This document shows positions 1 to 64,000 of a stretch of 64,000 bases of DNA, one piece after another. The notes under the pieces were generated by a model. That model did not search any database and was not told the origin of the DNA. It saw only the letters and a list, made by a program, of their open reading frames with translations. The stretch is from Isoptericola jiangsuensis (lineage in GTDB: Bacteria > Actinomycetota > Actinomycetes > Actinomycetales > Cellulomonadaceae). Where the stretch lies: NCBI RefSeq assembly GCF_002563715.1, contig NZ_PDJJ01000001.1, forward strand, positions 3,844,001 to 3,908,000, read 5' to 3'. The position numbers and the translations under genes are program-made. Positions within the stretch are counted from its first letter, which is position 1, and the number at the start of each line of letters is the position of its first letter.

Positions 1-1
1 C

Positions 2-625
2 GCCGCGGCGGGGATCGACGTGTACGTGCACGCCCCGTACGTCATCAACGTGGCGTCCCCCAACAACCGCATCCGCATCCCCAGCCGCAAGCTGCTGCAG
101 CAGGTCATGACGCGGGCGGGCGAGATCGGCGCGAAGGGCGTCGTGGTGCACGGCGGTCACGTCACCGCGAAGGACGACCCCGCGACCGGGTTCGACAACT
201 GGCGCAAGGCGATCGACGCCCTCGAGACGGACGTGCCCGTGCTGGTGGAGAACACCGCGGGCGGCGACTTCTCCATGGCGCGCCGCCTGGACCGCATCGA
301 GCAGCTCTGGGCCGCGATCCAGCAGGCCGACGGCGGCTCCGACGTCGGCTTCACCCTGGACACGTGCCACGCGTGGGCCGGCGGCATCGACCTCGCCACC
401 GCCGTCGCGGACGTCCGCGCCATCACAGGCCGCATCGACCTGGTGCACGCCAACGACTCCCGCGACGCCGCGGGGTCGGGCGCCGACCGCCACACCAACT
501 TCGGCGTCGGCGAGATCCCGGACGACCTGCTCGTCGGCGTCGTCCGTGACGCCGGCGCGCCCGTCATCTGCGAGACCAAGGGCGACGTCGCCACGGACAT
601 CACCTGGCTGCGCGACCGTCTCTGA
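2..625 (+). CDS. nfo: Deoxyribonuclease IV (AP endonuclease, Nfo family), 5' truncated by window edge
   Basis: Hydrolyses the phosphodiester 5' of abasic sites in DNA base-excision repair; a cytoplasmic TIM-barrel enzyme with a trinuclear zinc site. The visible 207 residues read in frame from the window edge. They contain [11 protein letters not shown] near the start, the metal-ligand segment VHGGH, the ENTAGG strand, [10 protein letters not shown], and [20 protein letters not shown] with the D-x-H zinc motif, ending in CETKGD. These are the hallmark segments of the family in the expected order. The N-terminal part (about 80 residues of a usual ~280) lies outside the window. It is followed by a repeat-rich intergenic element rather than another gene on this strand. 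Confidence 0.93.
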
Positions 626-640
626 GCAGACCAGGCACCA

Positions 641-720
641 CCGCGACTCAGCGCAACTTCCCGCGACTCAGCGCATACCTGCGCGACTCAGCGCACGCCG
701 GCGCGACTCAGCACAGGATC
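641..720 (+). repeat. Left arm of repeat element I: four 20-bp tandem units
   Basis: Four consecutive units start at 641, 661, 681 and 701. Each carries the core GCGACTCAGCGCA, followed by about seven variable bases. The period is exactly 20 bp. The last unit is slightly decayed (CAGCACA). A further degenerate copy (GCGAGTCGGCGC) is at 762-773. The short ORFs crossing this stretch are translations of the repeat and do not look like genes. Confidence 0.9.
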
Positions 721-950
721 CCGGACGCCTGCCGTGAAGACGCGACAACCTCCACGACTGTGCGAGTCGGCGCCCTCTGCGGGAGCCGGCGCGACGAGCG
801 CCGACGCGGCGCGCGGCTCGAGGACCCGGCGCGACCGGGACACGGCGCGGCGCCGCTCCACGCGAACCGGATCGGCGCGCCCACCGTCCCGCGACACCAT
901 CCGACGCCGAGGCCTGGCACTCCGAGGTCCGCACCTCGGATCCCGACGAC

Positions 951-1052
951 GAAGGACGCCGGAGGTCGCCGCGCGTCGTCGTCCGACCCGAAGTGGAGGG
1001 CGCCCTGCGCCCGTGAACGCGACGACGCGCGGCGTCCTCCGACGTCCGGCAC
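951..1052. other. Conserved hairpin core of repeat element I
   Basis: About 100 bp recur, inverted, at 7162-7262. The arms GGAGGTCGCCGCGCG (961-975) and CGCGCGGCGTCCTCC (1026-1040) pair at 14 of 15 positions, and a 13-bp perfect stem (968-980 with 1021-1033) sits inside. The roughly 40-nt apical segment (981-1020), containing the palindrome AGGGCGCCCT, is almost identical in both copies while the stem bases differ. A small separate hairpin, CCGAGGT/ACCTCGG, lies at 922-939. The rest of 721-950 shows no gene that I recognise. Function unknown: it could be a structured RNA, a protein-bound DNA hairpin, or the body of a small non-autonomous mobile element. Confidence 0.7.
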
Positions 1053-1060
1053 CTGAAAGC

Positions 1061-1140
1061 GCGCTGACTCGCGCCGCCTTGCGCTGACTCGCCGGAAGTC
1101 GCGCTGACTCGCGGGACGCCGCGCCGGGTCGCGGCGGCGG
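1061..1140 (-). repeat. Right arm of repeat element I: inverted 20-bp units
   Basis: Units begin at 1061, 1081 and 1101 with GCGCTGACTCGC, the opposite orientation to the left arm. A decayed fourth unit (GCGCCGGGTCGC) is at 1121. The spacing is again exactly 20 bp. The array ends within a few bases of the stop codon of the response-regulator gene, so the element fills the whole convergent gap between that gene and nfo. Confidence 0.85.
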
Positions 1141-1143
1141 GCG

Positions 1144-1809
1144 CTACGCGCTCAGCCCGGCGTCGTGGACCGTGATGGCGGCCTGGACGCGGTTGGCGGC
1201 GCCCAGCTTGTCGAGGATGCGGGACAGGTGCGTCTTCACGGTGGGGACGCTCATGTAGAGCTCGGCGGCGATCTCCGCGTTGGACAGCCCGCGCGACAGG
1301 ACGACGGCGACCTCTCGTTCCCGGTCGGTCAGCGAGGCGACGCGCCGCGCGGCGGAGCCGGGACGCCGCGCCGGGTCGGGGACCTCGACGGACACGCGGG
1401 CGATGAGCTGGGTCATGACGGACGGGGAGAGGGTGGGTTCGCCGGCGGCGGCGGCGAGGACGGCGGCGACGAGGCGTTCGGGCGGGGTGTCCTTGAGCAG
1501 GAACCCGGCGGCGCCGGCGCGGAGCGCCTGCAGGACCATGTCGTCGGTGTCGAACGTCGTCAGGACGATGACGCGGGGCGCGTCGGGGAGCGCGACGACG
1601 TGGCGGGTCGCCTCCAGCCCGTCGAGGCGGGGCATGCGGATGTCCATGAGGACGACGTCGGGGCGGTGCCGGCGGACGACGTCGACGGCGTCGGCCCCGT
1701 CGGCGGCGTCCGCGACGACGTCGATGTCGGGGGAGCCGCCGAGGATGAGCCGCAGCCCGGCCCGGACGAGCGCGTCGTCGTCGACGACCACGACCTTCAC
1801 CACGTTCAT
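1144..1809 (-). CDS. NarL/LuxR-family response regulator
   Basis: DNA-binding output protein of the two-component system formed with the adjacent kinase. The 221-residue protein has an N-terminal receiver domain with the acidic pair VVDDD, the phosphoacceptor D56 in VVLMDIRMP, the switch threonines in VLTTFD, and the conserved lysine in GFLLKD. A C-terminal LuxR helix-turn-helix follows (SLTDREREVAVVLSRGLSN, then VPTVKTHLSRILDKL). The ATG at 1809 overlaps the kinase stop in an ATGA arrangement, which supports this start over the in-frame ATG at 1827. The divergent ABC transporter at 3224-4941 is the probable target, as in many actinobacterial sensor/exporter pairs; this is inference. Confidence 0.93.
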   Translation of the reverse strand: MNVVKVVVVDDDALVRAGLRLILGGSPDIDVVADAADGADAVDVVRRHRPDVVLMDIRMPRLDGLEATRHVVALPDAPRVIVLTTFDTDDMVLQALRAGAAGFLLKDTPPERLVAAVLAAAAGEPTLSPSVMTQLIARVSVEVPDPARRPGSAARRVASLTDREREVAVVLSRGLSNAEIAAELYMSVPTVKTHLSRILDKLGAANRVQAAITVHDAGLSA

Positions 1810-3062
1810 GCGGTCCACGGTAGCCATGCCTGCACGACGAAGCGGCCGTCCGCGTCGCGGGCGGTGAGGGTACCGCCGCCGAGCTCGGCGCGCTCCATGA
1901 GGCCGAGGAGACCGAGGCCGGAGGACGGGGGGCGGGTGGTGTCGTCGGCGGGTTCCCGGGCGGGGGTGGCGTTGGAGACGGTGATCCACAGCCCCTGGCC
2001 GGGTGCGCCGCGCAGCACGACGGAGGCGGTGACGCCGGGGGCGTGCTTGCGCACGTTGGTCAGGGCTTCCTGGACGATGCGGTAGGCGCTGCGGGAGATG
2101 GCGACGGGCAGCGCCTCGACGCCGGGCACCCGGTCGGTGACGCGGACCGGGGTCCCGGCGGCGGTGGTCGCGGCGACGAGCTCGTCGAGGTCCGCGAGGG
2201 TGGGCTGGGGCCGTTCGGGCCGCGGGTCGTCGGTGGTGCCGCCCGCCGTGGGGCCGTCGAGCCCGCGCAGCACCCCGAGGACCTCCCGGAGCTCCCCGAG
2301 GGCCTCGTGGGCGGAGTCGCGGACGAGGGCGGCGGTCTCGGCGACCTGTGCGGGCGGCAGGTCGGTGCGGTAGGCGAGGGCGCCGGCGTGCATGGCGACG
2401 AGCGACATGCGGTGCGCGAGGACGTCGTGCATCTCGCGGGCGATGCGGGCGCGTTCGTTGGCGCGGGCCTGCGCGACGCGGCCGGCCTGCTCGCGCTCGG
2501 CGGTCGCGATCCGCTCGTACAGGGAGGCGATGTGCTCCCGGCGGAGCCCGATGTAGGCGCCGATCCAGACGAGGAGCGCGAAGAACGCGACGCCGAGGAG
2601 GGTCTCGGTGACCGGTGCGGGGTCGGTCGTGGGGTACAGCTGCCCGTACGTCCAGCCCGCGACGGTGAACACGGCGGCGACGGCGAGGATCCGCCACCAG
2701 CGACGGTGGGTGGCCAGCGACACGATCGCCAGCGTGATCGGCCCGACCGCGAACGCGGAGACGGCGCCCGCAGCGGACACGACGAGCGCCACCGTCGTCG
2801 GGAAGCGGTGCCGCAGCAGTACGGCGCCGAAGCACAGCACCCCGAGCGCGATGTCGAGCGCGAGCTGCCCGCCCGTCATCGCCATGCGTCCTTCGTCGAT
2901 CTCCACGAGGACGAAGCCGGTGGCCGTCAGGCTGAAGAGCAGCGCGAGCCCGAGCCGCCACGTCTCCGCCCAGGCCCTCCTGAGCCTCGTCCGACGTCCA
3001 TCCGGACGCGGCCCGGGCACGGCGGCGAGGTCCGGGTGGGGCACGTCGGTCGGGTCGGTCAC
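1806..3062 (-). CDS. Sensor histidine kinase, HisKA_3 (NarX/DesK-like) type
   Basis: Membrane sensor that autophosphorylates and controls the overlapping response-regulator gene. After a short cytosolic N-terminus there are several hydrophobic membrane segments, a short linker helix, the dimerisation/phosphoacceptor box REMHDVLAHRMS (the histidine of MHD), and a C-terminal HATPase_c domain with EALTNVRKHAPG and the G-box GLGLLGLMERAE. The stop TGA overlaps the regulator's ATG by four bases. A GTG at 3062 is used here. An in-frame ATG at 3128 would add 22 residues, but its only purine-rich upstream run touches the start codon with no spacer, so it is less likely. No extracellular sensing domain of note is present; the signal is probably membrane-derived. 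Confidence 0.9.
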   Translation of the reverse strand: MTDPTDVPHPDLAAVPGPRPDGRRTRLRRAWAETWRLGLALLFSLTATGFVLVEIDEGRMAMTGGQLALDIALGVLCFGAVLLRHRFPTTVALVVSAAGAVSAFAVGPITLAIVSLATHRRWWRILAVAAVFTVAGWTYGQLYPTTDPAPVTETLLGVAFFALLVWIGAYIGLRREHIASLYERIATAEREQAGRVAQARANERARIAREMHDVLAHRMSLVAMHAGALAYRTDLPPAQVAETAALVRDSAHEALGELREVLGVLRGLDGPTAGGTTDDPRPERPQPTLADLDELVAATTAAGTPVRVTDRVPGVEALPVAISRSAYRIVQEALTNVRKHAPGVTASVVLRGAPGQGLWITVSNATPAREPADDTTRPPSSGLGLLGLMERAELGGGTLTARDADGRFVVQAWLPWTA

Positions 3063-3223
3063 GCCGCGAGCGTAGGACGGACGCCGCGGCCCGGCATCCG
3101 CCGTCGGGCTCGCCGCACCGGACGCCATCCTCCGAAAGGATGACGCGGCTCCATCCGACCGACGGACCAGGACCCGCCGTCCGGGCGATCCGCCAGAACC
3201 CCCGCCACCGGCAGGGTGGAGCC

Positions 3224-4123
3224 ATGATCACCGTGGAGCACCTGACCAAGAGGTACGGGCCGGTCCTGGCCGTGGACGACGTGTCGTTCACCGCCGAGCC
3301 GGGACTCGTCACCGGCTTCCTCGGCCCGAACGGGGCCGGCAAGTCGACGACCATGCGCATGATGTGCGGCCTCACCCCGGCCTCGTCGGGCTCGACGCGC
3401 ATCCTCGGGCTGCCGTACGCGGCGCTCACCAACCCGGGCCGCCGGGTCGGCGTCCTGCTGGACGCCTCCGCGCAGCACGCGGGACGCACCGGCCGGGAGG
3501 TCCTCTCCCTGGCCGCGCTGCTCACCGGGGTGGGCCGCTCCCGCGTGGACGAGGTCCTGGACGTCGTGGGCCTGACGACGGCGGAGGCGTCGCGGCGCGT
3601 CGGCACGTTCTCGCTCGGCATGCGGCAGCGCCTCGGCATCGCGGGCGCCCTGCTCGGCGACCCGGAGGTCCTGATCCTCGACGAGCCCGCCAACGGCCTC
3701 GACCCGGCGGGCATCCGCTGGATGCGCGACCTGCTGCGCGGCTTCGCGGCCGACGGCGGGACCGTCCTGCTGTCGTCGCACCTGCTGGGCGAGATCGAGC
3801 AGGTCGCGGACCGCATCGTCGTCATCGGCCGTGGACGGATCGTCGCGGACGGCACGAAGGACGAGCTGCTGCGCGCCGCCGGCACCTACGTCCGCTCCAC
3901 CGACGACGCCGCCCTGGCCGCCGCGCTGCGCGCCGCCGGGACCGACGTCGAGCACCGCACGGGCGGCGGGCTCGTCGCCACCGCCGACACCGAGCACGTC
4001 GCCCGCACCGCAGCCGCCGCCGGCGTCGTCGTCGTCGAGCTCCGGGAGGCGTCGTCGCGCGGCCTGGAGGAGCTGTTCCTCGAGCTCACCGCGGACCACG
4101 CCCGTGAGGAGGTGTCGGCATGA
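3224..4123 (+). CDS. ABC transporter ATP-binding protein (ABC-2 exporter family)
   Basis: Nucleotide-binding subunit of an export system with the permease that overlaps its 3' end. About 299 residues. Walker A is GPNGAGKST, the signature is FSLGMRQRLG, Walker B is VLILDEPANGLD, and the H-loop is LSSHLLGE. After residue ~215 comes the variable C-terminal extension common in drug and lantibiotic exporters of this family. The ATG is preceded by GGGTGGA at good spacing. Start and stop overlaps (ATGA at 4120-4123) indicate translational coupling with the permease. It is divergent from the two-component system, which probably controls it. Confidence 0.93.
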   Translation: MITVEHLTKRYGPVLAVDDVSFTAEPGLVTGFLGPNGAGKSTTMRMMCGLTPASSGSTRILGLPYAALTNPGRRVGVLLDASAQHAGRTGREVLSLAALLTGVGRSRVDEVLDVVGLTTAEASRRVGTFSLGMRQRLGIAGALLGDPEVLILDEPANGLDPAGIRWMRDLLRGFAADGGTVLLSSHLLGEIEQVADRIVVIGRGRIVADGTKDELLRAAGTYVRSTDDAALAAALRAAGTDVEHRTGGGLVATADTEHVARTAAAAGVVVVELREASSRGLEELFLELTADHAREEVSA

Positions 4124-4941
4124 CCGCCCTCGACCCGACCCTGGCCCGCCCCACCCTCACCAGCCGCAGCGACGTCCCGGCCGTCACGTTCGGACGCCTC
4201 GTCGTCGTCGAGTGGCGCAAGCAGCTCGACACGCGTGCCGGCCGCTGGCTGCTCGTCGTCATCGCCGCCGTCACCGCGACCGTCATGATCATCATGGGCG
4301 CCGTCGGCGACGGCGACGTCCCCTTCGAGGCGTTCGTCATCGGCAGCTCCACACCGCTCGCGATGCTGCTGCCCATCGTCGCGATCCTCGCCGCGACGTC
4401 CGAGTGGTCGCAGCGCACCGCCCTGACCACGTTCACCCTGGAGCCCCGGCGGCTGCGCGTCGTCGGCGCGAAGGCCGTGTCCGCCGTCGGCTCCGGCGTC
4501 GCGTTCTACGCCGTCGCCGTCGGCATCGCCGCCCTCGCCCACCTGTGGGTCGTGACGTTCCGTGACGCCACCCCCGACTGGAGCGTCGGCACCGTCACCT
4601 GGGGCACGCTGCTCATGGTCGTCCTGTGGATGCTCGGCGGCATCGCGTTCGGTCTCGCGTTCCTCAGCACCCCGGCCGCGATCGTCACCTACCTCGTGCT
4701 GCCCGTCGTGGTGAGCACGATCGCGGTGTTCGTCACCGCGTGGGCGGACGTGTGGCCGTGGATCGACCTGTCGACCGCGAGCGCCCCCCTCCTGACCGAC
4801 CCGGCGGTCGCGGCACAGGCCGGCATGTCGACCGGTGGGGAGATGTGGGCGCAGATCGCCACGTCGGCCCTCATCTGGGTGGGCGTGCCCCTGGCCGTGG
4901 GCGTGACCCGCGTGCTGCGCGGGGAGATCAAGACGGCCTGA
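4120..4941 (+). CDS. ABC-2 type membrane permease
   Basis: Membrane partner of the preceding ATPase, with 273 residues. A cytosolic N-terminus of about 35 residues ends in VVEWRKQLDTRAGRWLL, the typical elbow of ABC-2 permeases. Six hydrophobic segments follow, among them LLVVIAAVTATVMIIMG and IAFGLAFLSTPAAIVTYLV. The segment ATSEWSQRTALTTFTLEPRR between helices 2 and 3 is a family hallmark. The ATG overlaps the ATPase stop by four bases. The substrate cannot be read from sequence. The gene ends before a strong bidirectional hairpin. Confidence 0.9.
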   Translation: MTALDPTLARPTLTSRSDVPAVTFGRLVVVEWRKQLDTRAGRWLLVVIAAVTATVMIIMGAVGDGDVPFEAFVIGSSTPLAMLLPIVAILAATSEWSQRTALTTFTLEPRRLRVVGAKAVSAVGSGVAFYAVAVGIAALAHLWVVTFRDATPDWSVGTVTWGTLLMVVLWMLGGIAFGLAFLSTPAAIVTYLVLPVVVSTIAVFVTAWADVWPWIDLSTASAPLLTDPAVAAQAGMSTGGEMWAQIATSALIWVGVPLAVGVTRVLRGEIKTA

Positions 4942-4957
4942 CGCCCGCCGGGCCGCC

Positions 4958-5020
4958 CGACGAGCGTGCCGGCGCCTTCCTCTTCCGCCCGGGACGGGAA
5001 GAGCGCCGGCACGCTCGTCG
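4958..5020. terminator. Bidirectional hairpin between convergent permease and antiporter genes
   Basis: An 18-bp perfect outer stem (4958-4975 with 5003-5020) is followed, after a 5-base bulge on the left arm, by a six-base inner stem TCTTCC/GGAAGA (4981-4986 with 4997-5002). There is no long T-run, as is common in high-GC actinobacteria. It lies between two convergent stops (4941 and 5096), so it can serve both transcripts. Confidence 0.8.
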
Positions 5021-5095
5021 CGTTCCACCGGGCGACACCCGGCGGGTCGACGACGACGGCACCCGACCGCCGGGTCGTCCGGTGTCGCACCAGGA

Positions 5096-6970
5096 TCAGG
5101 GCGACTCGCCGCGCATCTCGACCGCGATCTGCTCCGCGTCCAGCAGGTCCAACGCCCGCGACAGCAGCGCCGAGTCGAACGTGCCGTCCGCCCGCGCCCG
5201 CAGCAGCGCCGCCCGCTGCGCCTCGATCACCCGCACCCGCAGCTCGAAGAACTGCGCCGACAGCCCCGCCGACCGCGCCGCGTCCTCGTCCCGCTCCGAC
5301 TCCTCCCGCACCACCGCACCCCGCACCGTCGCCACCACGTCCGGGTCGTACGGCGACCCGTCCACCCGCACCGGCCCCCCGTCCAACAGGTCCGCCGCCG
5401 CGTCGTGCACCACCACCCGCAGGCCCGCCGCGTGCTCCGCCGCCGTCGGCGGCTCCACCCCCGCCAGACCCAGGCGCCGCACCACCCACGGCAGCGTGCC
5501 GCCCTGCACCAGCAACGTGCCCGCCGCCACCCCGAACGCCACCAGCACCAGCAGCGACCGCTGCGGGAAGTCCGCCGGGAGAGTCTGCGCCGCCGCCAAC
5601 GTCACCACCCCACGCATCCCCGCCCACACCAGCACCACACCCTCCCGCGGACCCAACGGCGCCGCCGCCAGATAGTCGATGTCCGCCACCCGGCGTGTGA
5701 TGCGCCGGCTGAACCGCTCGATGCGCGCCAGCAGCCGCTCCCCACCGCCGTCCTCGCCCACCCCCGGGCGACGGCGCGGCCGGTCCTGGTCCTCCCCCCG
5801 CTGCAGCCGCTCCTCCTCGTGGGCCCGACGCCGCGACTCCGTGTCCTGCGGCCACGCCGACCGCAGCACCTCCAACGCCTCGTCCGACGTCATCGACCGC
5901 GACGGGTCGTGCGCCGACAGCTTCGCGTCCAGCCGGTCCTGCATCGTCGCCAACGTGCCCCGCAGCTGTTCGCCCCGCCGACGCCGCAGCGCCAGCCAGC
6001 GCAGCAGCGGCAGCACGAACGCCGCCCGCACCAGCACCACGCCGAACGCCGCCACCACCGCCACACCCAACGCCCGCCACAACGACCCGTGCTCCTCCTG
6101 CACGTCCGTCACCAGCGCGAAGAACTGCAGACCCATCACCAGGAACAGGGCACCCTCCAGCAGCCCCTCCACCGTGCGCCAGTTCACCTTCTCCGCCGAC
6201 CGCACCTGCGGCGTCAGGTACCGCGCCGACAGGGTGCCCGTCACCAGCCCCGCCGTCACCGACGCCACGATCCCCGACGCCTCCAACGCCTCCGCCGGCC
6301 AGTACGCCGCGAACGGCACCAGGAACGACACACCGGTGGACAACGCCGGCGTCGGCAGCCGACGCCGCACCCGCAGACCCAGCAGCCCCACCACCACGCC
6401 GCTCACCACCGCCACCGCGACCGCCCACACGAAGTCCCCCACCACCGACCAGAACGACACGCTCGCCGCCGTCGCCGCCACCGCCGACCGCAGCAGCACC
6501 AGCGACGTCGCGTCGTTCAGCAGCCCCTCGCCGTCCAGCACCGTCACCACCCGCGCCGGCGCACCCAGCCGCTTGATGATCGACGTCGCCACCGCGTCCG
6601 TCGGGCTCACGATCGCCCCCAGCGCGATCCCCGCCGCCAGGTCCAGGCCCGGGATCATCCACGCGAACACGAAGCCCAGACCCACCGCCGACACCACCAC
6701 CAGCAGCACGCTCAACCCCGAGATCGCCCCGAAGTCACGCCGGAAGTCCATCGACGGGAACGACGCCGCCGCCGCGTACAGCAGGGCGGGCAGCACCCCC
6801 GCGAGGATGATCTCCGGCTCCACCTCCCACGCCGGCACCGCCGGGAGGAAGCTCACCCCCAACCCGATCAGCACCAGCACCAACGGCGCACCCACCCCCG
6901 CGCGGGGGGCGAGGGCTGACACGGCGATGATCACGGCGACGGACGCGACCGCCACCAGCATGACGTCCAT
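5096..6970 (-). CDS. Na+/H+ antiporter (CPA1, NhaP/NHE family)
   Basis: Cation/proton antiporter of the cytoplasmic membrane for pH and sodium homeostasis; 624 residues. The N-terminal ~330 residues form the transport domain with about a dozen hydrophobic segments. It contains LGAIVSPTDAVATS (helix-5 region) and GEGLLNDATSLVLL, which includes the conserved ND pair. The core resumes after a charged cytosolic insertion (residues ~335-430, RRR/E/D-rich) with VLVWAGMRGVVTLAAAQTLP, and ends in a cytosolic helical tail. The ATG at 6970 is chosen; a GTG nine bases upstream is an alternative. Repeat element II begins about 50 bp upstream, so the promoter must lie in or next to it. Confidence 0.92.
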   Translation of the reverse strand: MDVMLVAVASVAVIIAVSALAPRAGVGAPLVLVLIGLGVSFLPAVPAWEVEPEIILAGVLPALLYAAAASFPSMDFRRDFGAISGLSVLLVVVSAVGLGFVFAWMIPGLDLAAGIALGAIVSPTDAVATSIIKRLGAPARVVTVLDGEGLLNDATSLVLLRSAVAATAASVSFWSVVGDFVWAVAVAVVSGVVVGLLGLRVRRRLPTPALSTGVSFLVPFAAYWPAEALEASGIVASVTAGLVTGTLSARYLTPQVRSAEKVNWRTVEGLLEGALFLVMGLQFFALVTDVQEEHGSLWRALGVAVVAAFGVVLVRAAFVLPLLRWLALRRRRGEQLRGTLATMQDRLDAKLSAHDPSRSMTSDEALEVLRSAWPQDTESRRRAHEEERLQRGEDQDRPRRRPGVGEDGGGERLLARIERFSRRITRRVADIDYLAAAPLGPREGVVLVWAGMRGVVTLAAAQTLPADFPQRSLLVLVAFGVAAGTLLVQGGTLPWVVRRLGLAGVEPPTAAEHAAGLRVVVHDAAADLLDGGPVRVDGSPYDPDVVATVRGAVVREESERDEDAARSAGLSAQFFELRVRVIEAQRAALLRARADGTFDSALLSRALDLLDAEQIAVEMRGESP

Positions 6971-7018
6971 GCACCTCACCGTAGGTGGGCGCTACCTGTG
7001 GTGCGGGCCGGCGCCGCC

Positions 7019-7152
7019 GCGAGTCAGCGCGGATTCCCGCGAGTCAGCGCTGGCTCCCGCGAGTCAGCGTGGATCCCCGCGAGTCAGCGTGGATCCCCGC
7101 GAGTCAGCGCGGATCCCCGCGAGTCAGCGCTCGGTCGCGCGAGTCAGCGTGG
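7019..7152 (+). repeat. Left arm of repeat element II: seven 20-bp tandem units
   Basis: The core GCGAGTCAGCG recurs with its GAGTCAGCG part at 7021, 7041, 7061, 7081, 7101, 7121 and 7141. The period is exactly 20 bp, with a semi-conserved spacer resembling GGATCCCC. It matches the left arm of element I except for the central base (GAG for GAC). The arm lies directly upstream of the antiporter start codon. Confidence 0.92.
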
Positions 7153-7161
7153 CGCGGTCGG

Positions 7162-7262
7162 GTTCCGGACGTGCGAGGGGGCCGCGCGCCGTCGCGTTCA
7201 CGGGCGCAGGGCGCCCTCCACTTCGGGTCTGACGACGACGCGCGGCCCCCTCCCACGTCCTT
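7162..7262. other. Conserved hairpin core of repeat element II (inverted copy of 951-1052)
   Basis: Reverse-complement homologue of the core in element I. The arms CGAGGGGGCCGCGCG (7174-7188) and CGCGCGGCCCCCTCC (7239-7253) pair almost fully. Compared with element I, one stem pair is exchanged on both arms (C-G against G-C) while pairing is kept, and the ~40-nt apical segment is nearly identical. A further 6-bp hairpin (GCAACC/GGTTGC, 7289-7310) lies between the core and the right arm. No gene is recognisable in 6980-7566. Confidence 0.7.
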
Positions 7263-7315
7263 TCAGCGTCGCGTCCGATGTCGGTCCCGCAACCAGCACT
7301 GACCGGTTGCACTTT

Positions 7316-7560
7316 GCGCAGACTCGCGCGCAACTGCGCTGAGTCGCGTCGGCGAGCGCTGAGTCGCGGGAGCCTGCGCTGAGTCGTGGGGCGGGGCGCT
7401 GAGTCGGGCGGCCGTGCGCTGAGTCGCGTCGGTGAGCGCTGACTCGCGGGAGCCTGCACTGACTCGCGGGGATCAACGCTGACTCGCGGGAGCCCGTGCT
7501 GAGTCGCGGAAATCCGTGCTGACTCGCGGGACCGCGCGCTGAGTCGTGGGGCGGGGCGTC
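7316..7560 (-). repeat. Right arm of repeat element II: twelve inverted 20-bp units
   Basis: Twelve units with GASTCGC at 7321, 7341 and so on to 7541 keep strict 20-bp phase. The consensus is GCGCTGASTCGCGGG, where S is C or G, plus a short variable spacer. The first unit (GCGCAGACTCGC) is decayed. The array ends about seven bases before the stop codon of the nuclease gene. Both central-base variants occur here, which links the arrays of elements I and II. Confidence 0.92.
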
Positions 7561-7566
7561 AGCAGC

Positions 7567-8568
7567 TCAGGGGGTCAGGGTGAGGTCGGTGGGCGTGGCG
7601 ACGGGCGACCAGCCGGTCGGGACGGTGCCGACGGCCAGAGGGGCGGCGGGGCGGTCCTCGTCGGGGAGCGGGGCGAGGACGTCGGCCGCCACGAGCGGGC
7701 CGAGGTCCAGACCCGTCAGCGACTCGACGTCCGCGACCGGGACCTGGAACGTGCGGAACGGGCCGAGGGGCGGGACCTCCCCGACGGCGAGGGCGCGGGC
7801 TGTCGCGGCACGCAGGTCGGCGGTGTCGAGCTGTGGGGACTGGTCGAGGACGAACGCCGCCGCGCGCAGGACGGGCACTGCCGTGCCCCCGGTGTCACCA
7901 TCGACGTCGACACCGGCAGCAGCGTCCGCACCACCACCACCAGCACCGGCACCGCCACTGGCGCCGGCACCGGCACCGGCGTCGAGGGTGGCCCACGCGG
8001 CGACCTTCCAGAAGCGGCGGGGCAGGGCGACGCCGCGGTACACGGGGTCGGTGGGGTCGAACGCACAGCCGGTGTGGACGACGACGCGGTGCCGGTGGGC
8101 GTCCGCGTAGGCGAGGACGTGGTCCTCGAGGCCGTTCCACAGCTCCTTGGACTGGTTGAACCGGTCGACCTGGGGGGCGGCGTTGGAGTAGACGAACGTG
8201 GCCTGCCCGGCGGCGCGGGCCTCGGCGGGCGTGCCCCACATGGGGTCGAGGCGGCGGACGAGGTGGCCGCGGTCGAGGGGGTTGCGGGCGTAGAGCTCGG
8301 GTCCGGCCTGCTCGGCGGCGGGCGCCTGGGGGTCGAGGCGCCAGGTGCCGCTGCGGGGCAGCGGCCGGAGGCGGGCGCCGTCGATCGTGCAGGCGGTGGC
8401 GGCGGCGAGGCGGCGGACCGGGTCGAGCAGCACGGTGAAGTGGGGGTGGTCGAGGTGCCGCAGCTCCCGGGGTCCGGGGGCACCGGGGCCGTCGGGGGTC
8501 GGGCGTGGCGCGGGCAGCGGGACGGCGAGGTCGTCGGGGCCGAGGAACGAGGCGTCGTAGCCGGTCAC
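7567..8568 (-). CDS. DNA/RNA non-specific endonuclease (NUC/ββα-metal family)
   Basis: Sugar-non-specific nuclease of the Serratia/EndoG type, about 333 residues. The catalytic motif is present as NPLDRGHLVRR (DRGH, histidine general base). It is followed by TFVYSNAAPQVDRFNQ, holding the metal-binding asparagine, then GLEDHVLAYAD and VHTGCAF, all diagnostic of the fold. Residues ~210-235 are a glycine/alanine-rich low-complexity insertion. No signal peptide is evident at the GTG chosen here (8568), so secretion is uncertain. A further GTG upstream (VSEEGGWLAP) is possible, and the ribosome-binding site is ambiguous. It sits between element II and a divergent PadR gene. Confidence 0.82.
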   Translation of the reverse strand: MTGYDASFLGPDDLAVPLPAPRPTPDGPGAPGPRELRHLDHPHFTVLLDPVRRLAAATACTIDGARLRPLPRSGTWRLDPQAPAAEQAGPELYARNPLDRGHLVRRLDPMWGTPAEARAAGQATFVYSNAAPQVDRFNQSKELWNGLEDHVLAYADAHRHRVVVHTGCAFDPTDPVYRGVALPRRFWKVAAWATLDAGAGAGASGGAGAGGGGADAAAGVDVDGDTGGTAVPVLRAAAFVLDQSPQLDTADLRAATARALAVGEVPPLGPFRTFQVPVADVESLTGLDLGPLVAADVLAPLPDEDRPAAPLAVGTVPTGWSPVATPTDLTLTP

Positions 8569-8695
8569 GGGTGCGAGCCAACCACCTTCCTCCGACACGC
8601 GCCCCCGTCGTGCCGGGCGAGTGCCGACCCGCGCGACGCGCGGGACACACCTCTCCGCGGGCGGCCGGAGCGTCGCGTGACGCCACCGACGCTTG

Positions 8696-8730
8696 CTAGC
8701 GATATATCGTTGATGTATCTTCGATACGTC
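8696..8730. promoter_or_regulatory. AT-rich promoter/operator region upstream of the PadR gene
   Basis: In a very G+C-rich setting this run is A+T-rich. It holds the 10-bp perfect palindrome CGATATATCG (8700-8709) and an overlapping inverted pair TATCG (8704-8708) / CGATA (8722-8726). PadR regulators commonly bind palindromes in their own promoters, so this is the likely autoregulatory site. The assignment is inference from position and symmetry. Confidence 0.5.
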
Positions 8731-8775
8731 GACGGAGCATCCCGCCCGTCGACCCGTACCGAGAGGAACCACGCC

Positions 8776-9387
8776 ATGCGCACCCCGAACAACGACCCCT
8801 TCATCGACCCCTTCGACCTGCCCCGCGAGCGTCGCCGCGGCGACCACCCGCGCGGAGGCCGAGGCCGCCGCGGCGGCTTCGACGCCGGATGGGAGACCGG
8901 TCCGCGCGGACCGCGCCCCGGGTTCGGCCCCGGCGGACCCGGCGGCCGCGGACCCCGCCGCGGACGCGGCCAGATGCGCGCCGCGATCCTGCTCCTGCTG
9001 GACGAGGGCCCCCGCCACGGGTACCAGATCATCACCGAGCTCGCCGAGCGTTCCGAGGGTGCGTGGCGGCCCAGCCCCGGCGCCGTCTACCCCGCGATCT
9101 CGCAGCTCCAGGACGAGGGCCTGGTCACGCTGTCCGACGACGAGGGCCGCCGCCTCGCCACCCTCACCGACGCCGGCCGCGAGCACGTGGCCGCGCACCG
9201 CGACGAGCTCGGCACCCCCTGGGAGGGCGGCCCCCGGCACGGCGGGCACGAGGTGCACCGCGCCCTGCGCGACCTGCACGGCGCCGTCGAGCAGGTCGTC
9301 CGCACCGGTACGCCGGAGCAGGGCCAGGCCGCCGTCGACATCCTCGACAAGGCCCGCCGCGAGGTCTACCTGCTGCTCGCCGGATGA
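8776..9387 (+). CDS. PadR-family transcriptional regulator with an Arg/Gly-rich N-terminal extension
   Basis: Winged-helix repressor family, 203 residues. Residues ~1-66 are an unusual low-complexity Arg/Gly/Pro-rich extension. The PadR domain begins at GQMRAAILLLLDEGPRHGYQ, followed by RPSPGAVYPAISQLQDEGLV, the recognition helix and wing of the family, and DAGREHVAAHRDEL. A short C-terminal helical region (VDILDKARREVYLLLAG) probably dimerises. The ATG follows GAGAGGAA at usable spacing. No transporter gene lies beside it, so its target is probably its own promoter plus remote genes. PadR proteins often respond to phenolic or antimicrobial ligands; the ligand here is unknown. Confidence 0.88.
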   Translation: MRTPNNDPFIDPFDLPRERRRGDHPRGGRGRRGGFDAGWETGPRGPRPGFGPGGPGGRGPRRGRGQMRAAILLLLDEGPRHGYQIITELAERSEGAWRPSPGAVYPAISQLQDEGLVTLSDDEGRRLATLTDAGREHVAAHRDELGTPWEGGPRHGGHEVHRALRDLHGAVEQVVRTGTPEQGQAAVDILDKARREVYLLLAG

Positions 9388-9394
9388 CCCCCGC

Positions 9395-11038
9395 TCACGG
9401 GGACAGACCCGCCAGCCCGGTCGGCCACCAGCGCAGCAGGTGGCCGTCCACGGCGAGGTCCACGCCCCAGCCGTCCTGGCGGAGGTCGACCGACCACAGG
9501 TCCTCCCCCGTCGACACGTCGAGCGCCCGCCACACCGACACGACCGCTGCGTCGGTGTAGGCCGGGGCGACCGTCGCCACGACGGTCCCGTCGGTGAACA
9601 CCGACTGGATCTCCCCCGTGCGCTGGTCCTCCCCGCCCGACGTGGCCGGCTCCGTCGCCACGTCGTCCCGCACCCACAGGACGCTGCCGTCCGCGAGGTC
9701 GAGACCGAGCACCCGGTCCCGGTCGTCCAGCACCACCGCCACCCCCGACGTGCGCGCCAGCAGCTCGCGCGCGCCGACCCGGGTCCGCCACACCTCTGCC
9801 CCCGTGGCGTCGAGGGCGACCGTCACGCCGTCCTGACCCACCAGCCACCGGTCGGCCGCGACGCCCGACGTCGCCCACGGGTCGAGCAGCCGCCCCACCA
9901 CCACGAACCGCAGCCGACCCTGGCCGTCCAGCACGTGGTGCCGCCACCCGCTCTGCCCCCAGCCGCCGGTCGACACAGCGTAGCCGCCGTCCGCGAGCGG
10001 CCGCACCTGCCGCACGCTCTCCGTGTCGGCGTCCGCCAGGACGCTCAGGTCGAGCGGGTCCCCGTCCGGCGTGAAGTAGGCGAGGATCCCGCAGCCCGAC
10101 ACCCCCACGAGCCGCTCGCTCACGGCGTGCTCCACCGCGCCGCGCCGCTCCAGCTCCGCGGTCCGGCCGCCCGTCGACCACCGCACGCACTGCTCCTCGT
10201 CCAGCACCTCCCCGAACGGCACCGTCCGCGTCCAACGCACCTCCCCCGTCACCGCGTCCTCCAGCCGTACCTGCAGGTCGTATCCGTCGTCGATGTCGCC
10301 CACCACCGCGAGGTCCGTCATCGGGTCGCCCTGGAGCTGCACGTCCACGTCGTCCGGCGACCCCACCCAGCGGGCCGTCATGACCGACGCCCCCGGCCCC
10401 GGCACCGCGAGGTCCACCGGCTCCGACAGCTCGCGGCGGGCCAGGACCGTGCCGTCCTCCTCGACCACCAGCACCGTCGTCGCACCCGCGCGGTCCTGCC
10501 CCAGGCAGACCACGCGCGAGGACCGGGTGACCTCGGCGGTGTCGGACCAGAACGTCAGCCCCGGACCGCAGGTGCCCGGCCGGTCCACCAGTGCGACCGA
10601 CCACCGGGTCTCCCCCGTCTCGAGGTCCACCCCGAGCAGCTCGGCCGCCCGCTGCACCGCCACGACGTCACCCGTGACCGCCGCCAGACCTCCCGGCACG
10701 GCCCGCTCGTCCGCGACCCCGTCGACCCGCCACACCTCGCGCGGGGGGAGCGACAGGTCGACCACGCCGCCCGCCGCCTCGCGCAGGGCCGCCTCCCGGC
10801 CCCGGTCCATCGCGGCGTCCACCACGACGCCCGTCCCCGCCAGGGCGACCACCGCCACGAGCACCCCCCAGCGGGTGTGCCGGTGGGTGCCGCGCCACGC
10901 CCGGCCGACCCGGCCCCGCCGCGTCCCGGCGTCGTCGTCGAGGGTCGCACCCGCGGGCGCGTCGGGGGTGGCGACCTCGCCCTCGTCAGGCACGAGATCG
11001 AACGTGAACGCCCCCTCGGGGCGGCGCCTGCGCCCCAC
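9395..11038 (-). CDS. Membrane-anchored PQQ-like beta-propeller protein (paralogue 1)
   Basis: 547-residue protein of unknown function. A charged cytosolic head (MGRRRRPEGAFTFDLVPDEG) leads to one transmembrane segment near residues 55-75 (WGVLVAVVALAGTGVVVDAAM), then an extracytoplasmic domain built of repeated blades such as LLGVDLETGETRWSV, LEDAVTGEVRWT, VALDATGAEVWRT, GLDLADGSVLWV and ALDVSTGEDLWSV. These match PQQ-type WD-like repeats. The GTG at 11038 is chosen because it aligns with the start of the paralogue (MARRR) and follows CGGGGA; an upstream GTG at 11071 is possible. Quinone cofactor binding is not evident. A scaffold or envelope-sensing role is only a guess. Confidence 0.8.
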   Translation of the reverse strand: MGRRRRPEGAFTFDLVPDEGEVATPDAPAGATLDDDAGTRRGRVGRAWRGTHRHTRWGVLVAVVALAGTGVVVDAAMDRGREAALREAAGGVVDLSLPPREVWRVDGVADERAVPGGLAAVTGDVVAVQRAAELLGVDLETGETRWSVALVDRPGTCGPGLTFWSDTAEVTRSSRVVCLGQDRAGATTVLVVEEDGTVLARRELSEPVDLAVPGPGASVMTARWVGSPDDVDVQLQGDPMTDLAVVGDIDDGYDLQVRLEDAVTGEVRWTRTVPFGEVLDEEQCVRWSTGGRTAELERRGAVEHAVSERLVGVSGCGILAYFTPDGDPLDLSVLADADTESVRQVRPLADGGYAVSTGGWGQSGWRHHVLDGQGRLRFVVVGRLLDPWATSGVAADRWLVGQDGVTVALDATGAEVWRTRVGARELLARTSGVAVVLDDRDRVLGLDLADGSVLWVRDDVATEPATSGGEDQRTGEIQSVFTDGTVVATVAPAYTDAAVVSVWRALDVSTGEDLWSVDLRQDGWGVDLAVDGHLLRWWPTGLAGLSP

Positions 11039-11102
11039 TCCCCGACGGTAACCCCGCCCGGGAGTCCTCACCGGGTCGGCGGCGTCACCGCCCGCGGTCC
11101 CG

Positions 11103-12803
11103 TCAGTCCGTGCCGAGCGTCCGCACGGCGCGGACCTCGTACCCGCCCCGCCCGGTGAACGACAGGTCGAGGAGCACCGGCTCCCCGTCGACGGCGACGA
11201 GCCACGGCAGGCCCCACCCGCTCTGCTCGTCCCGCTCCGGCACGACGTCCGGGCCGAGCACGTCCAGGGTGGGCTCGCCGGTGGCGAGGTCCACGGTGAG
11301 CAGGGCGTACTGGCTGGCGCCGCCGAACGCCCGGTAGCCCTCCACGAGCATGGTGACCCGCACGCCGTCGGTCACCGCCGCGAGCGGGTTCCACTCGGAC
11401 GCCGCGCGGTCCGGCGCGCCCAGCCCCGCCGCCGTGAGGGGCAGGCGCCACCGCTCGGCCCCGTCGGACGCGTCGTACGCCACCGCCTCGCCCCAGCTCA
11501 CCGCGACGACCGTGCCCGCGGTCTGCGTCACCATCGACGTGCTGTCGCCGTCCTCGTCGACCCGCCACAGCTGCTCACCCTGTGCGTCGAGGGCGACGGT
11601 GACGCCCCTGCCCTCGACGGCGATCGTCGGCAGCCCGCCGGAGCCGTCGGCCGCGACGGGCGCGAGGAGCTGCTCGGTCCGCCGGTCCGGCGTGCCGTCG
11701 GCGCGCACGACCCGGGTGCCGGTGCCCGCCGCGACGAAGAACGTGCCGTCCCCCGCGACCTGGACGCCGTCGCCGCCGTGGTACCAGACCTCGGCCCCCA
11801 GGTACTCCCCGTCGGGTGCGGGCAGCTCCGTCCCGTCGGCGCCCGCCCGCGCGGCGGCCCCGCAGAACAGGTACGAGACCAGGTGGGGCGTCGCGACGAC
11901 CGTCGGCGCCCGCAGGGTCGCCTCCGGCGCGTCGGGGTCGTCGGACACGAAGAAGTCGTAGCAGCCCGACGTCGTCCCGAACTCGCCCGTGTCGGCGAGC
12001 GGCACGTCGAACCGGAGGTCACCGGTCAGGGCGTCCTCCACGCGGACGGTCCCCGTGGCCGTCGGCCGTTCCAGGGCGTCGATCTCGGCCCACGGGTCGG
12101 CGTCGGAGCCCTCGAGCTCGAGGTCGACGCTCTCGGGCACGCCCGGGTCGTGCCGGACGACGACGAGGCCGCCGTCACGGGCGGGGGCAACGATCTGGTG
12201 GTCCAGGCCGTAGGTGGCGGCGGGCAGGTCGCGGCTGCCGGTCACGTCGCCGTCGGCGGTCAGGACGGTGACGCGCGCGCCGTCGTCGTGCACGCACGTG
12301 ACGACGTCCATGGGGGTCGCCCAGTCGACGGCGCCGGCGACCTGGGGGCGGGGCCCGCACCACGGATCCGCGCCGACGGAGGTCCGCCACGTCTCGGTGC
12401 CGGACACGACGTCCCAGCCGACGACGTCGTCGCCGTCGACCAGCGCCAGCGTCCCGTCCGGCAGCACGGCCGCGAGGTCGTCGGACTCGGCCTCCGCCGT
12501 CACGGCCAGCGGCCCGGCCAGGGAGAGCACGCCGCCGGGCGCCTCCCGCAGGCGCTGCGCCTCGGCGGACGCGGACACGGCCGACGTCGTCGCCCAGCCG
12601 CCCGCGACCACGACGACCAGCGCGCCCGCCGCGAGACCGGTCAGTCGGCGCTGCCGCGGGGGCGTCGCACGCCACCGGTCGCCCGCGCGACGCGGCCACG
12701 ACGGCGGGGCGGGCGCGACGGGTGCGTCGTCGTCCGCCGGGGCGTCGCCCGCGTCGTACGAGACGTCGAAGGAGACCGTGCCGGTGTCGCGCCGTCGTGC
12801 CAC
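11103..12803 (-). CDS. Membrane-anchored PQQ-like beta-propeller protein (paralogue 2)
   Basis: 566 residues with the same plan as its downstream neighbour: a basic head (MARRRDTGTVSFDVSYD), a proline-rich linker, one transmembrane helix near residues 55-75 (GLAAGALVVVVAGGWATTSAV), and a beta-propeller. Blades include VVGWDVVSGTETWRTSV, VEDALTGDLRFDV, TVALDAQGEQLWRV and AVAYDASDGAERWRLP. Several cysteines in the outer domain could form disulfides. The GTG at 12803 is the start. The gap to the next gene in the same direction is about 64 bp, so the two are probably cotranscribed and arose by tandem duplication. Function unknown. Confidence 0.8.
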   Translation of the reverse strand: MARRRDTGTVSFDVSYDAGDAPADDDAPVAPAPPSWPRRAGDRWRATPPRQRRLTGLAAGALVVVVAGGWATTSAVSASAEAQRLREAPGGVLSLAGPLAVTAEAESDDLAAVLPDGTLALVDGDDVVGWDVVSGTETWRTSVGADPWCGPRPQVAGAVDWATPMDVVTCVHDDGARVTVLTADGDVTGSRDLPAATYGLDHQIVAPARDGGLVVVRHDPGVPESVDLELEGSDADPWAEIDALERPTATGTVRVEDALTGDLRFDVPLADTGEFGTTSGCYDFFVSDDPDAPEATLRAPTVVATPHLVSYLFCGAAARAGADGTELPAPDGEYLGAEVWYHGGDGVQVAGDGTFFVAAGTGTRVVRADGTPDRRTEQLLAPVAADGSGGLPTIAVEGRGVTVALDAQGEQLWRVDEDGDSTSMVTQTAGTVVAVSWGEAVAYDASDGAERWRLPLTAAGLGAPDRAASEWNPLAAVTDGVRVTMLVEGYRAFGGASQYALLTVDLATGEPTLDVLGPDVVPERDEQSGWGLPWLVAVDGEPVLLDLSFTGRGGYEVRAVRTLGTD

Positions 12804-12850
12804 AGGCGCAACCTAACGCGTGACCGCGGCTCGCGCGCGGACCGCCCGGC

Positions 12851-12884
12851 GTGCCGCGGGCCGCGCGGCCCCGACCGGCGGCAC
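12851..12884. terminator. Possible terminator after cydB
   Basis: GTGCCGC (12851-12857) pairs with GCGGCAC (12878-12884) around an inner perfect palindrome GGGCCGCGCGGCCC. It lies just past the cydB stop and before the upstream end of the propeller gene. There is no T-run; moderate support only. Confidence 0.4.
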
Positions 12885-12897
12885 CGGCACCCGCGCC

Positions 12898-13899
12898 TCA
12901 GAGGTACGCGACCTGCGGGGCACGCCGGCCGCGCAGGAGCCGCCACACGGACCCCTGGACGACGGCCACCAGGACGACGGCCGCGAGGACGGGCCAGGTG
13001 AGGCCCGCGAGCACCTGCCCGGGCGCGGCGGCCGCGACCACCCCGGGGCCTGCGACGGCGGCCGTCACCACGACGGGCAGGGCGGCGGTCAGGAGCCCCG
13101 CCGACCGGACGGTGGCGGAACCGGCCGCCCCCCGGTCGAGGTCGAACAGCGCGGCGAGCGCGACGACGGCACCGAGGAGGAGGGCGAGGGCGGCGCCGAC
13201 GGCGGCCCCGGCACCACCCCCGAACGCGCCGAGGGCGGCGAACGCGGTGAGCGCGGCCACCACCGAGTACAGGCCGAGCGCCGCGCCGACCTGACGCCGG
13301 GCACGGTCCGCGACACCCGGGACGTCGCGCAGGCGCGCGGCCAGCAGCAGTCCGCCGTGGACGCGCACGCCGAGCACGCACAGGGCGGCGAGCAGCACGG
13401 GGACGGCACGGAACGGGACGACGCCCGGGCCGGTGACGTCGTGGCCGGCGGGCAGGGCGAACAGCAGCCAGGCCGTGCCGAGCAGGGCGCCCGCGGCGGC
13501 GGGCAGGGCGACGCCCGCGACCTGCGCGGCGACGTCCCAGGCGGCGCGCCCCCGCGCCCCCGGGAGGCGGCTGCGCAGCCACACGGCCGCGTCCCGCACC
13601 ACCCAGGCGACGAGCAGCGCCACGACCAGCGGGTAGCCGCGCGCCCACAGGGCGGACTCGACCTCCCAGAACGCCCCGACGAGCACCCCCGCGGCGGCCA
13701 CGAGCCACACCTCGCCGAGCAGGAGCAGCGGTCCGACCGTCCCGAGCACGGTGCGGCGGTACCGGTCGCGCGTCGTCGGGTCCGGCGCACCCCCCGTCAC
13801 GGTGCGGGACAGCTGGAGCGCGCCCTGCGCGGCGCCGTCGACCAGCACCCAGCCGGTCAGCAGCCCGGCCAGCAGCAGGCCCCACCCGGCGGCGTTCAC
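12898..13899 (-). CDS. cydB: Cytochrome bd ubiquinol oxidase subunit II
   Basis: Integral membrane subunit of the high-affinity quinol oxidase, paired with cydA. 333 residues with about nine hydrophobic helices. The N-terminus GWGLLLAGLLTGWVLVDGAAQGAL resembles the CydB helix-1 pattern in which an acidic residue follows the tryptophan, and WARGYPLVVALLVAWVVRDAAVWLRSRL follows. It is quite divergent. The assignment rests on length, topology and its GTGA overlap (13896-13899) with the cydA stop. No cydDC assembly exporter is adjacent. Confidence 0.82.
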   Translation of the reverse strand: MNAAGWGLLLAGLLTGWVLVDGAAQGALQLSRTVTGGAPDPTTRDRYRRTVLGTVGPLLLLGEVWLVAAAGVLVGAFWEVESALWARGYPLVVALLVAWVVRDAAVWLRSRLPGARGRAAWDVAAQVAGVALPAAAGALLGTAWLLFALPAGHDVTGPGVVPFRAVPVLLAALCVLGVRVHGGLLLAARLRDVPGVADRARRQVGAALGLYSVVAALTAFAALGAFGGGAGAAVGAALALLLGAVVALAALFDLDRGAAGSATVRSAGLLTAALPVVVTAAVAGPGVVAAAAPGQVLAGLTWPVLAAVVLVAVVQGSVWRLLRGRRAPQVAYL

Positions 13900-15110
13900 C
13901 GGGTGCTCCCGAAGGCGAGGACGTCGGGCGTCGGGTCGGGGCCGAGCAGGTCGGCCGGTGGTGCGCCGAGCGCGAGCTGCTGGTCGCCGCGGCGTGCGAG
14001 GCGGGTGAGCACGGTCCAGTCCGTGACGGCGAGCGTGCCCATGACACCCACCAGCAGCACGAGGGAGACGAGGACGGCCGTCAGGGAGGCGTCGGACACC
14101 GCGTCCTGCGTGCGCAGCACGCCCACGACCGCCCACGGCTGGCGACCCACCTCGCGGGCCACCCAGCCGAGCAGCGCCGTCGCGAAGGGGACCACCAGGA
14201 GCGCCGTCAGCACCCGGTACAGCCCGTGCCGCAGCGGCCGCCAGAGCCGGAACAGCGCACCGCGCACGAGCAGCAGGAGCAGGACGACGCCGCTGAGGAA
14301 GGTCATGAAGGCAACGAGGTCCATGACCCCGTAGGCGATACCGACGACGGGGACCCGGGCCGCCTCGCCGTCCTGGAAGTACGTGAACTGGGCGAAACCG
14401 GACGCGATCGCGACGAACGAGCCGGCCGTCCCCGTGACGAGGCCGGCGCGCACCGACCGGCGCCACAGGTCGTCGTCGGCGCCCGGCGCGACCCGCCGCA
14501 GGTGCCGGACGCTCACCCCGACGAGCAGGAAGCCGCCCGCCATGAGGCACGCGCCGAGGGCGTGGAACGACGAGACCAGCGCGGCCGGGTTCGTCACCAG
14601 CGCGCCCGCGTCCGCGATCCGCGCCTCGCCGTCGACCATCACGTACCCGACGGGGTGGCGCAGGAACCCGTTCGCGACCATCACGGTGAACGCCGACAGG
14701 TAGCCCGTCGCGACGACGCCCCACAGCGCCGCCGTGTGCACCGCGCGCGGCAGCAGGTGCCAGCCGAACACCCAGACGCCCAGGAAGGTCGACTCCAGGA
14801 AGAACGCCAGCATCGTCTCCACCACCAGCGGGGCGCCGACCACCCCGCCCGCGACCTCCAGCAGGCCCGGGAAGTGCAGCCCGAGCTGGAGCTCCATGAC
14901 GATGCCCGCGGCGACGCCGAGCGCGTAGTTCACCAGGTAGAGCTGCCCCCAGAACCGGGTCGCCCGCTCGAACACCTCGCGGCCCGTGAGCGCCCACCGC
15001 GTCTGGAACACCGCGACCACCGGTCCGAGCCCCAGCGTCACGAGGACGAAGAGGAAGTGGATGCCCGCCAGCAGCGCGAACTGCAGGCGGGCGGCGTCGA
15101 CGGCGGTCAT
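13896..15110 (-). CDS. cydA: Cytochrome bd ubiquinol oxidase subunit I
   Basis: Heme-bearing subunit that oxidises quinol and reduces O2 without proton pumping, usually favoured under low oxygen. 404 residues. Visible hallmarks are the helix-1 region RLQFALLAGIHFLF with axial H18, the second axial histidine in SSFHALGACLMAGGF, the methionine ligand region AFMTFLSGVVLL, and the near-invariant GRQPW motif in REVGRQPWAVVG. The Q-loop is short compared with the E. coli enzyme, as in many actinobacterial and cyanide-insensitive (CioA-like) forms. The ATG at 15110 is used; an upstream GTG reading is possible. It is the first gene of a two-gene operon. Confidence 0.92.
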   Translation of the reverse strand: MTAVDAARLQFALLAGIHFLFVLVTLGLGPVVAVFQTRWALTGREVFERATRFWGQLYLVNYALGVAAGIVMELQLGLHFPGLLEVAGGVVGAPLVVETMLAFFLESTFLGVWVFGWHLLPRAVHTAALWGVVATGYLSAFTVMVANGFLRHPVGYVMVDGEARIADAGALVTNPAALVSSFHALGACLMAGGFLLVGVSVRHLRRVAPGADDDLWRRSVRAGLVTGTAGSFVAIASGFAQFTYFQDGEAARVPVVGIAYGVMDLVAFMTFLSGVVLLLLLVRGALFRLWRPLRHGLYRVLTALLVVPFATALLGWVAREVGRQPWAVVGVLRTQDAVSDASLTAVLVSLVLLVGVMGTLAVTDWTVLTRLARRGDQQLALGAPPADLLGPDPTPDVLAFGSTR

Positions 15111-15173
15111 GCGGGAGACGCTAGGCCGCACGACCGCCGTCGTGACCCCTTCTCAGGGTTGTTGGGGGGTTGT

Positions 15174-15190
15174 CCCGGACAAGGTCCGGG
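15174..15190. terminator. Possible terminator after the ABC permease gene
   Basis: CCCGGAC (15174-15180) and GTCCGGG (15184-15190) form a 7-bp stem with a 3-nt loop, about 25 bp beyond the permease stop. The stem is short and there is no T-run, so the call is tentative. Confidence 0.4.
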
Positions 15191-15214
15191 GGCTACCCCT
15201 ACCTCCCGGCGCCG

Positions 15215-16450
15215 TCAGGCCTGGGCGCGCAGCGCCTGCTTCCACGAGAGCCGGCCGCCGGTCTGCAGCAGCGCACCCCGGAACGCGCGCTCGCACACCA
15301 GCAGCGCCGCGACCGCGAACGCGACCAGGCCGAGCATCGACAGCACCGGCTCCCACCAGGCGGCGTCCCCGGCCAGGACGCGGGTCGGCATGGCGACCAC
15401 GTTGGCGAGCGGCACGTACGACAGCACCGTCTGGAAGGTCCCCGACGCGCTGAACGTCAGGAAGTACACCGCCATGATGACCATCGTCAGCGGCGTCGTC
15501 GTGTGCTGGAGGTCCTCCGACCGGCTCGCGAGCGCCCCGGCGACGGCGAACAGGGCCGCGAGCGCCAGGAACCCGACGGCGAAGAACAGCACGAACCACA
15601 CCAGCGACGTCGAGAGGGCGGGCAGGGCGAGCGAGATCGGCGAGACGGTCACCGCGACGAGCCCCACGCCGGCGAACAGGAGGGTCTGCCCCACCGCGAT
15701 GACGGAGTTCCCGAGGATCTTGCCCGCGAGGAGCTGGCGCAGCGGCACGGCCGTCGCGATGATCTCCACCAGGCGGGACTGCTTCTCCTCCACGACGGAC
15801 CCGGCGATCATCGTGCCCGACGTCAGCGCGCCGGTGAAGAACAGCAGGGACAGGGCGAACGACGCGAAGAACAGCGTCTGGGCGTCCGTCGCGGCCGGGT
15901 CGAGCTGCTCGGTGGTGAGGGTCGACCCCGCGCTGAGCTCCTCGACGGACGTGCCCGCCGCGGCGGCGTTCGCGCCGACGACCTGCGCCTCGACGCCCGC
16001 GGTGACGAGGCGGGTGAGCGTGCCGTCGGGGGTGCTCTCGGCCGTGAGGACCCAGCCGTCGTCGCCCGGGTGCAGCCACGCGTCCGCGTCGCCGGCGGTG
16101 AGGGCCGTGCGGGCGGCGGCGTCGTCCGCCGTCTCCAGGACGACGATCTCGTCGCCGGTGCCCTGGTCGTCCGCGAGCTCGGCGGCGGTCGCCACGGCGG
16201 CGGCGCCCGTGGTGTCGGCGCTCGACACGGCGACCGTCGTCGTCTCGACGCGGGAGCCCTGCCAGGCGAAGAACCCGGCGAGCGCCGCGAGGACGCCGAC
16301 CGAGACGACCAGCCCGAAGACGAACGACTTGTTGAGGGCGCGCACGACGATCTCGCGCTGCATCACCAGCAGCCACGCGCCGCGCGCGCCGTCCGGGTCG
16401 ACGGCCGCGGTGTCGCGCTGCGGGGTCGGGGTCGGGGTCAGCGTGGTCAT
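15215..16450 (-). CDS. ABC transporter permease (NatB-like, ABC-2)
   Basis: Membrane subunit of an export system with the upstream ATPase; 411 residues. A single N-terminal helix (FVFGLVVSVGVLAALAGFFAW) is followed by a ~150-residue extracytoplasmic domain (residues ~45-200) and then five or six C-terminal helices. The segment SGTMIAGSVVEEKQSRLVEIIATAVPLRQLLAGKI is split here only by its length; its VVEEKQSRLVEII part is the diagnostic motif of this NatB/YhaP type. The ATG overlaps the ATPase stop in ATGA (16447-16450). Families of this kind export sodium, peptides or bacteriocins; the substrate is unknown. It lies beside a second two-component system. Confidence 0.88.
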   Translation of the reverse strand: MTTLTPTPTPQRDTAAVDPDGARGAWLLVMQREIVVRALNKSFVFGLVVSVGVLAALAGFFAWQGSRVETTTVAVSSADTTGAAAVATAAELADDQGTGDEIVVLETADDAAARTALTAGDADAWLHPGDDGWVLTAESTPDGTLTRLVTAGVEAQVVGANAAAAGTSVEELSAGSTLTTEQLDPAATDAQTLFFASFALSLLFFTGALTSGTMIAGSVVEEKQSRLVEIIATAVPLRQLLAGKILGNSVIAVGQTLLFAGVGLVAVTVSPISLALPALSTSLVWFVLFFAVGFLALAALFAVAGALASRSEDLQHTTTPLTMVIMAVYFLTFSASGTFQTVLSYVPLANVVAMPTRVLAGDAAWWEPVLSMLGLVAFAVAALLVCERAFRGALLQTGGRLSWKQALRAQA

Positions 16451-17334
16451 GCCGTCACCTCACGGTAGATCTGGGCCAGGGAGGGCCGCACGGGGCTGAG
16501 CTCGTGGACGGGACCGCGCTCCAGCGCGGTCGCGAGGAGGCGCTGCACGGCCGCGTCGTCCGCAGCCTCGACGAGCGCGACGGGGCCGTCGACGTCGACC
16601 GTGTGGACGCCCGGCACGCCGCGCACCCAGCCGGCGTCGTCGGCGACGACGAGCCGGTGCCGCACCGCGCCCGTGTCCTGCAGGGCGGCGGGGGTGCCGT
16701 CCGCGACGACCTGCCCCGAGCGGAGGATCACCAGCCGCTCGCACAGCCGCTCCACGAGGTCGAGCTGGTGGGAGCTGAACAGCACGGGCACGCCGCGGGC
16801 CGTGTGCTCGCGCAGCAGGTCGACCATGCCGTCCACCGCCGTCGGGTCCAGGCCCGAGAACGGCTCGTCCAGCACGAGGGCGCGGGGTCGGCCCATGAGC
16901 GCCGCCGCGATCTGCACGCGCTGCTGGTTGCCGAGGCTGAGCTTCTCCACGTGGTCCTTCGCCCGCTCCCCCAGGCCGAGGCGCTCCAGCAGGTCCCGCG
17001 CCTCCGAGCGGGCGGACCGCTCCGCGACGCCGCGCAGCCGCGCCAGGTAGACGAGCTGGTCGAGCGCGGGCTGCTTCGGGTACAGGCCGCGCTCCTCCGG
17101 CATGTACCCGAACGTGCGGCGGTCGGCCCGCGTGATCGGCGCGCCGTCGAGCAGCACCTCCCCCGCCGTCACGGCGAGGACGCCCATGATCATGCGCATC
17201 GTCGTCGTCTTCCCGGCACCGTTGGAGCCGACGAACCCCGTCAGCAGGCCACCGGCCGCCGTGAAGGAGACGCCGTCCACGGCGCGGCGGTCGCCGAACG
17301 TCCTGGTCAGGTCACGGACCTCGAGACTGGTCAT
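16447..17334 (-). CDS. ABC transporter ATP-binding protein (NatA-like)
   Basis: ATPase partner of the overlapping NatB-like permease, about 295 residues. Walker A is GSNGAGKTTT and the Q-loop segment is YMPEERGLYPKQ. The signature is the NatA-type LSLGNQQRVQ, Walker B is ALVLDEPFSGLD, and the H-loop is LFSSHQLDLVE. The C-terminal 75 residues form a small beta-rich regulatory domain. The ATG at 17334 is used; a GTG nine bases upstream is an alternative, and no strong ribosome-binding site separates them. The response-regulator stop lies about 140 bp upstream in the same direction, so both could belong to one leftward unit. Confidence 0.9.
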   Translation of the reverse strand: MTSLEVRDLTRTFGDRRAVDGVSFTAAGGLLTGFVGSNGAGKTTTMRMIMGVLAVTAGEVLLDGAPITRADRRTFGYMPEERGLYPKQPALDQLVYLARLRGVAERSARSEARDLLERLGLGERAKDHVEKLSLGNQQRVQIAAALMGRPRALVLDEPFSGLDPTAVDGMVDLLREHTARGVPVLFSSHQLDLVERLCERLVILRSGQVVADGTPAALQDTGAVRHRLVVADDAGWVRGVPGVHTVDVDGPVALVEAADDAAVQRLLATALERGPVHELSPVRPSLAQIYREVTA

Positions 17335-17475
17335 GGGACTCACGCTACGCAGCGGGCGTCCGCGGCGGATCCGTCGCGGGACGGACCTGGTCGTGTCCGC
17401 CTCGGGGCGGAGCCGACGTCGTGGCGATGATTCCTCACGGATGGACCGCTGATCAGGGAGGAAGCACCGCGACGG

Positions 17476-18180
17476 CTACCCGGCGAGCCCGTGCCGGTGC
17501 ACGTACACGACCGCCTGGACGCGGTCGCGCAGGTGGAGCTTCGCCAGGACGTTCGACACGTGCGTCTTCACGGTCGCCTCCCCGAGGAACAGCACGCCCG
17601 CGATCTCCGCGTTCGACAGGCCCCGGCCCACCTGCTCCAGCACCTGGCGTTCCCGCGCCGTCAGCCGGTCCAGCCCCGGCGCCGGCCCCCCGGCAGGTTC
17701 CGGGGCCGCTGCGACGGGGCCGGCCGCAACGGCGGGAGCGTCCGTCGTGCGGGGTGCCGCCCCGCCCGCGACCATCCGCTCGACGACGCGACGCGTCACC
17801 TCCGGGGACAGCAGCGCGTGCCCGGAGGCGACCGTGCGGACCGCGTCGACGAGGTGGTCCGGGTCCGCGTTCTTCAGCAGGAACCCGGACGCCCCGGCGG
17901 CGAGCGCGTCGAACACGTACGCGTCGTCGTCGAACGTGGTGAGCACCAGCACGCGGGACGTGCCCTCGGCGACGACCCGGCGGGTCGCCTCGATGCCGTC
18001 CACGACGGGCATCTGCACGTCCATCAGGACGACGTCGGGGCGCAGCGCACGGGCCGCCTCGACCCCGGCGGCGCCGTCGGCGGCCTCCCCCACGACGGTG
18101 AGGTCGTCCTCCAGCTCGAGGATGAGGCGGAACCCGGAGCGGACGAGCTGCTGGTCGTCGACGAGCAGGACGGAGGTCAC
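17476..18180 (-). CDS. NarL/LuxR-family response regulator
   Basis: Output regulator of the second two-component system, 234 residues. The receiver domain has VDDQ, phosphoacceptor D54 in VVLMDVQMP, VLTTFDDD and GFLLKN. A ~25-residue Ala/Pro-rich linker (after ERMVAGG) precedes the LuxR helix-turn-helix RLTARERQVLEQVGRGLSN, with TVKTHVSNVLAKL. The GTG start overlaps the kinase stop as GTGA (18177-18180), showing coupling. The NatAB-like exporter genes immediately downstream are the likely target. Confidence 0.93.
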   Translation of the reverse strand: MTSVLLVDDQQLVRSGFRLILELEDDLTVVGEAADGAAGVEAARALRPDVVLMDVQMPVVDGIEATRRVVAEGTSRVLVLTTFDDDAYVFDALAAGASGFLLKNADPDHLVDAVRTVASGHALLSPEVTRRVVERMVAGGAAPRTTDAPAVAAGPVAAAPEPAGGPAPGLDRLTARERQVLEQVGRGLSNAEIAGVLFLGEATVKTHVSNVLAKLHLRDRVQAVVYVHRHGLAG

Positions 18181-19541
18181 GACGCCTCCTCCGGCAGCGG
18201 CAGGCGGACCCGCACCCGGTAGCCGCCCGTGGCGCGGGGGCCGATCTCCGCGGTGCCGTGGTGCACGGCGACGCGCTCCCGCAGCCCCATGAGCCCGAGC
18301 CCCGTGCCGGCGGAACCCGGCCGGGCGCGACCGTCGTCCAGCACCTCGGCCTCGACGAACCCGTGGGCGAACCGGTCACCGGGGGCGGGCCGCCGGTCGA
18401 CGCGCACCGTGACGCGCGCCGACCGGGCCGTGGAGTGCTTGCGCACGTTCGCCAGCGCCTCCTGGACGGTGCGGTACAGGCTGAGGCCGAGGGGCGCGGG
18501 GACGGCCGCGTCGACGCCCGGCGGCTCCGCGACCAGGAGGAACGTCACGTCGAGGCCGTCGTCGGCGTCGGCGAGGGACGCGACGTCCGCCAGGCCGGGC
18601 TCGGGGGCGCGCCCGGCGGGCGCCCCGGCGTCGTCGGCACCCCGCAGCGTGCCGACGAGGCCGCGCATCTGCTCGACCGCGTCGCGGGACGCCGCCTCGA
18701 TGGTGGCGAGCGGCGCCTCCGCGTCCTGCGGGGAGCCACCCTTGGCCAGCACGCGTCGCGCTCCCGCCGCGTGGATGCCGATGACGGACACGTGGTGCGC
18801 GACGACGTCGTGCAGCTCGCGGGCGATCCGCAGCCGGTCCGTCACCACGGCCTGCTGCTGCAGCGCGTCCGCCTGCCGCGCGATCGTGCGTGCCTGCTCC
18901 GCGAGCTGGGTACGGCGCCGGGCCGCGTTCCACGAGAACTGCCCGGCGGCGATCGCGCCGAAGAAGTAGGCGATGTTCGTCAGCCAGTTCTGCACCAGCA
19001 GCGCGGTCAGGGGCGGCAGGAGTCCGGGCGGGTCGTCGAGCAGGCCCGCGTCGGCCAGGTACTCCTGCAGCGCCGTGCTCACCGCCAGCTGCCAGAACAG
19101 CCACCCGAACATCGCCAGCAGGCTGGCCGACACCACGAGCAGCATCGCCCGCCGGTCCCGCGCCCACGCCACCGCCGTGTACAGCGTCATGAAGTACACG
19201 ACCTGCAGCACCGGCGTCATCGGGACCGCCGGGACGGTGAGGCCGACGATCAGGAAGTGGCCGTACTCGACCGCGAGCACCACGAGCGGGTACCGGCGGC
19301 GCACCACCAGCGGGAGCGTGCCCGCCACCGTCAGCAGGTACAGCAGCCAGGTCGGCCGGGACTCGTCGTCCCACAGGATCCCGCCCGAGCGAGCGACCTC
19401 CGTGCCGAGCACCGCCAGGACCGTCAGGGCGAGGCCGAGCCACACGTCGCGCCGGTACGCGGTCCGGGGGTCGGCGGGCAGCCGCTCGAAGTCGTCGTCG
19501 AGCGCGAACCACGTGCGCAGCGCCGTCAGGGGTGGGGCCAT
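18177..19541 (-). CDS. Sensor histidine kinase, HisKA_3 type
   Basis: 454-residue membrane kinase. After a ~30-residue cytosolic start come five or six membrane helices (residues ~32-195), then a coiled linker (RTQLAEQARTIARQADALQQQ), the phosphoacceptor box RIARELHDVVAHHVSV, and HATPase_c with ALANVRKHS and GTGLGLMGLRERV. Its partner regulator overlaps it by four bases. The system has the same order and type as the one at 1144-3062, and both sit beside an ABC-2 exporter. The sensed signal is unknown; kinases with this many helices and little outer loop usually sense envelope stress or antibiotics. Confidence 0.92.
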   Translation of the reverse strand: MAPPLTALRTWFALDDDFERLPADPRTAYRRDVWLGLALTVLAVLGTEVARSGGILWDDESRPTWLLYLLTVAGTLPLVVRRRYPLVVLAVEYGHFLIVGLTVPAVPMTPVLQVVYFMTLYTAVAWARDRRAMLLVVSASLLAMFGWLFWQLAVSTALQEYLADAGLLDDPPGLLPPLTALLVQNWLTNIAYFFGAIAAGQFSWNAARRRTQLAEQARTIARQADALQQQAVVTDRLRIARELHDVVAHHVSVIGIHAAGARRVLAKGGSPQDAEAPLATIEAASRDAVEQMRGLVGTLRGADDAGAPAGRAPEPGLADVASLADADDGLDVTFLLVAEPPGVDAAVPAPLGLSLYRTVQEALANVRKHSTARSARVTVRVDRRPAPGDRFAHGFVEAEVLDDGRARPGSAGTGLGLMGLRERVAVHHGTAEIGPRATGGYRVRVRLPLPEEAS

Positions 19542-19614
19542 CCGCCCAGCGTAGGGACCGCGGGGGCGGCGTGGATCCCCCGTGAGGCGGAGCCGGGCGT
19601 CGGGCGCCTCCGTG

Positions 19615-19680
19615 GCGACGTGCGTGCCGACGTGGCCCCTCGGACGTCGGTCCCGGGTCCCACGTCGGCACGCACGTCGC
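19615..19680. terminator. Strong 21-bp perfect inverted repeat, probable terminator of the aztD-like gene
   Basis: Arms 19615-19635 and 19660-19680 are perfectly complementary over 21 bp, with a 24-nt loop that itself contains TCCCGGG. It lies between the stop of the AztD-like gene (19702) and the start of the kinase gene (19541), so it probably insulates the two leftward units. Confidence 0.75.
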
Positions 19681-19701
19681 CGTCAGGGGGTGGTGCGGGG
19701 G

Positions 19702-21021
19702 TCAGTGGTCGTGGTCGGCGTGCTCGTCGGCACCCTCGTCGGCGTGGTCGTGGTCCTCGGCGGGCAGGCCGTCGACGCCGTTGATCTCGTTCGGGACGAC
19801 GTCGAGGTCGGCGCTGGCCCAGACGCGGCCCTCGACGAGGTCGACGGCGTGCACCTGGCGGTTCGCGGGGTCGGTGACGTACACCGAGCCGTCCAGCGTG
19901 AGGAGGGCGGGGCGCGGCTCCTGCCAGTCGGTGGGCTCCTCCCAGGCGTCGACGACGGGCACGGACGCGGTGATCCTCCCGGTGGCGGGGTCGATGACCT
20001 GCAGGTCGCCGTCGGTGGTGAGCACCAGCGCCTCGCCGTCGTCGCCGCGCGCGAGGGAGCGGAACGAGTAGGCCGCGGGCAGCTCGACGAGCCGCAGGCT
20101 CGCGTCCCGCGTGTCGACGAGGCTGACGGTGGTGGGGCGCTCGAGCTCGGCGTCGGGGTCGGTCTTGTAGTCGCCGAGGACGATCGGGGACTCCGCGGTG
20201 CCGGCCTGGTTGCCGATGCGGGAGTACTCGTCCGGGGTGTCGACCTTGGTGATCGTCCCGTCGGCGACGACGACCGCGCCGTCGGTGCAGCCGACGACGA
20301 CGGCCTCGTCGGCGGCCATGGCCTCGCCGTGCACGCCCGGGCAGTCGTCGGTGGCGGCGAGCTCGCTGCCGTCGGCGGCGAGGAGGCGCACGCCGCTGCG
20401 CTCCTCCTCGGTGCCGTCGGTGACGAGCAGCGTGCCGTCGGCGAGCGGCACGGCGACGCCGTGGTGCGCGGCGGGGAGCTCGACGGTCTCGACGTCGGCG
20501 GCCGGGTCGGCGGCGTCGGCCGCCTCGACGAGCTGCACGGTGCCGGTGCCGTCGTCGAAGAACGCGGTGACGCCGTCGTGCACGACGACGTGGCCGGGGG
20601 TGGTGGCGGCGTAGGTGACGTCGGTGAGGGCGGGGTCGGCGGTGAACCAGTGGAAGTGGTCGTCGTGGCCCTGCCCCCAGGTGCCGAGGTCGAGGACGTC
20701 GAAGCCGCCGGTGGTGGAGACGGCGAGGTGGCGGCCGTCGCCGAGCGGGTTGAGGCGGTGGAAGCCGGGCAGGTCGACGTCGGCGACCTTCTCCAGCGTC
20801 TGGGCGTCGAGGACGACGATGCCGCCGTCGTGGGTGAGGGCGAGGCGGGGCGTCTGCGACGCGACCTCGCTCGCGACGGGCTCGTCGGCGGCCGCGGTGG
20901 GCTCGGTGGTCCCGGTGTCGTCGGGGGCGGCGGCCGGCGTGGTGCCGTCGACGCAGGCGGTGAGCAGGGCGAGCGGCAGGGTGAGCGCGAGGGCGCCGGC
21001 AGCGCGGGTGCGGGGTGTCAT
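19702..21021 (-). CDS. aztD: AztD-like zinc metallochaperone lipoprotein
   Basis: Extracytoplasmic zinc chaperone that in other bacteria delivers zinc to the AztC solute-binding protein. 439 residues. There is a lipoprotein signal peptide with lipobox LLTAC (lipid-modified cysteine near residue 23), a Thr/Ala-rich linker, then a seven-bladed propeller-like domain beginning TPRLALTHDGGIVVLDAQT. Histidine-bearing blades include GQGHDDHFHWF and ELPAAHHGVAVPL. The C-terminus is a His/Asp-rich metal tail (EDHDHADEGADEHADHDH). Two Zur-like boxes lie between it and the divergent MBL gene. The usual aztABC transporter genes are absent from the window, so this copy is an orphan. Confidence 0.87.
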   Translation of the reverse strand: MTPRTRAAGALALTLPLALLTACVDGTTPAAAPDDTGTTEPTAAADEPVASEVASQTPRLALTHDGGIVVLDAQTLEKVADVDLPGFHRLNPLGDGRHLAVSTTGGFDVLDLGTWGQGHDDHFHWFTADPALTDVTYAATTPGHVVVHDGVTAFFDDGTGTVQLVEAADAADPAADVETVELPAAHHGVAVPLADGTLLVTDGTEEERSGVRLLAADGSELAATDDCPGVHGEAMAADEAVVVGCTDGAVVVADGTITKVDTPDEYSRIGNQAGTAESPIVLGDYKTDPDAELERPTTVSLVDTRDASLRLVELPAAYSFRSLARGDDGEALVLTTDGDLQVIDPATGRITASVPVVDAWEEPTDWQEPRPALLTLDGSVYVTDPANRQVHAVDLVEGRVWASADLDVVPNEINGVDGLPAEDHDHADEGADEHADHDH

Positions 21022-21064
21022 GGGTGTCTTTCCGTGTCGGGGCGCGACGACGTCACGCAGCGAA

Positions 21065-21079
21065 TGAGAATCAGTCGCA
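21065..21079 (-). promoter_or_regulatory. Second, weaker Zur-like box
   Basis: TGAGAATCAGTCGCA matches the actinobacterial Zur consensus TGAAAATGATTTTCA at about 10 of 15 positions, mostly in the left half. It is 44 bp upstream of the AztD-like start codon. Confidence 0.4.
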
Positions 21080-21104
21080 GAAGCGGTCCTGAGCCTGCCA
21101 CGGA

Positions 21105-21119
21105 TGAGAACCATTTTCA
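21105..21119 (-). promoter_or_regulatory. Zur box between aztD-like and MBL genes
   Basis: TGAGAACCATTTTCA matches the 7-1-7 Zur palindrome TGAAAATGATTTTCA at 12 of 15 positions and stands out in a G+C-rich region. It lies between divergent start codons (21021 and 21166), so zinc-replete repression of both the AztD-like gene and the zinc-ribbon hydrolase is likely. Consensus from known actinobacterial Zur sites; control here is inferred. Confidence 0.7.
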
Positions 21120-21165
21120 AACAGGGTCGCCTGCCGGTGTCGGCGCCCTGTGCCACGCTGTCCGC

Positions 21166-22011
21166 ATGACCGGTACGGAGCAGTTCTGGATCTGCCTCAC
21201 CTGCGGCGTCGAGCACGCCGACCGCCCTGCGACCTGCGCGATCTGCGCCGACGAACGCCAGTGGGTGCCCGCCACCGGCACGGCCTGGGCCGGCCTCGAC
21301 GAGCTCGCCGACGGCCGACGCATCGAGATCACGGAGCTCGAGCCCGACCTGCACGCCCTCACCACCCGGCCGGGCGTCGGCATCGGCCAGCAGGCCAAGC
21401 TCCTGCGCACCGACGCCGGGTCGCTGCTGTGGGACCCCCTCGGCTACGTCGACGACGACGCCGTCGCCACCGTCCGCGAGATCGCCGGCCCGCCCGGCGT
21501 CGTCGCCGTCGTGGCCAGCCACCCCCACATGTACGGCGTGCAGGTCGAGTGGAGCACCCGCCTCGGGACCCCCGGCGCCCCCGTGCCCGTGCTGGTCAGC
21601 GCCGCCGACGCCGGCTGGGTCGCCCGGACCGGCCCGCAGGTCGAGGAGTGGACCGGCGAGCGCGAGATCCTGCCCGGCGTCACCCTCAGCCAGCCCGGCG
21701 GGCACTTCCCCGGGTCGGTGGTCGTGCACTGGGCGGGCGGCGCCGACGGCCGCGGCGTCCTGCTCAGCGGCGACACGATCATGGCCAACCCGGACCGCAC
21801 CTCGGTGAGCTTCATGCGCAGCTACCCGAACCGCCTGCCGCTGTCGGGGGCCGTCGCCGTCCGCGTCGCCGAGCACGTGGCCCGGCGGCCCTTCGACCGG
21901 CTCTACAACAACTTCGACGGCGTGATCCCCGCGGACGCGCGGGGCGTCGTGCTGCGCTCGGCGGAGCGCCACGCCGCGTGGGTGCGCGGCGACTTCGACC
22001 ACCTCACCTGA
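21166..22011 (+). CDS. Metallo-beta-lactamase-fold protein with N-terminal zinc ribbon
   Basis: 281 residues. It opens with a rubredoxin/zinc-ribbon pair, CLTCG and CAIC, separated by about 10 residues. A hydrolase-like domain follows with VASHPHMYG in the position of the MBL motif HxHxDH (only partly conserved), GGHFPGSVVVHW, LLSGDTIMANPD and YNNFDGVI. The classical HxHxDH is degenerate, so zinc hydrolase activity cannot be assumed. It is divergent from the AztD-like gene across a Zur box. Its 3' end overlaps the convergent YibE/F gene by eight bases. Confidence 0.8.
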   Translation: MTGTEQFWICLTCGVEHADRPATCAICADERQWVPATGTAWAGLDELADGRRIEITELEPDLHALTTRPGVGIGQQAKLLRTDAGSLLWDPLGYVDDDAVATVREIAGPPGVVAVVASHPHMYGVQVEWSTRLGTPGAPVPVLVSAADAGWVARTGPQVEEWTGEREILPGVTLSQPGGHFPGSVVVHWAGGADGRGVLLSGDTIMANPDRTSVSFMRSYPNRLPLSGAVAVRVAEHVARRPFDRLYNNFDGVIPADARGVVLRSAERHAAWVRGDFDHLT

Positions 22012-23371
22012 CGGCCGGCACCGCCCGCGCGTCGCCGACGCCGACCCCCGCGGGCGGGCCGGCACCCTCGCCGTCGTCGTCCTCGCGGTCGGTGCCACCG
22101 TCGTGCCCGCCGTGCCCGTCGGGCCCGCTCAGCTCGCCGGGCACGACGACGGCCGCGATCGCCGTGGTGAGGGGGATGGCCAGCACGAGGCCGATCGAGC
22201 CGACGAGGGTCCGCACGACCTCCTCCGCGATCTCCCCCGACGTGAGGGACATCAACGGGGTCTGGTCGAGCAGCCACACGGTGAGCAGCAGCGGCAGCGC
22301 CGCCCCGACGTACGCGAACGCGATCGTGTAGACCGTCGAGGCGATGTGGTCGCGCCCGATCCGCATGGCCCGCGCGAACAGCACCCGGCGCGGGGCGTGC
22401 GGCGCCATCGCGCGCAGCTCCCACACCGCCGAGGCCTGCGTGATCGTCACGTCGTTGAGCACGCCCATGCCCGCGAGCACCAGCCCGCACAGCGCGATCC
22501 CCCGCAGGTCCACCCCCGGCGCGAGGTAGGGGAGGTTCTGCGCCATCTCGTCCGACGCACCGGTGATGCGGGCCGCGCCGGTGGCCCACGCGCCGATCCC
22601 CGCCGTCAGCGCCAGGCCCGCCAGCGTGCCGAGCAGCGCCACCGTGGTGCGCGCCGTCAGCCCATGCGCCAGGTAGAGCACCACCAGCATGACGGCCGAC
22701 GACGTCACCAGCGCCACGCCCATCGCGTCCTGCCCGGCCAGCAGCGCCGGGAACGTGAACCCCACGAACACCGCGAACGCCGCCGCCAGCCCGACCAGCG
22801 CCGCGAGGCCCCGCCAGCGCGCCACCAGCAGCACGACCAGCACGTACGCCCCGGCGAGCAGCCCGAACGGCACGTCCCGCTGGTGGTCCATGAACACGTA
22901 CGGCGTCACCGTCTCGGCGAAGTCCCCGATGAACAGCGCCGTCACCCGGTCCCCCGGTTCCAGCACGAACCGGGCGTCCGCCTGCATGCCCGCCGTCGAC
23001 CCGTCCGCCAGGCGGATCTCCACGTCGCCGGCCGTGGCGTCCTCGGTCGTCGGCCACGTGTCGCCGTTCGACTCCGCGAGCGGCCCCACCACGGTGGCGA
23101 CCACCAGCTCGCTGCCCTCCACCACCACCGGCACCCGCTCCGGGACGTCGGCGGCCGCCGGCCACAGCGCCCACAGCCCCAGCGCGGTCGCGACGACGGC
23201 GGGCACCACCAGCAGCGCCAGCACCACGCGGGTGCGCCACGGCGCCGGCGGCACCGGACCGCCGTGGGAGTGGCCGTGCCCCGACCCGTGGGCGCCGTCG
23301 TGGTGGCCCGACGACGGTCGGGTGGCCCGGGCGTGGCGGTCGGCGCGCGTCTCGGAGGTCACGCCCCGCAT
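22004..23371 (-). CDS. YibE/F-family membrane protein with His-rich N-terminus
   Basis: 455-residue multi-span protein of poorly known function. The N-terminal ~40 residues are cytosolic and metal-binding in look (HHDGAHGSGHGHSHGG). Then come one helix, an outer domain of ~95 residues with a VEGSELVVATVVGPL start, and about seven C-terminal helices containing GMGVLNDVTITQASAVWELR and GRDHIASTVYTIAFAYVGA, the YibE/F signatures. The C-terminus is again His/Asp-rich (GHGGHDGGTDREDDD). The ATG at 23371 is used; a GTG at 23362 is possible. It is convergent with the MBL gene. Its histidine tracts and place suggest a role in metal handling, which is inference. Confidence 0.82.
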   Translation of the reverse strand: MRGVTSETRADRHARATRPSSGHHDGAHGSGHGHSHGGPVPPAPWRTRVVLALLVVPAVVATALGLWALWPAAADVPERVPVVVEGSELVVATVVGPLAESNGDTWPTTEDATAGDVEIRLADGSTAGMQADARFVLEPGDRVTALFIGDFAETVTPYVFMDHQRDVPFGLLAGAYVLVVLLVARWRGLAALVGLAAAFAVFVGFTFPALLAGQDAMGVALVTSSAVMLVVLYLAHGLTARTTVALLGTLAGLALTAGIGAWATGAARITGASDEMAQNLPYLAPGVDLRGIALCGLVLAGMGVLNDVTITQASAVWELRAMAPHAPRRVLFARAMRIGRDHIASTVYTIAFAYVGAALPLLLTVWLLDQTPLMSLTSGEIAEEVVRTLVGSIGLVLAIPLTTAIAAVVVPGELSGPDGHGGHDGGTDREDDDGEGAGPPAGVGVGDARAVPAVR

Positions 23372-23458
23372 GCTGCCACCGGCACGGCGGGACACGTCGG
23401 CACCAGGCGGGCGGGTCGGCACGGCGGCGCGGCCGGCCCGCGTGCCTACACTCCGTCG

Positions 23459-24487
23459 GTGAGCAACGCAGCCCCCTCGACCGTCGTCGGCGTCGCGGCT
23501 GCCGTCGTGGCCGGGCTGGGCGCCGCGGCCCAGACCCGGGTCAACGGGTCGCTGGCGGTGCACGTCGGGTCCGGGTTCGGGGCGGCGGTGATCTCGTTCG
23601 GGTCGGGCCTGGTGGTCCTGACCGTGGCGCTCGCCTGCTGGTCGGCGGCGCGCCGGGCGGTGCGCCAGGTCGCGGGCGCGCTGCGCGCCGGGCGGCTGCG
23701 CTGGTGGGAGGCGCTCGGCGGTGCGGCCGGGGGCTGCTACGTCGCGGCGCAGGGGCTCACCGTGGCCACGCTGGGCGTGGCGCTGTTCATGGTGGCGGTG
23801 GTCGCGGGCCAGTCGACCAGCTCGCTGCTGGTCGACCGGGCCGGTCTCGCTCCGGGCGGGGTCCGGCTGGTCACGCTGGGTCGGGCGCTCGGCCCGGCCC
23901 TGGCGGTCGTCGCGGTCGCCGTCGCCGTGTCGGGGTCGCTCGGGCGCGTCGAGGGCCTGTGGCTCGCCGTCGTCCCCGCGGTGGCGGGCGCCCTGCAGGC
24001 ATGGCAGCAGGCCGTGAACGGCCGGGTCCGCGCCGCCGCCGGGCACGCCCCCGCGACGGGTCCCGGCCGCGCGCCGTCCGACGCACCCGCCGGCGCGTCG
24101 ACGGCGTTCGCCGGGGTCGCTGCGGCCACGTTCGGCAACTTCCTCGTCGGCACGGTGGTGCTGGTCGTGGCGTTCGGGGTGTCGGTCGCGGTGGCGGGCC
24201 GGCCGCCGGGCAGCCTGCCGACCGACCTGCCCGCCGACCTCGTGCTGTGGTCCGGCGGGATCCTCGGGATCGTGTTCATCGCGATCCAGGCGGCGGTGGT
24301 GCACCGCATCGGTGTGCTGCTGCTGGGGCTCGGGATGATCGCGGGCCAGATCTCGGGCGCGCTCGCCCTGGACCTGCTCACCCCGGGCGTCCCGCCGCCC
24401 GGCCCGGCCACCTACGCGGGGGCGGCGCTCACGCTCGTGGCCGTGGCGATCCCCGTGGTGGAGACCCGCCTGCGGCGTCGCCCCTGA
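23459..24487 (+). CDS. DMT-superfamily transporter, YdcZ (DUF606) type, tandem fused
   Basis: 342-residue membrane protein with ten hydrophobic segments arranged as two YdcZ halves. The first half starts AAVVAGLGAAAQTRVNGSLAV, and the second contains LQAWQQAVNGRVRAAAGHA and TFGNFLVGTVVLVVAFGVS. The NG in RVNG and AVNG at equivalent places marks the internal duplication. Between the halves lies an Ala/Pro-rich loop. The GTG at 23459 gives the N-terminus VSNAAPST. Substrates of this family are mostly unknown small metabolites. The gene is divergent from the YibE/F gene and convergent with the esterase. Confidence 0.86.
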   Translation: MSNAAPSTVVGVAAAVVAGLGAAAQTRVNGSLAVHVGSGFGAAVISFGSGLVVLTVALACWSAARRAVRQVAGALRAGRLRWWEALGGAAGGCYVAAQGLTVATLGVALFMVAVVAGQSTSSLLVDRAGLAPGGVRLVTLGRALGPALAVVAVAVAVSGSLGRVEGLWLAVVPAVAGALQAWQQAVNGRVRAAAGHAPATGPGRAPSDAPAGASTAFAGVAAATFGNFLVGTVVLVVAFGVSVAVAGRPPGSLPTDLPADLVLWSGGILGIVFIAIQAAVVHRIGVLLLGLGMIAGQISGALALDLLTPGVPPPGPATYAGAALTLVAVAIPVVETRLRRRP

Positions 24488-24518
24488 TCGCGGGCGCCGC
24501 CGAGCGCCTGGCGGCCGG

Positions 24519-25154
24519 TCAGGGCCGTGCCTCACCGCCCGGCGGCAGGGCCGGCGCGCCGAGCCAGTCGAGCAGCGGACCGGTGACGGCGGCCGCGAGC
24601 AGCGCGTACCCGCCGGCGCCGGGGTGCGCACCGTCGCCCGCCTCGACCTCGCGGTGCCAGACGGTGGCGGCGACGGTCGCGGCGTGCGCGTCGACGAACG
24701 GCACGCCGAGCTCGCCGCAGGTGCTGCGCAGCGCCGCGGTGAGGTGCCGCACCCGGGCGTCCTGGGCGGGGTCGACGACGGCGGGCGGTCCCACGAGCAG
24801 CACGGGGACGGGCGCCACGGCCCGCACGGCGGCGTGCAGCGCCTCGACGGTGACGCCCGGGTCGACCCGTGGCACGCCGTCGACCGCGGTGGTGTCGTTG
24901 ACGCCGAACGAGAGGACGACGCGCGGGTCGGCGGCCTCGACGAGTCGGGGCGCGACCTCGGCGGGCAGCCGTGCGGCGACCTCGACGGACGTCTGGCGCC
25001 GCACCCCGAGGTTGTACGCCGTGAGCGGCAGGCCGCGGGCCGCGGAGGCCGCGACGACGCGGCCCACCCAGCCGAGCGCCGTCGGGTCCCCGACACCGGC
25101 CACGAACGAGTCCCCGACGAAGCACACCCGCACGTCCCGCGTCCCGGAGGTCAT
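24519..25154 (-). CDS. GDSL/SGNH-family lipase or esterase
   Basis: 211-residue hydrolase with all SGNH blocks: block I CFVGDSFVAGVGD (nucleophile S16), the glycine block around AYNLGVRR, block III FGVNDTT, and block V DGAHPGAGGYALL with the catalytic Asp-x-x-His. No signal peptide is visible, so it is probably cytoplasmic. Substrate unknown; the family deacylates esters of lipids, sugars or polysaccharides. It is monocistronic, with its stop 32 bp from the convergent YdcZ gene. Confidence 0.9.
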   Translation of the reverse strand: MTSGTRDVRVCFVGDSFVAGVGDPTALGWVGRVVAASAARGLPLTAYNLGVRRQTSVEVAARLPAEVAPRLVEAADPRVVLSFGVNDTTAVDGVPRVDPGVTVEALHAAVRAVAPVPVLLVGPPAVVDPAQDARVRHLTAALRSTCGELGVPFVDAHAATVAATVWHREVEAGDGAHPGAGGYALLAAAVTGPLLDWLGAPALPPGGEARP

Positions 25155-25213
25155 GGGGGCAGCGTAGGAGCGTGCGGGCCGACGTGCCGCGAGCGTCCGG
25201 AGCCGGACGCGAC

Positions 25214-25246
25214 GGCGGCCCGCCCTGCGTCGCAGGACGGGCCGCC
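25214..25246 (-). terminator. Terminator hairpin of the LVIVD-repeat gene
   Basis: GGCGGCCCG (25214-25222) pairs with CGGGCCGCC (25238-25246). Above one mismatch a second stem CCTGC/GCAGG closes a three-base loop. It lies about 30 bp past the gene's stop. Confidence 0.7.
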
Positions 25247-25276
25247 GCTCAGCGGTGCCGGGGCACCGGGGTCGGG

Positions 25277-26725
25277 TCAGCCGTGGAAGCGGACCTGGCC
25301 CTGCGGGTTGAGCTCCCGGTAGGTGTTCGGCTTCTGCTTGCCGACACCCGCGGAGTCGTCGATCGACAGGACGTCGAAGCCCTGCTGGATGTCGTTCGAG
25401 AAGACGTACCCGTTGTAGTAGTACGCCGACCACGAACCACCGAGGACGAGCCGCTCCGAGGAGAGGGGGCCGCGGTCGAACCAGGCGATCTCCTTCGGGT
25501 TGGCCGAGTCCGTGAAGTCGTACACGGAGATGCCGCCCTGGTACCAGGCCTGGACCATGATGTCCTTGTCCTTGACCGGGATGAGCGACCCGTTGTGCGC
25601 GACGCAGTTCTCGGTGTTGGTGTTCGTGCGCGGGATCTTGTAGTAGCTCTGGAACTCGAGCTCGCCGTCCACGATGTCGTAGATGCCGTTGGCGCCCCGC
25701 TTCTCACCCACGGTCTCGTTGCAGGTCGCGGCACCGCCGCCGCCGAGCTCGTCGGTGAAGACGACCTTGGTGCCGTCGTTGTTGAACGTCGCCGAGTGCC
25801 AGAACGCGAAGTTCTCCGTGTCACGCACGTTGGAGATCACCACGGGGTTCTCGCGGTCGGAGATGTCCATGAGGATGCCGTCACCCATGCACGCACCGGC
25901 CGCGAGGTCGAGCTTCACGTAGGTGGTGATGTCGTGGCAGCCGGACGTGTTGGTGTACCCGCCGTCGGGGAACAGGACGGGCGTCGCGACGACCGAGGCC
26001 GTCTCGGGCGCCTTGACCGGGATCTTGACGATCGAGATGAGGTCGTGCGGCGTCAGGCAGTCGGGGTACGTCGAGCGCGGGCTGTACGACGACACGTACG
26101 CGTACAGGGTCCGGCCGTCCTTGGTCGGAGCCAGCGAGTGCGTGTGCGAGCCGCAGAGCGTCTCGACGGCCGCGACGTACGTCGGCGACGTCGGGTCGGA
26201 GATGTCGAAGATCTTCAGGCCTTCCCACGACTCCTTGATCGTGGCGGACTGCGCGACGCTGGAGCACGAGTCGTCGCTGCGCGACGAGTCGGTGGACAGC
26301 ACGAGGATGTCGCCGTAGACGGAGATGTCGTTCTGGGAACCCGGGCAGACGACCTGGGCGACCTGCTCGGGCGCCGCCGGCTCGCTGATGTCGTAGACGG
26401 TGAACCCGTTGTAGTTGCCGGCGAAGGCGTAGTCGCCCTGGAAGGCCAGGTCCGAGCTGTACGCGGTCTCGGCGGCGAACTCCCCGTTCTTGGGGATGTT
26501 GGCGAGGAGATCCATCTTGAAGCTGTCGGACGTGCCCGGCTGGGTCAGGTCCTGGGGGGTCGCCGAGTCGTCCAGAGCGACGATGCTCTGGGCGGGCAGC
26601 GTGGCACCGTCGCCGGGTTCGGCGAATCCGGGTGCGGCGACGGCGAGGGAGCCGGCGGCGATCGCCGTGACGAGCGCTCCGGCGCCGAGCGCCCGGCGAA
26701 TCGGGGGCGTAAACGTTTGACGCAC
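25277..26725 (-). CDS. Secreted LVIVD-repeat beta-propeller protein
   Basis: 482-residue exported protein. A signal peptide (RALGAGALVTAIAAGSLAVAA, cleavage after APGFA) precedes a chain of LVIVD-type blades such as YAFAGNYNGFTVYDISEPAAPE, seen in pieces as GLKIFDISDPTSPTYVAAVE, GILMDISDRENPVVISNV and GISVYDFTDSANPKEIAW. Histidine-rich blade motifs GSHTHSL, NTSGCHDITTY and FAFWHSATFNNDG are typical. Molecular function unknown. The GTG at 26725 is set by an AAGGAGG site 10 bases upstream. It is divergent from a DUF305 gene across a CRP/GlxR-like operator, and the two families often sit together. Confidence 0.88.
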   Translation of the reverse strand: MRQTFTPPIRRALGAGALVTAIAAGSLAVAAPGFAEPGDGATLPAQSIVALDDSATPQDLTQPGTSDSFKMDLLANIPKNGEFAAETAYSSDLAFQGDYAFAGNYNGFTVYDISEPAAPEQVAQVVCPGSQNDISVYGDILVLSTDSSRSDDSCSSVAQSATIKESWEGLKIFDISDPTSPTYVAAVETLCGSHTHSLAPTKDGRTLYAYVSSYSPRSTYPDCLTPHDLISIVKIPVKAPETASVVATPVLFPDGGYTNTSGCHDITTYVKLDLAAGACMGDGILMDISDRENPVVISNVRDTENFAFWHSATFNNDGTKVVFTDELGGGGAATCNETVGEKRGANGIYDIVDGELEFQSYYKIPRTNTNTENCVAHNGSLIPVKDKDIMVQAWYQGGISVYDFTDSANPKEIAWFDRGPLSSERLVLGGSWSAYYYNGYVFSNDIQQGFDVLSIDDSAGVGKQKPNTYRELNPQGQVRFHG

Positions 26726-26735
26726 TGGCGTCACA

Positions 26736-26742
26736 CCTCCTT
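26736..26742 (-). promoter_or_regulatory. Ribosome-binding site deciding the LVIVD gene start
   Basis: A full AAGGAGG on the minus strand lies 10 bases before the GTG at 26725. The in-frame GTG nearer to it would have no spacer, so 26725 is the start. Confidence 0.8.
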
Positions 26743-26763
26743 GGTAGGGTGCGCCCACTCTCA

Positions 26764-26790
26764 CCTACTGTGACCTCGATCACCAGTAGG
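26764..26790. promoter_or_regulatory. CRP/GlxR-like operator in a longer palindrome, between LVIVD and DUF305 genes
   Basis: TGTGACCTCGATCACC (26769-26784) fits the CRP-family pattern TGTGA-N6-TCACA at 9 of 10 fixed bases. It is enclosed in outer arms CCTACTG (26764-26770) and CAGTAGG (26784-26790). It lies 35-55 bp upstream of the DUF305 start and 39-65 bp upstream of the LVIVD start, fitting control of both promoters by a cAMP-type regulator. Confidence 0.65.
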
Positions 26791-26818
26791 CACGCAGGAA
26801 ATTAACAGGGTGGTGACA

Positions 26819-27580
26819 ATGCAGGTCAAGGAATCTCCCAGCCCGCTCAGGACTCCCGGGAGCCATCGCGGCACCCGGACCGTGCGACGCCTCGGTGCGC
26901 TCGCCGCGGCGCTGGCGCTCACGGCCACGACCGTCGCCTGCACCGGGCCCGACGACGAGCCGGACACCGAGGCCGCGCCGCCGTCCAGCGTCGTGCTCCA
27001 GCCGGGCCGCCCCGGCGAGGACAGCACCACGATCGCGCCCGAGGACTACGAGCCCACCGTCACCGGGTCCACGCACAACCAGGCCGACGTCGACTTCTTC
27101 GCCGACATGATCCACCACCACCTCCAGGCGCTGGAGATGTCGGAGCTCGCCCCCGACCGCGCCCAGGACCCCGCCGTGCTGGCGCTCGCGGACCGCATCC
27201 ACGACGTCCAGGCCGCCGAGATCCACGGGCTCGCCGCGTGGCTCCAGGAGCGCGACCTGCCGGTGCCCGTGGAGTTCGAGCAGGGCGACGGCTCCGGGCC
27301 ACGGGTCCCGGACGGTGCCACGGACCACGACCACCACGCCGAGACGATGCCGGGCATGCTCACCGACGCCCAGATGGCGGAGCTGGCCGCGGCGTCGGGA
27401 GCCGAGTTCGACCGGCTCTACCTGGAGGGGATGATCCAGCACCACGAGGGCGCCGTCGACATGTCGGTCACCGTCATCGACGAGGGCACGGACGAGCGGG
27501 CGAACGAGCTCGCCACGGACATCGGCGCCGGTCAGCAGGCCGAGATCGGCCGCATGCAGGACCTCCTCGCGGACCTCTGA
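26819..27580 (+). CDS. DUF305 (ferritin-like fold) lipoprotein
   Basis: 253 residues. A basic N-terminus and hydrophobic stretch end in lipobox TTVAC, so the mature protein is probably lipid-anchored outside the membrane. Two DUF305 halves carry the metal-type motifs DMIHHHLQALEMS and EGMIQHHEGAVDMS, each with paired histidines and methionines; a linker segment DHDHHAETMPGM adds more. Families of this kind are linked to copper or other metal handling, though the biochemistry is poorly defined. The ATG at 26819 follows GGTGGTGACA; GTG codons at 26810 and 26813 are alternatives. Confidence 0.88.
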   Translation: MQVKESPSPLRTPGSHRGTRTVRRLGALAAALALTATTVACTGPDDEPDTEAAPPSSVVLQPGRPGEDSTTIAPEDYEPTVTGSTHNQADVDFFADMIHHHLQALEMSELAPDRAQDPAVLALADRIHDVQAAEIHGLAAWLQERDLPVPVEFEQGDGSGPRVPDGATDHDHHAETMPGMLTDAQMAELAAASGAEFDRLYLEGMIQHHEGAVDMSVTVIDEGTDERANELATDIGAGQQAEIGRMQDLLADL

Positions 27581-27587
27581 CGGCCGA

Positions 27588-27620
27588 CCGTGCGCCGCGC
27601 CCCCGGGGCGCGGCGCACGG
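27588..27620. terminator. Bidirectional terminator between DUF305 and CPBP genes
   Basis: CCGTGCGCCGCG (27588-27599) and CGCGGCGCACGG (27609-27620) pair perfectly, with an inner C-run/G-run. It sits between convergent stops at 27580 and 27644. Confidence 0.75.
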
Positions 27621-27643
27621 CACCGCCCACGCCGCGGCGGCGC

Positions 27644-28510
27644 TCAGGGCGCGGTGACGAAGACGTCGAGCAGCTCGGGGCGGTGGCCGTGCACCAGAAC
27701 GGCGAACACGACGGCGTCGAACAGCAGGTGCACCGCCACGACGTACGGCAGCGACTTGTACCGCGCGAAGATCCAGCCCTGCACGAGCGCGAACGGGATC
27801 GTCAGCGCCGGCCCCCACTCGCGGTAGCCGAGCTCCCACAGGAACGACACGAACACCACGGCCTGGAGCACGTTGGCGACCTGGAGCCCGAGGTGCCGGC
27901 GCAGCAGCGCGAACACGGTGCAGATGAAGAACAGCTCGTCCCAGATGCCGACGGCGTTGACGCCCACGAACAGGCGGGCGATGTCGCCGTCGTCCTCCAG
28001 GGTCGGCCAGTTGAGGTACGCCCCGGACGACAGGAAGTACCAGGGCAGCAGCAGGTACCCGACGAGCACCACGACACCCAGGTAGAGCCACTGCCCGCGC
28101 GTCCAGGGCACGCCCGTCGCCACCGGGAACCGCACCGCCCCGGCGCCGTCGTCGTCCTTGAACACGTACTTCGACAGCGCCCACGGCACGAGGACCGCGA
28201 GCGACAGGGCGACGGTGAACCGCAGCATCCCGGCGTCCGACAGGTCGGCCTTCAGCGGGATGGCGGACACGATCGCCATGCCGAGCGCGATGAGGCCGAG
28301 GTCGCGGCCGAGCCGTCGGTCGAGGACCAGCCCCAGCAGCACCCCCGCCACGAGCGGCACGTAGCCGAGCGGGCGCACGTGCACCGCGAAGAGCAGGATC
28401 GCCGCGCCGCAGGTCAGCGCGGCGGCGGTCAGCCGTCCGGTCGCCAGCATGAGGCGCACCCTACCGACGGCGGCCTCGGGGTGACGGTGCTCCGGCGGCG
28501 CGGCGGACAT
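27644..28510 (-). CDS. CPBP-family (CAAX protease/bacteriocin-processing) membrane protein
   Basis: 288-residue protein with about eight membrane helices. The C-terminal half holds the CPBP/Abi signature region: GIWDELFFICTVFALLRR (motif 1, usually EExxxR), FVSFLWELGYREWG, and VAVHLLFDAVVF (motif 3, H-x3-D). Motif 1 reads DE rather than EE, so catalysis may be altered. The ATG at 28510 is 17 bases after the heme oxygenase stop and would continue that operon. The ATG at 28450, with AGGG upstream, is a real alternative that trims 20 polar residues. Confidence 0.75.
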   Translation of the reverse strand: MSAAPPEHRHPEAAVGRVRLMLATGRLTAAALTCGAAILLFAVHVRPLGYVPLVAGVLLGLVLDRRLGRDLGLIALGMAIVSAIPLKADLSDAGMLRFTVALSLAVLVPWALSKYVFKDDDGAGAVRFPVATGVPWTRGQWLYLGVVVLVGYLLLPWYFLSSGAYLNWPTLEDDGDIARLFVGVNAVGIWDELFFICTVFALLRRHLGLQVANVLQAVVFVSFLWELGYREWGPALTIPFALVQGWIFARYKSLPYVVAVHLLFDAVVFAVLVHGHRPELLDVFVTAP

Positions 28511-28526
28511 CGGGTGGCCGCGGCCG

Positions 28527-29180
28527 TCAGACGCCCGGGTGCCGCTCCCCCAGCTCGACGAACATCGCCCGGTTGAGACGGAACGCCTCCTGCGCCTCCG
28601 CGACCGCCACGTCGACCTCCGCCGGCGTCAGCGCGAGACCGTCCAGGCGCTCGCGGTACAGGTCCTTGAACGGCTTGGCCTTGGGGATCTCGGGGAAGTC
28701 GTAGAACTCCAGCCCGGCGGCGCCCATGCCGTAGTGGCGCTGCATCATCCGCTGGATGATCTGGCCGCCGGAGAGGTCGCCGAGGTAGCGGGTGTAGGCG
28801 TGCGCGGCGTACTGCGGCAGGAGCCCGCCGACCTCGCGCAGGCGCGCGACGTAGGCGTGCGTCGCCGGGAGGACCTCGATCTCGGTCGCCCAGGACGCGC
28901 CGACCAGGTGCGCGAGGTCCCGCTGGATCGCGGGCACGCGGGTGAGCTCGTCGAACACGAGGGTCGCACCGCGCGCGTCGCCCCGGACGGCGGCGCTCGC
29001 CTCCTCCAGCGCGGTGTAGACGGCGAGCTGCTGGGCGGCGAGGTCGGCGTAGGCGGCGACGTCGAGCCCGCCGGACAGCAGGCGGGACACGAAGCCCTCG
29101 TTCTCGGCCTGCTGGTGCTCGGAGCGGGTGCCCTCGCGCAGCAGGTGGGAGAGGGTGGCCTCGGTGGCGAGCGCGGACAT
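28527..29180 (-). CDS. Heme oxygenase (biliverdin-producing)
   Basis: Cleaves heme to biliverdin, CO and iron, letting the cell use heme as an iron source. 217 residues, the usual length. The proximal heme ligand is H22 in TRSEHQQAE. The distal helix signature YTRYLGDLSGGQ carries the flexible GDLSGG, and FYDFPEIPKAKPFKDLYRERLD matches the family end. The ATG is preceded by GGGAGGT. Upstream are a 21-bp palindrome and an iron-box-like palindrome, so heme- and/or iron-dependent control is likely. No heme-uptake genes are next to it. Confidence 0.94.
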   Translation of the reverse strand: MSALATEATLSHLLREGTRSEHQQAENEGFVSRLLSGGLDVAAYADLAAQQLAVYTALEEASAAVRGDARGATLVFDELTRVPAIQRDLAHLVGASWATEIEVLPATHAYVARLREVGGLLPQYAAHAYTRYLGDLSGGQIIQRMMQRHYGMGAAGLEFYDFPEIPKAKPFKDLYRERLDGLALTPAEVDVAVAEAQEAFRLNRAMFVELGERHPGV

Positions 29181-29212
29181 GGGCGACCTCCCGGGGTGCG
29201 GCACGACGAGCC

Positions 29213-29233
29213 GTCCTGACAAGTTGTCAGGAC
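29213..29233. promoter_or_regulatory. Perfect 21-bp palindrome upstream of heme oxygenase
   Basis: Arms GTCCTGACAA and TTGTCAGGAC flank a single central base. It lies 33-53 bp upstream of the heme oxygenase ATG, in the promoter. The TGACAA-N-TTGTCA core resembles TetR-type operators; the binding protein is not identified. Confidence 0.7.
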
Positions 29234-29255
29234 CTGGCGCAACGGTAGCACTTGT

Positions 29256-29267
29256 TAGGCATGCCTA
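29256..29267. promoter_or_regulatory. Iron-box-like palindrome upstream of heme oxygenase
   Basis: TAGGCATGCCTA is a perfect 12-bp palindrome resembling the centre of DtxR/IdeR boxes (TTAGG...CCTAA), though the full 19-bp consensus is not met. It lies 76-87 bp before the ATG. Confidence 0.45.
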
Positions 29268-29285
29268 CCCTGGTCTCGGCGAGCC

Positions 29286-30533
29286 TCACGCCGGTCCCAC
29301 GGACCCCTCGACATCCGCCGGGCGCCCCGCCCGGACGCTCTCCCGCAACCGCGCGGCCTGCACCGTCAGGTGGTCCCGCTCCGGCACCGACGTCGCCGCG
29401 GCCGCCGCCCGCGCGTACCGCCGCGCCGCGCCGGGGAGGTCACCCGCCCGCTCCGTCAGGTATGCCGCCACGGCGTCGAACCGCGGCAGGCCCGCGTCCA
29501 GCCCGTCCAGCACCGCGAGCCCCGCCCCCGGGCCCTCCACCTCCCCCACCGCCACCGCCCGGTTCAGCGCCACCACCGGCGACGGCGTCAGGCGCAGCAG
29601 CTCGTCGTACCACTCGAGGACCTGCGGCCAGTCGGTCTCCGCGGCGCTCGCCGCGTCGTCGTGCAGGGCCGCGATCGCCGCCTGCGCCTGGTACTCGCCC
29701 AGCCGGTCGCGGGCCAGCGCCCCCCGCAGCAGCGCGACCCCCTCGGCCACCAGGTCCGTGTCCCACCGCGACCGGTCCTGGTCCGCCAGCGCCACCAGCG
29801 CGCCGTCCGCGGTCCACCGGGCCGCCCGCCGGGCGTGGGTGAGCAGCATGAGGGCGAGCAGCCCGTCGACCTCGGGGTCGTCGGTGGCGGCGGCGAGCTG
29901 CCGGGTCAGGCGGACGGCCTCGTCGGCGAGGTCGACCTCCCCGGCGTGCCCCTCGGAGAACATCAGGTACAGCACCTTGAGCACGGAGCCGACGTCCCCC
30001 GGCCGGTCGAACGACGCGCCCCGCAGCGTCCGCTTGGCACGGCTGATGCGCTGCGCCATCGTCGCCTCGGGCACGAGGTGGGCGCGGGCGATCTGCGCGG
30101 TGGTCAGCCCGGCGACGGCGCGCAGCGTCAGCGCGACGGCCGCGGCCGCGCCGAGGTCGGGGTGGCAGCAGCGGCTGAGCAGCAGCAGGGTGTCGTCGGC
30201 CTGCTCGGTCGGTCCGGGCGGGACGAGCCGGTCGTGCCGCTCCTCGCGCCGCTGCCGGGACTCGGCCGCGCGTCGCGCGTCGAGGAACCGGCGCCACGAC
30301 ACCGTGACGAGCCAGGCGACCGGGTCCCGGGGCACGCCGTCGGACGGCCAGCGGGCCGCGGCCTCCAGGAGCGCCTCCTGGACGGCGTCCTCGGCGTCGG
30401 CGAACCCTGCGCCGCGCCGTACGAGCGCCGCGAGCGCCCGGGGGCCGGCCGCGCGCAGGACGTCCGGCAGCGCGTCCGGCTCCCCGGGCGGACCGTCGGG
30501 GACGGCGCCGCGCCCGCCGTGGTCCGCGGTCAC
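29286..30533 (-). CDS. ECF42-type RNA polymerase sigma factor (with DUF6596 C-terminal extension)
   Basis: 415-residue sigma factor. Region 2 is present (FADAEDAVQEALLEAAARWP), region 4 includes LTTAQIARAHLVPEATMAQRISRAKRTL, and a ~200-residue C-terminal extension contains LYLMFSEGH, LLALMLLTHARR and the TPR-like end VVALNRAVAVGEV. This architecture is that of ECF42, which is coupled to DGPF/YCII proteins instead of an anti-sigma factor. The GTG start overlaps the DGPF stop as GTGA (30530-30533). A matching promoter lies upstream of the operon, indicating autoregulation. The physiological trigger is not known. Confidence 0.92.
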   Translation of the reverse strand: MTADHGGRGAVPDGPPGEPDALPDVLRAAGPRALAALVRRGAGFADAEDAVQEALLEAAARWPSDGVPRDPVAWLVTVSWRRFLDARRAAESRQRREERHDRLVPPGPTEQADDTLLLLSRCCHPDLGAAAAVALTLRAVAGLTTAQIARAHLVPEATMAQRISRAKRTLRGASFDRPGDVGSVLKVLYLMFSEGHAGEVDLADEAVRLTRQLAAATDDPEVDGLLALMLLTHARRAARWTADGALVALADQDRSRWDTDLVAEGVALLRGALARDRLGEYQAQAAIAALHDDAASAAETDWPQVLEWYDELLRLTPSPVVALNRAVAVGEVEGPGAGLAVLDGLDAGLPRFDAVAAYLTERAGDLPGAARRYARAAAAATSVPERDHLTVQAARLRESVRAGRPADVEGSVGPA

Positions 30534-30943
30534 TCCGGGCCCGACGGGGTCTCGCTGAGGAACGGCCGGACCTCGATCCACTCCTCCAGCGGCTTCCCGC
30601 CGGGGCCGGGTGCCGACGACAGGTGGGCCGCGGCCGCGTGGGCGTCGGCGAGGGAGTCGACGTCGATGATCATCCACCCGGCGACGACGTCCTTGGTCTC
30701 GGCGAACGGACCGTCGGTGACGGGCGGACGGCCCTCGCCGTCGTAGCGGACGAACGTTCCGTCGGGGGACAGTGCCTGGCCGTCCACCCACTCGCCGCGC
30801 TCGGCGAGGTCGGCCGCCATGCGGTCCATGAACGCGAGGTGGTCGGCCACCTCCTGCGGCGTCCACTCGTCCATGGGCAGCTCGGCGTTCGGTCGCTTCG
30901 CCGGGCCGCCGCGGTAGTGCTTGAGCAACAGGTACTTCGCCAT
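30530..30943 (-). CDS. DGPF-domain (YCII-related) protein, partner of ECF42
   Basis: 137 residues, ferredoxin-like YCII fold. Begins MAKYLLLKHYRGG and contains the name-giving block VTDGPFAETKDVVAGWMIIDVDS (DGPF-ETK). The family is small and cytoplasmic with no proven reaction; in known systems it acts with an ECF42 sigma factor. The ATG follows GAGAGGAA. It is the first gene of a two-gene unit, translationally coupled to the sigma gene. The length is usual for the family. Confidence 0.92.
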   Translation of the reverse strand: MAKYLLLKHYRGGPAKRPNAELPMDEWTPQEVADHLAFMDRMAADLAERGEWVDGQALSPDGTFVRYDGEGRPPVTDGPFAETKDVVAGWMIIDVDSLADAHAAAAHLSSAPGPGGKPLEEWIEVRPFLSETPSGPE

Positions 30944-30989
30944 GTCGGTTCCTCTCGTCCCGTGGTTCCCACTGTGCCTGCACCCGGGG

Positions 30990-31016
30990 GACGGAGCCAG
31001 GGGCGCGTCCTCGACA
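30990..31016 (-). promoter_or_regulatory. Predicted ECF42 promoter of the DGPF-sigma operon
   Basis: On the minus strand, TGTCGA (31016-31011) is followed after 17 bases by CGTC (30993-30990), 46 bp before the DGPF start codon. This fits the published ECF42 motif (TGTCGA at -35, CGA/TC at -10). The -35 element sits in the loop of a 9-bp inverted repeat, CCAGGGGCG/CGCCCCTGG (30997-31025). Confidence 0.75.
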
Positions 31017-31028
31017 CGCCCCTGGTCA

Positions 31029-31070
31029 CGGGGTACCTCAGGCCGCCGGCGGGATGTCTGAGGTACCCCG
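31029..31070. repeat. 12-bp perfect inverted repeat upstream of the ECF42 operon
   Basis: CGGGGTACCTCA (31029-31040) and TGAGGTACCCCG (31059-31070) are separated by 18 bases. It lies between the divergent DGPF gene and the small ORF at 31158. It may be an operator or a hairpin isolating the two promoters. Confidence 0.6.
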
Positions 31071-31157
31071 GCGACGCAGGACTGGGCGACCGGACGATCC
31101 GCCGGGTGCCGCCTCAGCGCCATCGTGGAAGCAGGACACCACGAAGGAGGCAGCACC

Positions 31158-31343
31158 ATGTCGCAGCTGATGTTCGGCCCGGCGCTCGAGGCGGAGCTCG
31201 CCTACCACCGCGAGCTGCTCGACGCGGCGTACGGCCGGGCCCCGTTCTGGCAGCGGGTGCGGGCTCGCACGACCGCGCTGCGGTCCGCCGTGCCGCACCG
31301 GCACCGCCGGACGGAGCGGCCGCTCGTGCACCGGCACGCCTGA
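31158..31343 (+). CDS. Small basic hypothetical protein (61 aa)
   Basis: I do not recognise this protein. It is supported by a strong AAGGAGG site seven bases before the ATG and by its position. The N-terminal half (MSQLMFGPALEAELAYHRELL) is predicted helical and acidic. The C-terminal half is Arg/His-rich (RHRRTERPLVHRH), suggesting nucleic-acid or membrane association. It is divergent from the ECF42 operon and 62 bp upstream of the large LuxR regulator gene, with which it may be cotranscribed. Similar short proteins with helical starts are common in actinobacteria as accessory regulators. Confidence 0.65.
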   Translation: MSQLMFGPALEAELAYHRELLDAAYGRAPFWQRVRARTTALRSAVPHRHRRTERPLVHRHA

Positions 31344-31405
31344 CGGCGACGGTGCGCCCCACGATCTCCCGTGACGGTGTCACCGGCGGGTGGGACGATG
31401 CACGA

Positions 31406-34327
31406 GTGCGACGTTCGTCCCAGATACCGCTCGTCGCCAGGACCCAGGAGGTCGCCCGGTTCCGTCGTGCGTTCGACGACGCGGCCGCCGGCGAACCGGG
31501 CGTCCTCCTGCTGGGCGGTGACGCCGGAGTCGGCAAGACCCGGCTCGTGAACCACCTCGCGGCCCTCACCCAGGAGGCCGGGGGGCGGGCCGTCGTCGCG
31601 CACTGCCTGGACCTGGGCGACGTCGGCATCCCGTACCTGCCGTTCACGGAGGCGCTGGGCCTCCTGCGCGACGGTGGTGGCGTCGCGCAGACCGTCGCCG
31701 AACGTCCGGCGCTGGCGCGTCTGCTGGACCCGGCCCGGACGCCCGGCACGGGCCGGGACGACCACGCCGAGCGCCTCCCCCTGCTCGACGGCATCGCCGG
31801 GGCCCTGGCGTCGGCCGGGAGACCGGGGGCACCGCTGGTGCTGTTCGTGGAGGACCTGCACTGGGCCGACCCGTCCACCCGGGACGTCCTGCGGTTCCTC
31901 GCCGCCCGGCTGCGTTCGGAGCACCTGCTGGTCGTGGGCACGTACCGCAGCGACGACGTCGACCGCCGCCACCCGCTGCGCCCTCTCGTCGCCGAACTGC
32001 ACCGCCTGGAGCGGGTGGAGCACGACGAGCTCGCCACGTTCACGCCCGCCGAGCTGCGGGAGTTCACCACGGCGATCAACGACGCGCCCCTGCCGGACGC
32101 GGAGTTCGCCGCGGTGCTGCGCCGGTCCGAGGGCAACGCGTTCTTCGCGGAGGAGCTGGTGGCGGCCGGGCCCGCCGGCACCCTGCCGTGGACGCTGGCC
32201 GACATCCTCCACGCCCGCCTCGCACGGCTCCCCGACACCGTGCAGGACCTGGTCCGCCTCGCGTCCGTGGGGGGCCGGCAGGTCCGGGAGGACCTGCTGC
32301 TCGCCGCGGCGGCGCGCACGCCCGGGCTGGAGGGCGGCACGGCCGTGGAGGCCTTGCGCGACGCCGTGGAGCAGCAGGTGCTCGGCGTCGAGCAGGCCAA
32401 CCTCGCGTTCCGGCACGCCCTGCTCGCCGAGGCGCTCTACCTCGACCTGCTGCCGGGTGAGCGCGCGTCGACGCACCGCGCCTACCTCGCGGCGCTCCAG
32501 GACGACCCGTCGCTCGGCTCCCCCGCCGAGCGGGCGCACCACGCCCTGCAGGGCCACGACCTGCCCACCGCGCTGGAGGCGTCGTGGGACGCCGCCGCGT
32601 CGGCGCACGACCTCCTCGCCCCCGCTGAGCAGCTCCGCCACCTGGAGCAGGTGCTGTCCCTGTGGGAGTCGGTGCCGGACGCCGCCGAACGGGTGGGGAC
32701 CGACCGGGTGGACGTCGCCCTCGCCGCGGCCGGGGCCGCCTCCCGGCACGGGCGTGCGGCCCGCGCCGCGCAGCTCGCGCGCCGCGCGGCGGCCGCCCTC
32801 GACGCGTCGCCACGGCGGCAGGCGTCGGTCCGGGTCACCCTCGCCCGCTACCTCATGGAGCTCGACGAGTCGGACGACGCGGCCGCGGAGTGCGACCGGG
32901 CGCTGGCGGTGCTGGACGCCCCGGACGGGCCCGGCCCGTCGGCGGACCTCGCCGTCGCGCTCGCCGTGCGGGGCCGGGTGGAGCTCAACCGCGACGAGGA
33001 CGAGGTGGCGCGCGGCTACCTGGAGCGGGCGGTCGCGGTCGCGCACGACGTCGACGCCCCGGAGGCCGAGACGGACGCCCTGGCGTCCCTGGCGATCATC
33101 GAGGTGGACGACCCGGACACCGCCGCCCGCCTGGTCCTCACCGCGCTGGAGCGCGCCCGCGAGGTGGGCGACCTCAGCACGGAGATCCGCTGCTGGTCGA
33201 ACCTCGCGATGACGCACTTCTACGCGGGCCGGCTCGACGAGGCGTGCGACGTGCTGGGCCGCGGCCTGGAGCGCGCCCGCGAGACGGCGACGATCCGCAG
33301 CATGCACGGCATCTGGATGCAGCAGGTCGACGCGATCCTGCGGTACACGACCGGTGACCTGCGGCCCACCGAGCTGCCCGCGGGGGTGCCGGCCGCGGAG
33401 GCCACGATGATCACGGCGGCCCAGCAGTACGCGGCGGTCGCCCGCGGGGACGCCGACGTCCTGGACCGCACGGCCGCGCTGCGCGAGGTGTGGGAGGTCG
33501 ACGGGTTCGTCGCGCTGGTCGCGGGGGGCTGCCGGGTGGACGCCCTGACGTGGGCGGGTCGCCACGACGAGGCCGTGGAGGTCGCGGCGGCGGTCGTGGA
33601 CCACCTGGGCGCCATCTGGAGCACGTACTTCCTGGGCCGCATCTGGATCTCGGCGCTCGCCCTGGCGGCGCTGGCGGGCGGCGCGGAGGAGTCCGCGGCG
33701 GCCGACGACGCCCCCGTGCAGACGGAGCGGCGGCGGCGCGCCGACGCGCTGCTGGAGGTCGCGCGCGCCACCGCGGAGCGGGGCCGCCCGCGTGGCGGGT
33801 CGCTCGGGCCGGAGGGGCAGGCGTGGCTGTGCCGGGCCGAGGCGGAGCACGCGCGGGTCGTCGCCGCGACCGGCGGGAAGCAGGCCGACCCCGTCCTGTG
33901 GGAGACCACCGTGTCGGCGTTCGGCTACGGCTACCGCTACGAGGTCGCGCGGGCCCGGCTGCGGTGGGCGCAGGCCCTGCACGCCGCCGGCGACGTCGAG
34001 GCGGGCGCCCGCGAGACGCTGGAGGCGCTGGCGGAGGCCGAGCGGATGGGTGCCCGGCCGCTGGCCGCGGCCGCGCAGGCGTGGGCCCGCCGGGCGCGGG
34101 TCGCGCTCCCGGGGGCCCGGCGCACGTCGTCCGCGCTCACCGAGCGGGAGGAGGAGGTGCTCGCCCTGGTCGCGAAGGGTCTGTCGAACCGGCAGATCGG
34201 CGAGCGGCTGTTCATCTCGACGAAGACGGCGAGCGTGCACGTCTCCAACATCCTCGCGAAGCTCGCGGTGTCCGGGCGGGCCGAGGCGGTCGCGGTGGCG
34301 ACCCGCCGGGGGCTGCTCGGCGTCTGA
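31406..34327 (+). CDS. Large ATP-binding LuxR-family regulator (LAL/MalT type)
   Basis: 973-residue STAND-type transcription factor. An N-terminal ATPase domain has PLVARTQEVARFRRAF, Walker A GGDAGVGKTRLV and Walker B PLVLFVEDLHWAD. A long helical TPR-like region spans residues ~330-880. A C-terminal LuxR helix-turn-helix follows (ALTEREEEVLALVAKGLSNRQ, then TKTASVHVSNILAKL). Such proteins bind an inducer through the helical repeats and activate transcription on ATP binding. The GTG at 31406 is chosen; a GTG further upstream is possible. Its stop and that of the convergent CopCD gene lie inside one palindrome, CTGACGTCAG (34324-34333). Target unknown. Confidence 0.9.
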   Translation: MRRSSQIPLVARTQEVARFRRAFDDAAAGEPGVLLLGGDAGVGKTRLVNHLAALTQEAGGRAVVAHCLDLGDVGIPYLPFTEALGLLRDGGGVAQTVAERPALARLLDPARTPGTGRDDHAERLPLLDGIAGALASAGRPGAPLVLFVEDLHWADPSTRDVLRFLAARLRSEHLLVVGTYRSDDVDRRHPLRPLVAELHRLERVEHDELATFTPAELREFTTAINDAPLPDAEFAAVLRRSEGNAFFAEELVAAGPAGTLPWTLADILHARLARLPDTVQDLVRLASVGGRQVREDLLLAAAARTPGLEGGTAVEALRDAVEQQVLGVEQANLAFRHALLAEALYLDLLPGERASTHRAYLAALQDDPSLGSPAERAHHALQGHDLPTALEASWDAAASAHDLLAPAEQLRHLEQVLSLWESVPDAAERVGTDRVDVALAAAGAASRHGRAARAAQLARRAAAALDASPRRQASVRVTLARYLMELDESDDAAAECDRALAVLDAPDGPGPSADLAVALAVRGRVELNRDEDEVARGYLERAVAVAHDVDAPEAETDALASLAIIEVDDPDTAARLVLTALERAREVGDLSTEIRCWSNLAMTHFYAGRLDEACDVLGRGLERARETATIRSMHGIWMQQVDAILRYTTGDLRPTELPAGVPAAEATMITAAQQYAAVARGDADVLDRTAALREVWEVDGFVALVAGGCRVDALTWAGRHDEAVEVAAAVVDHLGAIWSTYFLGRIWISALALAALAGGAEESAAADDAPVQTERRRRADALLEVARATAERGRPRGGSLGPEGQAWLCRAEAEHARVVAATGGKQADPVLWETTVSAFGYGYRYEVARARLRWAQALHAAGDVEAGARETLEALAEAERMGARPLAAAAQAWARRARVALPGARRTSSALTEREEEVLALVAKGLSNRQIGERLFISTKTASVHVSNILAKLAVSGRAEAVAVATRRGLLGV

Positions 34328-34329
34328 CG

Positions 34330-36057
34330 TCAGGGGACGACGAACGTCACCGTCCGCACGGGGTTGTCGAACTCGGTGGTGCGCAGGGACACCTGCACGT
34401 CCCACTCCCCCGTCGTGGGGACGACGACCTCCCCGGAGTAGACGCCGGGACCGAGGGAGACGACCGGGACCTCGCCCAGGTCGACGTCACCCGACGACAG
34501 CGCGAGCCGCGGCGCCTCGTACCCCTCGGCGGGCGCCCCGGCGTCGTCGGTCATCGTGATCGTCACGGTGGCGGGCCCGACGCCGAGCGGCGTCAGCGTG
34601 ACCTCCCCGGTGATCGTGTCGAGCCGGACCTCCTCGCCGTCGGCGGCGGCCGTCGGCGCGGCGGACGCCTCGGGGTCCGGGCTGCGGTCCACGAGGAACC
34701 CGGTGACGAGCAGCACCGCGACCAGCAGGCCGGCCTCGACCCGGGTGGTGCGGACCAGGAGGTCGGACGGCGGACGTCCGGTCCGTGCGTCCCGGCCGGG
34801 GGCCGCGCCGCGCAGCCGCGGCACGAGCACGAGCCGGTTCCACGCGGCGACACCGACGGCGACCGCCACGACGGCCACCTTGACCAGCAGGAGCCTCCCG
34901 TAGGACGTCGTGGCGAGCGCGTCCCAGCTCCCCGCGACCCGCCAGGCGAGCACGGTGCCCGCGACCACCAGCACGGCGAGCACCCCTGCGGCGAGCGTCG
35001 AGAAGCGCGACACGACGACGGCCCCGGCGTCGCCCCGGGCGAGGTCGCCCAGCACGAGGGCGAGCGCGAGGACGCCGCCGAACCAGGTCGCGCCCGCCGC
35101 GACGTGCAGGACGTCCACGGCCACGGCCAGCGCCTGCGGCGACGCCGCGCGCGTGTGCCCCGTGAGCGCGGGGGCGGCGGCCGCGAGGGCACAGCCCGCC
35201 AGGACGACGGCGGCGCGCGCCGGCCCGGGTGGGGTGGAGCGCGGCAGGGCGCCCGCCGCCAGGGCGAGGCCCACGAGCACGACGGCGGGCACGACCAGCT
35301 CGGCGGGCGCCAGGGCCGACCAGGTGGCCGGGTCGCCGACGGCGGAGGGCGGCAGGCCCAGCTGGTAGAGCGCGACGAGCGGCACCGCCGCCACCCAGCC
35401 CAGCGCCCCGACGCCTGCCGCCACCCGGGCGACGACCCGCAGCCGGGCGCGCGCCCGGTCCGCGACGGCGTCCGGCGGCAGCAGCAGCACGACGAACGCC
35501 GCGACGCCGACGCCCGCGAGGAGTCCCGCGTACCCGACGCCGCGGACGACACCCAGCAGCACCGGTGCCTCGGTCGCGGGCGCCTCGTCGGCCGCGGGGA
35601 CGTCCACCACCGCGCTGGGCGCGCCGACCGCGAAGCTGAGGGATCCGCCGATCGGGTGCCCGTCGGAGGACACGAGCCGCCACAGCACGACGAGGGTGCC
35701 GTCCGGGACCTCCCCGTCGAGGTCGACGACGAGCCGGGAGCCCTCGACCTCGGCCGAGGACGGCACCTCCGCGCCGGTGGCGTCGAACACCCGGATCCCC
35801 GCGGGGACGCCGATGACGGCCTCGTCGAACGTGAACGTGACCTGCTCGGGCGCGACGTCGAGCACGGCGCCCGGGGCCGGGTCGCTGTCCCGGAGCGTGG
35901 CGTGCGCGGACGCGCCGCCCGCCGACGCGACGACCAGCCCCAGCGCGGCGACGAGCAGCAGCAGGACCGCCCGGGCGCGGCGCACGACGTCGTGCCGGGC
36001 GGCGCGCCTCGCACGGCCGCCGCGGCCGACGGAGCCGACGGCACCCGGCGTGCTCAC
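34330..36057 (-). CDS. CopC-CopD fusion copper resistance/uptake membrane protein
   Basis: 575 residues. A signal-like helix ends at ASA, leaving the mature N-terminus HATLRDSDPAPGA, whose first residue is the copper-binding histidine of CopC. The beta-barrel CopC domain runs to about residue 150, with SSDGHPIGGSLSFAV carrying another ligand histidine. A CopD membrane domain of about eight helices follows, with GHTRAASPQ, VDVLHVAAGATWFGGVLAL and AAWNRLVLVPRLR. An extra ~110-residue outer C-terminal domain (from EVRLDTITGEVTLTP) resembles YtkA-like modules. The GTG overlaps the YcnI stop as GTGA (36054-36057), forming a copper-handling operon. Confidence 0.92.
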   Translation of the reverse strand: MSTPGAVGSVGRGGRARRAARHDVVRRARAVLLLLVAALGLVVASAGGASAHATLRDSDPAPGAVLDVAPEQVTFTFDEAVIGVPAGIRVFDATGAEVPSSAEVEGSRLVVDLDGEVPDGTLVVLWRLVSSDGHPIGGSLSFAVGAPSAVVDVPAADEAPATEAPVLLGVVRGVGYAGLLAGVGVAAFVVLLLPPDAVADRARARLRVVARVAAGVGALGWVAAVPLVALYQLGLPPSAVGDPATWSALAPAELVVPAVVLVGLALAAGALPRSTPPGPARAAVVLAGCALAAAAPALTGHTRAASPQALAVAVDVLHVAAGATWFGGVLALALVLGDLARGDAGAVVVSRFSTLAAGVLAVLVVAGTVLAWRVAGSWDALATTSYGRLLLVKVAVVAVAVGVAAWNRLVLVPRLRGAAPGRDARTGRPPSDLLVRTTRVEAGLLVAVLLVTGFLVDRSPDPEASAAPTAAADGEEVRLDTITGEVTLTPLGVGPATVTITMTDDAGAPAEGYEAPRLALSSGDVDLGEVPVVSLGPGVYSGEVVVPTTGEWDVQVSLRTTEFDNPVRTVTFVVP

Positions 36058-36842
36058 GGCGCCGACGAGGAGCGACGCTGCCGGACCACCCGGGCCACGA
36101 CGACGCCCCCGACGAGGACGCCGACCGCGCCGACGACCACCCAGGCACCGATCGCACCGCCCCCGGTCGTCGCGGCGGCGGCCTCGGCACCGGCGTCGGA
36201 GGTCACGTCACCGGCACCGTCAGCAGCCTGCGCACCGTCAGCACCCTCGGCGTCGTCGCCCGCACCGGCCGCGCCCTCCTGCCCGGCGGACCCGGCACCC
36301 TCCGCACCGGCACCGGCCTCCGCGCCGTCGCCGCCGTCGGTGGCGCCCTCGGCACCGGCCCCCACGGCGCCGGTCACGACGATCACGGGGGCGGGGTGGT
36401 CGAGCTCCTCCGGGTCCTGGCCGTCCTCGGCGACCTCGGTCCACGCGGTCTCGCCGTCCTCGCAGGTCTGCACGACGGGCAGCACGAGGGTCGCGCCGAC
36501 GGTGTCGGGGAGGTTGGCGTTGAGCTCGACGACGGCGGTCTCGCCGTCGGGCAGGGGGTCGTCGGTGGTGAAGGTGACGGCGTCGGCGGTGGTCTCGACG
36601 CTCCAGCGGGCGGTGCCGGCGGCGTTGACGTCGGTGAGGTCGGCGGGGAGGCGGACGGCGACGGCGGTGGTCGCGGAGCCGTCGCAGCCGTGGGGGACCT
36701 CGACGCGCAGCACGGTGGTGGCGCCGGCGTCGGTGGTGGACGGCGTGACGGTCACGTGGGCGAGAGCCGGGGTGGCGGCCAGGGCGAGGAGCCCGGTGGC
36801 GGCGAGGCCGGCGAGGGTCGCGCGACGGGTGGTGCTCTTCAT
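36054..36842 (-). CDS. YcnI-family (DUF1775) copper-binding protein
   Basis: 262 residues. The signal peptide ends at PALA, giving the mature N-terminus HVTVTPSTT, whose histidine is the family's copper-binding residue. The DUF1775 domain covers residues ~30-160, with VEVPHGCDGSATTAVAVRLP and WTEVAEDGQDPEELDHPAP. Then comes a 65-residue Ala/Gly/Asp-rich low-complexity stalk, a single membrane anchor (GAWVVVGAVGVLVGGVVVA) and a basic tail. The ATG is preceded by GGGAGA. Cotranscribed with the CopCD gene, it probably acts as a periplasm-side copper chaperone. Confidence 0.9.
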   Translation of the reverse strand: MKSTTRRATLAGLAATGLLALAATPALAHVTVTPSTTDAGATTVLRVEVPHGCDGSATTAVAVRLPADLTDVNAAGTARWSVETTADAVTFTTDDPLPDGETAVVELNANLPDTVGATLVLPVVQTCEDGETAWTEVAEDGQDPEELDHPAPVIVVTGAVGAGAEGATDGGDGAEAGAGAEGAGSAGQEGAAGAGDDAEGADGAQAADGAGDVTSDAGAEAAAATTGGGAIGAWVVVGAVGVLVGGVVVARVVRQRRSSSAP

Positions 36843-36951
36843 CGAGTCTCCCGAGGGGTCGTGGCGTGCGCCCACCGAACCAGGCGGCACGCCATCGTGT
36901 CAAGGATGTGAACTGGGGTCGAGAACATGGACGTGGGCGTCGGATGAGCGT

Positions 36952-36979
36952 ACCGTGGTTCAGGTCAATGAACCACGGT
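36952..36979. promoter_or_regulatory. Perfect 11-bp inverted repeat, probable operator of the tautomerase gene
   Basis: ACCGTGGTTCA and TGAACCACGGT are separated by GGTCAA. The site lies 50-77 bp upstream of the tautomerase ATG and about 110 bp from the divergent YcnI start. It has the symmetry of a TetR-, GntR- or MarR-type site; no candidate repressor gene is adjacent. Confidence 0.65.
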
Positions 36980-37028
36980 CGGTCCCGTGAACATCGGAGT
37001 CGCGGGCGGCCACCACCGGAGGACAGAC

Positions 37029-37253
37029 ATGCCCAACATCACCGTCGAGCTGCTGCGCGGTCGGACCCTCGAGCAGCGCCGCGAGTTCGCCCAGGCCGTC
37101 GCCGACAGCGCCGTCGAGATCCTGGGCGCCCGCCGCCAGGACGTCCGCATGGTCTTCAGCGAGATCACCCCCGACATCGTGGCCAACGGCGGCGTCCTGG
37201 CCAGCGAGGACTCCAGCCGCGCCGGCGTCGTCGCGGCGCTCGCCGACGACTGA
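37029..37253 (+). CDS. 4-oxalocrotonate tautomerase-family protein
   Basis: Small enzyme of the tautomerase superfamily, 74 residues. Catalysis uses the N-terminal proline exposed after removal of methionine: the sequence begins MPNITVELL, so the start is the ATG at 37029 (with GGAGGACAG upstream), not an upstream in-frame ATG at 36987. The segment RTLEQRREFAQAVADSAVEILG forms the long helix, and DVRMVFSEITPDIVANGG holds the next strand. Actual substrate unknown; relatives act on keto-enol intermediates in aromatic catabolism or on halo-acrylates. Monocistronic between a palindromic operator and a double terminator. Confidence 0.9.
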   Translation: MPNITVELLRGRTLEQRREFAQAVADSAVEILGARRQDVRMVFSEITPDIVANGGVLASEDSSRAGVVAALADD

Positions 37254-37261
37254 CCCGCACG

Positions 37262-37342
37262 CCCGGCCGGTCGCACACGCGACCGGCCGGGAGCACGACG
37301 AACGGCGTGGGCCCGCAGGATCGCTCCTGCGGGCCCACGCCG
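37262..37342. terminator. Tandem hairpins between the tautomerase and the giant oxidase gene
   Basis: Two strong stems lie in the convergent gap: a 13-bp perfect stem at 37262-37274/37279-37291, and an 18-bp perfect stem at 37303-37320/37325-37342 with the loop TCGC. The second ends five bases from the stop of the oxidase gene, so the pair can end both transcripts. Confidence 0.85.
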
Positions 37343-37346
37343 TCGT

Positions 37347-40300
37347 TCACTGCACCCGGACGGTCACCCGGGCCTGCGACGCCAGGACGGTGTCGCTGCC
37401 CCGGTAGGTCGCCGTCAGGGTGAGGTCCTTGCCGTCCCTGGGCACCTCGAACGAGGCCCGGCCGTCCGTCACCGTGCCGACGAGGGTCGGCCCGCCGTCG
37501 ACGACGACCCGCACCTCCCCGGTGACCGGCACGTCGTACGGCGCGGTGAGCACCACGTCGACGACGGCCGTCTTCTTCACCCTCGTGGCCGAGACCTCGA
37601 GGGTCGGCAGCACCTTCTCCACGACGACCCGCACCGTGGACGACGACGACCGGTGGTCGGCGTCACCCCCGTAGCGGACCACGAGGTCGTGGGTGCCCGG
37701 CGGCAGGGAGCCCGCCGCCAGGACGAGCGTGCCCCGCCCGTCCGCGACCGCGGCCTGCACGAGCGTCGTCGAGCCGTCCCGCAGCTCCACCACGCCCGTC
37801 GCCGTCGCCGGCGACACCGCCACGGACACGCTGCCCGCCGTGCCGTAGGTGATCGGCAGGGCGACCCCGGCGACGGCCGTGACCGCCGGCGACTTCACCG
37901 TGATCGTCACCGTCGCCGGTGCCGACCGGTCCTGGCCGTCGTCGGCCCGGTAGGTGAAGACGTCCTTGCCGGAGAACCCGTCGTCGGACGTGTAGGTGAA
38001 CGAGCCGTCCGCCTCCAGCGTCACCGTGCCGTTGGCGGGCTGCGTGACGGCCGCGGCCGTCAGCACGTTGCCGTCGGCGTCCGTGTCGTTGGCGAGCACG
38101 CCCGGCGCCGGCAGCGTCAGCGGCTGACCGCCGACGGCGTCGTACGCGTCGCCGGACGCCTCCGGCACGGTGTTGACCGGCGGCTGCTCGCCCTCCTCCA
38201 CGGTGATCGTCACGGTCGTCGCGGCCGACGTCGCCGTGCCGTCCGACGCGGTGTAGGTGAACGTGTCCGTCCCCCAGTACCCGTCGTCCGGCGTGTACGT
38301 GAACGACCCGTCCGCCGCCAGCACGACCGTGCCGTGCGCCGGCTGCGTGAGCCCCGTCGCCGTCAGGTCGTCCCCGTCGACGTCGGTGTCGTTCGCCAGC
38401 ACTCCGGGCGCGTCCACCGTCAACGGCTCGTCCTGGACGGTCCCCCAGGCGTCGGCGGCCCCCACGGGCGCCGCGTTCACCGGCGGGCCGGCGGTGAGCT
38501 CGGCCACCTGCTCGGCGGTCAGCTCGTAGCCGAACATCCGGAAGTCGTCCACGAGACCGTCCCAGCGTCCGTCGGGCCAGCTCGTGCCGCCGATGAGGTT
38601 CATCGTCGTCCGGCCGCCGACGCCGACGTCACCGACGTCGAGGGTGAAGTCGGTGCGGGTCCCCTGGAGCACGCCGTCGAAGTAGATCTTCCCGACGGAC
38701 CCGCTCTGGGTGAACACCACGTGCGTCCACTGGTTCAGCGGCAGGTCCTTGCCCTGCCCGAGGACCAGACGCTCCTGGGCCGCGCCCGGGGTGCCCGGCG
38801 CCTTGAACGTCGCCGCGAAGCCCGTGGCGCCGTTCGCCTGCGTGTTGGACTGCAGCAGGAAGAACGTGTCCGTGCTGCTGCCGATCTGCAGGAGCGGCAC
38901 CCACGTGGGCAGCGCGTCCGGACGTGCCCACAGCGAGACGCTGAACTGGTCGTCCATGCCCGCCTCGATGTCGTCCGGCAGCCGGACCTGGTTGCCCGTG
39001 CCGGACGCGCCACCGGGCAGGTTCAGCGCGGAGCCGAACTTCCCGGCCGGCGTCCAGCCGGCCGCCCCGGTGAGCGTCGCCGCCCCGACCGAGGAGTCCA
39101 GGCCCGTGTTGGCGGCCGTCGACCCCTGCCCCTCGTCGAACGTGTAGCGGATCGGCGTGCCCTCACCGGGCGGCGGCCGCTCCACCGTGTGCTCCACGGT
39201 GTGCGCGGAGTCCCGCCAGCCGTCGTCGGCGAGGAACCGGACCTCCACCTGGTGGTCGCCGGGCGAGAGCGCCACGTCGGTGAACAGCACCGCGCCGTCG
39301 CTCACGTCGACCTGACCGCCGACGCGGGAGCCGTCCGTCCACAGCTCGGCCACGCCCGTGGGGGCGGGACCGGATGCCGCGGAGATCTCGGCCGAGACGT
39401 CGACCGGCTCGCCGAACGGCGACGGGGACCCCGGCTCCACGGTGACCGCGGTGGTCGTGGCGAGCGCCGAGCCCTCCGCGTGGATCGCCGCGACGTCGGC
39501 GTCCGACAGCGCGGTGGTGTACACCCGCACGTCGTCCATCAGGCCGTCGAGGGCCGGGTCCGGGTAGCCGTTGCGACCCAGCCAGTTGTTCGTCGTCGGA
39601 CCGACGTCCGTCATGTCGATCGTGAGGTCGGAACGCGACGCGATGCGCTGCCCGTTCAGGTACAGCGTGCCGGTGGCACCCTGCCGCGTGAACGCGACGT
39701 GGTTCCACGCCCCCGCCGCGACGTCCTTCGTCGGCGTGGCGTAGACGCGCTCCTGGAGCGCGGCGCCCTTCGCCTTGAACGTCGCCGCGAGCCCGGTGCC
39801 GCCCGCGGCCTGCGTCTGCATCTGGATCTGGAAGAAGCTCCCGGCGTCCCCCAGACCGTCACCGAGGTGGAAAAGCCCGATCCAGTTCGCCTTCGTGTCC
39901 GGCTTCACCCAGAACGACGTGGTGAAGGCGTCCTCGCCGCGGAGCAGGTCGTCCGGCAGGTCGACGGCGTTGGCGTTGCCGCCGCCGGCGAGGTTCACCG
40001 CGCCGCCGTGCACGCCGTCCTCGCTCCAGCCGGTCGTGCCGGTGAGCGTCGCGGCGCCCACCGTGGCGTCCGTGCCGGTGTTGGCCGCGGACGTGCCCGC
40101 GCCCTCCTCGAACTCCCAGCGCACCGGGACGTCGGAGGCGCCGGGGTCGACGCCGACGACGACCAGGTCGTCGACCATGACGCCCGCACCGGACTCACCG
40201 GCGGCGATCGTCAGGTCCTGCGAGCGTCCGTCGGCGACGAACGTCCCCACGTACGAGGCGAAGCGCGTCTGCGAGGACACGTCCGTCCCCGCGGTGAGGG

Positions 40301-43091
40301 TCGCGGCGAGGTCCCCGACGGTGAGCGTCGCCGTGCCCGCCTGCGTGCCGGCGGACCGGCTGTCCCGGGCGTAGCGCAGCGACACCCGGTACTCGCGGCC
40401 CGGGTCGAGGCCCTTGACCGTGCGGGTCAGCGACCCGTCGGCCCCCACCGCCAGGTGGTAGCCGGTCAGCCCGAGGCCGCCCTGGCTGGGCGCGGCGGCG
40501 CGGACCAGCTGGACCGCGTCGTCGACCTCCCACGGCGACATGCGGCCGTTGCCCGGCGCGACGTCGACGACGGCCGGCGGGTTCGCCGACCGCCACTCGG
40601 CGGGCAGGCGCGGGTACTCGAACTGGTCGACCAGGTGCGCGGGGCGCACGTCCATCGCGACCTCGGGGTCGATCTGGACGATGTCCGCGACCGACGGGGT
40701 GCCGTCGGCGTCGAACACGAACAGCATGTACGCACCGGGCGGGGCGTACGTGCCGTCGACCGGCGTCTCGATCGTCACCGTGTCGCCGTCCTGCGCGAAC
40801 GCGAGGTCCTGGAAGTTCTGGTCGTTGTTGAACCCGTGCGTGACGGACCCGTTGCGGACCAGGGTGACGCGGGAGACGTCGACGTCGGCCTGCACGTCGA
40901 ACACGCCGTCGTAGCCGAGGCGGGCGGGCACGTCGGACACCTGCGGGCGCACCGCCGGCTCGTCGCCGTCGAACAGGTACGCCGGGGAGTAGAACTCGAC
41001 GTCCGTGTAGTTGCGGGGGCCGGGGGTGCCGCCGCCGCCGACCATGACGCGGCCGTCGGGCAGGAGCAGCGCGGTGGAGTGGTAGAGGCGGGCGTGCTGG
41101 TACGGCACGTCCACGACGGTCCACTCGCCGGTCTCGGGGTCCCAGATCTCGGCGTTGGTGACGTAGCCGCCGTTGCCGTTGTTGTCCCGCGAGCCGCCGG
41201 TGACGATGACGTCGCCGTCGGGCAGCACGGTGGACGTGGCCCAGTGGCGGGCGTACGTCATGGGCTGGGTGGCCTCGACCACCGGGGCGTCGGTGCCCCC
41301 GGTGATGTCGACGGTGAAGCCGGCGCGGGCGCCGGCGGGGCCGCCGCCGTTGGCCCACCAGCCGCCACCGACCTGGAGGATCTTGCCGGGCCGGTACATC
41401 GTCGCGGTGGAGGTGGCGCCCACGGGGTTGCCGAGGCCGCCCTGGCTGGCGACCGCCGCCGGCAGGGTGCCCCGCAGGATCACCTCGCCGTCGCCGGACG
41501 GGTCGAGCTCGTACATCTGGGTGCCGGTGATGTTGAAGACGTTGCCGTTGCCGGGCGCGACGAACGCGCGCGGGTACCACCAGCGGTTCTCGTCGGGACC
41601 GTTGCCGTTCCCGCCGTCGCCGTACGCCGCCGCGCTGGTGGCGCCGGTGAGGAGCTGCCACGAGCTGCCCTCGTCCGGGGTGTAGATCTCCGGGGTGAGG
41701 ACGCCCGGACCACCCGGGCCGCCCTTGAGGCTGCCGCCCTGCACGACGACGGAGCCGTCGGGCAGCGTGGTCCCCGTGGGGTACCAGCGCGGGTAGTGCA
41801 TCGGGGCCTCGTCGCGCAGGCCCTGGTTGGTGGTCCAGCTGGTCACGCCGATCGCCGCGTCGTTCGGGGCGTTGCCGCCGAGGCCGTCGTCACCGCCCAC
41901 GGTCAGGGTGGCGCGCCGGTGCGGGAGCTGCACCTGCATCGAGCAGAACAGGTCGGTGTACGTGTGGTTCGGTACGACGCCGTCGGCGACGTTGTCGAGC
42001 GTGCGCTGCTCGGCCGGGTCCCAGACGTCGATCTCCATCTGGCCGCCCTGCGTGACGCACGAGTTGCCGCCGAAGTCGTACGGCGTGGTGTCGGTGCAGC
42101 CCGACGACACGCTGCCGAAGGACTGCACGCGGCCGTCGGACGTCAGCGCCGCGTTGATCGGGACCAGCGGCCACGGGGTGACCCCGCTCCACGAGCCCTC
42201 GACGTCCTTGGCGGGCGGCGAGCAGTCCGCGGTGACCAGGCCCGCGGAGAACGCGAGGCCGTTCTTCATCTGCGCGAGCATCGGCGCCTCGGAGTACGCC
42301 GTGCCCTCGTGACCCATGCCCGTGTACCAGGACCGGCCCTCGTCGATCTCCTGGCACCACGTCACCGGGTGGCTCGTGCCCAGGTTGCCCATGCCGTAGG
42401 AGGTCTCGTCGACCTCCAGCAGCACCCGCACGTCCTGGGCCGGGTTGACCAGCCAGTCGTACCACTCGTCGCTGCGCGTGAACGTCGCGGGGACGCCCTG
42501 CGTCAGCGGGTGGTCGGCGTCCTTGACGAGCACCCGGCCGGAGCGCACGGCCGGGTTCTCCGGGTGCCCCTCGGACACCGCACCGACCAGCTTCGCGTAG
42601 AACGGGTTGACGTCGTGCTCGCTCTGGCCGACGGACCAGCCGGCGTAGTGCAGGCCCATGTAGCCGCCACCGCCGCGGATGTACGCCTCCAGGGCGGCCC
42701 GCTGCTCGACGTTGAACAGCACGCCGCCGGTCTGGGCGAACACCACCGCGTCCTTGGTGGCGAGGTTCGCCGGGGTGAAGGCCGCGGGGTCGTCCGTCTC
42801 CTGGACGTCGACCTGCTGGCCGTGCTCCGTGCCGAGCTGCGTCGCGAGGTCGCGCACGGCCTGGCGGGCCTGCACGTTCGACGCGTGGAAGTTGGGCTTG
42901 TAGAACAGCAGGACGCGCAGCACGCCGTCGTCGACGGAGCCGGGCGCCGCCGCGGCGGGGGCGGCGGTGGCGACGCCACCGCTCAGGGGTGCCAGCACGG
43001 CGACGGCGGCCACCATGGCCGCCAGGCGGGCCGGCGCCCGGAGTCTGCGGCGCGCACCACGCGGCCGGTCGGATCTGCGGAACAGGTTCAT
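37347..43091 (-). CDS. Giant secreted fusion: ThuA domain, AA5-type copper radical oxidase, two LamG and four Ig/cadherin-like domains
   Basis: 1,914 residues. Signal peptide (~1-48). ThuA-like domain at ~60-285 (from VLRVLLFYKPNFHAS). Kelch-type oxidase with a DUF1929 cap at ~300-800: the copper-radical residues of the galactose/glyoxal oxidase family are all present as C383, Y437 (RWYPTG), Y670-H671 (RLYHST) and H752 (VTHGFNND), with spacing close to that of fungal galactose oxidase. A beta-domain (~840-980), LamG 1 (~989-1202), Ig-like (~1217-1307), LamG 2 (~1315-1527), two cadherin-like modules with NDTD (~1544-1734) and two Ig-like modules follow. No sortase signal. Expected to oxidise an alcohol or aldehyde on a glycan, releasing H2O2; substrate unknown. 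Start has AAAGGGA upstream. Confidence 0.88.
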   Translation of the reverse strand: MNLFRRSDRPRGARRRLRAPARLAAMVAAVAVLAPLSGGVATAAPAAAAPGSVDDGVLRVLLFYKPNFHASNVQARQAVRDLATQLGTEHGQQVDVQETDDPAAFTPANLATKDAVVFAQTGGVLFNVEQRAALEAYIRGGGGYMGLHYAGWSVGQSEHDVNPFYAKLVGAVSEGHPENPAVRSGRVLVKDADHPLTQGVPATFTRSDEWYDWLVNPAQDVRVLLEVDETSYGMGNLGTSHPVTWCQEIDEGRSWYTGMGHEGTAYSEAPMLAQMKNGLAFSAGLVTADCSPPAKDVEGSWSGVTPWPLVPINAALTSDGRVQSFGSVSSGCTDTTPYDFGGNSCVTQGGQMEIDVWDPAEQRTLDNVADGVVPNHTYTDLFCSMQVQLPHRRATLTVGGDDGLGGNAPNDAAIGVTSWTTNQGLRDEAPMHYPRWYPTGTTLPDGSVVVQGGSLKGGPGGPGVLTPEIYTPDEGSSWQLLTGATSAAAYGDGGNGNGPDENRWWYPRAFVAPGNGNVFNITGTQMYELDPSGDGEVILRGTLPAAVASQGGLGNPVGATSTATMYRPGKILQVGGGWWANGGGPAGARAGFTVDITGGTDAPVVEATQPMTYARHWATSTVLPDGDVIVTGGSRDNNGNGGYVTNAEIWDPETGEWTVVDVPYQHARLYHSTALLLPDGRVMVGGGGTPGPRNYTDVEFYSPAYLFDGDEPAVRPQVSDVPARLGYDGVFDVQADVDVSRVTLVRNGSVTHGFNNDQNFQDLAFAQDGDTVTIETPVDGTYAPPGAYMLFVFDADGTPSVADIVQIDPEVAMDVRPAHLVDQFEYPRLPAEWRSANPPAVVDVAPGNGRMSPWEVDDAVQLVRAAAPSQGGLGLTGYHLAVGADGSLTRTVKGLDPGREYRVSLRYARDSRSAGTQAGTATLTVGDLAATLTAGTDVSSQTRFASYVGTFVADGRSQDLTIAAGESGAGVMVDDLVVVGVDPGASDVPVRWEFEEGAGTSAANTGTDATVGAATLTGTTGWSEDGVHGGAVNLAGGGNANAVDLPDDLLRGEDAFTTSFWVKPDTKANWIGLFHLGDGLGDAGSFFQIQMQTQAAGGTGLAATFKAKGAALQERVYATPTKDVAAGAWNHVAFTRQGATGTLYLNGQRIASRSDLTIDMTDVGPTTNNWLGRNGYPDPALDGLMDDVRVYTTALSDADVAAIHAEGSALATTTAVTVEPGSPSPFGEPVDVSAEISAASGPAPTGVAELWTDGSRVGGQVDVSDGAVLFTDVALSPGDHQVEVRFLADDGWRDSAHTVEHTVERPPPGEGTPIRYTFDEGQGSTAANTGLDSSVGAATLTGAAGWTPAGKFGSALNLPGGASGTGNQVRLPDDIEAGMDDQFSVSLWARPDALPTWVPLLQIGSSTDTFFLLQSNTQANGATGFAATFKAPGTPGAAQERLVLGQGKDLPLNQWTHVVFTQSGSVGKIYFDGVLQGTRTDFTLDVGDVGVGGRTTMNLIGGTSWPDGRWDGLVDDFRMFGYELTAEQVAELTAGPPVNAAPVGAADAWGTVQDEPLTVDAPGVLANDTDVDGDDLTATGLTQPAHGTVVLAADGSFTYTPDDGYWGTDTFTYTASDGTATSAATTVTITVEEGEQPPVNTVPEASGDAYDAVGGQPLTLPAPGVLANDTDADGNVLTAAAVTQPANGTVTLEADGSFTYTSDDGFSGKDVFTYRADDGQDRSAPATVTITVKSPAVTAVAGVALPITYGTAGSVSVAVSPATATGVVELRDGSTTLVQAAVADGRGTLVLAAGSLPPGTHDLVVRYGGDADHRSSSSTVRVVVEKVLPTLEVSATRVKKTAVVDVVLTAPYDVPVTGEVRVVVDGGPTLVGTVTDGRASFEVPRDGKDLTLTATYRGSDTVLASQARVTVRVQ

Positions 43092-43140
43092 CGTCGAATC
43101 CCTTTCGCATGCGTTTCTCGGGCACGACGACGGACCGGGC

Positions 43141-43221
43141 GGCCGGCCCCGGGTCGGGGCCGGCCGTCCAGGCCGTGTCGGGTTCTTCCGTGGGTGCGCA
43201 CCCGCGTCGTCGCGGGTGCGC
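43141..43221 (-). terminator. Tandem hairpins between aldehyde dehydrogenase and oxidase genes
   Basis: GGCCGGCCCCG (43141-43151) pairs with CGGGGCCGGCC (43155-43165), and GCGCACCCGCG (43196-43206) pairs with CGCGGGTGCGC (43211-43221). Both stems are 11 bp and perfect. They follow the dehydrogenase stop at 43226, so the oxidase gene probably has its own promoter or is read through. Confidence 0.7.
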
Positions 43222-43225
43222 GGGC

Positions 43226-44716
43226 TCACCGGAGCTCGGCGATCACCGTCTTGAGCTCGGTGTAGTCGTCGAGGCCGAACGAGCCGAGCTCGCGGCCCCA
43301 GCCGGACTGCTTGTAGCCACCCCGCGGGAGGGTGACGTCGTCGGCGTGCCAGGTGTTGAGCCACACCGTGCCGGCGCGCAGGCGCCCGCCGACGCGGTGG
43401 GCCGTGCCGAGGTCCTTCGACCACACGCCCGCGGCCAGGCCGTAGACGGTGTTGTTCGCCGCGGCCACGACCTCGTCCTCCGTGTCGAACGGGATCGCGG
43501 TGACGACCGGGCCGAAGATCTCGTCCGTCTGGACGGCCATCTGCTCGGTGACGTCGGTGATGAGCGTGGGCCTGAAGAAGTACCCGCGGTCGGCGGCCGG
43601 GTCGGGGCTGCCCGCGACGACGCTCGCGCCGTCGGACACCGCGCCGCGCACGTAGCCCATGACCTTCTCGTGCTGCTCGGCGGACACGAGCGGCCCCATC
43701 GTGGTGGCCGGGTCGAACGCGTCGCCGACCGTGATGGCGCGCGCCGCCGCGGCGACGCCCTCGACGACCTCGTCGAACACGGAGCGCTGCACGTACAGGC
43801 GCGACCCGTTGACGCAGCACTGGCCCTCGTTGAAGTAGCCCGCGAGCGCCGCGCCGGCGATGGCGGCGTCGAGGTCGGCGTCGGCGAACACGATGTTGGG
43901 GGCCTTGCCGCCGAGCTCGAGGGAGACCTTCTTGAGGTTCTTCGACGCGCCGGCGGCGATCTTCTTGCCGACCTCGGTGGAGCCGGTGAACGCGACCTTG
44001 TCGACGCCGGCGTGGTCCACGAGCGCGGCGCCCGCGTCGCCGAACCCGGGCAGGACGTTGACGACGCCCGCGGGGACGCCGGCCTCCAGCAGGAGCTCGC
44101 CGAGCCGCAGCGCGGTCAGGGGGGTCTGCTCGGCGGGCTTGAGCACGACCGTGTTCCCGGCGGTGATCGCGGGGACCACCTTGAACGCGGCCATGGTGAG
44201 CGGGAAGTTCCAGGGCACGATGCCGGCGACGACGCCGATCGCCTCGCGGCGCGTGTAGGCGTGGAACTGCTTGCCGGGCACGGACATGGGGATGGAGGTG
44301 CCCTCCATCTTGGTGGCCCAGCCCGCGAAGTAGCGGAACAGCTCGGCGGCGACGCCGACGTCGCCGCGGGCGGACGCCAGGGACTTGCCGTTGTCGAGCG
44401 ACTCGAGCTGCGCGAACTCCTCGGCGCGGTCCTCGATCATGTCGCCGATGCGCCACAGCAGGTGGGAACGCTCGCGGGGGGTCATGCGGGACCACGGCGA
44501 GCCGTGCTCGAACGCGGTGCGGGCCGCGACGACGGCACGGTCGGCGTCCACGGCGGACGCCTGCGCGACCTGGACGAGGACGTCCTCGGTGGCGGGGTTG
44601 ACGGTCGCGAAGGTCTGGCCGTCCTTGGCGTCGACCCACTCGCCGTCGATGAGCAGCTGCTTGGGGGAGGACAGGAACGACGAGACGGCGGGCAGGAGGG
44701 GGGAGCTCGCGGACAT
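43226..44716 (-). CDS. NAD(P)-dependent aldehyde dehydrogenase
   Basis: Oxidises an aldehyde to the acid; 496 residues, the normal length. Key blocks are PWNFPLTMAAFKVVPAITAGN, the cofactor loop FTGSTEVGK, the general base in VSLELGGKAPNIVF, the catalytic cysteine in NEGQCCVNGSR, and EIFGPVV. It resembles betaine/phenylacetaldehyde/gamma-aminobutyraldehyde dehydrogenases more than sugar-specific ones, so the substrate is open. It is the last or second-last gene of the leftward sugar-acid cluster, 55 bp after the distal permease gene, and next to the copper oxidase gene, whose products would be aldehydes. Confidence 0.93.
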   Translation of the reverse strand: MSASSPLLPAVSSFLSSPKQLLIDGEWVDAKDGQTFATVNPATEDVLVQVAQASAVDADRAVVAARTAFEHGSPWSRMTPRERSHLLWRIGDMIEDRAEEFAQLESLDNGKSLASARGDVGVAAELFRYFAGWATKMEGTSIPMSVPGKQFHAYTRREAIGVVAGIVPWNFPLTMAAFKVVPAITAGNTVVLKPAEQTPLTALRLGELLLEAGVPAGVVNVLPGFGDAGAALVDHAGVDKVAFTGSTEVGKKIAAGASKNLKKVSLELGGKAPNIVFADADLDAAIAGAALAGYFNEGQCCVNGSRLYVQRSVFDEVVEGVAAAARAITVGDAFDPATTMGPLVSAEQHEKVMGYVRGAVSDGASVVAGSPDPAADRGYFFRPTLITDVTEQMAVQTDEIFGPVVTAIPFDTEDEVVAAANNTVYGLAAGVWSKDLGTAHRVGGRLRAGTVWLNTWHADDVTLPRGGYKQSGWGRELGSFGLDDYTELKTVIAELR

Positions 44717-44771
44717 GAGGGGCCTTCCGGGGTTCGGGATGGTCAGGGTCTCGGGTCGGTGCGCGGGACGG

Positions 44772-45764
44772 CTACTTGATGATCTGCAGCTTCGACCGGT
44801 CCAGGGTGAGGGCGACGGCCGCGACGATGATCGCGCCGTAGAGGATCTGCTCCCAGGCGGACGGGACGCCCACGATGGGCAGCCCCACGCGGAGCAGGGT
44901 GACGACGAGCGCCCCGGCGAGGCTGCGCCACACCGAGCCGTGCCCGCCGGTGATGGCGGTGCCGCCGACGACGATGGCGGCGACGGCGGGGAGCAGCAGG
45001 TTGTCCGCCATGGTGGGGCTGCCGCTGAAGTTGCGGGACACGAGCATGACGGCGGCGAGGCCGGCGCACGCGCCGGAGACGGTGAACGCGGCGACCTTGA
45101 CCCGGTCCACCGGGGAGCCGGCGAGCCGGGCCGCGGACTCGGAGTAGCCGATGGCCCGCACCCAGCTGTCCAGCGGGGTGAGCCGCAGGACGACGGAGAT
45201 CGCGGCCACCACGACGAGCGCGACGACGAACGCCATCGGGACGACGCCCGCGAGGTAGAGGTCGAGCCACGCGGTGGTGTCCCGGTCGACGACCCGGATC
45301 GGGCCGGCGTCGGAGATCACCAGGGCGACCGCCGCGAAGATGCTCATGCCGCCCAGGGTGACGATGAACGACGGGATGCGCAGCAGGACGTGCGCGAGGC
45401 CCTGCACGGCGCCGAGGACCGCGGTGGCGGCGACCACCGCGAGGATGGTCGCACCGCCGAGGTCGGGCAGCCACATCGCGAACAGCACGGTGGCGAGCGA
45501 GCACAGGGCGGCGATCGACAGGTCGATGCCGCCGCACAGGACGACGACGGTGGCCCCGGCGGCGAGCACGACCAGCGGGGCGGCGGTGCGCACCACGGCC
45601 GTGAGGCTGGACTGCGACAGGAACCCGGGGTCGGCGACGGCGAGGGCGCCCAGCAGGGCGACCAGCGCTATGACCGGCATGAACGAGGTCACGCGCTGGC
45701 CCACGGTGGGGCGGGCGACGACGGTCGCCGGTGCGGCCGCCGGGGTGAGGACGGACGTGGACAC
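44772..45764 (-). CDS. Carbohydrate ABC transporter permease (RbsC/CUT2 family), distal
   Basis: 330-residue inner-membrane permease with eight to ten helices and the CUT2 signature region VVLCGGIDLSIAALCSL, followed by RIPSFIVTLGGMSIFAAVAL, GYSESAARLAGSPVDRVKVAAF (EAA-like coupling region) and AIVVGGTAITGGHGSVW. The GTG at 45764 lies two bases past the ATPase stop. With the permease at 47326 it makes a heteromeric channel served by one double ATPase and one binding protein. Its position inside a kduI/kduD cluster suggests a uronate, rhamnose or similar monosaccharide. Confidence 0.92.
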   Translation of the reverse strand: MSTSVLTPAAAPATVVARPTVGQRVTSFMPVIALVALLGALAVADPGFLSQSSLTAVVRTAAPLVVLAAGATVVVLCGGIDLSIAALCSLATVLFAMWLPDLGGATILAVVAATAVLGAVQGLAHVLLRIPSFIVTLGGMSIFAAVALVISDAGPIRVVDRDTTAWLDLYLAGVVPMAFVVALVVVAAISVVLRLTPLDSWVRAIGYSESAARLAGSPVDRVKVAAFTVSGACAGLAAVMLVSRNFSGSPTMADNLLLPAVAAIVVGGTAITGGHGSVWRSLAGALVVTLLRVGLPIVGVPSAWEQILYGAIIVAAVALTLDRSKLQIIK

Positions 45765-45766
45765 GG

Positions 45767-47329
45767 TCAGACCATCTCCTTGACGAGGTCGAGCGGGGTC
45801 GGCTTGGCGCCCGCGGGGGCGGCGACCTCCGCGGTCGCGCGGCCGTCGCTCATGACGACGATCCGGTCGGACATGCCGATCGCCTCCTCGAGGCTGTCGG
45901 CGAGCAGCACGGTGGCGACGCCGCCGGCCGCGAGCTCGCGCATGAGGCGGTACACCTCGGAGCGTGCGCCGACGTCGAGGCCGCGCGTGGGGTGGTCGAG
46001 CAGGAGGAGCCGCACGTCGCCGGCGACGAGCCAGCGGGCGAGGACGACCTTCTGCTGGTTGCCGCCGGACAGCCGCCCGATGGCGGTGGAGCGGTGCGGG
46101 GTGCGGATCGACAGCCGTTCGATCCAGGTGTCGACGAGCCGGGCCTGCTTGCGGGGCCGCACGATCGGGCCCGCGCACCGCGCGTCCTGCTTGGTGAGCA
46201 GCATGTTGTCGGAGACCGACATCGGCCCGACCATGCCCTCCGTCTTGCGCTCGGCGGGGACGTACCCGATGCCGGCGGCGCACGCGGCGCGGGTGCCGGA
46301 CAGGTCGAGCGCCTCGCCGTCGAGCGTGGCCTGCCCGGCGGTGGTGGGCTCGGCGCCGAACAGCGCCCGGCAGACGTCCTCGCGGCCCGAGCCGTGCACG
46401 CCCACGATGCCGACGATCTCCCCGGCGTGGACGTCGAGGTCGACGTCGCGGAACGTCGCGCCGGTCAGGCCGCGCACCACCAGGCGGGGGGTGCGGGGCT
46501 CGTCGGAGGTCGCGGCGGCGGCGCCGTGGTAGTGGTCGTCGGAGCTGGTGGCGCCGATCATGAGGCGGTGCAGCTCGGCGGGCTCGGCACCGTCGGCGGC
46601 GACCTCCCCCACGGACCGGCCGCCGCGCAGCACGGCCACCCGGTCGCACACGTCCAGCACCTCGTCGAGCCGGTGCGAGACGAACACGACGGACGCGAAC
46701 TCGCGCAGCCGCCGCACCTGCGTGAACAGGGCGTCGATCTCCTGGGGCTCCAGCACGGACGTCGGCTCGTCGAGGATGATCACCGGCGGGTGGCTGGTGC
46801 GCTCCTCGATGCGCAGCACCTTCGCGATCTCGACCATCTGCCGGTCGGCGAAGGAGAGCGAGTCGGTGCGGGCGAGGGGGTCGACGGGCGACCCGATCTT
46901 GTCGAGCTGCTCCTGGGCCAGCGCGCGCATCGTGTCCCAGCGGTAGATCCCGCGGCGCACGCCCGGCCCCTCGCTGCCGAGCACGATGTTCTCGGCCACG
47001 GTGAGGTTGGGGACGAGCGACTGCTCCTGGAACACCATGCCGATGCCGTGGTCGGCGGCGTCGACGATGCTGCGCAGCCGCACCTCCTGGCCGCGCACGA
47101 GGATCTGCCCGGCGTCGGGCCGCACCAGACCCACGAGGGCCTTGAGCAGCGTGGACTTGCCGGCGCCGTTCTCCCCCGCGAGCCCCAGCACCTCGTGCCG
47201 GTGCACCACCAGGTCGACGCCGTCGAGCGCCTTGACGCCCGGGAAGTGCTTGACCAGCCCGCGGACCTCCAGGGCGGGGGCGACGGCCGGGACGTGCGCG
47301 TCGGGCTCGATCTGCAGGTTCATGGTCAC
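45767..47329 (-). CDS. Carbohydrate ABC transporter ATP-binding protein (two nucleotide-binding domains)
   Basis: 520-residue CUT2-type double ATPase. Domain 1 has Walker A GENGAGKST, signature LSFADRQMVEIAKVL and Walker B VIILDEPTSVL. Domain 2 begins near residue 265; its Walker A is degenerate (GVHGSGREDV), while its signature LSGGNQQKVVLARWL and Walker B LLLLDHPTRGLDVG are strong. Such degeneration of the second A loop is usual in this family. The GTG at 47329 overlaps the upstream permease stop (GTGA); an ATG six bases later is possible. It energises the two permeases flanking it. Confidence 0.93.
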   Translation of the reverse strand: MTMNLQIEPDAHVPAVAPALEVRGLVKHFPGVKALDGVDLVVHRHEVLGLAGENGAGKSTLLKALVGLVRPDAGQILVRGQEVRLRSIVDAADHGIGMVFQEQSLVPNLTVAENIVLGSEGPGVRRGIYRWDTMRALAQEQLDKIGSPVDPLARTDSLSFADRQMVEIAKVLRIEERTSHPPVIILDEPTSVLEPQEIDALFTQVRRLREFASVVFVSHRLDEVLDVCDRVAVLRGGRSVGEVAADGAEPAELHRLMIGATSSDDHYHGAAAATSDEPRTPRLVVRGLTGATFRDVDLDVHAGEIVGIVGVHGSGREDVCRALFGAEPTTAGQATLDGEALDLSGTRAACAAGIGYVPAERKTEGMVGPMSVSDNMLLTKQDARCAGPIVRPRKQARLVDTWIERLSIRTPHRSTAIGRLSGGNQQKVVLARWLVAGDVRLLLLDHPTRGLDVGARSEVYRLMRELAAGGVATVLLADSLEEAIGMSDRIVVMSDGRATAEVAAPAGAKPTPLDLVKEMV

Positions 47330-48339
47330 TTCGTCACCTGGTTCCTACGACGCTGGGGGATGACCGCGGCCGCGACGGCCGCGACGACGATGAGGCCCTG
47401 GACGCCGCCCTGCCAGTACGGGCTCACGCCGACCTGCACGAGGCCGTTGGTGAGCACCGTGACGAGCAGGACGCCGACGGTGGAGTGCAGGACGCCGCCC
47501 CGGCCGCCGGAGAGCAGGGTGCCACCGACCACGGCCGCCGTGATGGCGGAGAAGTCGTAGCCCTTGCCCGCCTGGACGAGCCCGGCGCCGAGCTGGCTGG
47601 TCACCATCACGCCGGCGAGCCCGTAGAACGCGCCCGCCATCGTGAACACCGCGACCTTGTACGGGGCGACCCGCACCCCGGAGAGCGCGAGCACCTCCTC
47701 CGCGCCGCCGATGGCGTACGCGTACCGGCCGAGCCGGGTCCAGCGCTGCACCGACCAGCCCACGAGCACGCAGGCGACGGCGATCCAGGTGAGGTGGGAC
47801 AGGCCGAGGGTCCGGTCGACCGCCCAGCCCTCGAGCATGCCGTCGGTGATGTTGGGCTGCACGCCCGCGAACATCAGGGTGGCCACGCCCAGGCCCACGG
47901 CGGAGACGCCGAGCGTGGTCATGAAGGACGGCACCTTGAGCGCCACCAGCGCGAGGCCGCTCAGACAGCCGAGGGCCGCCGCCAGCAGCACCGCCACGAC
48001 GACACCGAGCAGCCCGAGGTCGAGGTCGTTGCGGTTGTTCGCCACCAGCAGCGCCACCGCGATCGCGGAGGCGCCCATGATGCCGGGGGCCGACAGGTCG
48101 ATCGACCCCGTCATGAGCACGAACGTCACGCCGCACGTGACGACCGCGAGCACCGCGGCGGCGTCCATGACGTTCTGCACGTTGGACAGCGTCCGGAAGC
48201 CCGGGCTGAGGGCCGCGAAGACGACGACCACGACGACCAGCGCGATCGACGGGCCGGTGTCACGGAGCGACACCCCCCGCCGGGCGCGGGGGCGTCGCGA
48301 GGCCACGACCTCGGCGTCGGCGGGGGATGTCACGGTCAC
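47326..48339 (-). CDS. Carbohydrate ABC transporter permease (RbsC/CUT2 family), proximal
   Basis: 337 residues. A short basic N-terminus precedes about nine helices. The CUT2 region is VVTCGVTFVLMTGSIDLSAPG, with LKVPSFMTTLGVSAVGLGVAT, GGAEEVLALSGVRVAPYKVAVF and AAVVGGTLLSGGRGGV. The GTG at 48339 overlaps the binding-protein stop as GTGA (48336-48339). The two permeases are clearly related but not close, as in rhamnose- and ribose-type systems with two different channel subunits. It belongs to the tightly overlapping run from the binding protein to the ATPase. Confidence 0.92.
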   Translation of the reverse strand: MTVTSPADAEVVASRRPRARRGVSLRDTGPSIALVVVVVVFAALSPGFRTLSNVQNVMDAAAVLAVVTCGVTFVLMTGSIDLSAPGIMGASAIAVALLVANNRNDLDLGLLGVVVAVLLAAALGCLSGLALVALKVPSFMTTLGVSAVGLGVATLMFAGVQPNITDGMLEGWAVDRTLGLSHLTWIAVACVLVGWSVQRWTRLGRYAYAIGGAEEVLALSGVRVAPYKVAVFTMAGAFYGLAGVMVTSQLGAGLVQAGKGYDFSAITAAVVGGTLLSGGRGGVLHSTVGVLLVTVLTNGLVQVGVSPYWQGGVQGLIVVAAVAAAVIPQRRRNQVTK

Positions 48340-49421
48340 GAGATCGGACCCTGCGAGCGGCTGAACACGCCTGAGCACTCGAAGTCGGCGGCGGAGGTCT
48401 CCGGCGACGTGAAGTCCGCGACGTTGTCGCTCGTGATGAGGAACTGCTCGGCGAACCAGGCACGGTCGTCGTCGGCGATGTCCTCCACGGCGAGCTCGCC
48501 GGTGGCGACGCAGTAGCCGATGGCGAGGCCGATGCCGCCCTGCCACGGGCCGTCGCTGGAGACGGTGGCGGTCATCGTGCCGTCCTCGATCGCGGTGAGC
48601 GCGTCCGGCACGGCGTCGATGCCGACCACGGCGACGTCGGTACGGCCCGCCTGCTGGAGGGCCTCCAGCGCGCCGAGCGCCATGTCGTCGTTGGCGGCCC
48701 AGATGCCCTTGACGTCGTCACCGTGCTTGGTGAGCAGCGTCTTGGTGACCTCCAGCGCCTCCGCGCGGGAGAAGTTGGCGGTCTGGTCGTCGAGCAGCTC
48801 GACGTCCGGGTTCGCCGCCAGCGACTCCTCCAGGCCCGCGAACCGGTCCTTGGCGGCGCCGGTGTCGAGGATGCCCTGGAGGGCGACGATCCCGCCCGAG
48901 CCGCCGATGGCCTCCGCGAGCGCGTCGCCGATCTGCTTGCCCGACGCGACGCCGTCGTACGTGATGTGGCTCAGCCACTGGTCGTAGTCGGTGACGGCGA
49001 GGTCGGCCGGCTTGTTCCACTGGGTGACGAGGAACGCGCCGGCGGCCTCGGCCCCCTCCACGATCGGCGGGGTGTCGGAGTCGCCGTTGGGCAGGACGTT
49101 CATGACGAGGCAGTCGGTGTCGCCCGCGAGGAGCTGGCTGATCTGCTCCTGCTGGCGGGTCGAGTCGCCGTCGTAGGTGAGCCGCTCCTGGGTGAGGCCG
49201 ACCTGCTCGGCGAACGCGTCGCCGCCGTCCAGCCACGCGGCCTCGTAGGGGTTGGACTCGTTGCGGACCTGGCCGACGAGCGTGACGTCCGCGGGGTCGC
49301 AGGCGCCGGCCGCCTCGGTGGGGCCGGCGGAGCCGACGGCCTCCTCGGTGCAGCCCGTCAGGGCGGTGGCCGCCAGGGTGACGCCGATGACGGCGGCGGC
49401 GGGTCGAGAAGTGAACCTCAT
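48336..49421 (-). CDS. Sugar ABC transporter substrate-binding lipoprotein (peripla_BP_4, RbsB-like)
   Basis: 361-residue extracytoplasmic binding protein. Signal peptide with lipobox ALTGC (lipidated Cys near residue 24), then the two-lobed RbsB fold: VTLVGQVRNESNPYEAAWLDG, LVMNVLPNGDSDTPPIVEGAEA, GGSGGIVALQGILDTGAAKDR, GIWAANDDMALGALEALQQ and VAVVGIDAVPDAL, matching the hinge and ligand-loop segments. The ATG at 49421 has CGAGGAAG upstream. It is the first gene of the transporter run and lies 136 bp after the kduD stop, with a small hairpin and a repeat between. The ligand is probably a sugar acid; this is inference from the neighbours. Confidence 0.92.
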   Translation of the reverse strand: MRFTSRPAAAVIGVTLAATALTGCTEEAVGSAGPTEAAGACDPADVTLVGQVRNESNPYEAAWLDGGDAFAEQVGLTQERLTYDGDSTRQQEQISQLLAGDTDCLVMNVLPNGDSDTPPIVEGAEAAGAFLVTQWNKPADLAVTDYDQWLSHITYDGVASGKQIGDALAEAIGGSGGIVALQGILDTGAAKDRFAGLEESLAANPDVELLDDQTANFSRAEALEVTKTLLTKHGDDVKGIWAANDDMALGALEALQQAGRTDVAVVGIDAVPDALTAIEDGTMTATVSSDGPWQGGIGLAIGYCVATGELAVEDIADDDRAWFAEQFLITSDNVADFTSPETSAADFECSGVFSRSQGPIS

Positions 49422-49476
49422 TGTCTTCCTCGATTTCTTCAGGTGCCGGGGTGCGGCGGTGGGACCGACGTGGTGG

Positions 49477-49551
49477 GCACCGCGACGGTGCGGTGCTCGT
49501 CGACTCGGGTGGGACGGTCGGGGGTGTGCGGGGTGGGTGGGACGGTCGGGG
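49477..49551 (-). promoter_or_regulatory. Hairpin and 17-bp direct repeat between kduD and the binding-protein gene
   Basis: GCACCGC (49477-49483) pairs with GCGGTGC (49490-49496). Upstream of it GGGTGGGACGGTCGGGG occurs twice, at 49507-49523 and 49535-49551. The pattern suggests a partial terminator or processing site that sets transporter expression apart from kduD; a promoter here is possible. Confidence 0.4.
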
Positions 49552-49557
49552 AGGTGG

Positions 49558-50313
49558 TCAGCGGGCCATCCAGCCGCCGTCGACGACCAGCACGTGGCCG
49601 TTGACGTAGTCGGCGGCCGGCGAGGCGAGGAACACGGCCGCGCCCGCGACGTCCTCGGGCGTGCCCCAGCGGCCGGCGGGGATGCGCTCGAGGATGGACC
49701 GCGAGCGGTCCGCGTCCTCGCGGAGCGCCGTGGTGTTGTCGGTGACCATGTAGCCGGGGGCGATCGCGTTGACCTGGACGCCGTGCGGCCCCCACTCGTT
49801 GGCGAGCGCCTTGGTCAGGCCCGCGACGCCGTGCTTGCTCGCCGCGTACGACGCGACCCGCAGGCCGCCCTGGAACGACAGCAGGCTGGCGATGCTGACG
49901 ACCTTGCCGTGGCCGCGTGCGACCATCGGCGCGCCGAGCTGCTGGGTGAGGAAGAACAGCCCGGAGAGGTTGACGTCGAGGACCCGCTGCCAGGCGTCGC
50001 GGTCGACGTCGACGGAGTCGGCGCGGTCGATGATCCCGGCGTTGTTGACGAGGACGTCGACCTGGCGGGTGCGGTGCAGGTCCGCGGCGACCTCCTCGAC
50101 GGCGTCGAGGTCGGCGACGTCCAGGTCGACGACGTCGACCTTGGCGCCGGCCGCGGCGACCTCGTCACGGGTGGCCTCCTGGCGGCCGGGGCGGCCGAGC
50201 AGGACGAGGTCCGCGCCGGCGCGGGCGAGGCCGACGGCGACCGCCCGGCCGAGGCCGCGACCGGCCCCGGTGACGACCGCGCAGCGGCCCGTGAGGTCGA
50301 AGGGCGAGGTCAC
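49558..50313 (-). CDS. kduD: 2-dehydro-3-deoxy-D-gluconate 5-dehydrogenase-like SDR
   Basis: Short-chain dehydrogenase, 251 residues. It interconverts 2,5-diketo-3-deoxygluconate and 2-keto-3-deoxygluconate, the step after KduI in uronate and pectin breakdown. Visible are the Rossmann glycine motif VVTGAGRGLGRAVAV, NNAG, the catalytic serine in SIASLLSFQGG, and YAASKHG with catalytic Tyr and Lys, then NAIAPGYMVTDNT. The GTG overlaps the kduI stop as GTGA (50310-50313). The KduD identity rests on this pairing; other SDRs are closely related. Confidence 0.9.
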   Translation of the reverse strand: MTSPFDLTGRCAVVTGAGRGLGRAVAVGLARAGADLVLLGRPGRQEATRDEVAAAGAKVDVVDLDVADLDAVEEVAADLHRTRQVDVLVNNAGIIDRADSVDVDRDAWQRVLDVNLSGLFFLTQQLGAPMVARGHGKVVSIASLLSFQGGLRVASYAASKHGVAGLTKALANEWGPHGVQVNAIAPGYMVTDNTTALREDADRSRSILERIPAGRWGTPEDVAGAAVFLASPAADYVNGHVLVVDGGWMAR

Positions 50314-51128
50314 AGCTCCTCCACCGCGACGGGGCTGAGGTCGGTGTACGTGTTGTTCTCGCCGGCCATCGCCCAGATGAAGGCGTACGAGCCGGTGCCC
50401 GCCCCGGAGTGGATGGACCAGGGCGGGGAGATGACGGCCTCGCGGTCGCGGACCACGAGGTGGCGGGTCTCGCCGGGGCGCCCCATGAGGTGGAACACGC
50501 GGTCCTGCTCGTCGAGGTCGACGTAGCAGTAGACCTCGGTGCGCCGCTCGTGCAGGTGCGGGGGGAACGTGTTCCACACGGACCCGCGGGCGATGACGGT
50601 GACGCCGAACTGGAGGACGGACGTCTCGACCTCCTGGCCCCAGACGTAGCGGAACAGGTGGCGCTCGTTCGCCGCGTCGGCGGAACCCAGCGCGACGGGC
50701 TCGACCTCCCCGTGGCCGAGGAAGCGCGTCGGGTAGGTCGCGTGCGCGGGGGCGGACACGAGGTAGAAGGCGGCGTCGGCGCCGGTGAAGGACACCTCGC
50801 TCCCCCGGCCGACGTAGAGGCCGTCGAGGTGGTCGAGCTCGAACTTCTCGCCGTCGACGACGACGTGGCCCGCGGCGCCGACGTTGACGACGCCGAGCTC
50901 GCGTCGTTCGAGGTGGGAGCCGACCCCGAGGACCTCGGTCCAGGCGGGCAGGTCGAGCTGCCCGGTCCCGGGGACGGCGCCGCCGACCAGGAGGCGCTCG
51001 TCGTGCGTGTAGGTCCCGCGGACCTCGCCGGGGACGAAGAGCTCCTCGATGAGGTACGCCTCCCGCAGCTCTGCGGTGGTGGCGGTCTCAGCCGTGGACG
51101 GCGAGCTGGAGTATCGAACATGAATCAC
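50310..51128 (-). CDS. kduI: 5-dehydro-4-deoxy-D-glucuronate isomerase
   Basis: Cupin-type zinc isomerase that converts 4-deoxy-5-ketouronate, released from unsaturated uronides, to 2,5-diketo-3-deoxygluconate. 272 residues, the family length. Typical segments are YLIEELFVPGEVRGTYTHDER, FYLVSAPAHATYPT, the metal site TFPPHLHERRTEVYCYVDL, FHLMGRPGETRHLVV and SPPWSIHSGAGTGSYAFIWAM. The GTG at 51128 has a GAGG site eight bases before it. First gene of the catabolic run, divergent from the IclR regulator. Confidence 0.93.
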   Translation of the reverse strand: MIHVRYSSSPSTAETATTAELREAYLIEELFVPGEVRGTYTHDERLLVGGAVPGTGQLDLPAWTEVLGVGSHLERRELGVVNVGAAGHVVVDGEKFELDHLDGLYVGRGSEVSFTGADAAFYLVSAPAHATYPTRFLGHGEVEPVALGSADAANERHLFRYVWGQEVETSVLQFGVTVIARGSVWNTFPPHLHERRTEVYCYVDLDEQDRVFHLMGRPGETRHLVVRDREAVISPPWSIHSGAGTGSYAFIWAMAGENNTYTDLSPVAVEEL

Positions 51129-51143
51129 AAAGCAACCTCGATT

Positions 51144-51160
51144 CGTGAACTGCGTTCGTC
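51144..51160. promoter_or_regulatory. Candidate KdgR/IclR operator between kduI and the IclR gene
   Basis: GAAC (51147-51150), TGC, GTTC (51154-51157) form a short inverted repeat within CGTGAACTGCGTTCG, 16-32 bp upstream of the kduI GTG. Further GTGAAC and GCGAAC half-sites are at 51164-51169 and 51230-51236. IclR-family repressors bind such short palindromes; the match is by symmetry only. Confidence 0.45.
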
Positions 51161-51308
51161 TATGTGAACTGGTCTGACGATAGGGCGAGACCGCTCCGGG
51201 AGTCAAGGGGTGGAAACCTGTCCATGTATGCGAACTCGCGGTACGGTGGATCCACCCTCCGGGCCGGACCCGGACGACCCGGGGACGCGTGACCGAAGGA
51301 GAACGCCC

Positions 51309-52112
51309 ATGTCGCTGCAGCAGGAGCTCACCAAGGAGCAGACCGGCGCCGCCGGCGCCGGACCCGTGAAGTCCGCCGCGCGCGCCCTCGACCTCCTCGA
51401 CGAGATCGCCGCCCACGGCCCCGGCACGCAGCTCCAGCTCTCCACGCGGCTCGGCATCCCCAAGAGCAGCCTCCACGCGCTCCTGCGCACCATGGTCGAC
51501 CGCGGCTGGCTTCAGACCGACCCCACCGGGAGCATCTTCCAGCTCGGCATCCACTCGCTCGTCGTCAGCTCCGCCTACCTCGACGGCGACCCCGTGCTCG
51601 CCCGTGCCGCCGCCGTGCTCGACGAGGTCGCCGGCGCCACCGGCGAGACCGTCCACCTCGGCCGCCTCGACGGCTCCGACGTCATCTACACGGCCAAGCG
51701 CGAGTCCGTGCACCCCCTGCGCATGCACTCCGCCGTCGGACGCCGCCTGCCCGCCTACGCGACGTCGCTCGGGCGGGCCCTGCTCGCCGAGCTGCCCGCC
51801 GAGGAGCGCGCCGACCACGTGCCGACCTCCATCACCGCGATCACGTCGCGGACCACCACCGACAAGGACGCGGTGCTCGACATCATCGACCGCGCGGCCG
51901 AGCAGGGGTACGCCACCGAGAGCGAGGAGTCGTGCCTGGGCGTGCGCTGCTTCGGCGTCGCCCTCCCCTTCAGCCAGCACTCGGTCGACGCCCTCAGCGT
52001 CGCCGTCCCCATCAGCCGGCTCGGCGACGGCCGCGAGGACCTCATCATCGAGACCCTGCTCAGCGTGAAGGCGCGGCTCACCGCCGTGCAGGGGCACAGC
52101 ATGGTGCGCTGA
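51309..52112 (+). CDS. IclR-family transcriptional regulator (KdgR-like)
   Basis: 267 residues. The N-terminal winged helix-turn-helix (GPVKSAARALDLLDEIAAH, LSTRLGIPKSSLHALLRTM) is followed by the IclR effector domain, with GRRLPAYATSLGRALLAELP, SEESCLGVRCFGVALPF and ALSVAVPISRL. Effector domains of this type bind 2-keto-3-deoxygluconate or related acids in KdgR. The ATG follows GAAGGAGAA. Divergent orientation from kduI places the shared 180-bp promoter region under its likely control as repressor of the uronate genes and transporter. Confidence 0.92.
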   Translation: MSLQQELTKEQTGAAGAGPVKSAARALDLLDEIAAHGPGTQLQLSTRLGIPKSSLHALLRTMVDRGWLQTDPTGSIFQLGIHSLVVSSAYLDGDPVLARAAAVLDEVAGATGETVHLGRLDGSDVIYTAKRESVHPLRMHSAVGRRLPAYATSLGRALLAELPAEERADHVPTSITAITSRTTTDKDAVLDIIDRAAEQGYATESEESCLGVRCFGVALPFSQHSVDALSVAVPISRLGDGREDLIIETLLSVKARLTAVQGHSMVR

Positions 52113-52193
52113 GCGCCCGCCTGATCGCCCGTCCCGGGTGGCCCGGGCCGGGCCCCGAGGGCGCCGGGGAAACATCCCGGAAACACTTCTGAC

Positions 52194-52209
52194 TGTTGCC
52201 TGCATCACA
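52194..52209. promoter_or_regulatory. Weak CRP/GlxR-like site upstream of the S8 peptidase gene
   Basis: TGTTGCCTGCATCACA has a complete right half (TCACA) and 3 of 5 bases of the left half. It lies 105-120 bp before the GTG start. It is listed because two other exported-protein genes in the window have better copies; alone it would be unconvincing. Confidence 0.3.
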
Positions 52210-52313
52210 GATGCTCTACGTTTCCTTCAGACGTCCGTCGCCGGGCACCGTCACAACGCCGTGGCATCCCTGACGCGGAGGTCTTGTCATGACCGACACG
52301 AAGGGAGCGCACC

Positions 52314-55300
52314 GTGCGCTTACGGAGACACCCGTCCCTGATCCGGCTCGCCGCCACCACCTCGGGCGCCGCGCTGGTGATCACCTCGTTCGCCGCCACC
52401 GGGGCGAGCGCGGCCGTCGACCCGGACGACCTGGAGCTCGCCGCCGAGCAGCCCGTCGTCACGTCGCACGAGAAGAACGCCCCCAAGGCGCCCTCGAGCG
52501 CCCTGGTCGAGACCGACCCGGCGCTGCTCGAGCTGACGTCGTCCAAGAAGGTCCCCGTCATGGTCAAGTACGACCTCGACGCCGTGGCCTCCTACGACGG
52601 CTCGCTGCCGAAGTACGACGCGACCAGCCCCGCCGTCACGGGGAAGTCGCTCGCCGGCTCCAGCGCCGCCGAGCGCCGGTACCGCGGGTACGTGGCCGAC
52701 CAGACCGCGGAGATCTCCGCCGACGTCAAGGACGCCGTCCCCGGCACCAAGATCGTCCAGGAGTTCGACACCGTCTACGGCGGCGTCGCCGCGATGGTCC
52801 CGGGCGACCAGATCGCCGCCCTCCTCGAGGTCCCCGGCGTCGTCGCCGTCCAGGAGAACACCCTGGAGAAGCCGCTGACGGACTCCAGCCCCGCGTTCAT
52901 CAACGCGGACGCCGCCTACGACCTGTTCGGCACCACCGCCGAGGCGGGCGACGGCCTGGTCCTCGGCAACATCGACACCGGCCTGTGGCCCGAGCACGAG
53001 TCGTTCGAGGACCAGGGCAACCTGACCCCCTACGACGGCCCCGAGCTCGAGTGCAACTACGGCGACAACCCGCTCACGGACGAGGTCGACCCGTTCGAGT
53101 GCAACGACAAGCTCGTCGGCGGCTACTCATTCACCGAGTTCTACGACGCCAACAACCCGTCGTACCTGCACCAGGGCACCGCCCGTGACGCGGAGGGCCA
53201 CGGCTCGCACACGTCCGGCACGACCGCCGGCAACGTCGTCACCGACCCGATGATCGACGCCGACATCGACAAGGTCCAGGGCATCGCCCCGGGCGTGAAG
53301 ATCGTCGAGTACAAGGCGCTCGGCCCGGGCGGCGGCTACACGTCCGACCTGGTCGCCGCCGTGCAGCAGGCCATCGAGGACGAGGTCGACGCCATCAACT
53401 ACTCGATCTCCGGCGGCAGCAACGTCACCGACCCGATCGAGCTGGCGTTCCTCAACGCGACCGACGCGGGCGTGTTCGTCGCGGCGTCGGCCGGCAACTC
53501 CGGCCCGACCGCCGGCACGTCGAACCACGTCAGCCCCTGGGTGACCACGGTCGCCGCGTCCACGCAGGACCGCGCGTTCACCACCACCCTCACGCTGAAC
53601 GCCGCCGACGGCTCCTCGTTCGTCGTCGAGGGCGCGTCCCTCACCGCGGGCGTCACCGAGCCGCTCCCCGTCGTGCGCGCCGCCGAGGCCCCGTACTCCG
53701 ACCCGCTGTGCCTCACCGAGGCCCCCGCGGGTCTGTTCGAGGGCAAGATCGTCGTGTGCGAGCGCGGCGAGAACGCCCGCGTGGCGAAGGGCTACAACGT
53801 CCTCGCCGGTGACGCGGCCGGCATGGTCCTGTACAACCCGGCCCTCGCCGACGTCGCCACCGACAACCACTACCTCCCGGCCGTGCACGTCGCCGACGGC
53901 ACCGAGCTCAAGGCCTACCTGGAGTCCCACACCGGCATCACGGGCTCGTTCCCGGCCGGCTCGAAGGGCGTGGGCGAGGGCGACGTCATGGCGGCGTTCT
54001 CCTCGCGCGGCCCCGCCGGTCCGTTCCTCAAGCCGGACGTCACCGCGCCGGGCGTGTCCATCCTCGCCGCGATGACCCCGACCCCCGAGTCCACGGACTC
54101 CGGCCCCGCCGGGAAGTACTACCAGGCGATCTCCGGCACCTCGATGTCGTCCCCGCACATCGCGGGCGTCGGCCTCCTGCTCAAGGCCGCCTACCCCGAC
54201 TGGACGCCCGGCCAGATCAAGTCGGCCATCATGACCCAGTCGCTCACCGAGGTCCTCAAGGAGGACCTGGTGACGCCCGCCGACCCGTTCGACTTCGGCG
54301 CCGGTCGCGTCGACGTCGGCGAGTCCCTCGAGGCGCCGTTCACGATCTCCGAGACCACGGAGAACTACGTCGCGCTGACCACCGACCCGGTGCACGCGAT
54401 CGACCTCAACATCCCGTCGATCAACGCCCCGACCATGCCGGGCCGCATCACGACCACCCGCACCCTGGAGAACACCTCCGGCAAGACGATGGTGGTCCGC
54501 CCGAAGGCCGACGCCCCCGAGGGCTCGACCATCACGTTCTCCCCGAAGCAGGCGACCGTCCGCCCCGGCGCGTCGGTGTCGTTCGACGTCACCATCACCG
54601 ACACGTCGGCGAGCGGTGAGCAGAAGTTCGGCTCGATCACCTTCGCCACGAACCGGGGCGACGGCCACATCCCCGTCGCTTTCGTCCCCGAGCAGGGCAA
54701 CGTCGTCGCGTCGCAGTCCTGCGACAAGACCACGATGACCACCGACGAGACGGTCACGTGCACCGTGACGGCGACCAACGAGTCGTTCAACGAGCAGACC
54801 GTCACCGCCACCACGCAGGGCACCGGCGTGCTCAAGGGCCTCGAGGCCGAGACCGCCACCCTGACCGGCGCCATCCCGGGCGTCCCGTCGGTGGACGACG
54901 TCCCGCAGGGCTCTCCCGCGGGCGGCTACCTCGACCTCGCGGGCTTCGGATTCTCGCCGAACGCCGTCGGTGACGAGGACATGCTCAACGCGGACGTCCC
55001 GGCGTTCGTCTTCAACGGCCGCACCTACACGTCCATCGGCATCGACTCCAACGGCTACCTCGTGGCCGGCGGCGGCACCTCCGAGGACAACAACTGCTGC
55101 GACCTGCCCACCGGTGCGGACCCTGCCCGCCCGAACTCGGTGCTCGCACCGTTCTGGACGGACCTCAACGGGGAGGGCGCCGAGGGCGTCCGCCTCGGCA
55201 CGCTGCGCGGCGGCGACGACCGCTGGCTCGTCGTCCAGTGGGACGTCAACGTGTGGGGCACCACCGACGCCCGCTCGTTCCAGGTCTGGATCGGCCTGAA

Positions 55301-55874
55301 CGGCACGCAGGACGTCTCCTTCACCTACGCCGGTGCGATGGCCGACCCGAACGGCCAGTCGTTCCTCGTCGGCGCGGAGAACCACGTCGGCCAGGGCGAC
55401 ATGGTCGCCGAGCTGCCGGACGGCACCGACAAGGTCGTCACCTCGACCGCGCCGGAGCCGGGCGGTTCGCTCACCTACGAGGTCACCCTCAGCGCGAAGA
55501 AGGCCGGCGAGGGCGTCGTCCGCACCGAGATCGTCGCGGACGAGGTCCCGGGGACGACCGTCCTCGAGACCCCGGTCACGGTGACGAAGTCGGTCAAGGA
55601 CAACGTCAAGCCGACCGTCACCGTCAAGGACGGCGCCGAGTTCACCGTCGGGTCGGACGGCACCTACTCCAAGGTGTCGTACAAGCTCTACGACGCGGGC
55701 AAGGTCGACAAGGTCGTCCTCAACGGCGTGGAGAAGGACCTGACCGACAACGTCTGGTCGGACCTGAACTTCGTCCGTCCGGGCGTGTTCGGCGCCAAGG
55801 CGGGCCAGAACACCCTCCAGGTCCACGACGTGGCGGGCAACGTCACGACCGTCCGCTTCACGCTGACGAAGTGA
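52314..55874 (+). CDS. Secreted subtilisin-like (S8) serine peptidase with PA domain
   Basis: 1,186 residues, exported by a signal peptide (cleavage after ATGASA). An I9-type propeptide runs to about residue 190. The S8 catalytic domain has D221 in GNIDTGLWPEH, H296 in AEGHGSHTSGT and S610 in SGTSMSSPHIAG. A protease-associated (PA) insertion lies near residues 440-550 (GKIVVCERGENARVAKG). A fibronectin-like domain and a ~250-residue C-terminal region containing NSNGYL-like DSNGYLVAGGG and Ig-like modules complete it. The order matches cucumisin/lactocepin-type peptidases that degrade extracellular protein. The GTG at 52314 follows AAGGGAG. No cell-wall anchor is seen. Confidence 0.93.
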   Translation: MRLRRHPSLIRLAATTSGAALVITSFAATGASAAVDPDDLELAAEQPVVTSHEKNAPKAPSSALVETDPALLELTSSKKVPVMVKYDLDAVASYDGSLPKYDATSPAVTGKSLAGSSAAERRYRGYVADQTAEISADVKDAVPGTKIVQEFDTVYGGVAAMVPGDQIAALLEVPGVVAVQENTLEKPLTDSSPAFINADAAYDLFGTTAEAGDGLVLGNIDTGLWPEHESFEDQGNLTPYDGPELECNYGDNPLTDEVDPFECNDKLVGGYSFTEFYDANNPSYLHQGTARDAEGHGSHTSGTTAGNVVTDPMIDADIDKVQGIAPGVKIVEYKALGPGGGYTSDLVAAVQQAIEDEVDAINYSISGGSNVTDPIELAFLNATDAGVFVAASAGNSGPTAGTSNHVSPWVTTVAASTQDRAFTTTLTLNAADGSSFVVEGASLTAGVTEPLPVVRAAEAPYSDPLCLTEAPAGLFEGKIVVCERGENARVAKGYNVLAGDAAGMVLYNPALADVATDNHYLPAVHVADGTELKAYLESHTGITGSFPAGSKGVGEGDVMAAFSSRGPAGPFLKPDVTAPGVSILAAMTPTPESTDSGPAGKYYQAISGTSMSSPHIAGVGLLLKAAYPDWTPGQIKSAIMTQSLTEVLKEDLVTPADPFDFGAGRVDVGESLEAPFTISETTENYVALTTDPVHAIDLNIPSINAPTMPGRITTTRTLENTSGKTMVVRPKADAPEGSTITFSPKQATVRPGASVSFDVTITDTSASGEQKFGSITFATNRGDGHIPVAFVPEQGNVVASQSCDKTTMTTDETVTCTVTATNESFNEQTVTATTQGTGVLKGLEAETATLTGAIPGVPSVDDVPQGSPAGGYLDLAGFGFSPNAVGDEDMLNADVPAFVFNGRTYTSIGIDSNGYLVAGGGTSEDNNCCDLPTGADPARPNSVLAPFWTDLNGEGAEGVRLGTLRGGDDRWLVVQWDVNVWGTTDARSFQVWIGLNGTQDVSFTYAGAMADPNGQSFLVGAENHVGQGDMVAELPDGTDKVVTSTAPEPGGSLTYEVTLSAKKAGEGVVRTEIVADEVPGTTVLETPVTVTKSVKDNVKPTVTVKDGAEFTVGSDGTYSKVSYKLYDAGKVDKVVLNGVEKDLTDNVWSDLNFVRPGVFGAKAGQNTLQVHDVAGNVTTVRFTLTK

Positions 55875-55879
55875 ACCCC

Positions 55880-55982
55880 TGACCGGTCGTCGACCGGTCA
55901 CCCGTGACCGCGGGGCACCAGGATCCTGGTCGGGTGCCGTCCTCCCGGACGGCACCCCGCCGGGGACCCGGTGCCCCGCGGT
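55880..55982 (+). terminator. Compound terminator of nested hairpins after the S8 peptidase gene
   Basis: A perfect palindrome with 10-bp arms (55880-55900) is followed by a 13-bp outer stem (55907-55919 with 55970-55982). This encloses the 12-bp palindrome CCAGGATCCTGG and an 11-bp stem (55932-55942 with 55947-55957, loop TCCC), giving a branched fold. It lies just downstream of the stop at 55874. Confidence 0.75.
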
Positions 55983-56063
55983 TCGTCGTCCTGCCGGGTG
56001 GGTGTCGGCGGCCCGGCCTAGCCTCGTCGGAGCAGGGGCGCACCGACGCGAGGAGAGACCCGA

Positions 56064-56657
56064 GTGAACACGCTGCCCGACACCCAGCAGATGCTGCTGC
56101 ACTACCTGCGTGACGTCCGCACCGCGCTGCTGTGGAAGTGCGAGGGACTGTCCGAGCGGGAGCTGCGGATGCCGCGCACCGGCACCGGCACGAACCTCGT
56201 CGGCCTGGTCAAGCACGCGCTGAGCATCGAGATCGGGTACTTCGGCGAGGTGTTCGGCCGCGAGTGGCCCACCCCGGACGAGGTGCCGTGGCTCGACGCC
56301 TTCGACGAGGACCCGAACGCCGACTTCTACCTCACCGCCTACGAGTCCGCGGCCGACACCCTGGACCTGTACCGCCGGGTCGCCGAGTGGGCGGACGCGA
56401 TCATCACCGAGCTGCCGCTCGACACCCCTGGACGTGTGCCCTGGTGGGGTGACCGCGGCGACGTCAGCCTCCAGCGGATCCTCGTGCACGTCATCGAGGA
56501 CCTGTCCCGGCACGCCGGGCACGCCGACATCCTGCGCGAGCAGATCGACGGCGCCGTCGGGCTGGTCCCCCGCGCCACCAACATCCCCGACATCGACCAG
56601 CACGCGTACGTCACCAAGGTGCGGGCCATCGCCGAGTCGTTCCCGGAGCAGCCGTGA
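56064..56657 (+). CDS. DinB-family protein (DUF664 type)
   Basis: 197 residues, four-helix DinB fold. The three metal-ligand positions are visible as the histidines in LVKHALSIEIGYFG and LVHVIEDLSRHAGHADILREQ. The family includes mycothiol- and bacillithiol-dependent transferases as well as proteins of unknown function; this one has the DUF664 ending seen in actinobacterial mycothiol-linked members. The GTG start follows GAGGAGAG. It overlaps the next gene by GTGA (56654-56657), so the two are made together. Confidence 0.88.
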   Translation: MNTLPDTQQMLLHYLRDVRTALLWKCEGLSERELRMPRTGTGTNLVGLVKHALSIEIGYFGEVFGREWPTPDEVPWLDAFDEDPNADFYLTAYESAADTLDLYRRVAEWADAIITELPLDTPGRVPWWGDRGDVSLQRILVHVIEDLSRHAGHADILREQIDGAVGLVPRATNIPDIDQHAYVTKVRAIAESFPEQP

Positions 56658-57127
56658 CGACGCCCGACGACGGCACCCTGTCCGCCGACCGGTACGACGC
56701 CACCGCCGGCACGGGCCCGACCTATCCGCGCATCCGGCAGGTCGTGCTCGACACGACCGACGCGCGGCGGCTCGCCGAGTTCTACCGCGAGCTGTTCGGC
56801 CTCACCTACCGGCCCGGCGACGAGCCGCCCGGGACGGGAGAGCCGGACCCGCGCGGCAGCGACTGGCTCGTGCTGCGCGGGCCCGGCATCGGCCTCGCGT
56901 TCCAGCAGGTCGAGGCGCTGCCGCCGTCCACGTGGCCCGACGACGGCGTCCCCCAGCAGCTCCACCTCGACACGACCGTGCCCGACGTCGCCGAGCTCGC
57001 CCGCCAGCACGAGCGCGCCCTCGCGCTCGGCGCCACCCTGCTGCTCGACCGCACCGACGACCCCGACGAACCGCTGTACGTCTACGCCGACCCGTCGGGC
57101 CACCCGTTCTGCGTGTTCGTCGGCTGA
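56654..57127 (+). CDS. VOC-superfamily (glyoxalase/bleomycin-resistance-like) protein
   Basis: 157 residues forming two beta-alpha-beta-beta-beta units: IRQVVLDTTDARRLAEFYREL, then LRGPGIGLAFQQVE, HLDTTVPDVAELARQHERALALG and VYADPSGHPFCVFVG. The histidine of QQLHLDTT and the glutamine or glutamate positions fit a metal site, but the first ligand is not certain. It is coupled to the DinB gene, a pairing common for thiol- or antibiotic-detoxification accessory genes. Substrate unknown. Confidence 0.88.
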   Translation: MTTPDDGTLSADRYDATAGTGPTYPRIRQVVLDTTDARRLAEFYRELFGLTYRPGDEPPGTGEPDPRGSDWLVLRGPGIGLAFQQVEALPPSTWPDDGVPQQLHLDTTVPDVAELARQHERALALGATLLLDRTDDPDEPLYVYADPSGHPFCVFVG

Positions 57128-57157
57128 GGACCGACGGCGACGCGCACCAGCGTGCTG

Positions 57158-58252
57158 CTACGAGTAGTTGTGCACCGTCTTGCGGAGGTGCTCCGCAAAC
57201 CCGTAGATCTCATCGATCGCGTCAATGGGGTGCCGCGTCTCGCTCTTGTCCTCGTCGAAGAGCCCCAGGTACTTCTGACCGGTGTTGAAGTGCAGGCGAG
57301 CGATCGGCTTCCTGTTGTTGTCGTCCAGCAAGATGCCCATGTAGCTCTTGGTGTCGCGGTGGACGATCCTGCTCGGCGAGACCTCGCTGCAGACGATGGC
57401 TCGCACGATCTGGTACCCCTCGACCTCTTCGAGCGTCGTCTCGATGCCCCGAGAGTCCGGCGCCTCGACGTCCGTCACGCTCTCCTCAGCAGCCTCGACT
57501 CCCGTCATCGCGGTCGCCGGCACCTCGCTGTAGGTCTGGCTGCCCAACGCGGCCTTGAGCCGGTCGTTGACCTGGTCCGCGAGGAACTGCTTGGTCGCCT
57601 TGCCCACGAGCCCCCGGAACTGCTCCTTGACTCGCTGAGTGAACGAACCTTCGTAGACGCGGTTCGTCAGCGCCTTGACCCAGTCGTCGTCCGGCTCACG
57701 GAACTGCGCCGCAAGCGCTCGCTTCAGCGCACCGATGTACTTGAGCTCCTCGGCGGCGCTCACCACTGAATCGAGATCGAACGAGTCCTTGGTGAGCTTC
57801 TGGACCTCCGGGACGAGAGTTTCGTCCAGATCGAGAAGGTCGAGCTGGAGAAACGGCTTCTCGTCCATCCGGTTGGGCTTCTCAAGGTCGGTGAAGAAGT
57901 GGTAGTGCTGCCCATTGGTCAGGACGGCGATGCGAGCATTGGTGGTCGCGAAGTAGCGGAACAGCTGTGATGCGTGGTTCAGGCTCAGGGGAGCCCCGAT
58001 CGCCTTGGCCTCGACCAACATCTGGACCTCGCCGTCCTTCACGATGGCGTAGTCGACCTTCTCGCCTCGCTTCGTGCCGACGTCGGCCGTGAACTCAGGG
58101 ACAACTTCGGTGGGATCGAAGACGTCGTAGCCGAGAACCAACGAGATGAAGGGCATGACGAAGGCATTCTTCGTCGCCTCCTCGGTTTCGATGGTCGCTT
58201 TCTGCTGCTCGATCTTCGTCGCCAATGACGCGAGACGCTCGCCGATCTCCAC
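57158..58252 (-). CDS. Solitary HsdR-N-like (type I restriction subunit N-terminal) nuclease-fold protein
   Basis: 364 residues resembling the HSDR_N_2 family: EATKNAFVMPFISLVLGYDVFDP, then PEFTADVGTKRGEKVDYAIVK and MLVEAKAIGAPLS, which supply the PD-(D/E)xK triad (Asp of KVDYAI, Glu and Lys of VEAK). YFATTNARIAVLTNGQHYHFFTD follows. The C-terminal ~150 residues (from DSRGIETTLEEVEGYQIV) form a second, unrecognised domain. There are no helicase motifs, methylase or specificity subunit. The GTG at 58252 is set by AAGGAG six bases upstream. Its DNA is visibly richer in A+T, with codon choice unlike its neighbours, suggesting horizontal arrival. Stand-alone copies may act in defence. Confidence 0.85.
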   Translation of the reverse strand: MEIGERLASLATKIEQQKATIETEEATKNAFVMPFISLVLGYDVFDPTEVVPEFTADVGTKRGEKVDYAIVKDGEVQMLVEAKAIGAPLSLNHASQLFRYFATTNARIAVLTNGQHYHFFTDLEKPNRMDEKPFLQLDLLDLDETLVPEVQKLTKDSFDLDSVVSAAEELKYIGALKRALAAQFREPDDDWVKALTNRVYEGSFTQRVKEQFRGLVGKATKQFLADQVNDRLKAALGSQTYSEVPATAMTGVEAAEESVTDVEAPDSRGIETTLEEVEGYQIVRAIVCSEVSPSRIVHRDTKSYMGILLDDNNRKPIARLHFNTGQKYLGLFDEDKSETRHPIDAIDEIYGFAEHLRKTVHNYS

Positions 58253-58258
58253 CTGAAA

Positions 58259-58264
58259 CTCCTT
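58259..58264 (-). promoter_or_regulatory. Ribosome-binding site deciding the start of the HsdR-N-like gene
   Basis: AAGGAG on the minus strand, six bases before GTG 58252. Upstream in-frame ATG codons at 58279 and 58309 lack comparable sites and would add 9 or 19 atypical residues. Confidence 0.7.
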
Positions 58265-58464
58265 GCCTGAACACACCATTACCGCCGCCAGAGTAACTTT
58301 GTGGAACATCCGGGAGAACCCTCAGGCCCTCCCATGAGCGGGTGAAGATTCCGCGCAGCGATGCCGCCCCGACGCCGCTCGACCCCGAGCAGGGCAACGC
58401 CTTCCCGATGGCCGCAAGATCGTCGAGGCCCGTCAGCATGCGGGTGTCGGGCGACAATGGGCCG

Positions 58465-59706
58465 GTGCAGTGCCACCACTTCGACGCCGGCCGGTGCCGT
58501 TCGTGCACCCTCCTCGACCTGACGCACCCGGAGCAGGTGCGGGGCAAGGAGGCGCAGGTGCGCGACCTGCTGGGGCTGCCGGACGAGGTGTGGCTGCCGC
58601 CGGTGGTGGGCGCCGAGGCGGGGTTCCGCAACAAGGCGAAGATGGTGGTGACGGGCACGGCGGCGGCGCCGGTGCTGGGGATCCTGGGGCCGCCCGGGGA
58701 GTACGAGGGGCAGGGCGTCGACCTGACGGACTGCCCGCTGTACCCGGCGGAGCTGCAGGCCGCGTTCGGGCCGCTGGCGGAGCTGGTGACCCGCGCCCGG
58801 CTCACGCCCTACGACCTCACGCCCGCGGTGGGGCCGGGCGGGCGGCGCCGGAAGGTGACGCCGAAGGACGCGGCGGGGCGGGGCGAGCTCAAGCACGTCA
58901 TCGTCACGCTGTCCCCGGCGGGCGAGCTGATGGTGCGTCTCGTGCTGCGGTCCACGGAGCCGGTGGCGCGCCTGCGCAAGCACCTGCCGTGGCTCGCGGA
59001 GGCCCTGCCGGCGCTGGCGGTGCTGAGCGTCAACGTGCAGCCCGCGCACGCGGCCGTGCTGGAGGGCGCCGAGGAGATCGTCCTCACCGAGCGGCAGACC
59101 CTGGGGATGGAGATCGACGGGATCACGCTGCACCTGCGCCCGCAGAGCTTCTTCCAGACGAACACGGAGGTGGCGGCCGCCCTGTACCGGCAGGCGCGCG
59201 CCTGGGTGGACGAGGTCTCCCCCGCCACCCTGTGGGACCTGTACTGCGGCGTGGGCGGGTTCGCGCTGCACTGCGCGGCCCCCGGCCGGGCGGTCACCGG
59301 CATCGAGATCTCCGCGGAGGCCGTGGCCTCGGCGACGACGACGGCGCGCGAGCTCGCGACGCTGCCGCCGGACGCCGTCGTCGGCGGGCACGACGACGCG
59401 TGGTGGCGCGAGGCGACGGCGGACGTGCGGTTCGCCGCCGGGGACGCGGCGGCGTTCGCGCTCGGCACGGCGGACGACCCGGAGATGGTGATCGTCAACC
59501 CGCCGCGGCGCGGCATCGGCGCGGACCTCGCCGGGCGGCTGGAGGCGTCCGGGGTGCGGCACGTCCTGTACTCGTCGTGCCACGCCGCCACCCTGGCGCG
59601 CGACCTCGGCGACATGCCGTCGCTGCGGCCCGTGCGGGCGCGGCTGCTCGACATGTTCCCCCACACGGGCCACTACGAGGTGCTCGTCCTGCTGGAACGC
59701 GCCTGA
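58465..59706 (+). CDS. rlmC: 23S rRNA (uracil-C5)-methyltransferase, RlmC/RlmCD type
   Basis: SAM-dependent RNA m5U methyltransferase with an iron-sulfur cluster, about 413 residues. The N-terminal cysteines CHHFDAGRCRSC and DCPLY supply the four cluster ligands. The central part has FRNKAKMVV and QSFFQTNTEVAAALYRQA. The catalytic domain has the SAM motif LYCGVGGFALHCA, VNPPRRGIG, and the nucleophile in YSSCHAATLARDL. The GTG at 58465 gives MQCHHFDAGRC, the usual beginning of the family; an ATG at 58438 is possible. Adjacent genes are unrelated, so it is probably monocistronic housekeeping. Confidence 0.9.
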   Translation: MQCHHFDAGRCRSCTLLDLTHPEQVRGKEAQVRDLLGLPDEVWLPPVVGAEAGFRNKAKMVVTGTAAAPVLGILGPPGEYEGQGVDLTDCPLYPAELQAAFGPLAELVTRARLTPYDLTPAVGPGGRRRKVTPKDAAGRGELKHVIVTLSPAGELMVRLVLRSTEPVARLRKHLPWLAEALPALAVLSVNVQPAHAAVLEGAEEIVLTERQTLGMEIDGITLHLRPQSFFQTNTEVAAALYRQARAWVDEVSPATLWDLYCGVGGFALHCAAPGRAVTGIEISAEAVASATTTARELATLPPDAVVGGHDDAWWREATADVRFAAGDAAAFALGTADDPEMVIVNPPRRGIGADLAGRLEASGVRHVLYSSCHAATLARDLGDMPSLRPVRARLLDMFPHTGHYEVLVLLERA

Positions 59707-59718
59707 ACGGCGTGTCGG

Positions 59719-59734
59719 AGTGACCTAGATCACT
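59719..59734. promoter_or_regulatory. CRP/GlxR-like palindrome upstream of the M28 peptidase gene
   Basis: AGTGACCTAGATCACT, extended to GAG...CTC, has the TGA-N6-TCA core of CRP-family sites and full outer symmetry. It lies 105-120 bp before the GTG start and just past the methyltransferase stop. The core closely resembles the site at 26769 (TGACCTCGATCAC against TGACCTAGATCAC). Confidence 0.6.
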
Positions 59735-59838
59735 CCTGCGGCCCTAGTGTCTGCCGCAATCGCACCCGCAGCCCGCGTCAGTGCGCGGTTGGCAGGGGGC
59801 CGACGGAGCCCCGGGGTGCTCGACCTGGAGGTTGACAC

Positions 59839-61335
59839 GTGCGCAGCAAGCTCCTCCCGTCCACCATCGCGTCGACAGCCCTGACCGGGCTGCTCGCCGC
59901 GACCTTCCTGGCACCGACCGCCACCGCGGCGCCGCCACAGATCCCCGGCCGTGACCTCGCCCAGAAGGTCACCGGCGAACGCGTCTTCGACCACCTCGAG
60001 GAGCTCCAGGAGATCGCCGACGAGAACGGCGGCAACCGTGCGATGGGCACCCCGGGCTACGAGGCGTCCGGCGCCTACGTCGAGAAGGTCCTGAAGAAGG
60101 CCGGCTACCGCACCGAGCGGCAGTACTTCGACGTCGAGCAGTTCAGCGTCCTCGACCTCGACGTCGAGGTCCCGGGCGTCACCCTGACCCCCGTGCCGAT
60201 GACGTACTCGACCTCCACCCCCGACGCGGGCGTCACCGCGCCGCTGGCCGCCCCCACCGTCGTCACCGGCTGCGAGGCCTCCGACTGGGCGGGCGTCGAC
60301 GCGACGGGCGACGTCGCCCTCGTGTCCCGCGGCGGCTGCGCGTTCGCGATCAAGTCCGTCAACGCCGCCGCGGCCGGCGCCGCGGCCGTCATCATCTACA
60401 ACAACGCGCCCGGCACCCTCAACGGCACGCTGGGCGCCCCCGGCGACGAGTACGCCCCCACGGTCGGCGTCACGCAGGCCGAGGGCGCCGCCGTCCTCGC
60501 CGCCTGGGCCGCCGACCCGGACCTCCAGGTGACGTTCGACCTCCAGACCGCGCTGGAGACGAAGCAGACGTTCAACGTGCTCGCCGAGACCCGCACCGGC
60601 AGCGACGACAACGTCGTCATGGTGGGCGCGCACCTCGACAGCGTCGAGGACGGCCCCGGCATCAACGACAACGGCTCCGGCTCCGCCGCGATCCTGGAGA
60701 CCGCCGTGCAGCTCGCCAAGGGCGGCCCGCTGAACAACAAGGTGCGGTTCGCGTGGTGGGGCGCCGAGGAGCTCGGCCTGCTGGGCTCCTGGCACTACAT
60801 CGAGGACCTGGCCGCCAACGACCCCGAGGCCCTCGACGACATCGCCGCCTACCTGAACTTCGACATGGTCGGCTCGCCGAACTACACGATCGGCGTGTAC
60901 GACGCGAACGAGTCGACGTTCGACGCCCCCGTGACCGTGCCGGACGGCTCCGCCGCCGTCGAGTCGATCTTCACCGACTACTTCGACGGCATCGAGCAGC
61001 CGTGGGTCGACTCCCCGTTCTCGGGCCGCTCCGACTACCAGGCGTTCATCGAGGTCGGCATCCCGGCGTCGGGCCTGTTCACGGGCGCCGACGGCGTGAA
61101 GACGGACGCCGAGGTCGAGATGTTCGGCGGCACCGCCGGCATCCTCCTCGACCCGAACTACCACACGCCCGCCGACGACCTGTCGAACGTGTCGATGGAG
61201 GCGCTCGACATCATGTCCCGCGCCGTCGGGCACGCGACGCAGCAGCTCGCGTGGAGCACGGAGCTCGTCAACGGCGAGGTCGGCGGGGGTCCGGGCAACG
61301 CCCCGCACCCGCCCGGCCACGGCAAGACCCGCTGA
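59839..61335 (+). CDS. Secreted M28-family zinc aminopeptidase with PA domain
   Basis: 498 residues with a signal peptide (cleavage after TATA). A PA domain lies at residues ~130-240 (VSRGGCAFAIKSVNAAAAGA). The M28 catalytic domain has its zinc ligands and catalytic residues in order: GAHLDSVEDGPGINDNGSG (His, bridging Asp), WWGAEELGLLGS (catalytic Glu pair), LNFDMVGSPN (Asp), and NYHTPADDLSN (His). It is close to Streptomyces and Cellulomonas-type leucine aminopeptidases. The GTG follows CTGGAGG. It would finish peptides released by the S8 peptidase; both may share CRP-type control. Confidence 0.94.
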   Translation: MRSKLLPSTIASTALTGLLAATFLAPTATAAPPQIPGRDLAQKVTGERVFDHLEELQEIADENGGNRAMGTPGYEASGAYVEKVLKKAGYRTERQYFDVEQFSVLDLDVEVPGVTLTPVPMTYSTSTPDAGVTAPLAAPTVVTGCEASDWAGVDATGDVALVSRGGCAFAIKSVNAAAAGAAAVIIYNNAPGTLNGTLGAPGDEYAPTVGVTQAEGAAVLAAWAADPDLQVTFDLQTALETKQTFNVLAETRTGSDDNVVMVGAHLDSVEDGPGINDNGSGSAAILETAVQLAKGGPLNNKVRFAWWGAEELGLLGSWHYIEDLAANDPEALDDIAAYLNFDMVGSPNYTIGVYDANESTFDAPVTVPDGSAAVESIFTDYFDGIEQPWVDSPFSGRSDYQAFIEVGIPASGLFTGADGVKTDAEVEMFGGTAGILLDPNYHTPADDLSNVSMEALDIMSRAVGHATQQLAWSTELVNGEVGGGPGNAPHPPGHGKTR

Positions 61336-61352
61336 GCGGGACGACGCACCCG

Positions 61353-61393
61353 GACGCCCGGCGTCGCAGGTCTCCCCTGCGGCGCCGGGCGTC
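61353..61393. terminator. Bidirectional terminator between M28 peptidase and the sigma4-fusion gene
   Basis: An 18-bp stem (61353-61370 with 61376-61393) with one G-U pair and the loop TCTCC. It sits between the convergent stops at 61335 and 61405. Confidence 0.85.
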
Positions 61394-61404
61394 GTCGTGC
61401 CGGG

Positions 61405-62802
61405 TCAGTCCTCCAGGCCGTACCAGGACAGCCACGCGCCGGGCTCGGACCCGGCGGGCCCGCTGACGACCACGGTCACCTCGCGGTCGCGGCCGCCCTC
61501 GGCGCGCACCCACCAGCGGCCGTCGCGGTCCTGGGTGACCTCGGTACGCCGACCGCCGACGACGTCGACGACCTGCGCGCCGCCCGTCGGCACGACCCGG
61601 AACCAGCCGAATCCCCCGACCCGCAGCGTGACGCTCACGCTGACGGGCGCGGTCGCCTCGGGCGTGGGGGTCGGCTCGACCGGACGCGGGGTGGCCGACG
61701 GCGTGGCGGTGGGCGTGGGGGTCTGCTCGGAGCCGCCGGGGCGGGTCGTCGGCGACGGGTCGGGCGTCGGTTCGACGTCGTCGGTGCGGGGCGGGTCCGT
61801 CGCGGCGGGCTCGTCGCCCGGGCCGGCCGTGTCCTCGGGGGCGGGTTCGACCGTCTCGACCGTGTCGACGGTCTGCTCCCGCGTCCCGGCGTCGAGGTCG
61901 ATGCCGGTGTCCGCGGACGGCTCCGGGTCGGGCGAGGCGCTGGGCGAGGCCTCGGGCGACGCCGAGGTCGGGGCGGACGGCGTCGGGGCCGCCGACGTCG
62001 GCGTGGTGGCGGTGGGCGACGCGGACGCCGAGGGCGCCGCCACGGGGTCGACGGTGACGGGCGCGGCCCCCGGGGCGAGGCTCATCGCCACGGCCGCCAC
62101 GGCCACCAGCGCGGCCGCCGCACCCGCGACGACGCCCACGGGCCGACCCACCACCTGCTTGGCGGCACGCACGACGCCCTCCCACGCGCCGGCGAGCGCC
62201 GCGCCGAGCGCCGCGAACCAGCCGGCGACACCCGTGGACCCGCTCGCGCCGAGCGCGCCGACCACGACGGGCACGGTGACACCGCTGCCGGCGAGCGGGG
62301 CGAGCAGCAGCGGAGCGGCGTCGCGCAGCGCCCAGGACGCCTCCCGCACGTCCACGAAGGCCCGCATGCAGCCCGCGCAGCCGAACAGGTGGTCCTCGAG
62401 GGCCGCGCGGCGGCCGCCGCCCAGGCGGTGGCCGACGTACGCGTGCAGGTCGCCGCGGGTCTCGACGCACAGCCGGGCGGGGACGCCGCGGGCGTGCGCG
62501 GCGGACAGCGCGCGGGCGAGCTGCTCCTCCGCGCGGTGCAGGCGGCGGCGGGCGGCACGGACGTGCAGCCCGAGCGCCCCGGCGATGCCGTCGAGACCCC
62601 GACCCAGCACGTGGCTGTCCCACAGCAGGCGCTGCTCCTGGTACGGCAGGGTGGCGAGCGCCGTGCGCAGCACGTCCGCGTCGGCGCTCCCGGCCTCGCC
62701 CGGCCCCGCGTCGCCGGACTCCGCCGCGACGGCGCGCATCCGCGCGATGGCCGCGTCGACGGCGGCGCCGCCCGTCGGCGCCGCGTCCTCACCGGTGGTC
62801 AT
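61405..62802 (-). CDS. Membrane protein fusing a sigma-region-4-like helix-turn-helix, a zinc-finger anti-sigma motif and a Pro/Ser/Thr-rich stalk
   Basis: 465 residues. Residues ~40-105 resemble sigma-70 region 4 (TLPYQEQRLLWDSHVLGRGLD, ARRRLHRAEEQLARAL). Residues ~115-150 carry a zinc-finger anti-sigma type motif, with AYVGHRLGGGRRAALEDHLFGCAGC. Hydrophobic segments follow; the clearest anchor is GVVAGAAAALVAVAAVAMSL. A ~140-residue Thr/Pro/Ser/Glu-rich stalk then leads to a compact C-terminal beta-domain (VSVTLRVGGFGWFRVVPTGG) expected outside. Sigma region 2 is missing here and in the gap upstream, so it cannot work as a normal sigma factor. It may be a membrane-tethered regulator. The start ATG lacks a strong upstream site. 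Confidence 0.8.
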   Translation of the reverse strand: MTTGEDAAPTGGAAVDAAIARMRAVAAESGDAGPGEAGSADADVLRTALATLPYQEQRLLWDSHVLGRGLDGIAGALGLHVRAARRRLHRAEEQLARALSAAHARGVPARLCVETRGDLHAYVGHRLGGGRRAALEDHLFGCAGCMRAFVDVREASWALRDAAPLLLAPLAGSGVTVPVVVGALGASGSTGVAGWFAALGAALAGAWEGVVRAAKQVVGRPVGVVAGAAAALVAVAAVAMSLAPGAAPVTVDPVAAPSASASPTATTPTSAAPTPSAPTSASPEASPSASPDPEPSADTGIDLDAGTREQTVDTVETVEPAPEDTAGPGDEPAATDPPRTDDVEPTPDPSPTTRPGGSEQTPTPTATPSATPRPVEPTPTPEATAPVSVSVTLRVGGFGWFRVVPTGGAQVVDVVGGRRTEVTQDRDGRWWVRAEGGRDREVTVVVSGPAGSEPGAWLSWYGLED

Positions 62803-62940
62803 GCTGCCCCCTGCCGATCGGTGCGATCCGGGGGAAGTCTGGCAGGTCCGCGGGCCGCCGTGGAAATCGCTGCCGCCCTGGTGGGCGCACCGCTGCCCCG
62901 GGTCGCCGTCGGGGGAGGTCGGCGACCCGGGGCGGGCAGG

Positions 62941-64000
62941 TCAGGACACCGTCGGCGCGAGCGCGGGCACCGCGACGAGCGACCAGAGGTCCTTGGGGTC
63001 GGCGGGCTCGGCGACGAGGTCGACGCGCTGCAGGAGGTCCGCGGCCCACGGGTCGCGCCGGACGGCGTCGTGGACGTACCGCAGGGCGGACCAGTCCTCG
63101 ACGGCGAACCCGACGGAGTCGAACACGGTGACCTGGTCGGGGGACGTCCGGCCGGCGGCGTCGCCGACGAGGATCTCCCACAGCTCGGTCACCGGGAAGT
63201 CCGGGGCGAGCTGCTGGATCTCGCCCTCGATGCGGGTCTGCGGGGTGTACTCGACGACGACGGCGGTGCCGGGGGCGGTGAGGATCGCGGCGTCGAGCTC
63301 GGTCTTGCCGGGGCAGTCCCCGCCGATGGCGTTGACGTGCACGCCCGGCGCGGCGGCGGCCAGCATGTCGGCGGTGAGCACGGTGGCGTTGCGCTTGTCC
63401 GCGGTGCAGGTCGTCACGACGTCGGCGCCCGCGACGGCGTCGGCGGCGCTGGTGGCCTCGTGCACCTCGAACCCGAGGGCGCGGGCGTTGCGCAGGAACT
63501 TCTCCCGGGCGGCCGGGTCGACGTCCCACGCCCGCAGGTGCGTGACGCCCAGCGCGGCCCGCATGCCGAGCGCCTGGAACTCCGCCTGCGAGCCGGTGCC
63601 GACGAGCGCGAGGGTGCGCGCGTCGGGCCGAGCGAGCGCACGGGCGGCGAGGCCCGACGTCGCGGCGGTCCGCAGCGCGGTGAGCAGCGTCATCTCGGCC
63701 AGGAACGTCGGGTAGCCGTTGTGGACGTCCGCGAGGACGCCGAACGCGGTGACGGTCTGGAAGCCGCGTGCCGGGTTCGTCGGGTGCCCGTTGACGTACT
63801 TGAAGCCGTACGTGGCGCCGTCGGAGGCGGGCATGAGCTCGATGACGCCGTCGCGCGAGTGGGAGGCGACGCGCTCGCGCTTGTCGAGGTCGGGCCAGCG
63901 GCGGAAGTCGACGGCGAGGGCGTCGATCAGCTCGCCGATGATGCGCTCGGCGCCGCGGGCGTGGATCCAGCGGGCGGCGGCGGCGACGTCGAGGAGGTCG
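62941..64000 (-). CDS. ocd: Ornithine cyclodeaminase, 5' end beyond window
   Basis: NAD-dependent enzyme that converts L-ornithine to L-proline and ammonia (OCD/mu-crystallin family). The visible 352 residues run in frame to the right edge and include the substrate lysine in YGFKYVNGHPTNP, QTVTAFGVLADVHNGYP, TLLTALRTAATSGLAAR, the Rossmann motif LALVGTGSQAEFQ, and VNAIGGDCPGKTEL with the catalytic aspartate. These match true ornithine cyclodeaminases better than the wider family of amino-acid and ketimine reductases. The first few residues and the promoter lie outside the window. Confidence 0.92.
   Translation of the reverse strand, partial: DLLDVAAAARWIHARGAERIIGELIDALAVDFRRWPDLDKRERVASHSRDGVIELMPASDGATYGFKYVNGHPTNPARGFQTVTAFGVLADVHNGYPTFLAEMTLLTALRTAATSGLAARALARPDARTLALVGTGSQAEFQALGMRAALGVTHLRAWDVDPAAREKFLRNARALGFEVHEATSAADAVAGADVVTTCTADKRNATVLTADMLAAAAPGVHVNAIGGDCPGKTELDAAILTAPGTAVVVEYTPQTRIEGEIQQLAPDFPVTELWEILVGDAAGRTSPDQVTVFDSVGFAVEDWSALRYVHDAVRRDPWAADLLQRVDLVAEPADPKDLWSLVAVPALAPTVS

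Follow-up and report, generated by a model that had tools for sequence, protein, structure and literature searches.

Sequence-conserved hairpins at the 3′ ends of many genes are known from an actinobacterium, the mycobacterial TRIT terminators. The hairpins that we describe here resemble TRIT in standing at gene 3′ ends, a likeness by description only, and differ in their in-gene copies and arrays, neither of which TRIT is known to possess. CRISPR repeats measure about 21 bp or more and have similarly long spacers. Among palindromic repeats, REP stems are given as 5–13 bp, and in BIMEs palindromic modules form mosaics with other repeats, mostly between genes, with intragenic REP units possible (PMC3733652). 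The present family is broadly similar in arrangement, but its stems are mostly 24–35 bp long and joined to a 47-nt head, it has iterated 20-bp units, and no Y1 protein was found in any of the 18 genomes of the genus. Rickettsia palindromic elements (RPE) are of similar size and also occur in frame inside unrelated genes (PMC10969869), a trait found here too; they belong to another lineage, however, and, compared by description only, the present family differs in its conserved head, locus-specific stems, 3′-gap majority and partial association with arrays. The same source describes the pneumococcal SPRITE, BOX and RUP repeats as resembling terminators and clustering together; these come from another phylum, and the forked head and flanking 20-bp arrays set our hairpins apart from them, again by description only. 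The TAACTGA direct repeats of Beggiatoaceae are short and lie in many intergenic regions (PMC4679880), but their unit is of 7 bases, and the available text of that source does not mention a hairpin module. The literature searched for such repeats, as far as its text was available, gave no description of them, and an Isoptericola genome paper (PMC10425560) counts tandem repeats without, in the text available, describing them.

We hypothesise, at a probability of roughly 0.4, that the hairpins and arrays are a non-autonomous two-part palindromic repeat family of four related actinobacterial genera, which has turned into a gene 3′-boundary element. By analogy, the hairpins are best read as part BIME-like and part like the RPE. 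The starting point is a 64-kb stretch of an Isoptericola chromosome, hereafter the window, in which two elements of similar plan have the following parts and neighbours (gene positions here and below come from a codon-usage ORF finder, not from annotation):

2–625, plus strand: AP endonuclease family 2 gene (nfo-like), convergent flank of element I, truncated where the window begins
643–714, minus strand: element I left array of four units (643, 663, 683 and 703, the last with one mismatch), motif GCGCTGAGTCGC
762–773, minus strand: isolated degenerate unit of element I, one mismatch
954–1047, minus strand: element I hairpin, 3′ of the response-regulator gene
978–1023, minus strand: conserved head of the element I hairpin
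1061–1132, plus strand: element I right array, exact units at 1061, 1081 and 1101 and a degenerate fourth at 1121
1144–1818, minus strand: LuxR-type response regulator gene, flank of element I, its 3′ end followed by the hairpin
5096–6970, minus strand: sodium/hydrogen exchanger gene, flank of element II, 5′ end toward the element
7019–7150, minus strand: element II left array of seven units
7167–7260, plus strand: element II hairpin, the query for the family
7191–7236, plus strand: conserved head of the element II hairpin
7316–7547, plus strand: element II right array of twelve units
7567–8568, minus strand: DNA/RNA non-specific endonuclease family gene, flank of element II, 3′ end toward the element

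The first-pass annotation had described a three-part plan of 20-bp arrays around a hairpin, with spacers of about 7 bases, and its recurrence at 7019–7560. Both array-hairpin-array elements are indeed present, and the second has seven minus units, a hairpin and twelve plus units; the spacers, however, are of 8 bases, each 20-bp unit consisting of 12 conserved and 8 variable bases. A 12-bp motif with 8-bp spacers does not have the dimensions of a CRISPR repeat and spacer, as had been stated. With up to one mismatch, GCGCTGASTCGC matches the window 27 times where 5.2 matches are expected (none of 100 shuffles reaches 27), and all 27 fall within elements I and II. The arms of hairpin I (954–981 and 1020–1047) are 93% complementary. 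Folded as RNA, the two hairpins give z = -7.1 and -5.9, and the array stretches of element I an unremarkable -1.6 and 0.3. A second palindrome family is also represented in the window, by a long palindrome at 4956–5022 with ACGAGCGTGC arms in the convergent gap ahead of 5096, which has an Rfam mir-8791 match far under the gathering score; hairpins that share its GAGCGTGC/GCACGCTC ends occupy gene 3′ ends at L018 in this genome and at L258, L263, L267, L268 and L271 in G012, another genome of the genus.

In window positions 1–9000 nothing in Rfam exceeds threshold, the best matches on the hairpins being to F6 at 28.0 and 27.9 bits against a gathering score of 46 (E 0.11 and 0.12), and the core is thus not explained by a known RNA, in keeping with the earlier claim; no tRNA lies within the window. 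Phage, plasmid and viral collections gave no match to element II by BLAST, nor to the exact head pattern in viral_contigs. The insertion-sequence search, which covered the Y1 transposase and reverse transcriptase, found PF01797 in none of the genus's 18 genomes, against 5 of 14 controls, and RVT_1 in none of the 18 genus genomes, two of which are 74% and 86% complete. A REP/RAYT route was rejected for want of the Y1 family, and retrons, group II introns and diversity-generating retroelements for want of RVT_1. None of the element types tested here explains the repeat-flanked hairpins.

The array repeats extend well beyond the two places in the window, to which their confinement would have spoken against the first-pass reading: the motif forms 88 + 124 doublets across this genome (4.04 Mb, one contig). 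Doublets with exact 8-base spacers number 80 + 114 here and 82 + 44 in G012. In a search of other genomes for the motif, as had been suggested, G012 is the sole other genome with the exact form among 58 searched (this one included), and leaving two core bases free gives matches in 8 of 34 genomes, all of them among the genus's 18, with control counts of 0. The core varies by species, being either GCGCTGASTCGC or GCGCTACCTCGC within a common 12-mer frame and at a constant 20-bp period; units of the GCGCTACCTCGC type were observed in G001, G008, G011, G014 and G017, and those of G007 and G015 are known from counts alone. In the loci read, same-strand units no more than 70 bp apart are spaced by 10, 20, 40 or 60 bp in 255 of 259 cases in this genome, and G012 spacings are multiples of 10 in 166 of 175. 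At L009 (1680–1731) overlapping units (GCGCTGAGTCGCGCTGAGTCGC) follow one another at 10-bp rather than 20-bp spacing, and at L271 of G012 (9917–9983) a 35-bp palindrome has two GAGGTAGT units 20 bp apart, the array core of the other species group, where G012 otherwise shows GCGCTGAC units.

Arrays in the fetched loci are intergenic save for overlaps with gene ends (27 bp in L043). A stop codon lies near 37 of the 70 arrays examined, within 5 nt in the TCAGCGC sense in 15 of the 37, and with the stop TGA inside the motif in 5. An array is found within 250 bp of 25 of 40 hairpins in this genome, and on both sides of some hairpins in inverted orientation; other hairpins are array-free. Arrays on the 5′ side, where present, have a constant orientation (15/15 and 13/13), and those on the 3′ side are mixed (10 plus and 14 minus; 12 plus and 11 minus). 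Hairpins without a detected array occur in other species, and there are also arrays without a hairpin; hairpin and array are thus separable, and the symmetric plan of the first-pass annotation is not essential. An autoregulated array-binding protein was considered and rejected: the genes beside the divergent arrays L042 and L045 encode a MerR-like/TOBE protein, a hexapeptide acetyltransferase, an amidase and a GNAT protein, of which the MerR-like/TOBE protein is a weak lead only as a candidate array binder.

The hairpin is the more widespread part, which could not be seen from the window alone. BLAST with the element II hairpin gives at least 44 matches in this genome (the best 40 of 173 candidates were scored), and its fetched loci hold about 42 non-overlapping hairpins; by method, the count is 42 by BLAST, 42 here and 37 in G012 by one pattern, and 40 and 38 by a second. 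Hairpin matches occur in all 18 genus genomes (BLAST, up to 40 candidates scored in each). A search with the covariance model R1 recovers the hairpin from 37 of 150 genomes sampled across the bacterial family, and from 7 of 25 genera, and among named genomes the exact head pattern occurs in at least 64 stretches, a count that may omit records near the window, all of them in Isoptericola, Krasilnikoviella, Promicromonospora or Myceligenerans. Among the best 40 of 173 candidates none lies at 1.38–2.85 Mb, about 36% of the chromosome; this hairpin-poor region, within which few arrays lie, is centred near 2.12 Mb, the antipode of dnaA (56.5 kb) being at 2.08 Mb, and origin-proximal clustering of core genes could explain it.

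In structure, the hairpin is a palindrome that forks: its asymmetric head is conserved (GTCGCGTTCACGG...CCTCCACTTCSGG...GACGAC), and its long stem is largely particular to the locus. Within the head are an internal hairpin, a covarying pair closing a small loop and a crossing pair (columns 24–49); of 54 sequences, 42 have U-A and 12 have C-G at the crossing pair. The stem filter passed 58 of 61 head matches, those dropped being second copies in L013, L061 and L062, and 55 of the 58 hairpins were aligned, L058–L060 being omitted as near-copies of L056/L057. Across the 54 distinct sequences 20 of 29 pairs have changed on both sides, with 284 both-sided against 4 one-sided cells and about 50 of 1560 cells unpaired, and the covariation score is 0.52 against 0.12 in shuffles, none of 500 reaching it. 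Hairpins and arrays are combined in mosaic order, and close hairpin pairs are always of +- arrangement, although few (6/6 and 4/4).

Most hairpins lie in convergent gaps (27 of 42 in this genome, 27 of 37 in G012), although only 10 of the 48 gaps in the window are convergent; divergent gaps hold none here and one in G012. Since following a gene is trivially true of anything in a convergent gap, polarity was measured by distance to both genes. By this measure, the hairpin is closer to the gene that it follows in 71 of 72 cases (17/17 single hairpins here, 22/22 in G012 and 32/33 in other species), and the same is seen in convergent gaps with multiple hairpins (10/10 here, 6/6 in G012). A first impression that polarity held everywhere was given up, because tandem gaps are unbiased in two genomes: the hairpin follows a gene in 7 of 14 here, 2 of 8 in G012 and 13 of 17 in other species. 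Element I obeys the convergent-gap polarity; element II, whose gap is a tandem one, is oriented against both neighbours. No intrinsic terminator (a GC-rich hairpin with a T-run) was found in window positions 500–7800 in a scan limited to loops of 3–8. At L010/L269 and L033/L255, the G012 gap lacks a family hairpin and carries an ordinary long hairpin.

These placements bear on one of the alternatives named in the first-pass annotation, that of a chromosomal docking site. In a BIME- or gyrase-like version, the arrays and the forked hairpin would be docking or topology sites, bound by a nucleoid protein or topoisomerase at places where supercoils accumulate through convergent transcription. Docking would fit the arrays, whose strict 20-bp phasing it would account for, together with the preference for convergent gaps and, among the best 40 of 173 candidates, the hairpin-free stretch near the dnaA antipode. 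We nevertheless find it improbable as an account of the whole, because strict-pattern arrays occur in only 8 of the 18 genus genomes, none of the ten in-gene hairpin copies looked at has a 20-bp array beside it, and core genes may simply cluster toward the origin.

Of 152 distinct hairpins, 26 lie within predicted frames, and the 20 host proteins scanned form six families: gcvP, hrpA (DUF3418), hemD, an RNase_H_2/AAA protein, a hydrolase/AMP-binding fusion and a glycosyltransferase. The hairpins are placed between domain matches except in hrpA, where the hairpin occupies a variable stretch inside the DUF3418 match, and they run with the gene in 12 cases and against it in 11. In gcvP the hairpin is present in 5 and absent from 13 of the 18 genus genomes (read from the linker, with the hairpins confirmed) and is also found in G023 and G072, of other genera. 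Conserved antisense copies occur in gcvP, where the heads are 76–100% identical against a fourfold-site difference of 23–47%, a less clear-cut case than hrpA. There, in Promicromonospora, a 112-nt hairpin is 97–99% identical in three species that differ by 29–33% at hrpA fourfold sites, and 87–88% identical to a fourth, so forming a sharply bounded conserved island within a variable linker. In hemD (uroporphyrinogen-III synthase), an antisense hairpin is found in both this genome and G012 (L036 1926–2027, L135 1961–2062).

The conserved in-gene copies are the strongest sign of something beyond termination, and it is for this reason that we keep a further case, although we regard it as unlikely. 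In this case, the family would represent a chromosomal element of a new class. Its forked DNA hairpin would be maintained as a structure by purifying selection, within protein-coding genes too and whichever way it is oriented, and would be recognised by a putative lineage-specific protein; in Isoptericola it would be accompanied by iterated binding sites, whose core may have switched from GA to AC alongside the specificity of a second, co-evolving protein.

Among 23 hairpin orthologs of this genome and G012, 63 pairs have changed on both sides (11 of them in L035/L136 alone), 35 on one side and 7 otherwise, with 422 unchanged; L016, L029, L030 and L031, among the 24 orthologous locus pairs, were left out of this pair-by-pair comparison. 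Many of the changes are transversions, such as C-G to G-C, and at L031/L140 and L016/L154 the head of one ortholog is inverted relative to that of the other. According to PMC8794818, template switching during replication leaves restored pairing and reverse-complement copies in a stem as its marks; PMC8604942 names arm homogenisation and spacer inversion. We infer from the both-sided changes and flipped heads that template switching in DNA replication keeps the stem near-perfect. In Promicromonospora, each of three host genes has its own stem, common to several species, the exception being gcvP of P. iranensis. Conservation of the heads exceeds that of synonymous sites: among the 18 of 23 compared hairpins whose heads have the same length, this genome and G012 differ at 33 of 840 bases (3.9%), against 23.4% at the fourfold sites of 12 gene pairs.

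Mispairs in the outer stem are GT 26, AC 59 and other 75 of 3413, compared with GT 34 and others 0 of 706 in a tRNA control; an earlier count gave GT/TG 30 and AC/CA 27 of 1535. RNA-level selection on the stem, which we had first drawn from polarity, is weakened by this lack of G-U pairs. However, 130 ordinary 3′ hairpins of the same genomes, with GT 73, AC 63 and other 187 of 2415 and an unchanged picture under stricter cuts, also have no G-U excess, and the test therefore cannot separate RNA-level from DNA-level selection; the DNA-level selection that we had drawn from the G-U deficit was given up, since ordinary hairpins behave alike. That the hairpin is a structured RNA, acting within the sense transcript as a 3′UTR element or as a substrate of RNase III, is in our view improbable. 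The polarity at gene ends in convergent gaps and the covarying head with its crossing pair would suit it, but stems and head pairs have no G-U excess (as in ordinary 3′ hairpins), gcvP has conserved antisense copies, and there is no Rfam match above threshold.

Copies have been gained or lost between species. Of the 34 hairpin loci of this genome, 24 have an orthologous hairpin locus in G012; of the 10 that do not, six gaps were displayed, two with an ordinary hairpin, two short and empty, one with an array only and one with two array units, and of the other four, two have absent or distant flank matches, a third matches on one flank only, and the fourth was located but is not among the six displayed. 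Inspection of these six by eye revealed no target-site duplication, their boundaries being too diverged. In G008 (I. halotolerans), five loci have a nearly identical core with differing array content; one G011 core is close to these as well, and the copying thus need not all be recent. Here, element II and L031 have a core in common from array to array, 97% identical over the hairpin, and their G012 orthologs differ from each other, so that one of the two was probably overwritten. Two local rearrangements may be added: L132 of G012, the orthologous gap of element I, has one hairpin half tandemly duplicated beside the intact hairpin, and L019 (1986–2447) has two facing hairpins around about 270 bp of array-free DNA where the G012 gap is about 30 nt.

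The first-pass annotation had offered a small non-autonomous mobile element, and in this its interpretation is partly supported: near-identical copies at several loci point to copying, but no target-site duplication was recognised. Taken to its end, this would be a purely selfish miniature element of the MITE or Rickettsia-palindrome type, inserted by a hypothetical enzyme and found wherever selection tolerates it. The near-identical cores in G008 and the 97% pair here would be expected of such an element, as would presence and absence between orthologous gaps and in gcvP (5/18) and the in-frame copies in six gene families. Its old copies should decay, yet heads are conserved at orthologous sites; the 24 of 34 loci held in common with G012 and the convergent-gap polarity also speak against it, as do the absence of Y1 transposase and reverse transcriptase from 18 genomes and of a recognised target duplication. 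We consider a purely selfish element unlikely.

Our preferred reading, that of a two-part repeat family turned 3′-boundary element, would work as follows. The first part is the forked hairpin, which stands after stop codons or in frame in protein linkers. In 3′ gaps it may replace the gene's terminator or 3′-end processing hairpin, and template switching during replication would keep its stem near-perfect. The second part, the arrays, which in some Isoptericola lie beside the hairpin or alone, are probable sites of a putative protein that would bind on one helix face, 20 bp being about two turns, and whose specificity may have changed between lineages. At convergent junctions, the arrays could block polymerases coming from the opposite gene. 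New copies might arise, as a guess, by array-mediated ectopic conversion together with a hypothetical enzyme. Several observations argue against the 3′-boundary role: the in-frame copies are conserved and are hardly terminators; orientation inside genes is mixed, tandem gaps are unbiased and element II stands against both neighbours; there is neither a predicted U-run terminator nor a fixed orientation of 3′-side arrays; and the outer stem shows no G-U tolerance, which argues against selection on RNA pairing, although ordinary 3′ hairpins are alike in this.

In at least 37 genomes, both at gene ends and within genes, the family supplies dozens of natural replicates of one hairpin whose head is fixed and whose stem is free. 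It makes testable how palindromic repeats spread without a known enzyme, and how stems stay near-perfect over the long term, their changes being both-sided and intermediates few. Terminators of high-GC actinobacteria often have no U-tract, and the family likewise makes testable what marks the ends of their transcripts. Because the array core has switched at a fixed 20-bp period, it would provide a handle on the binding protein.
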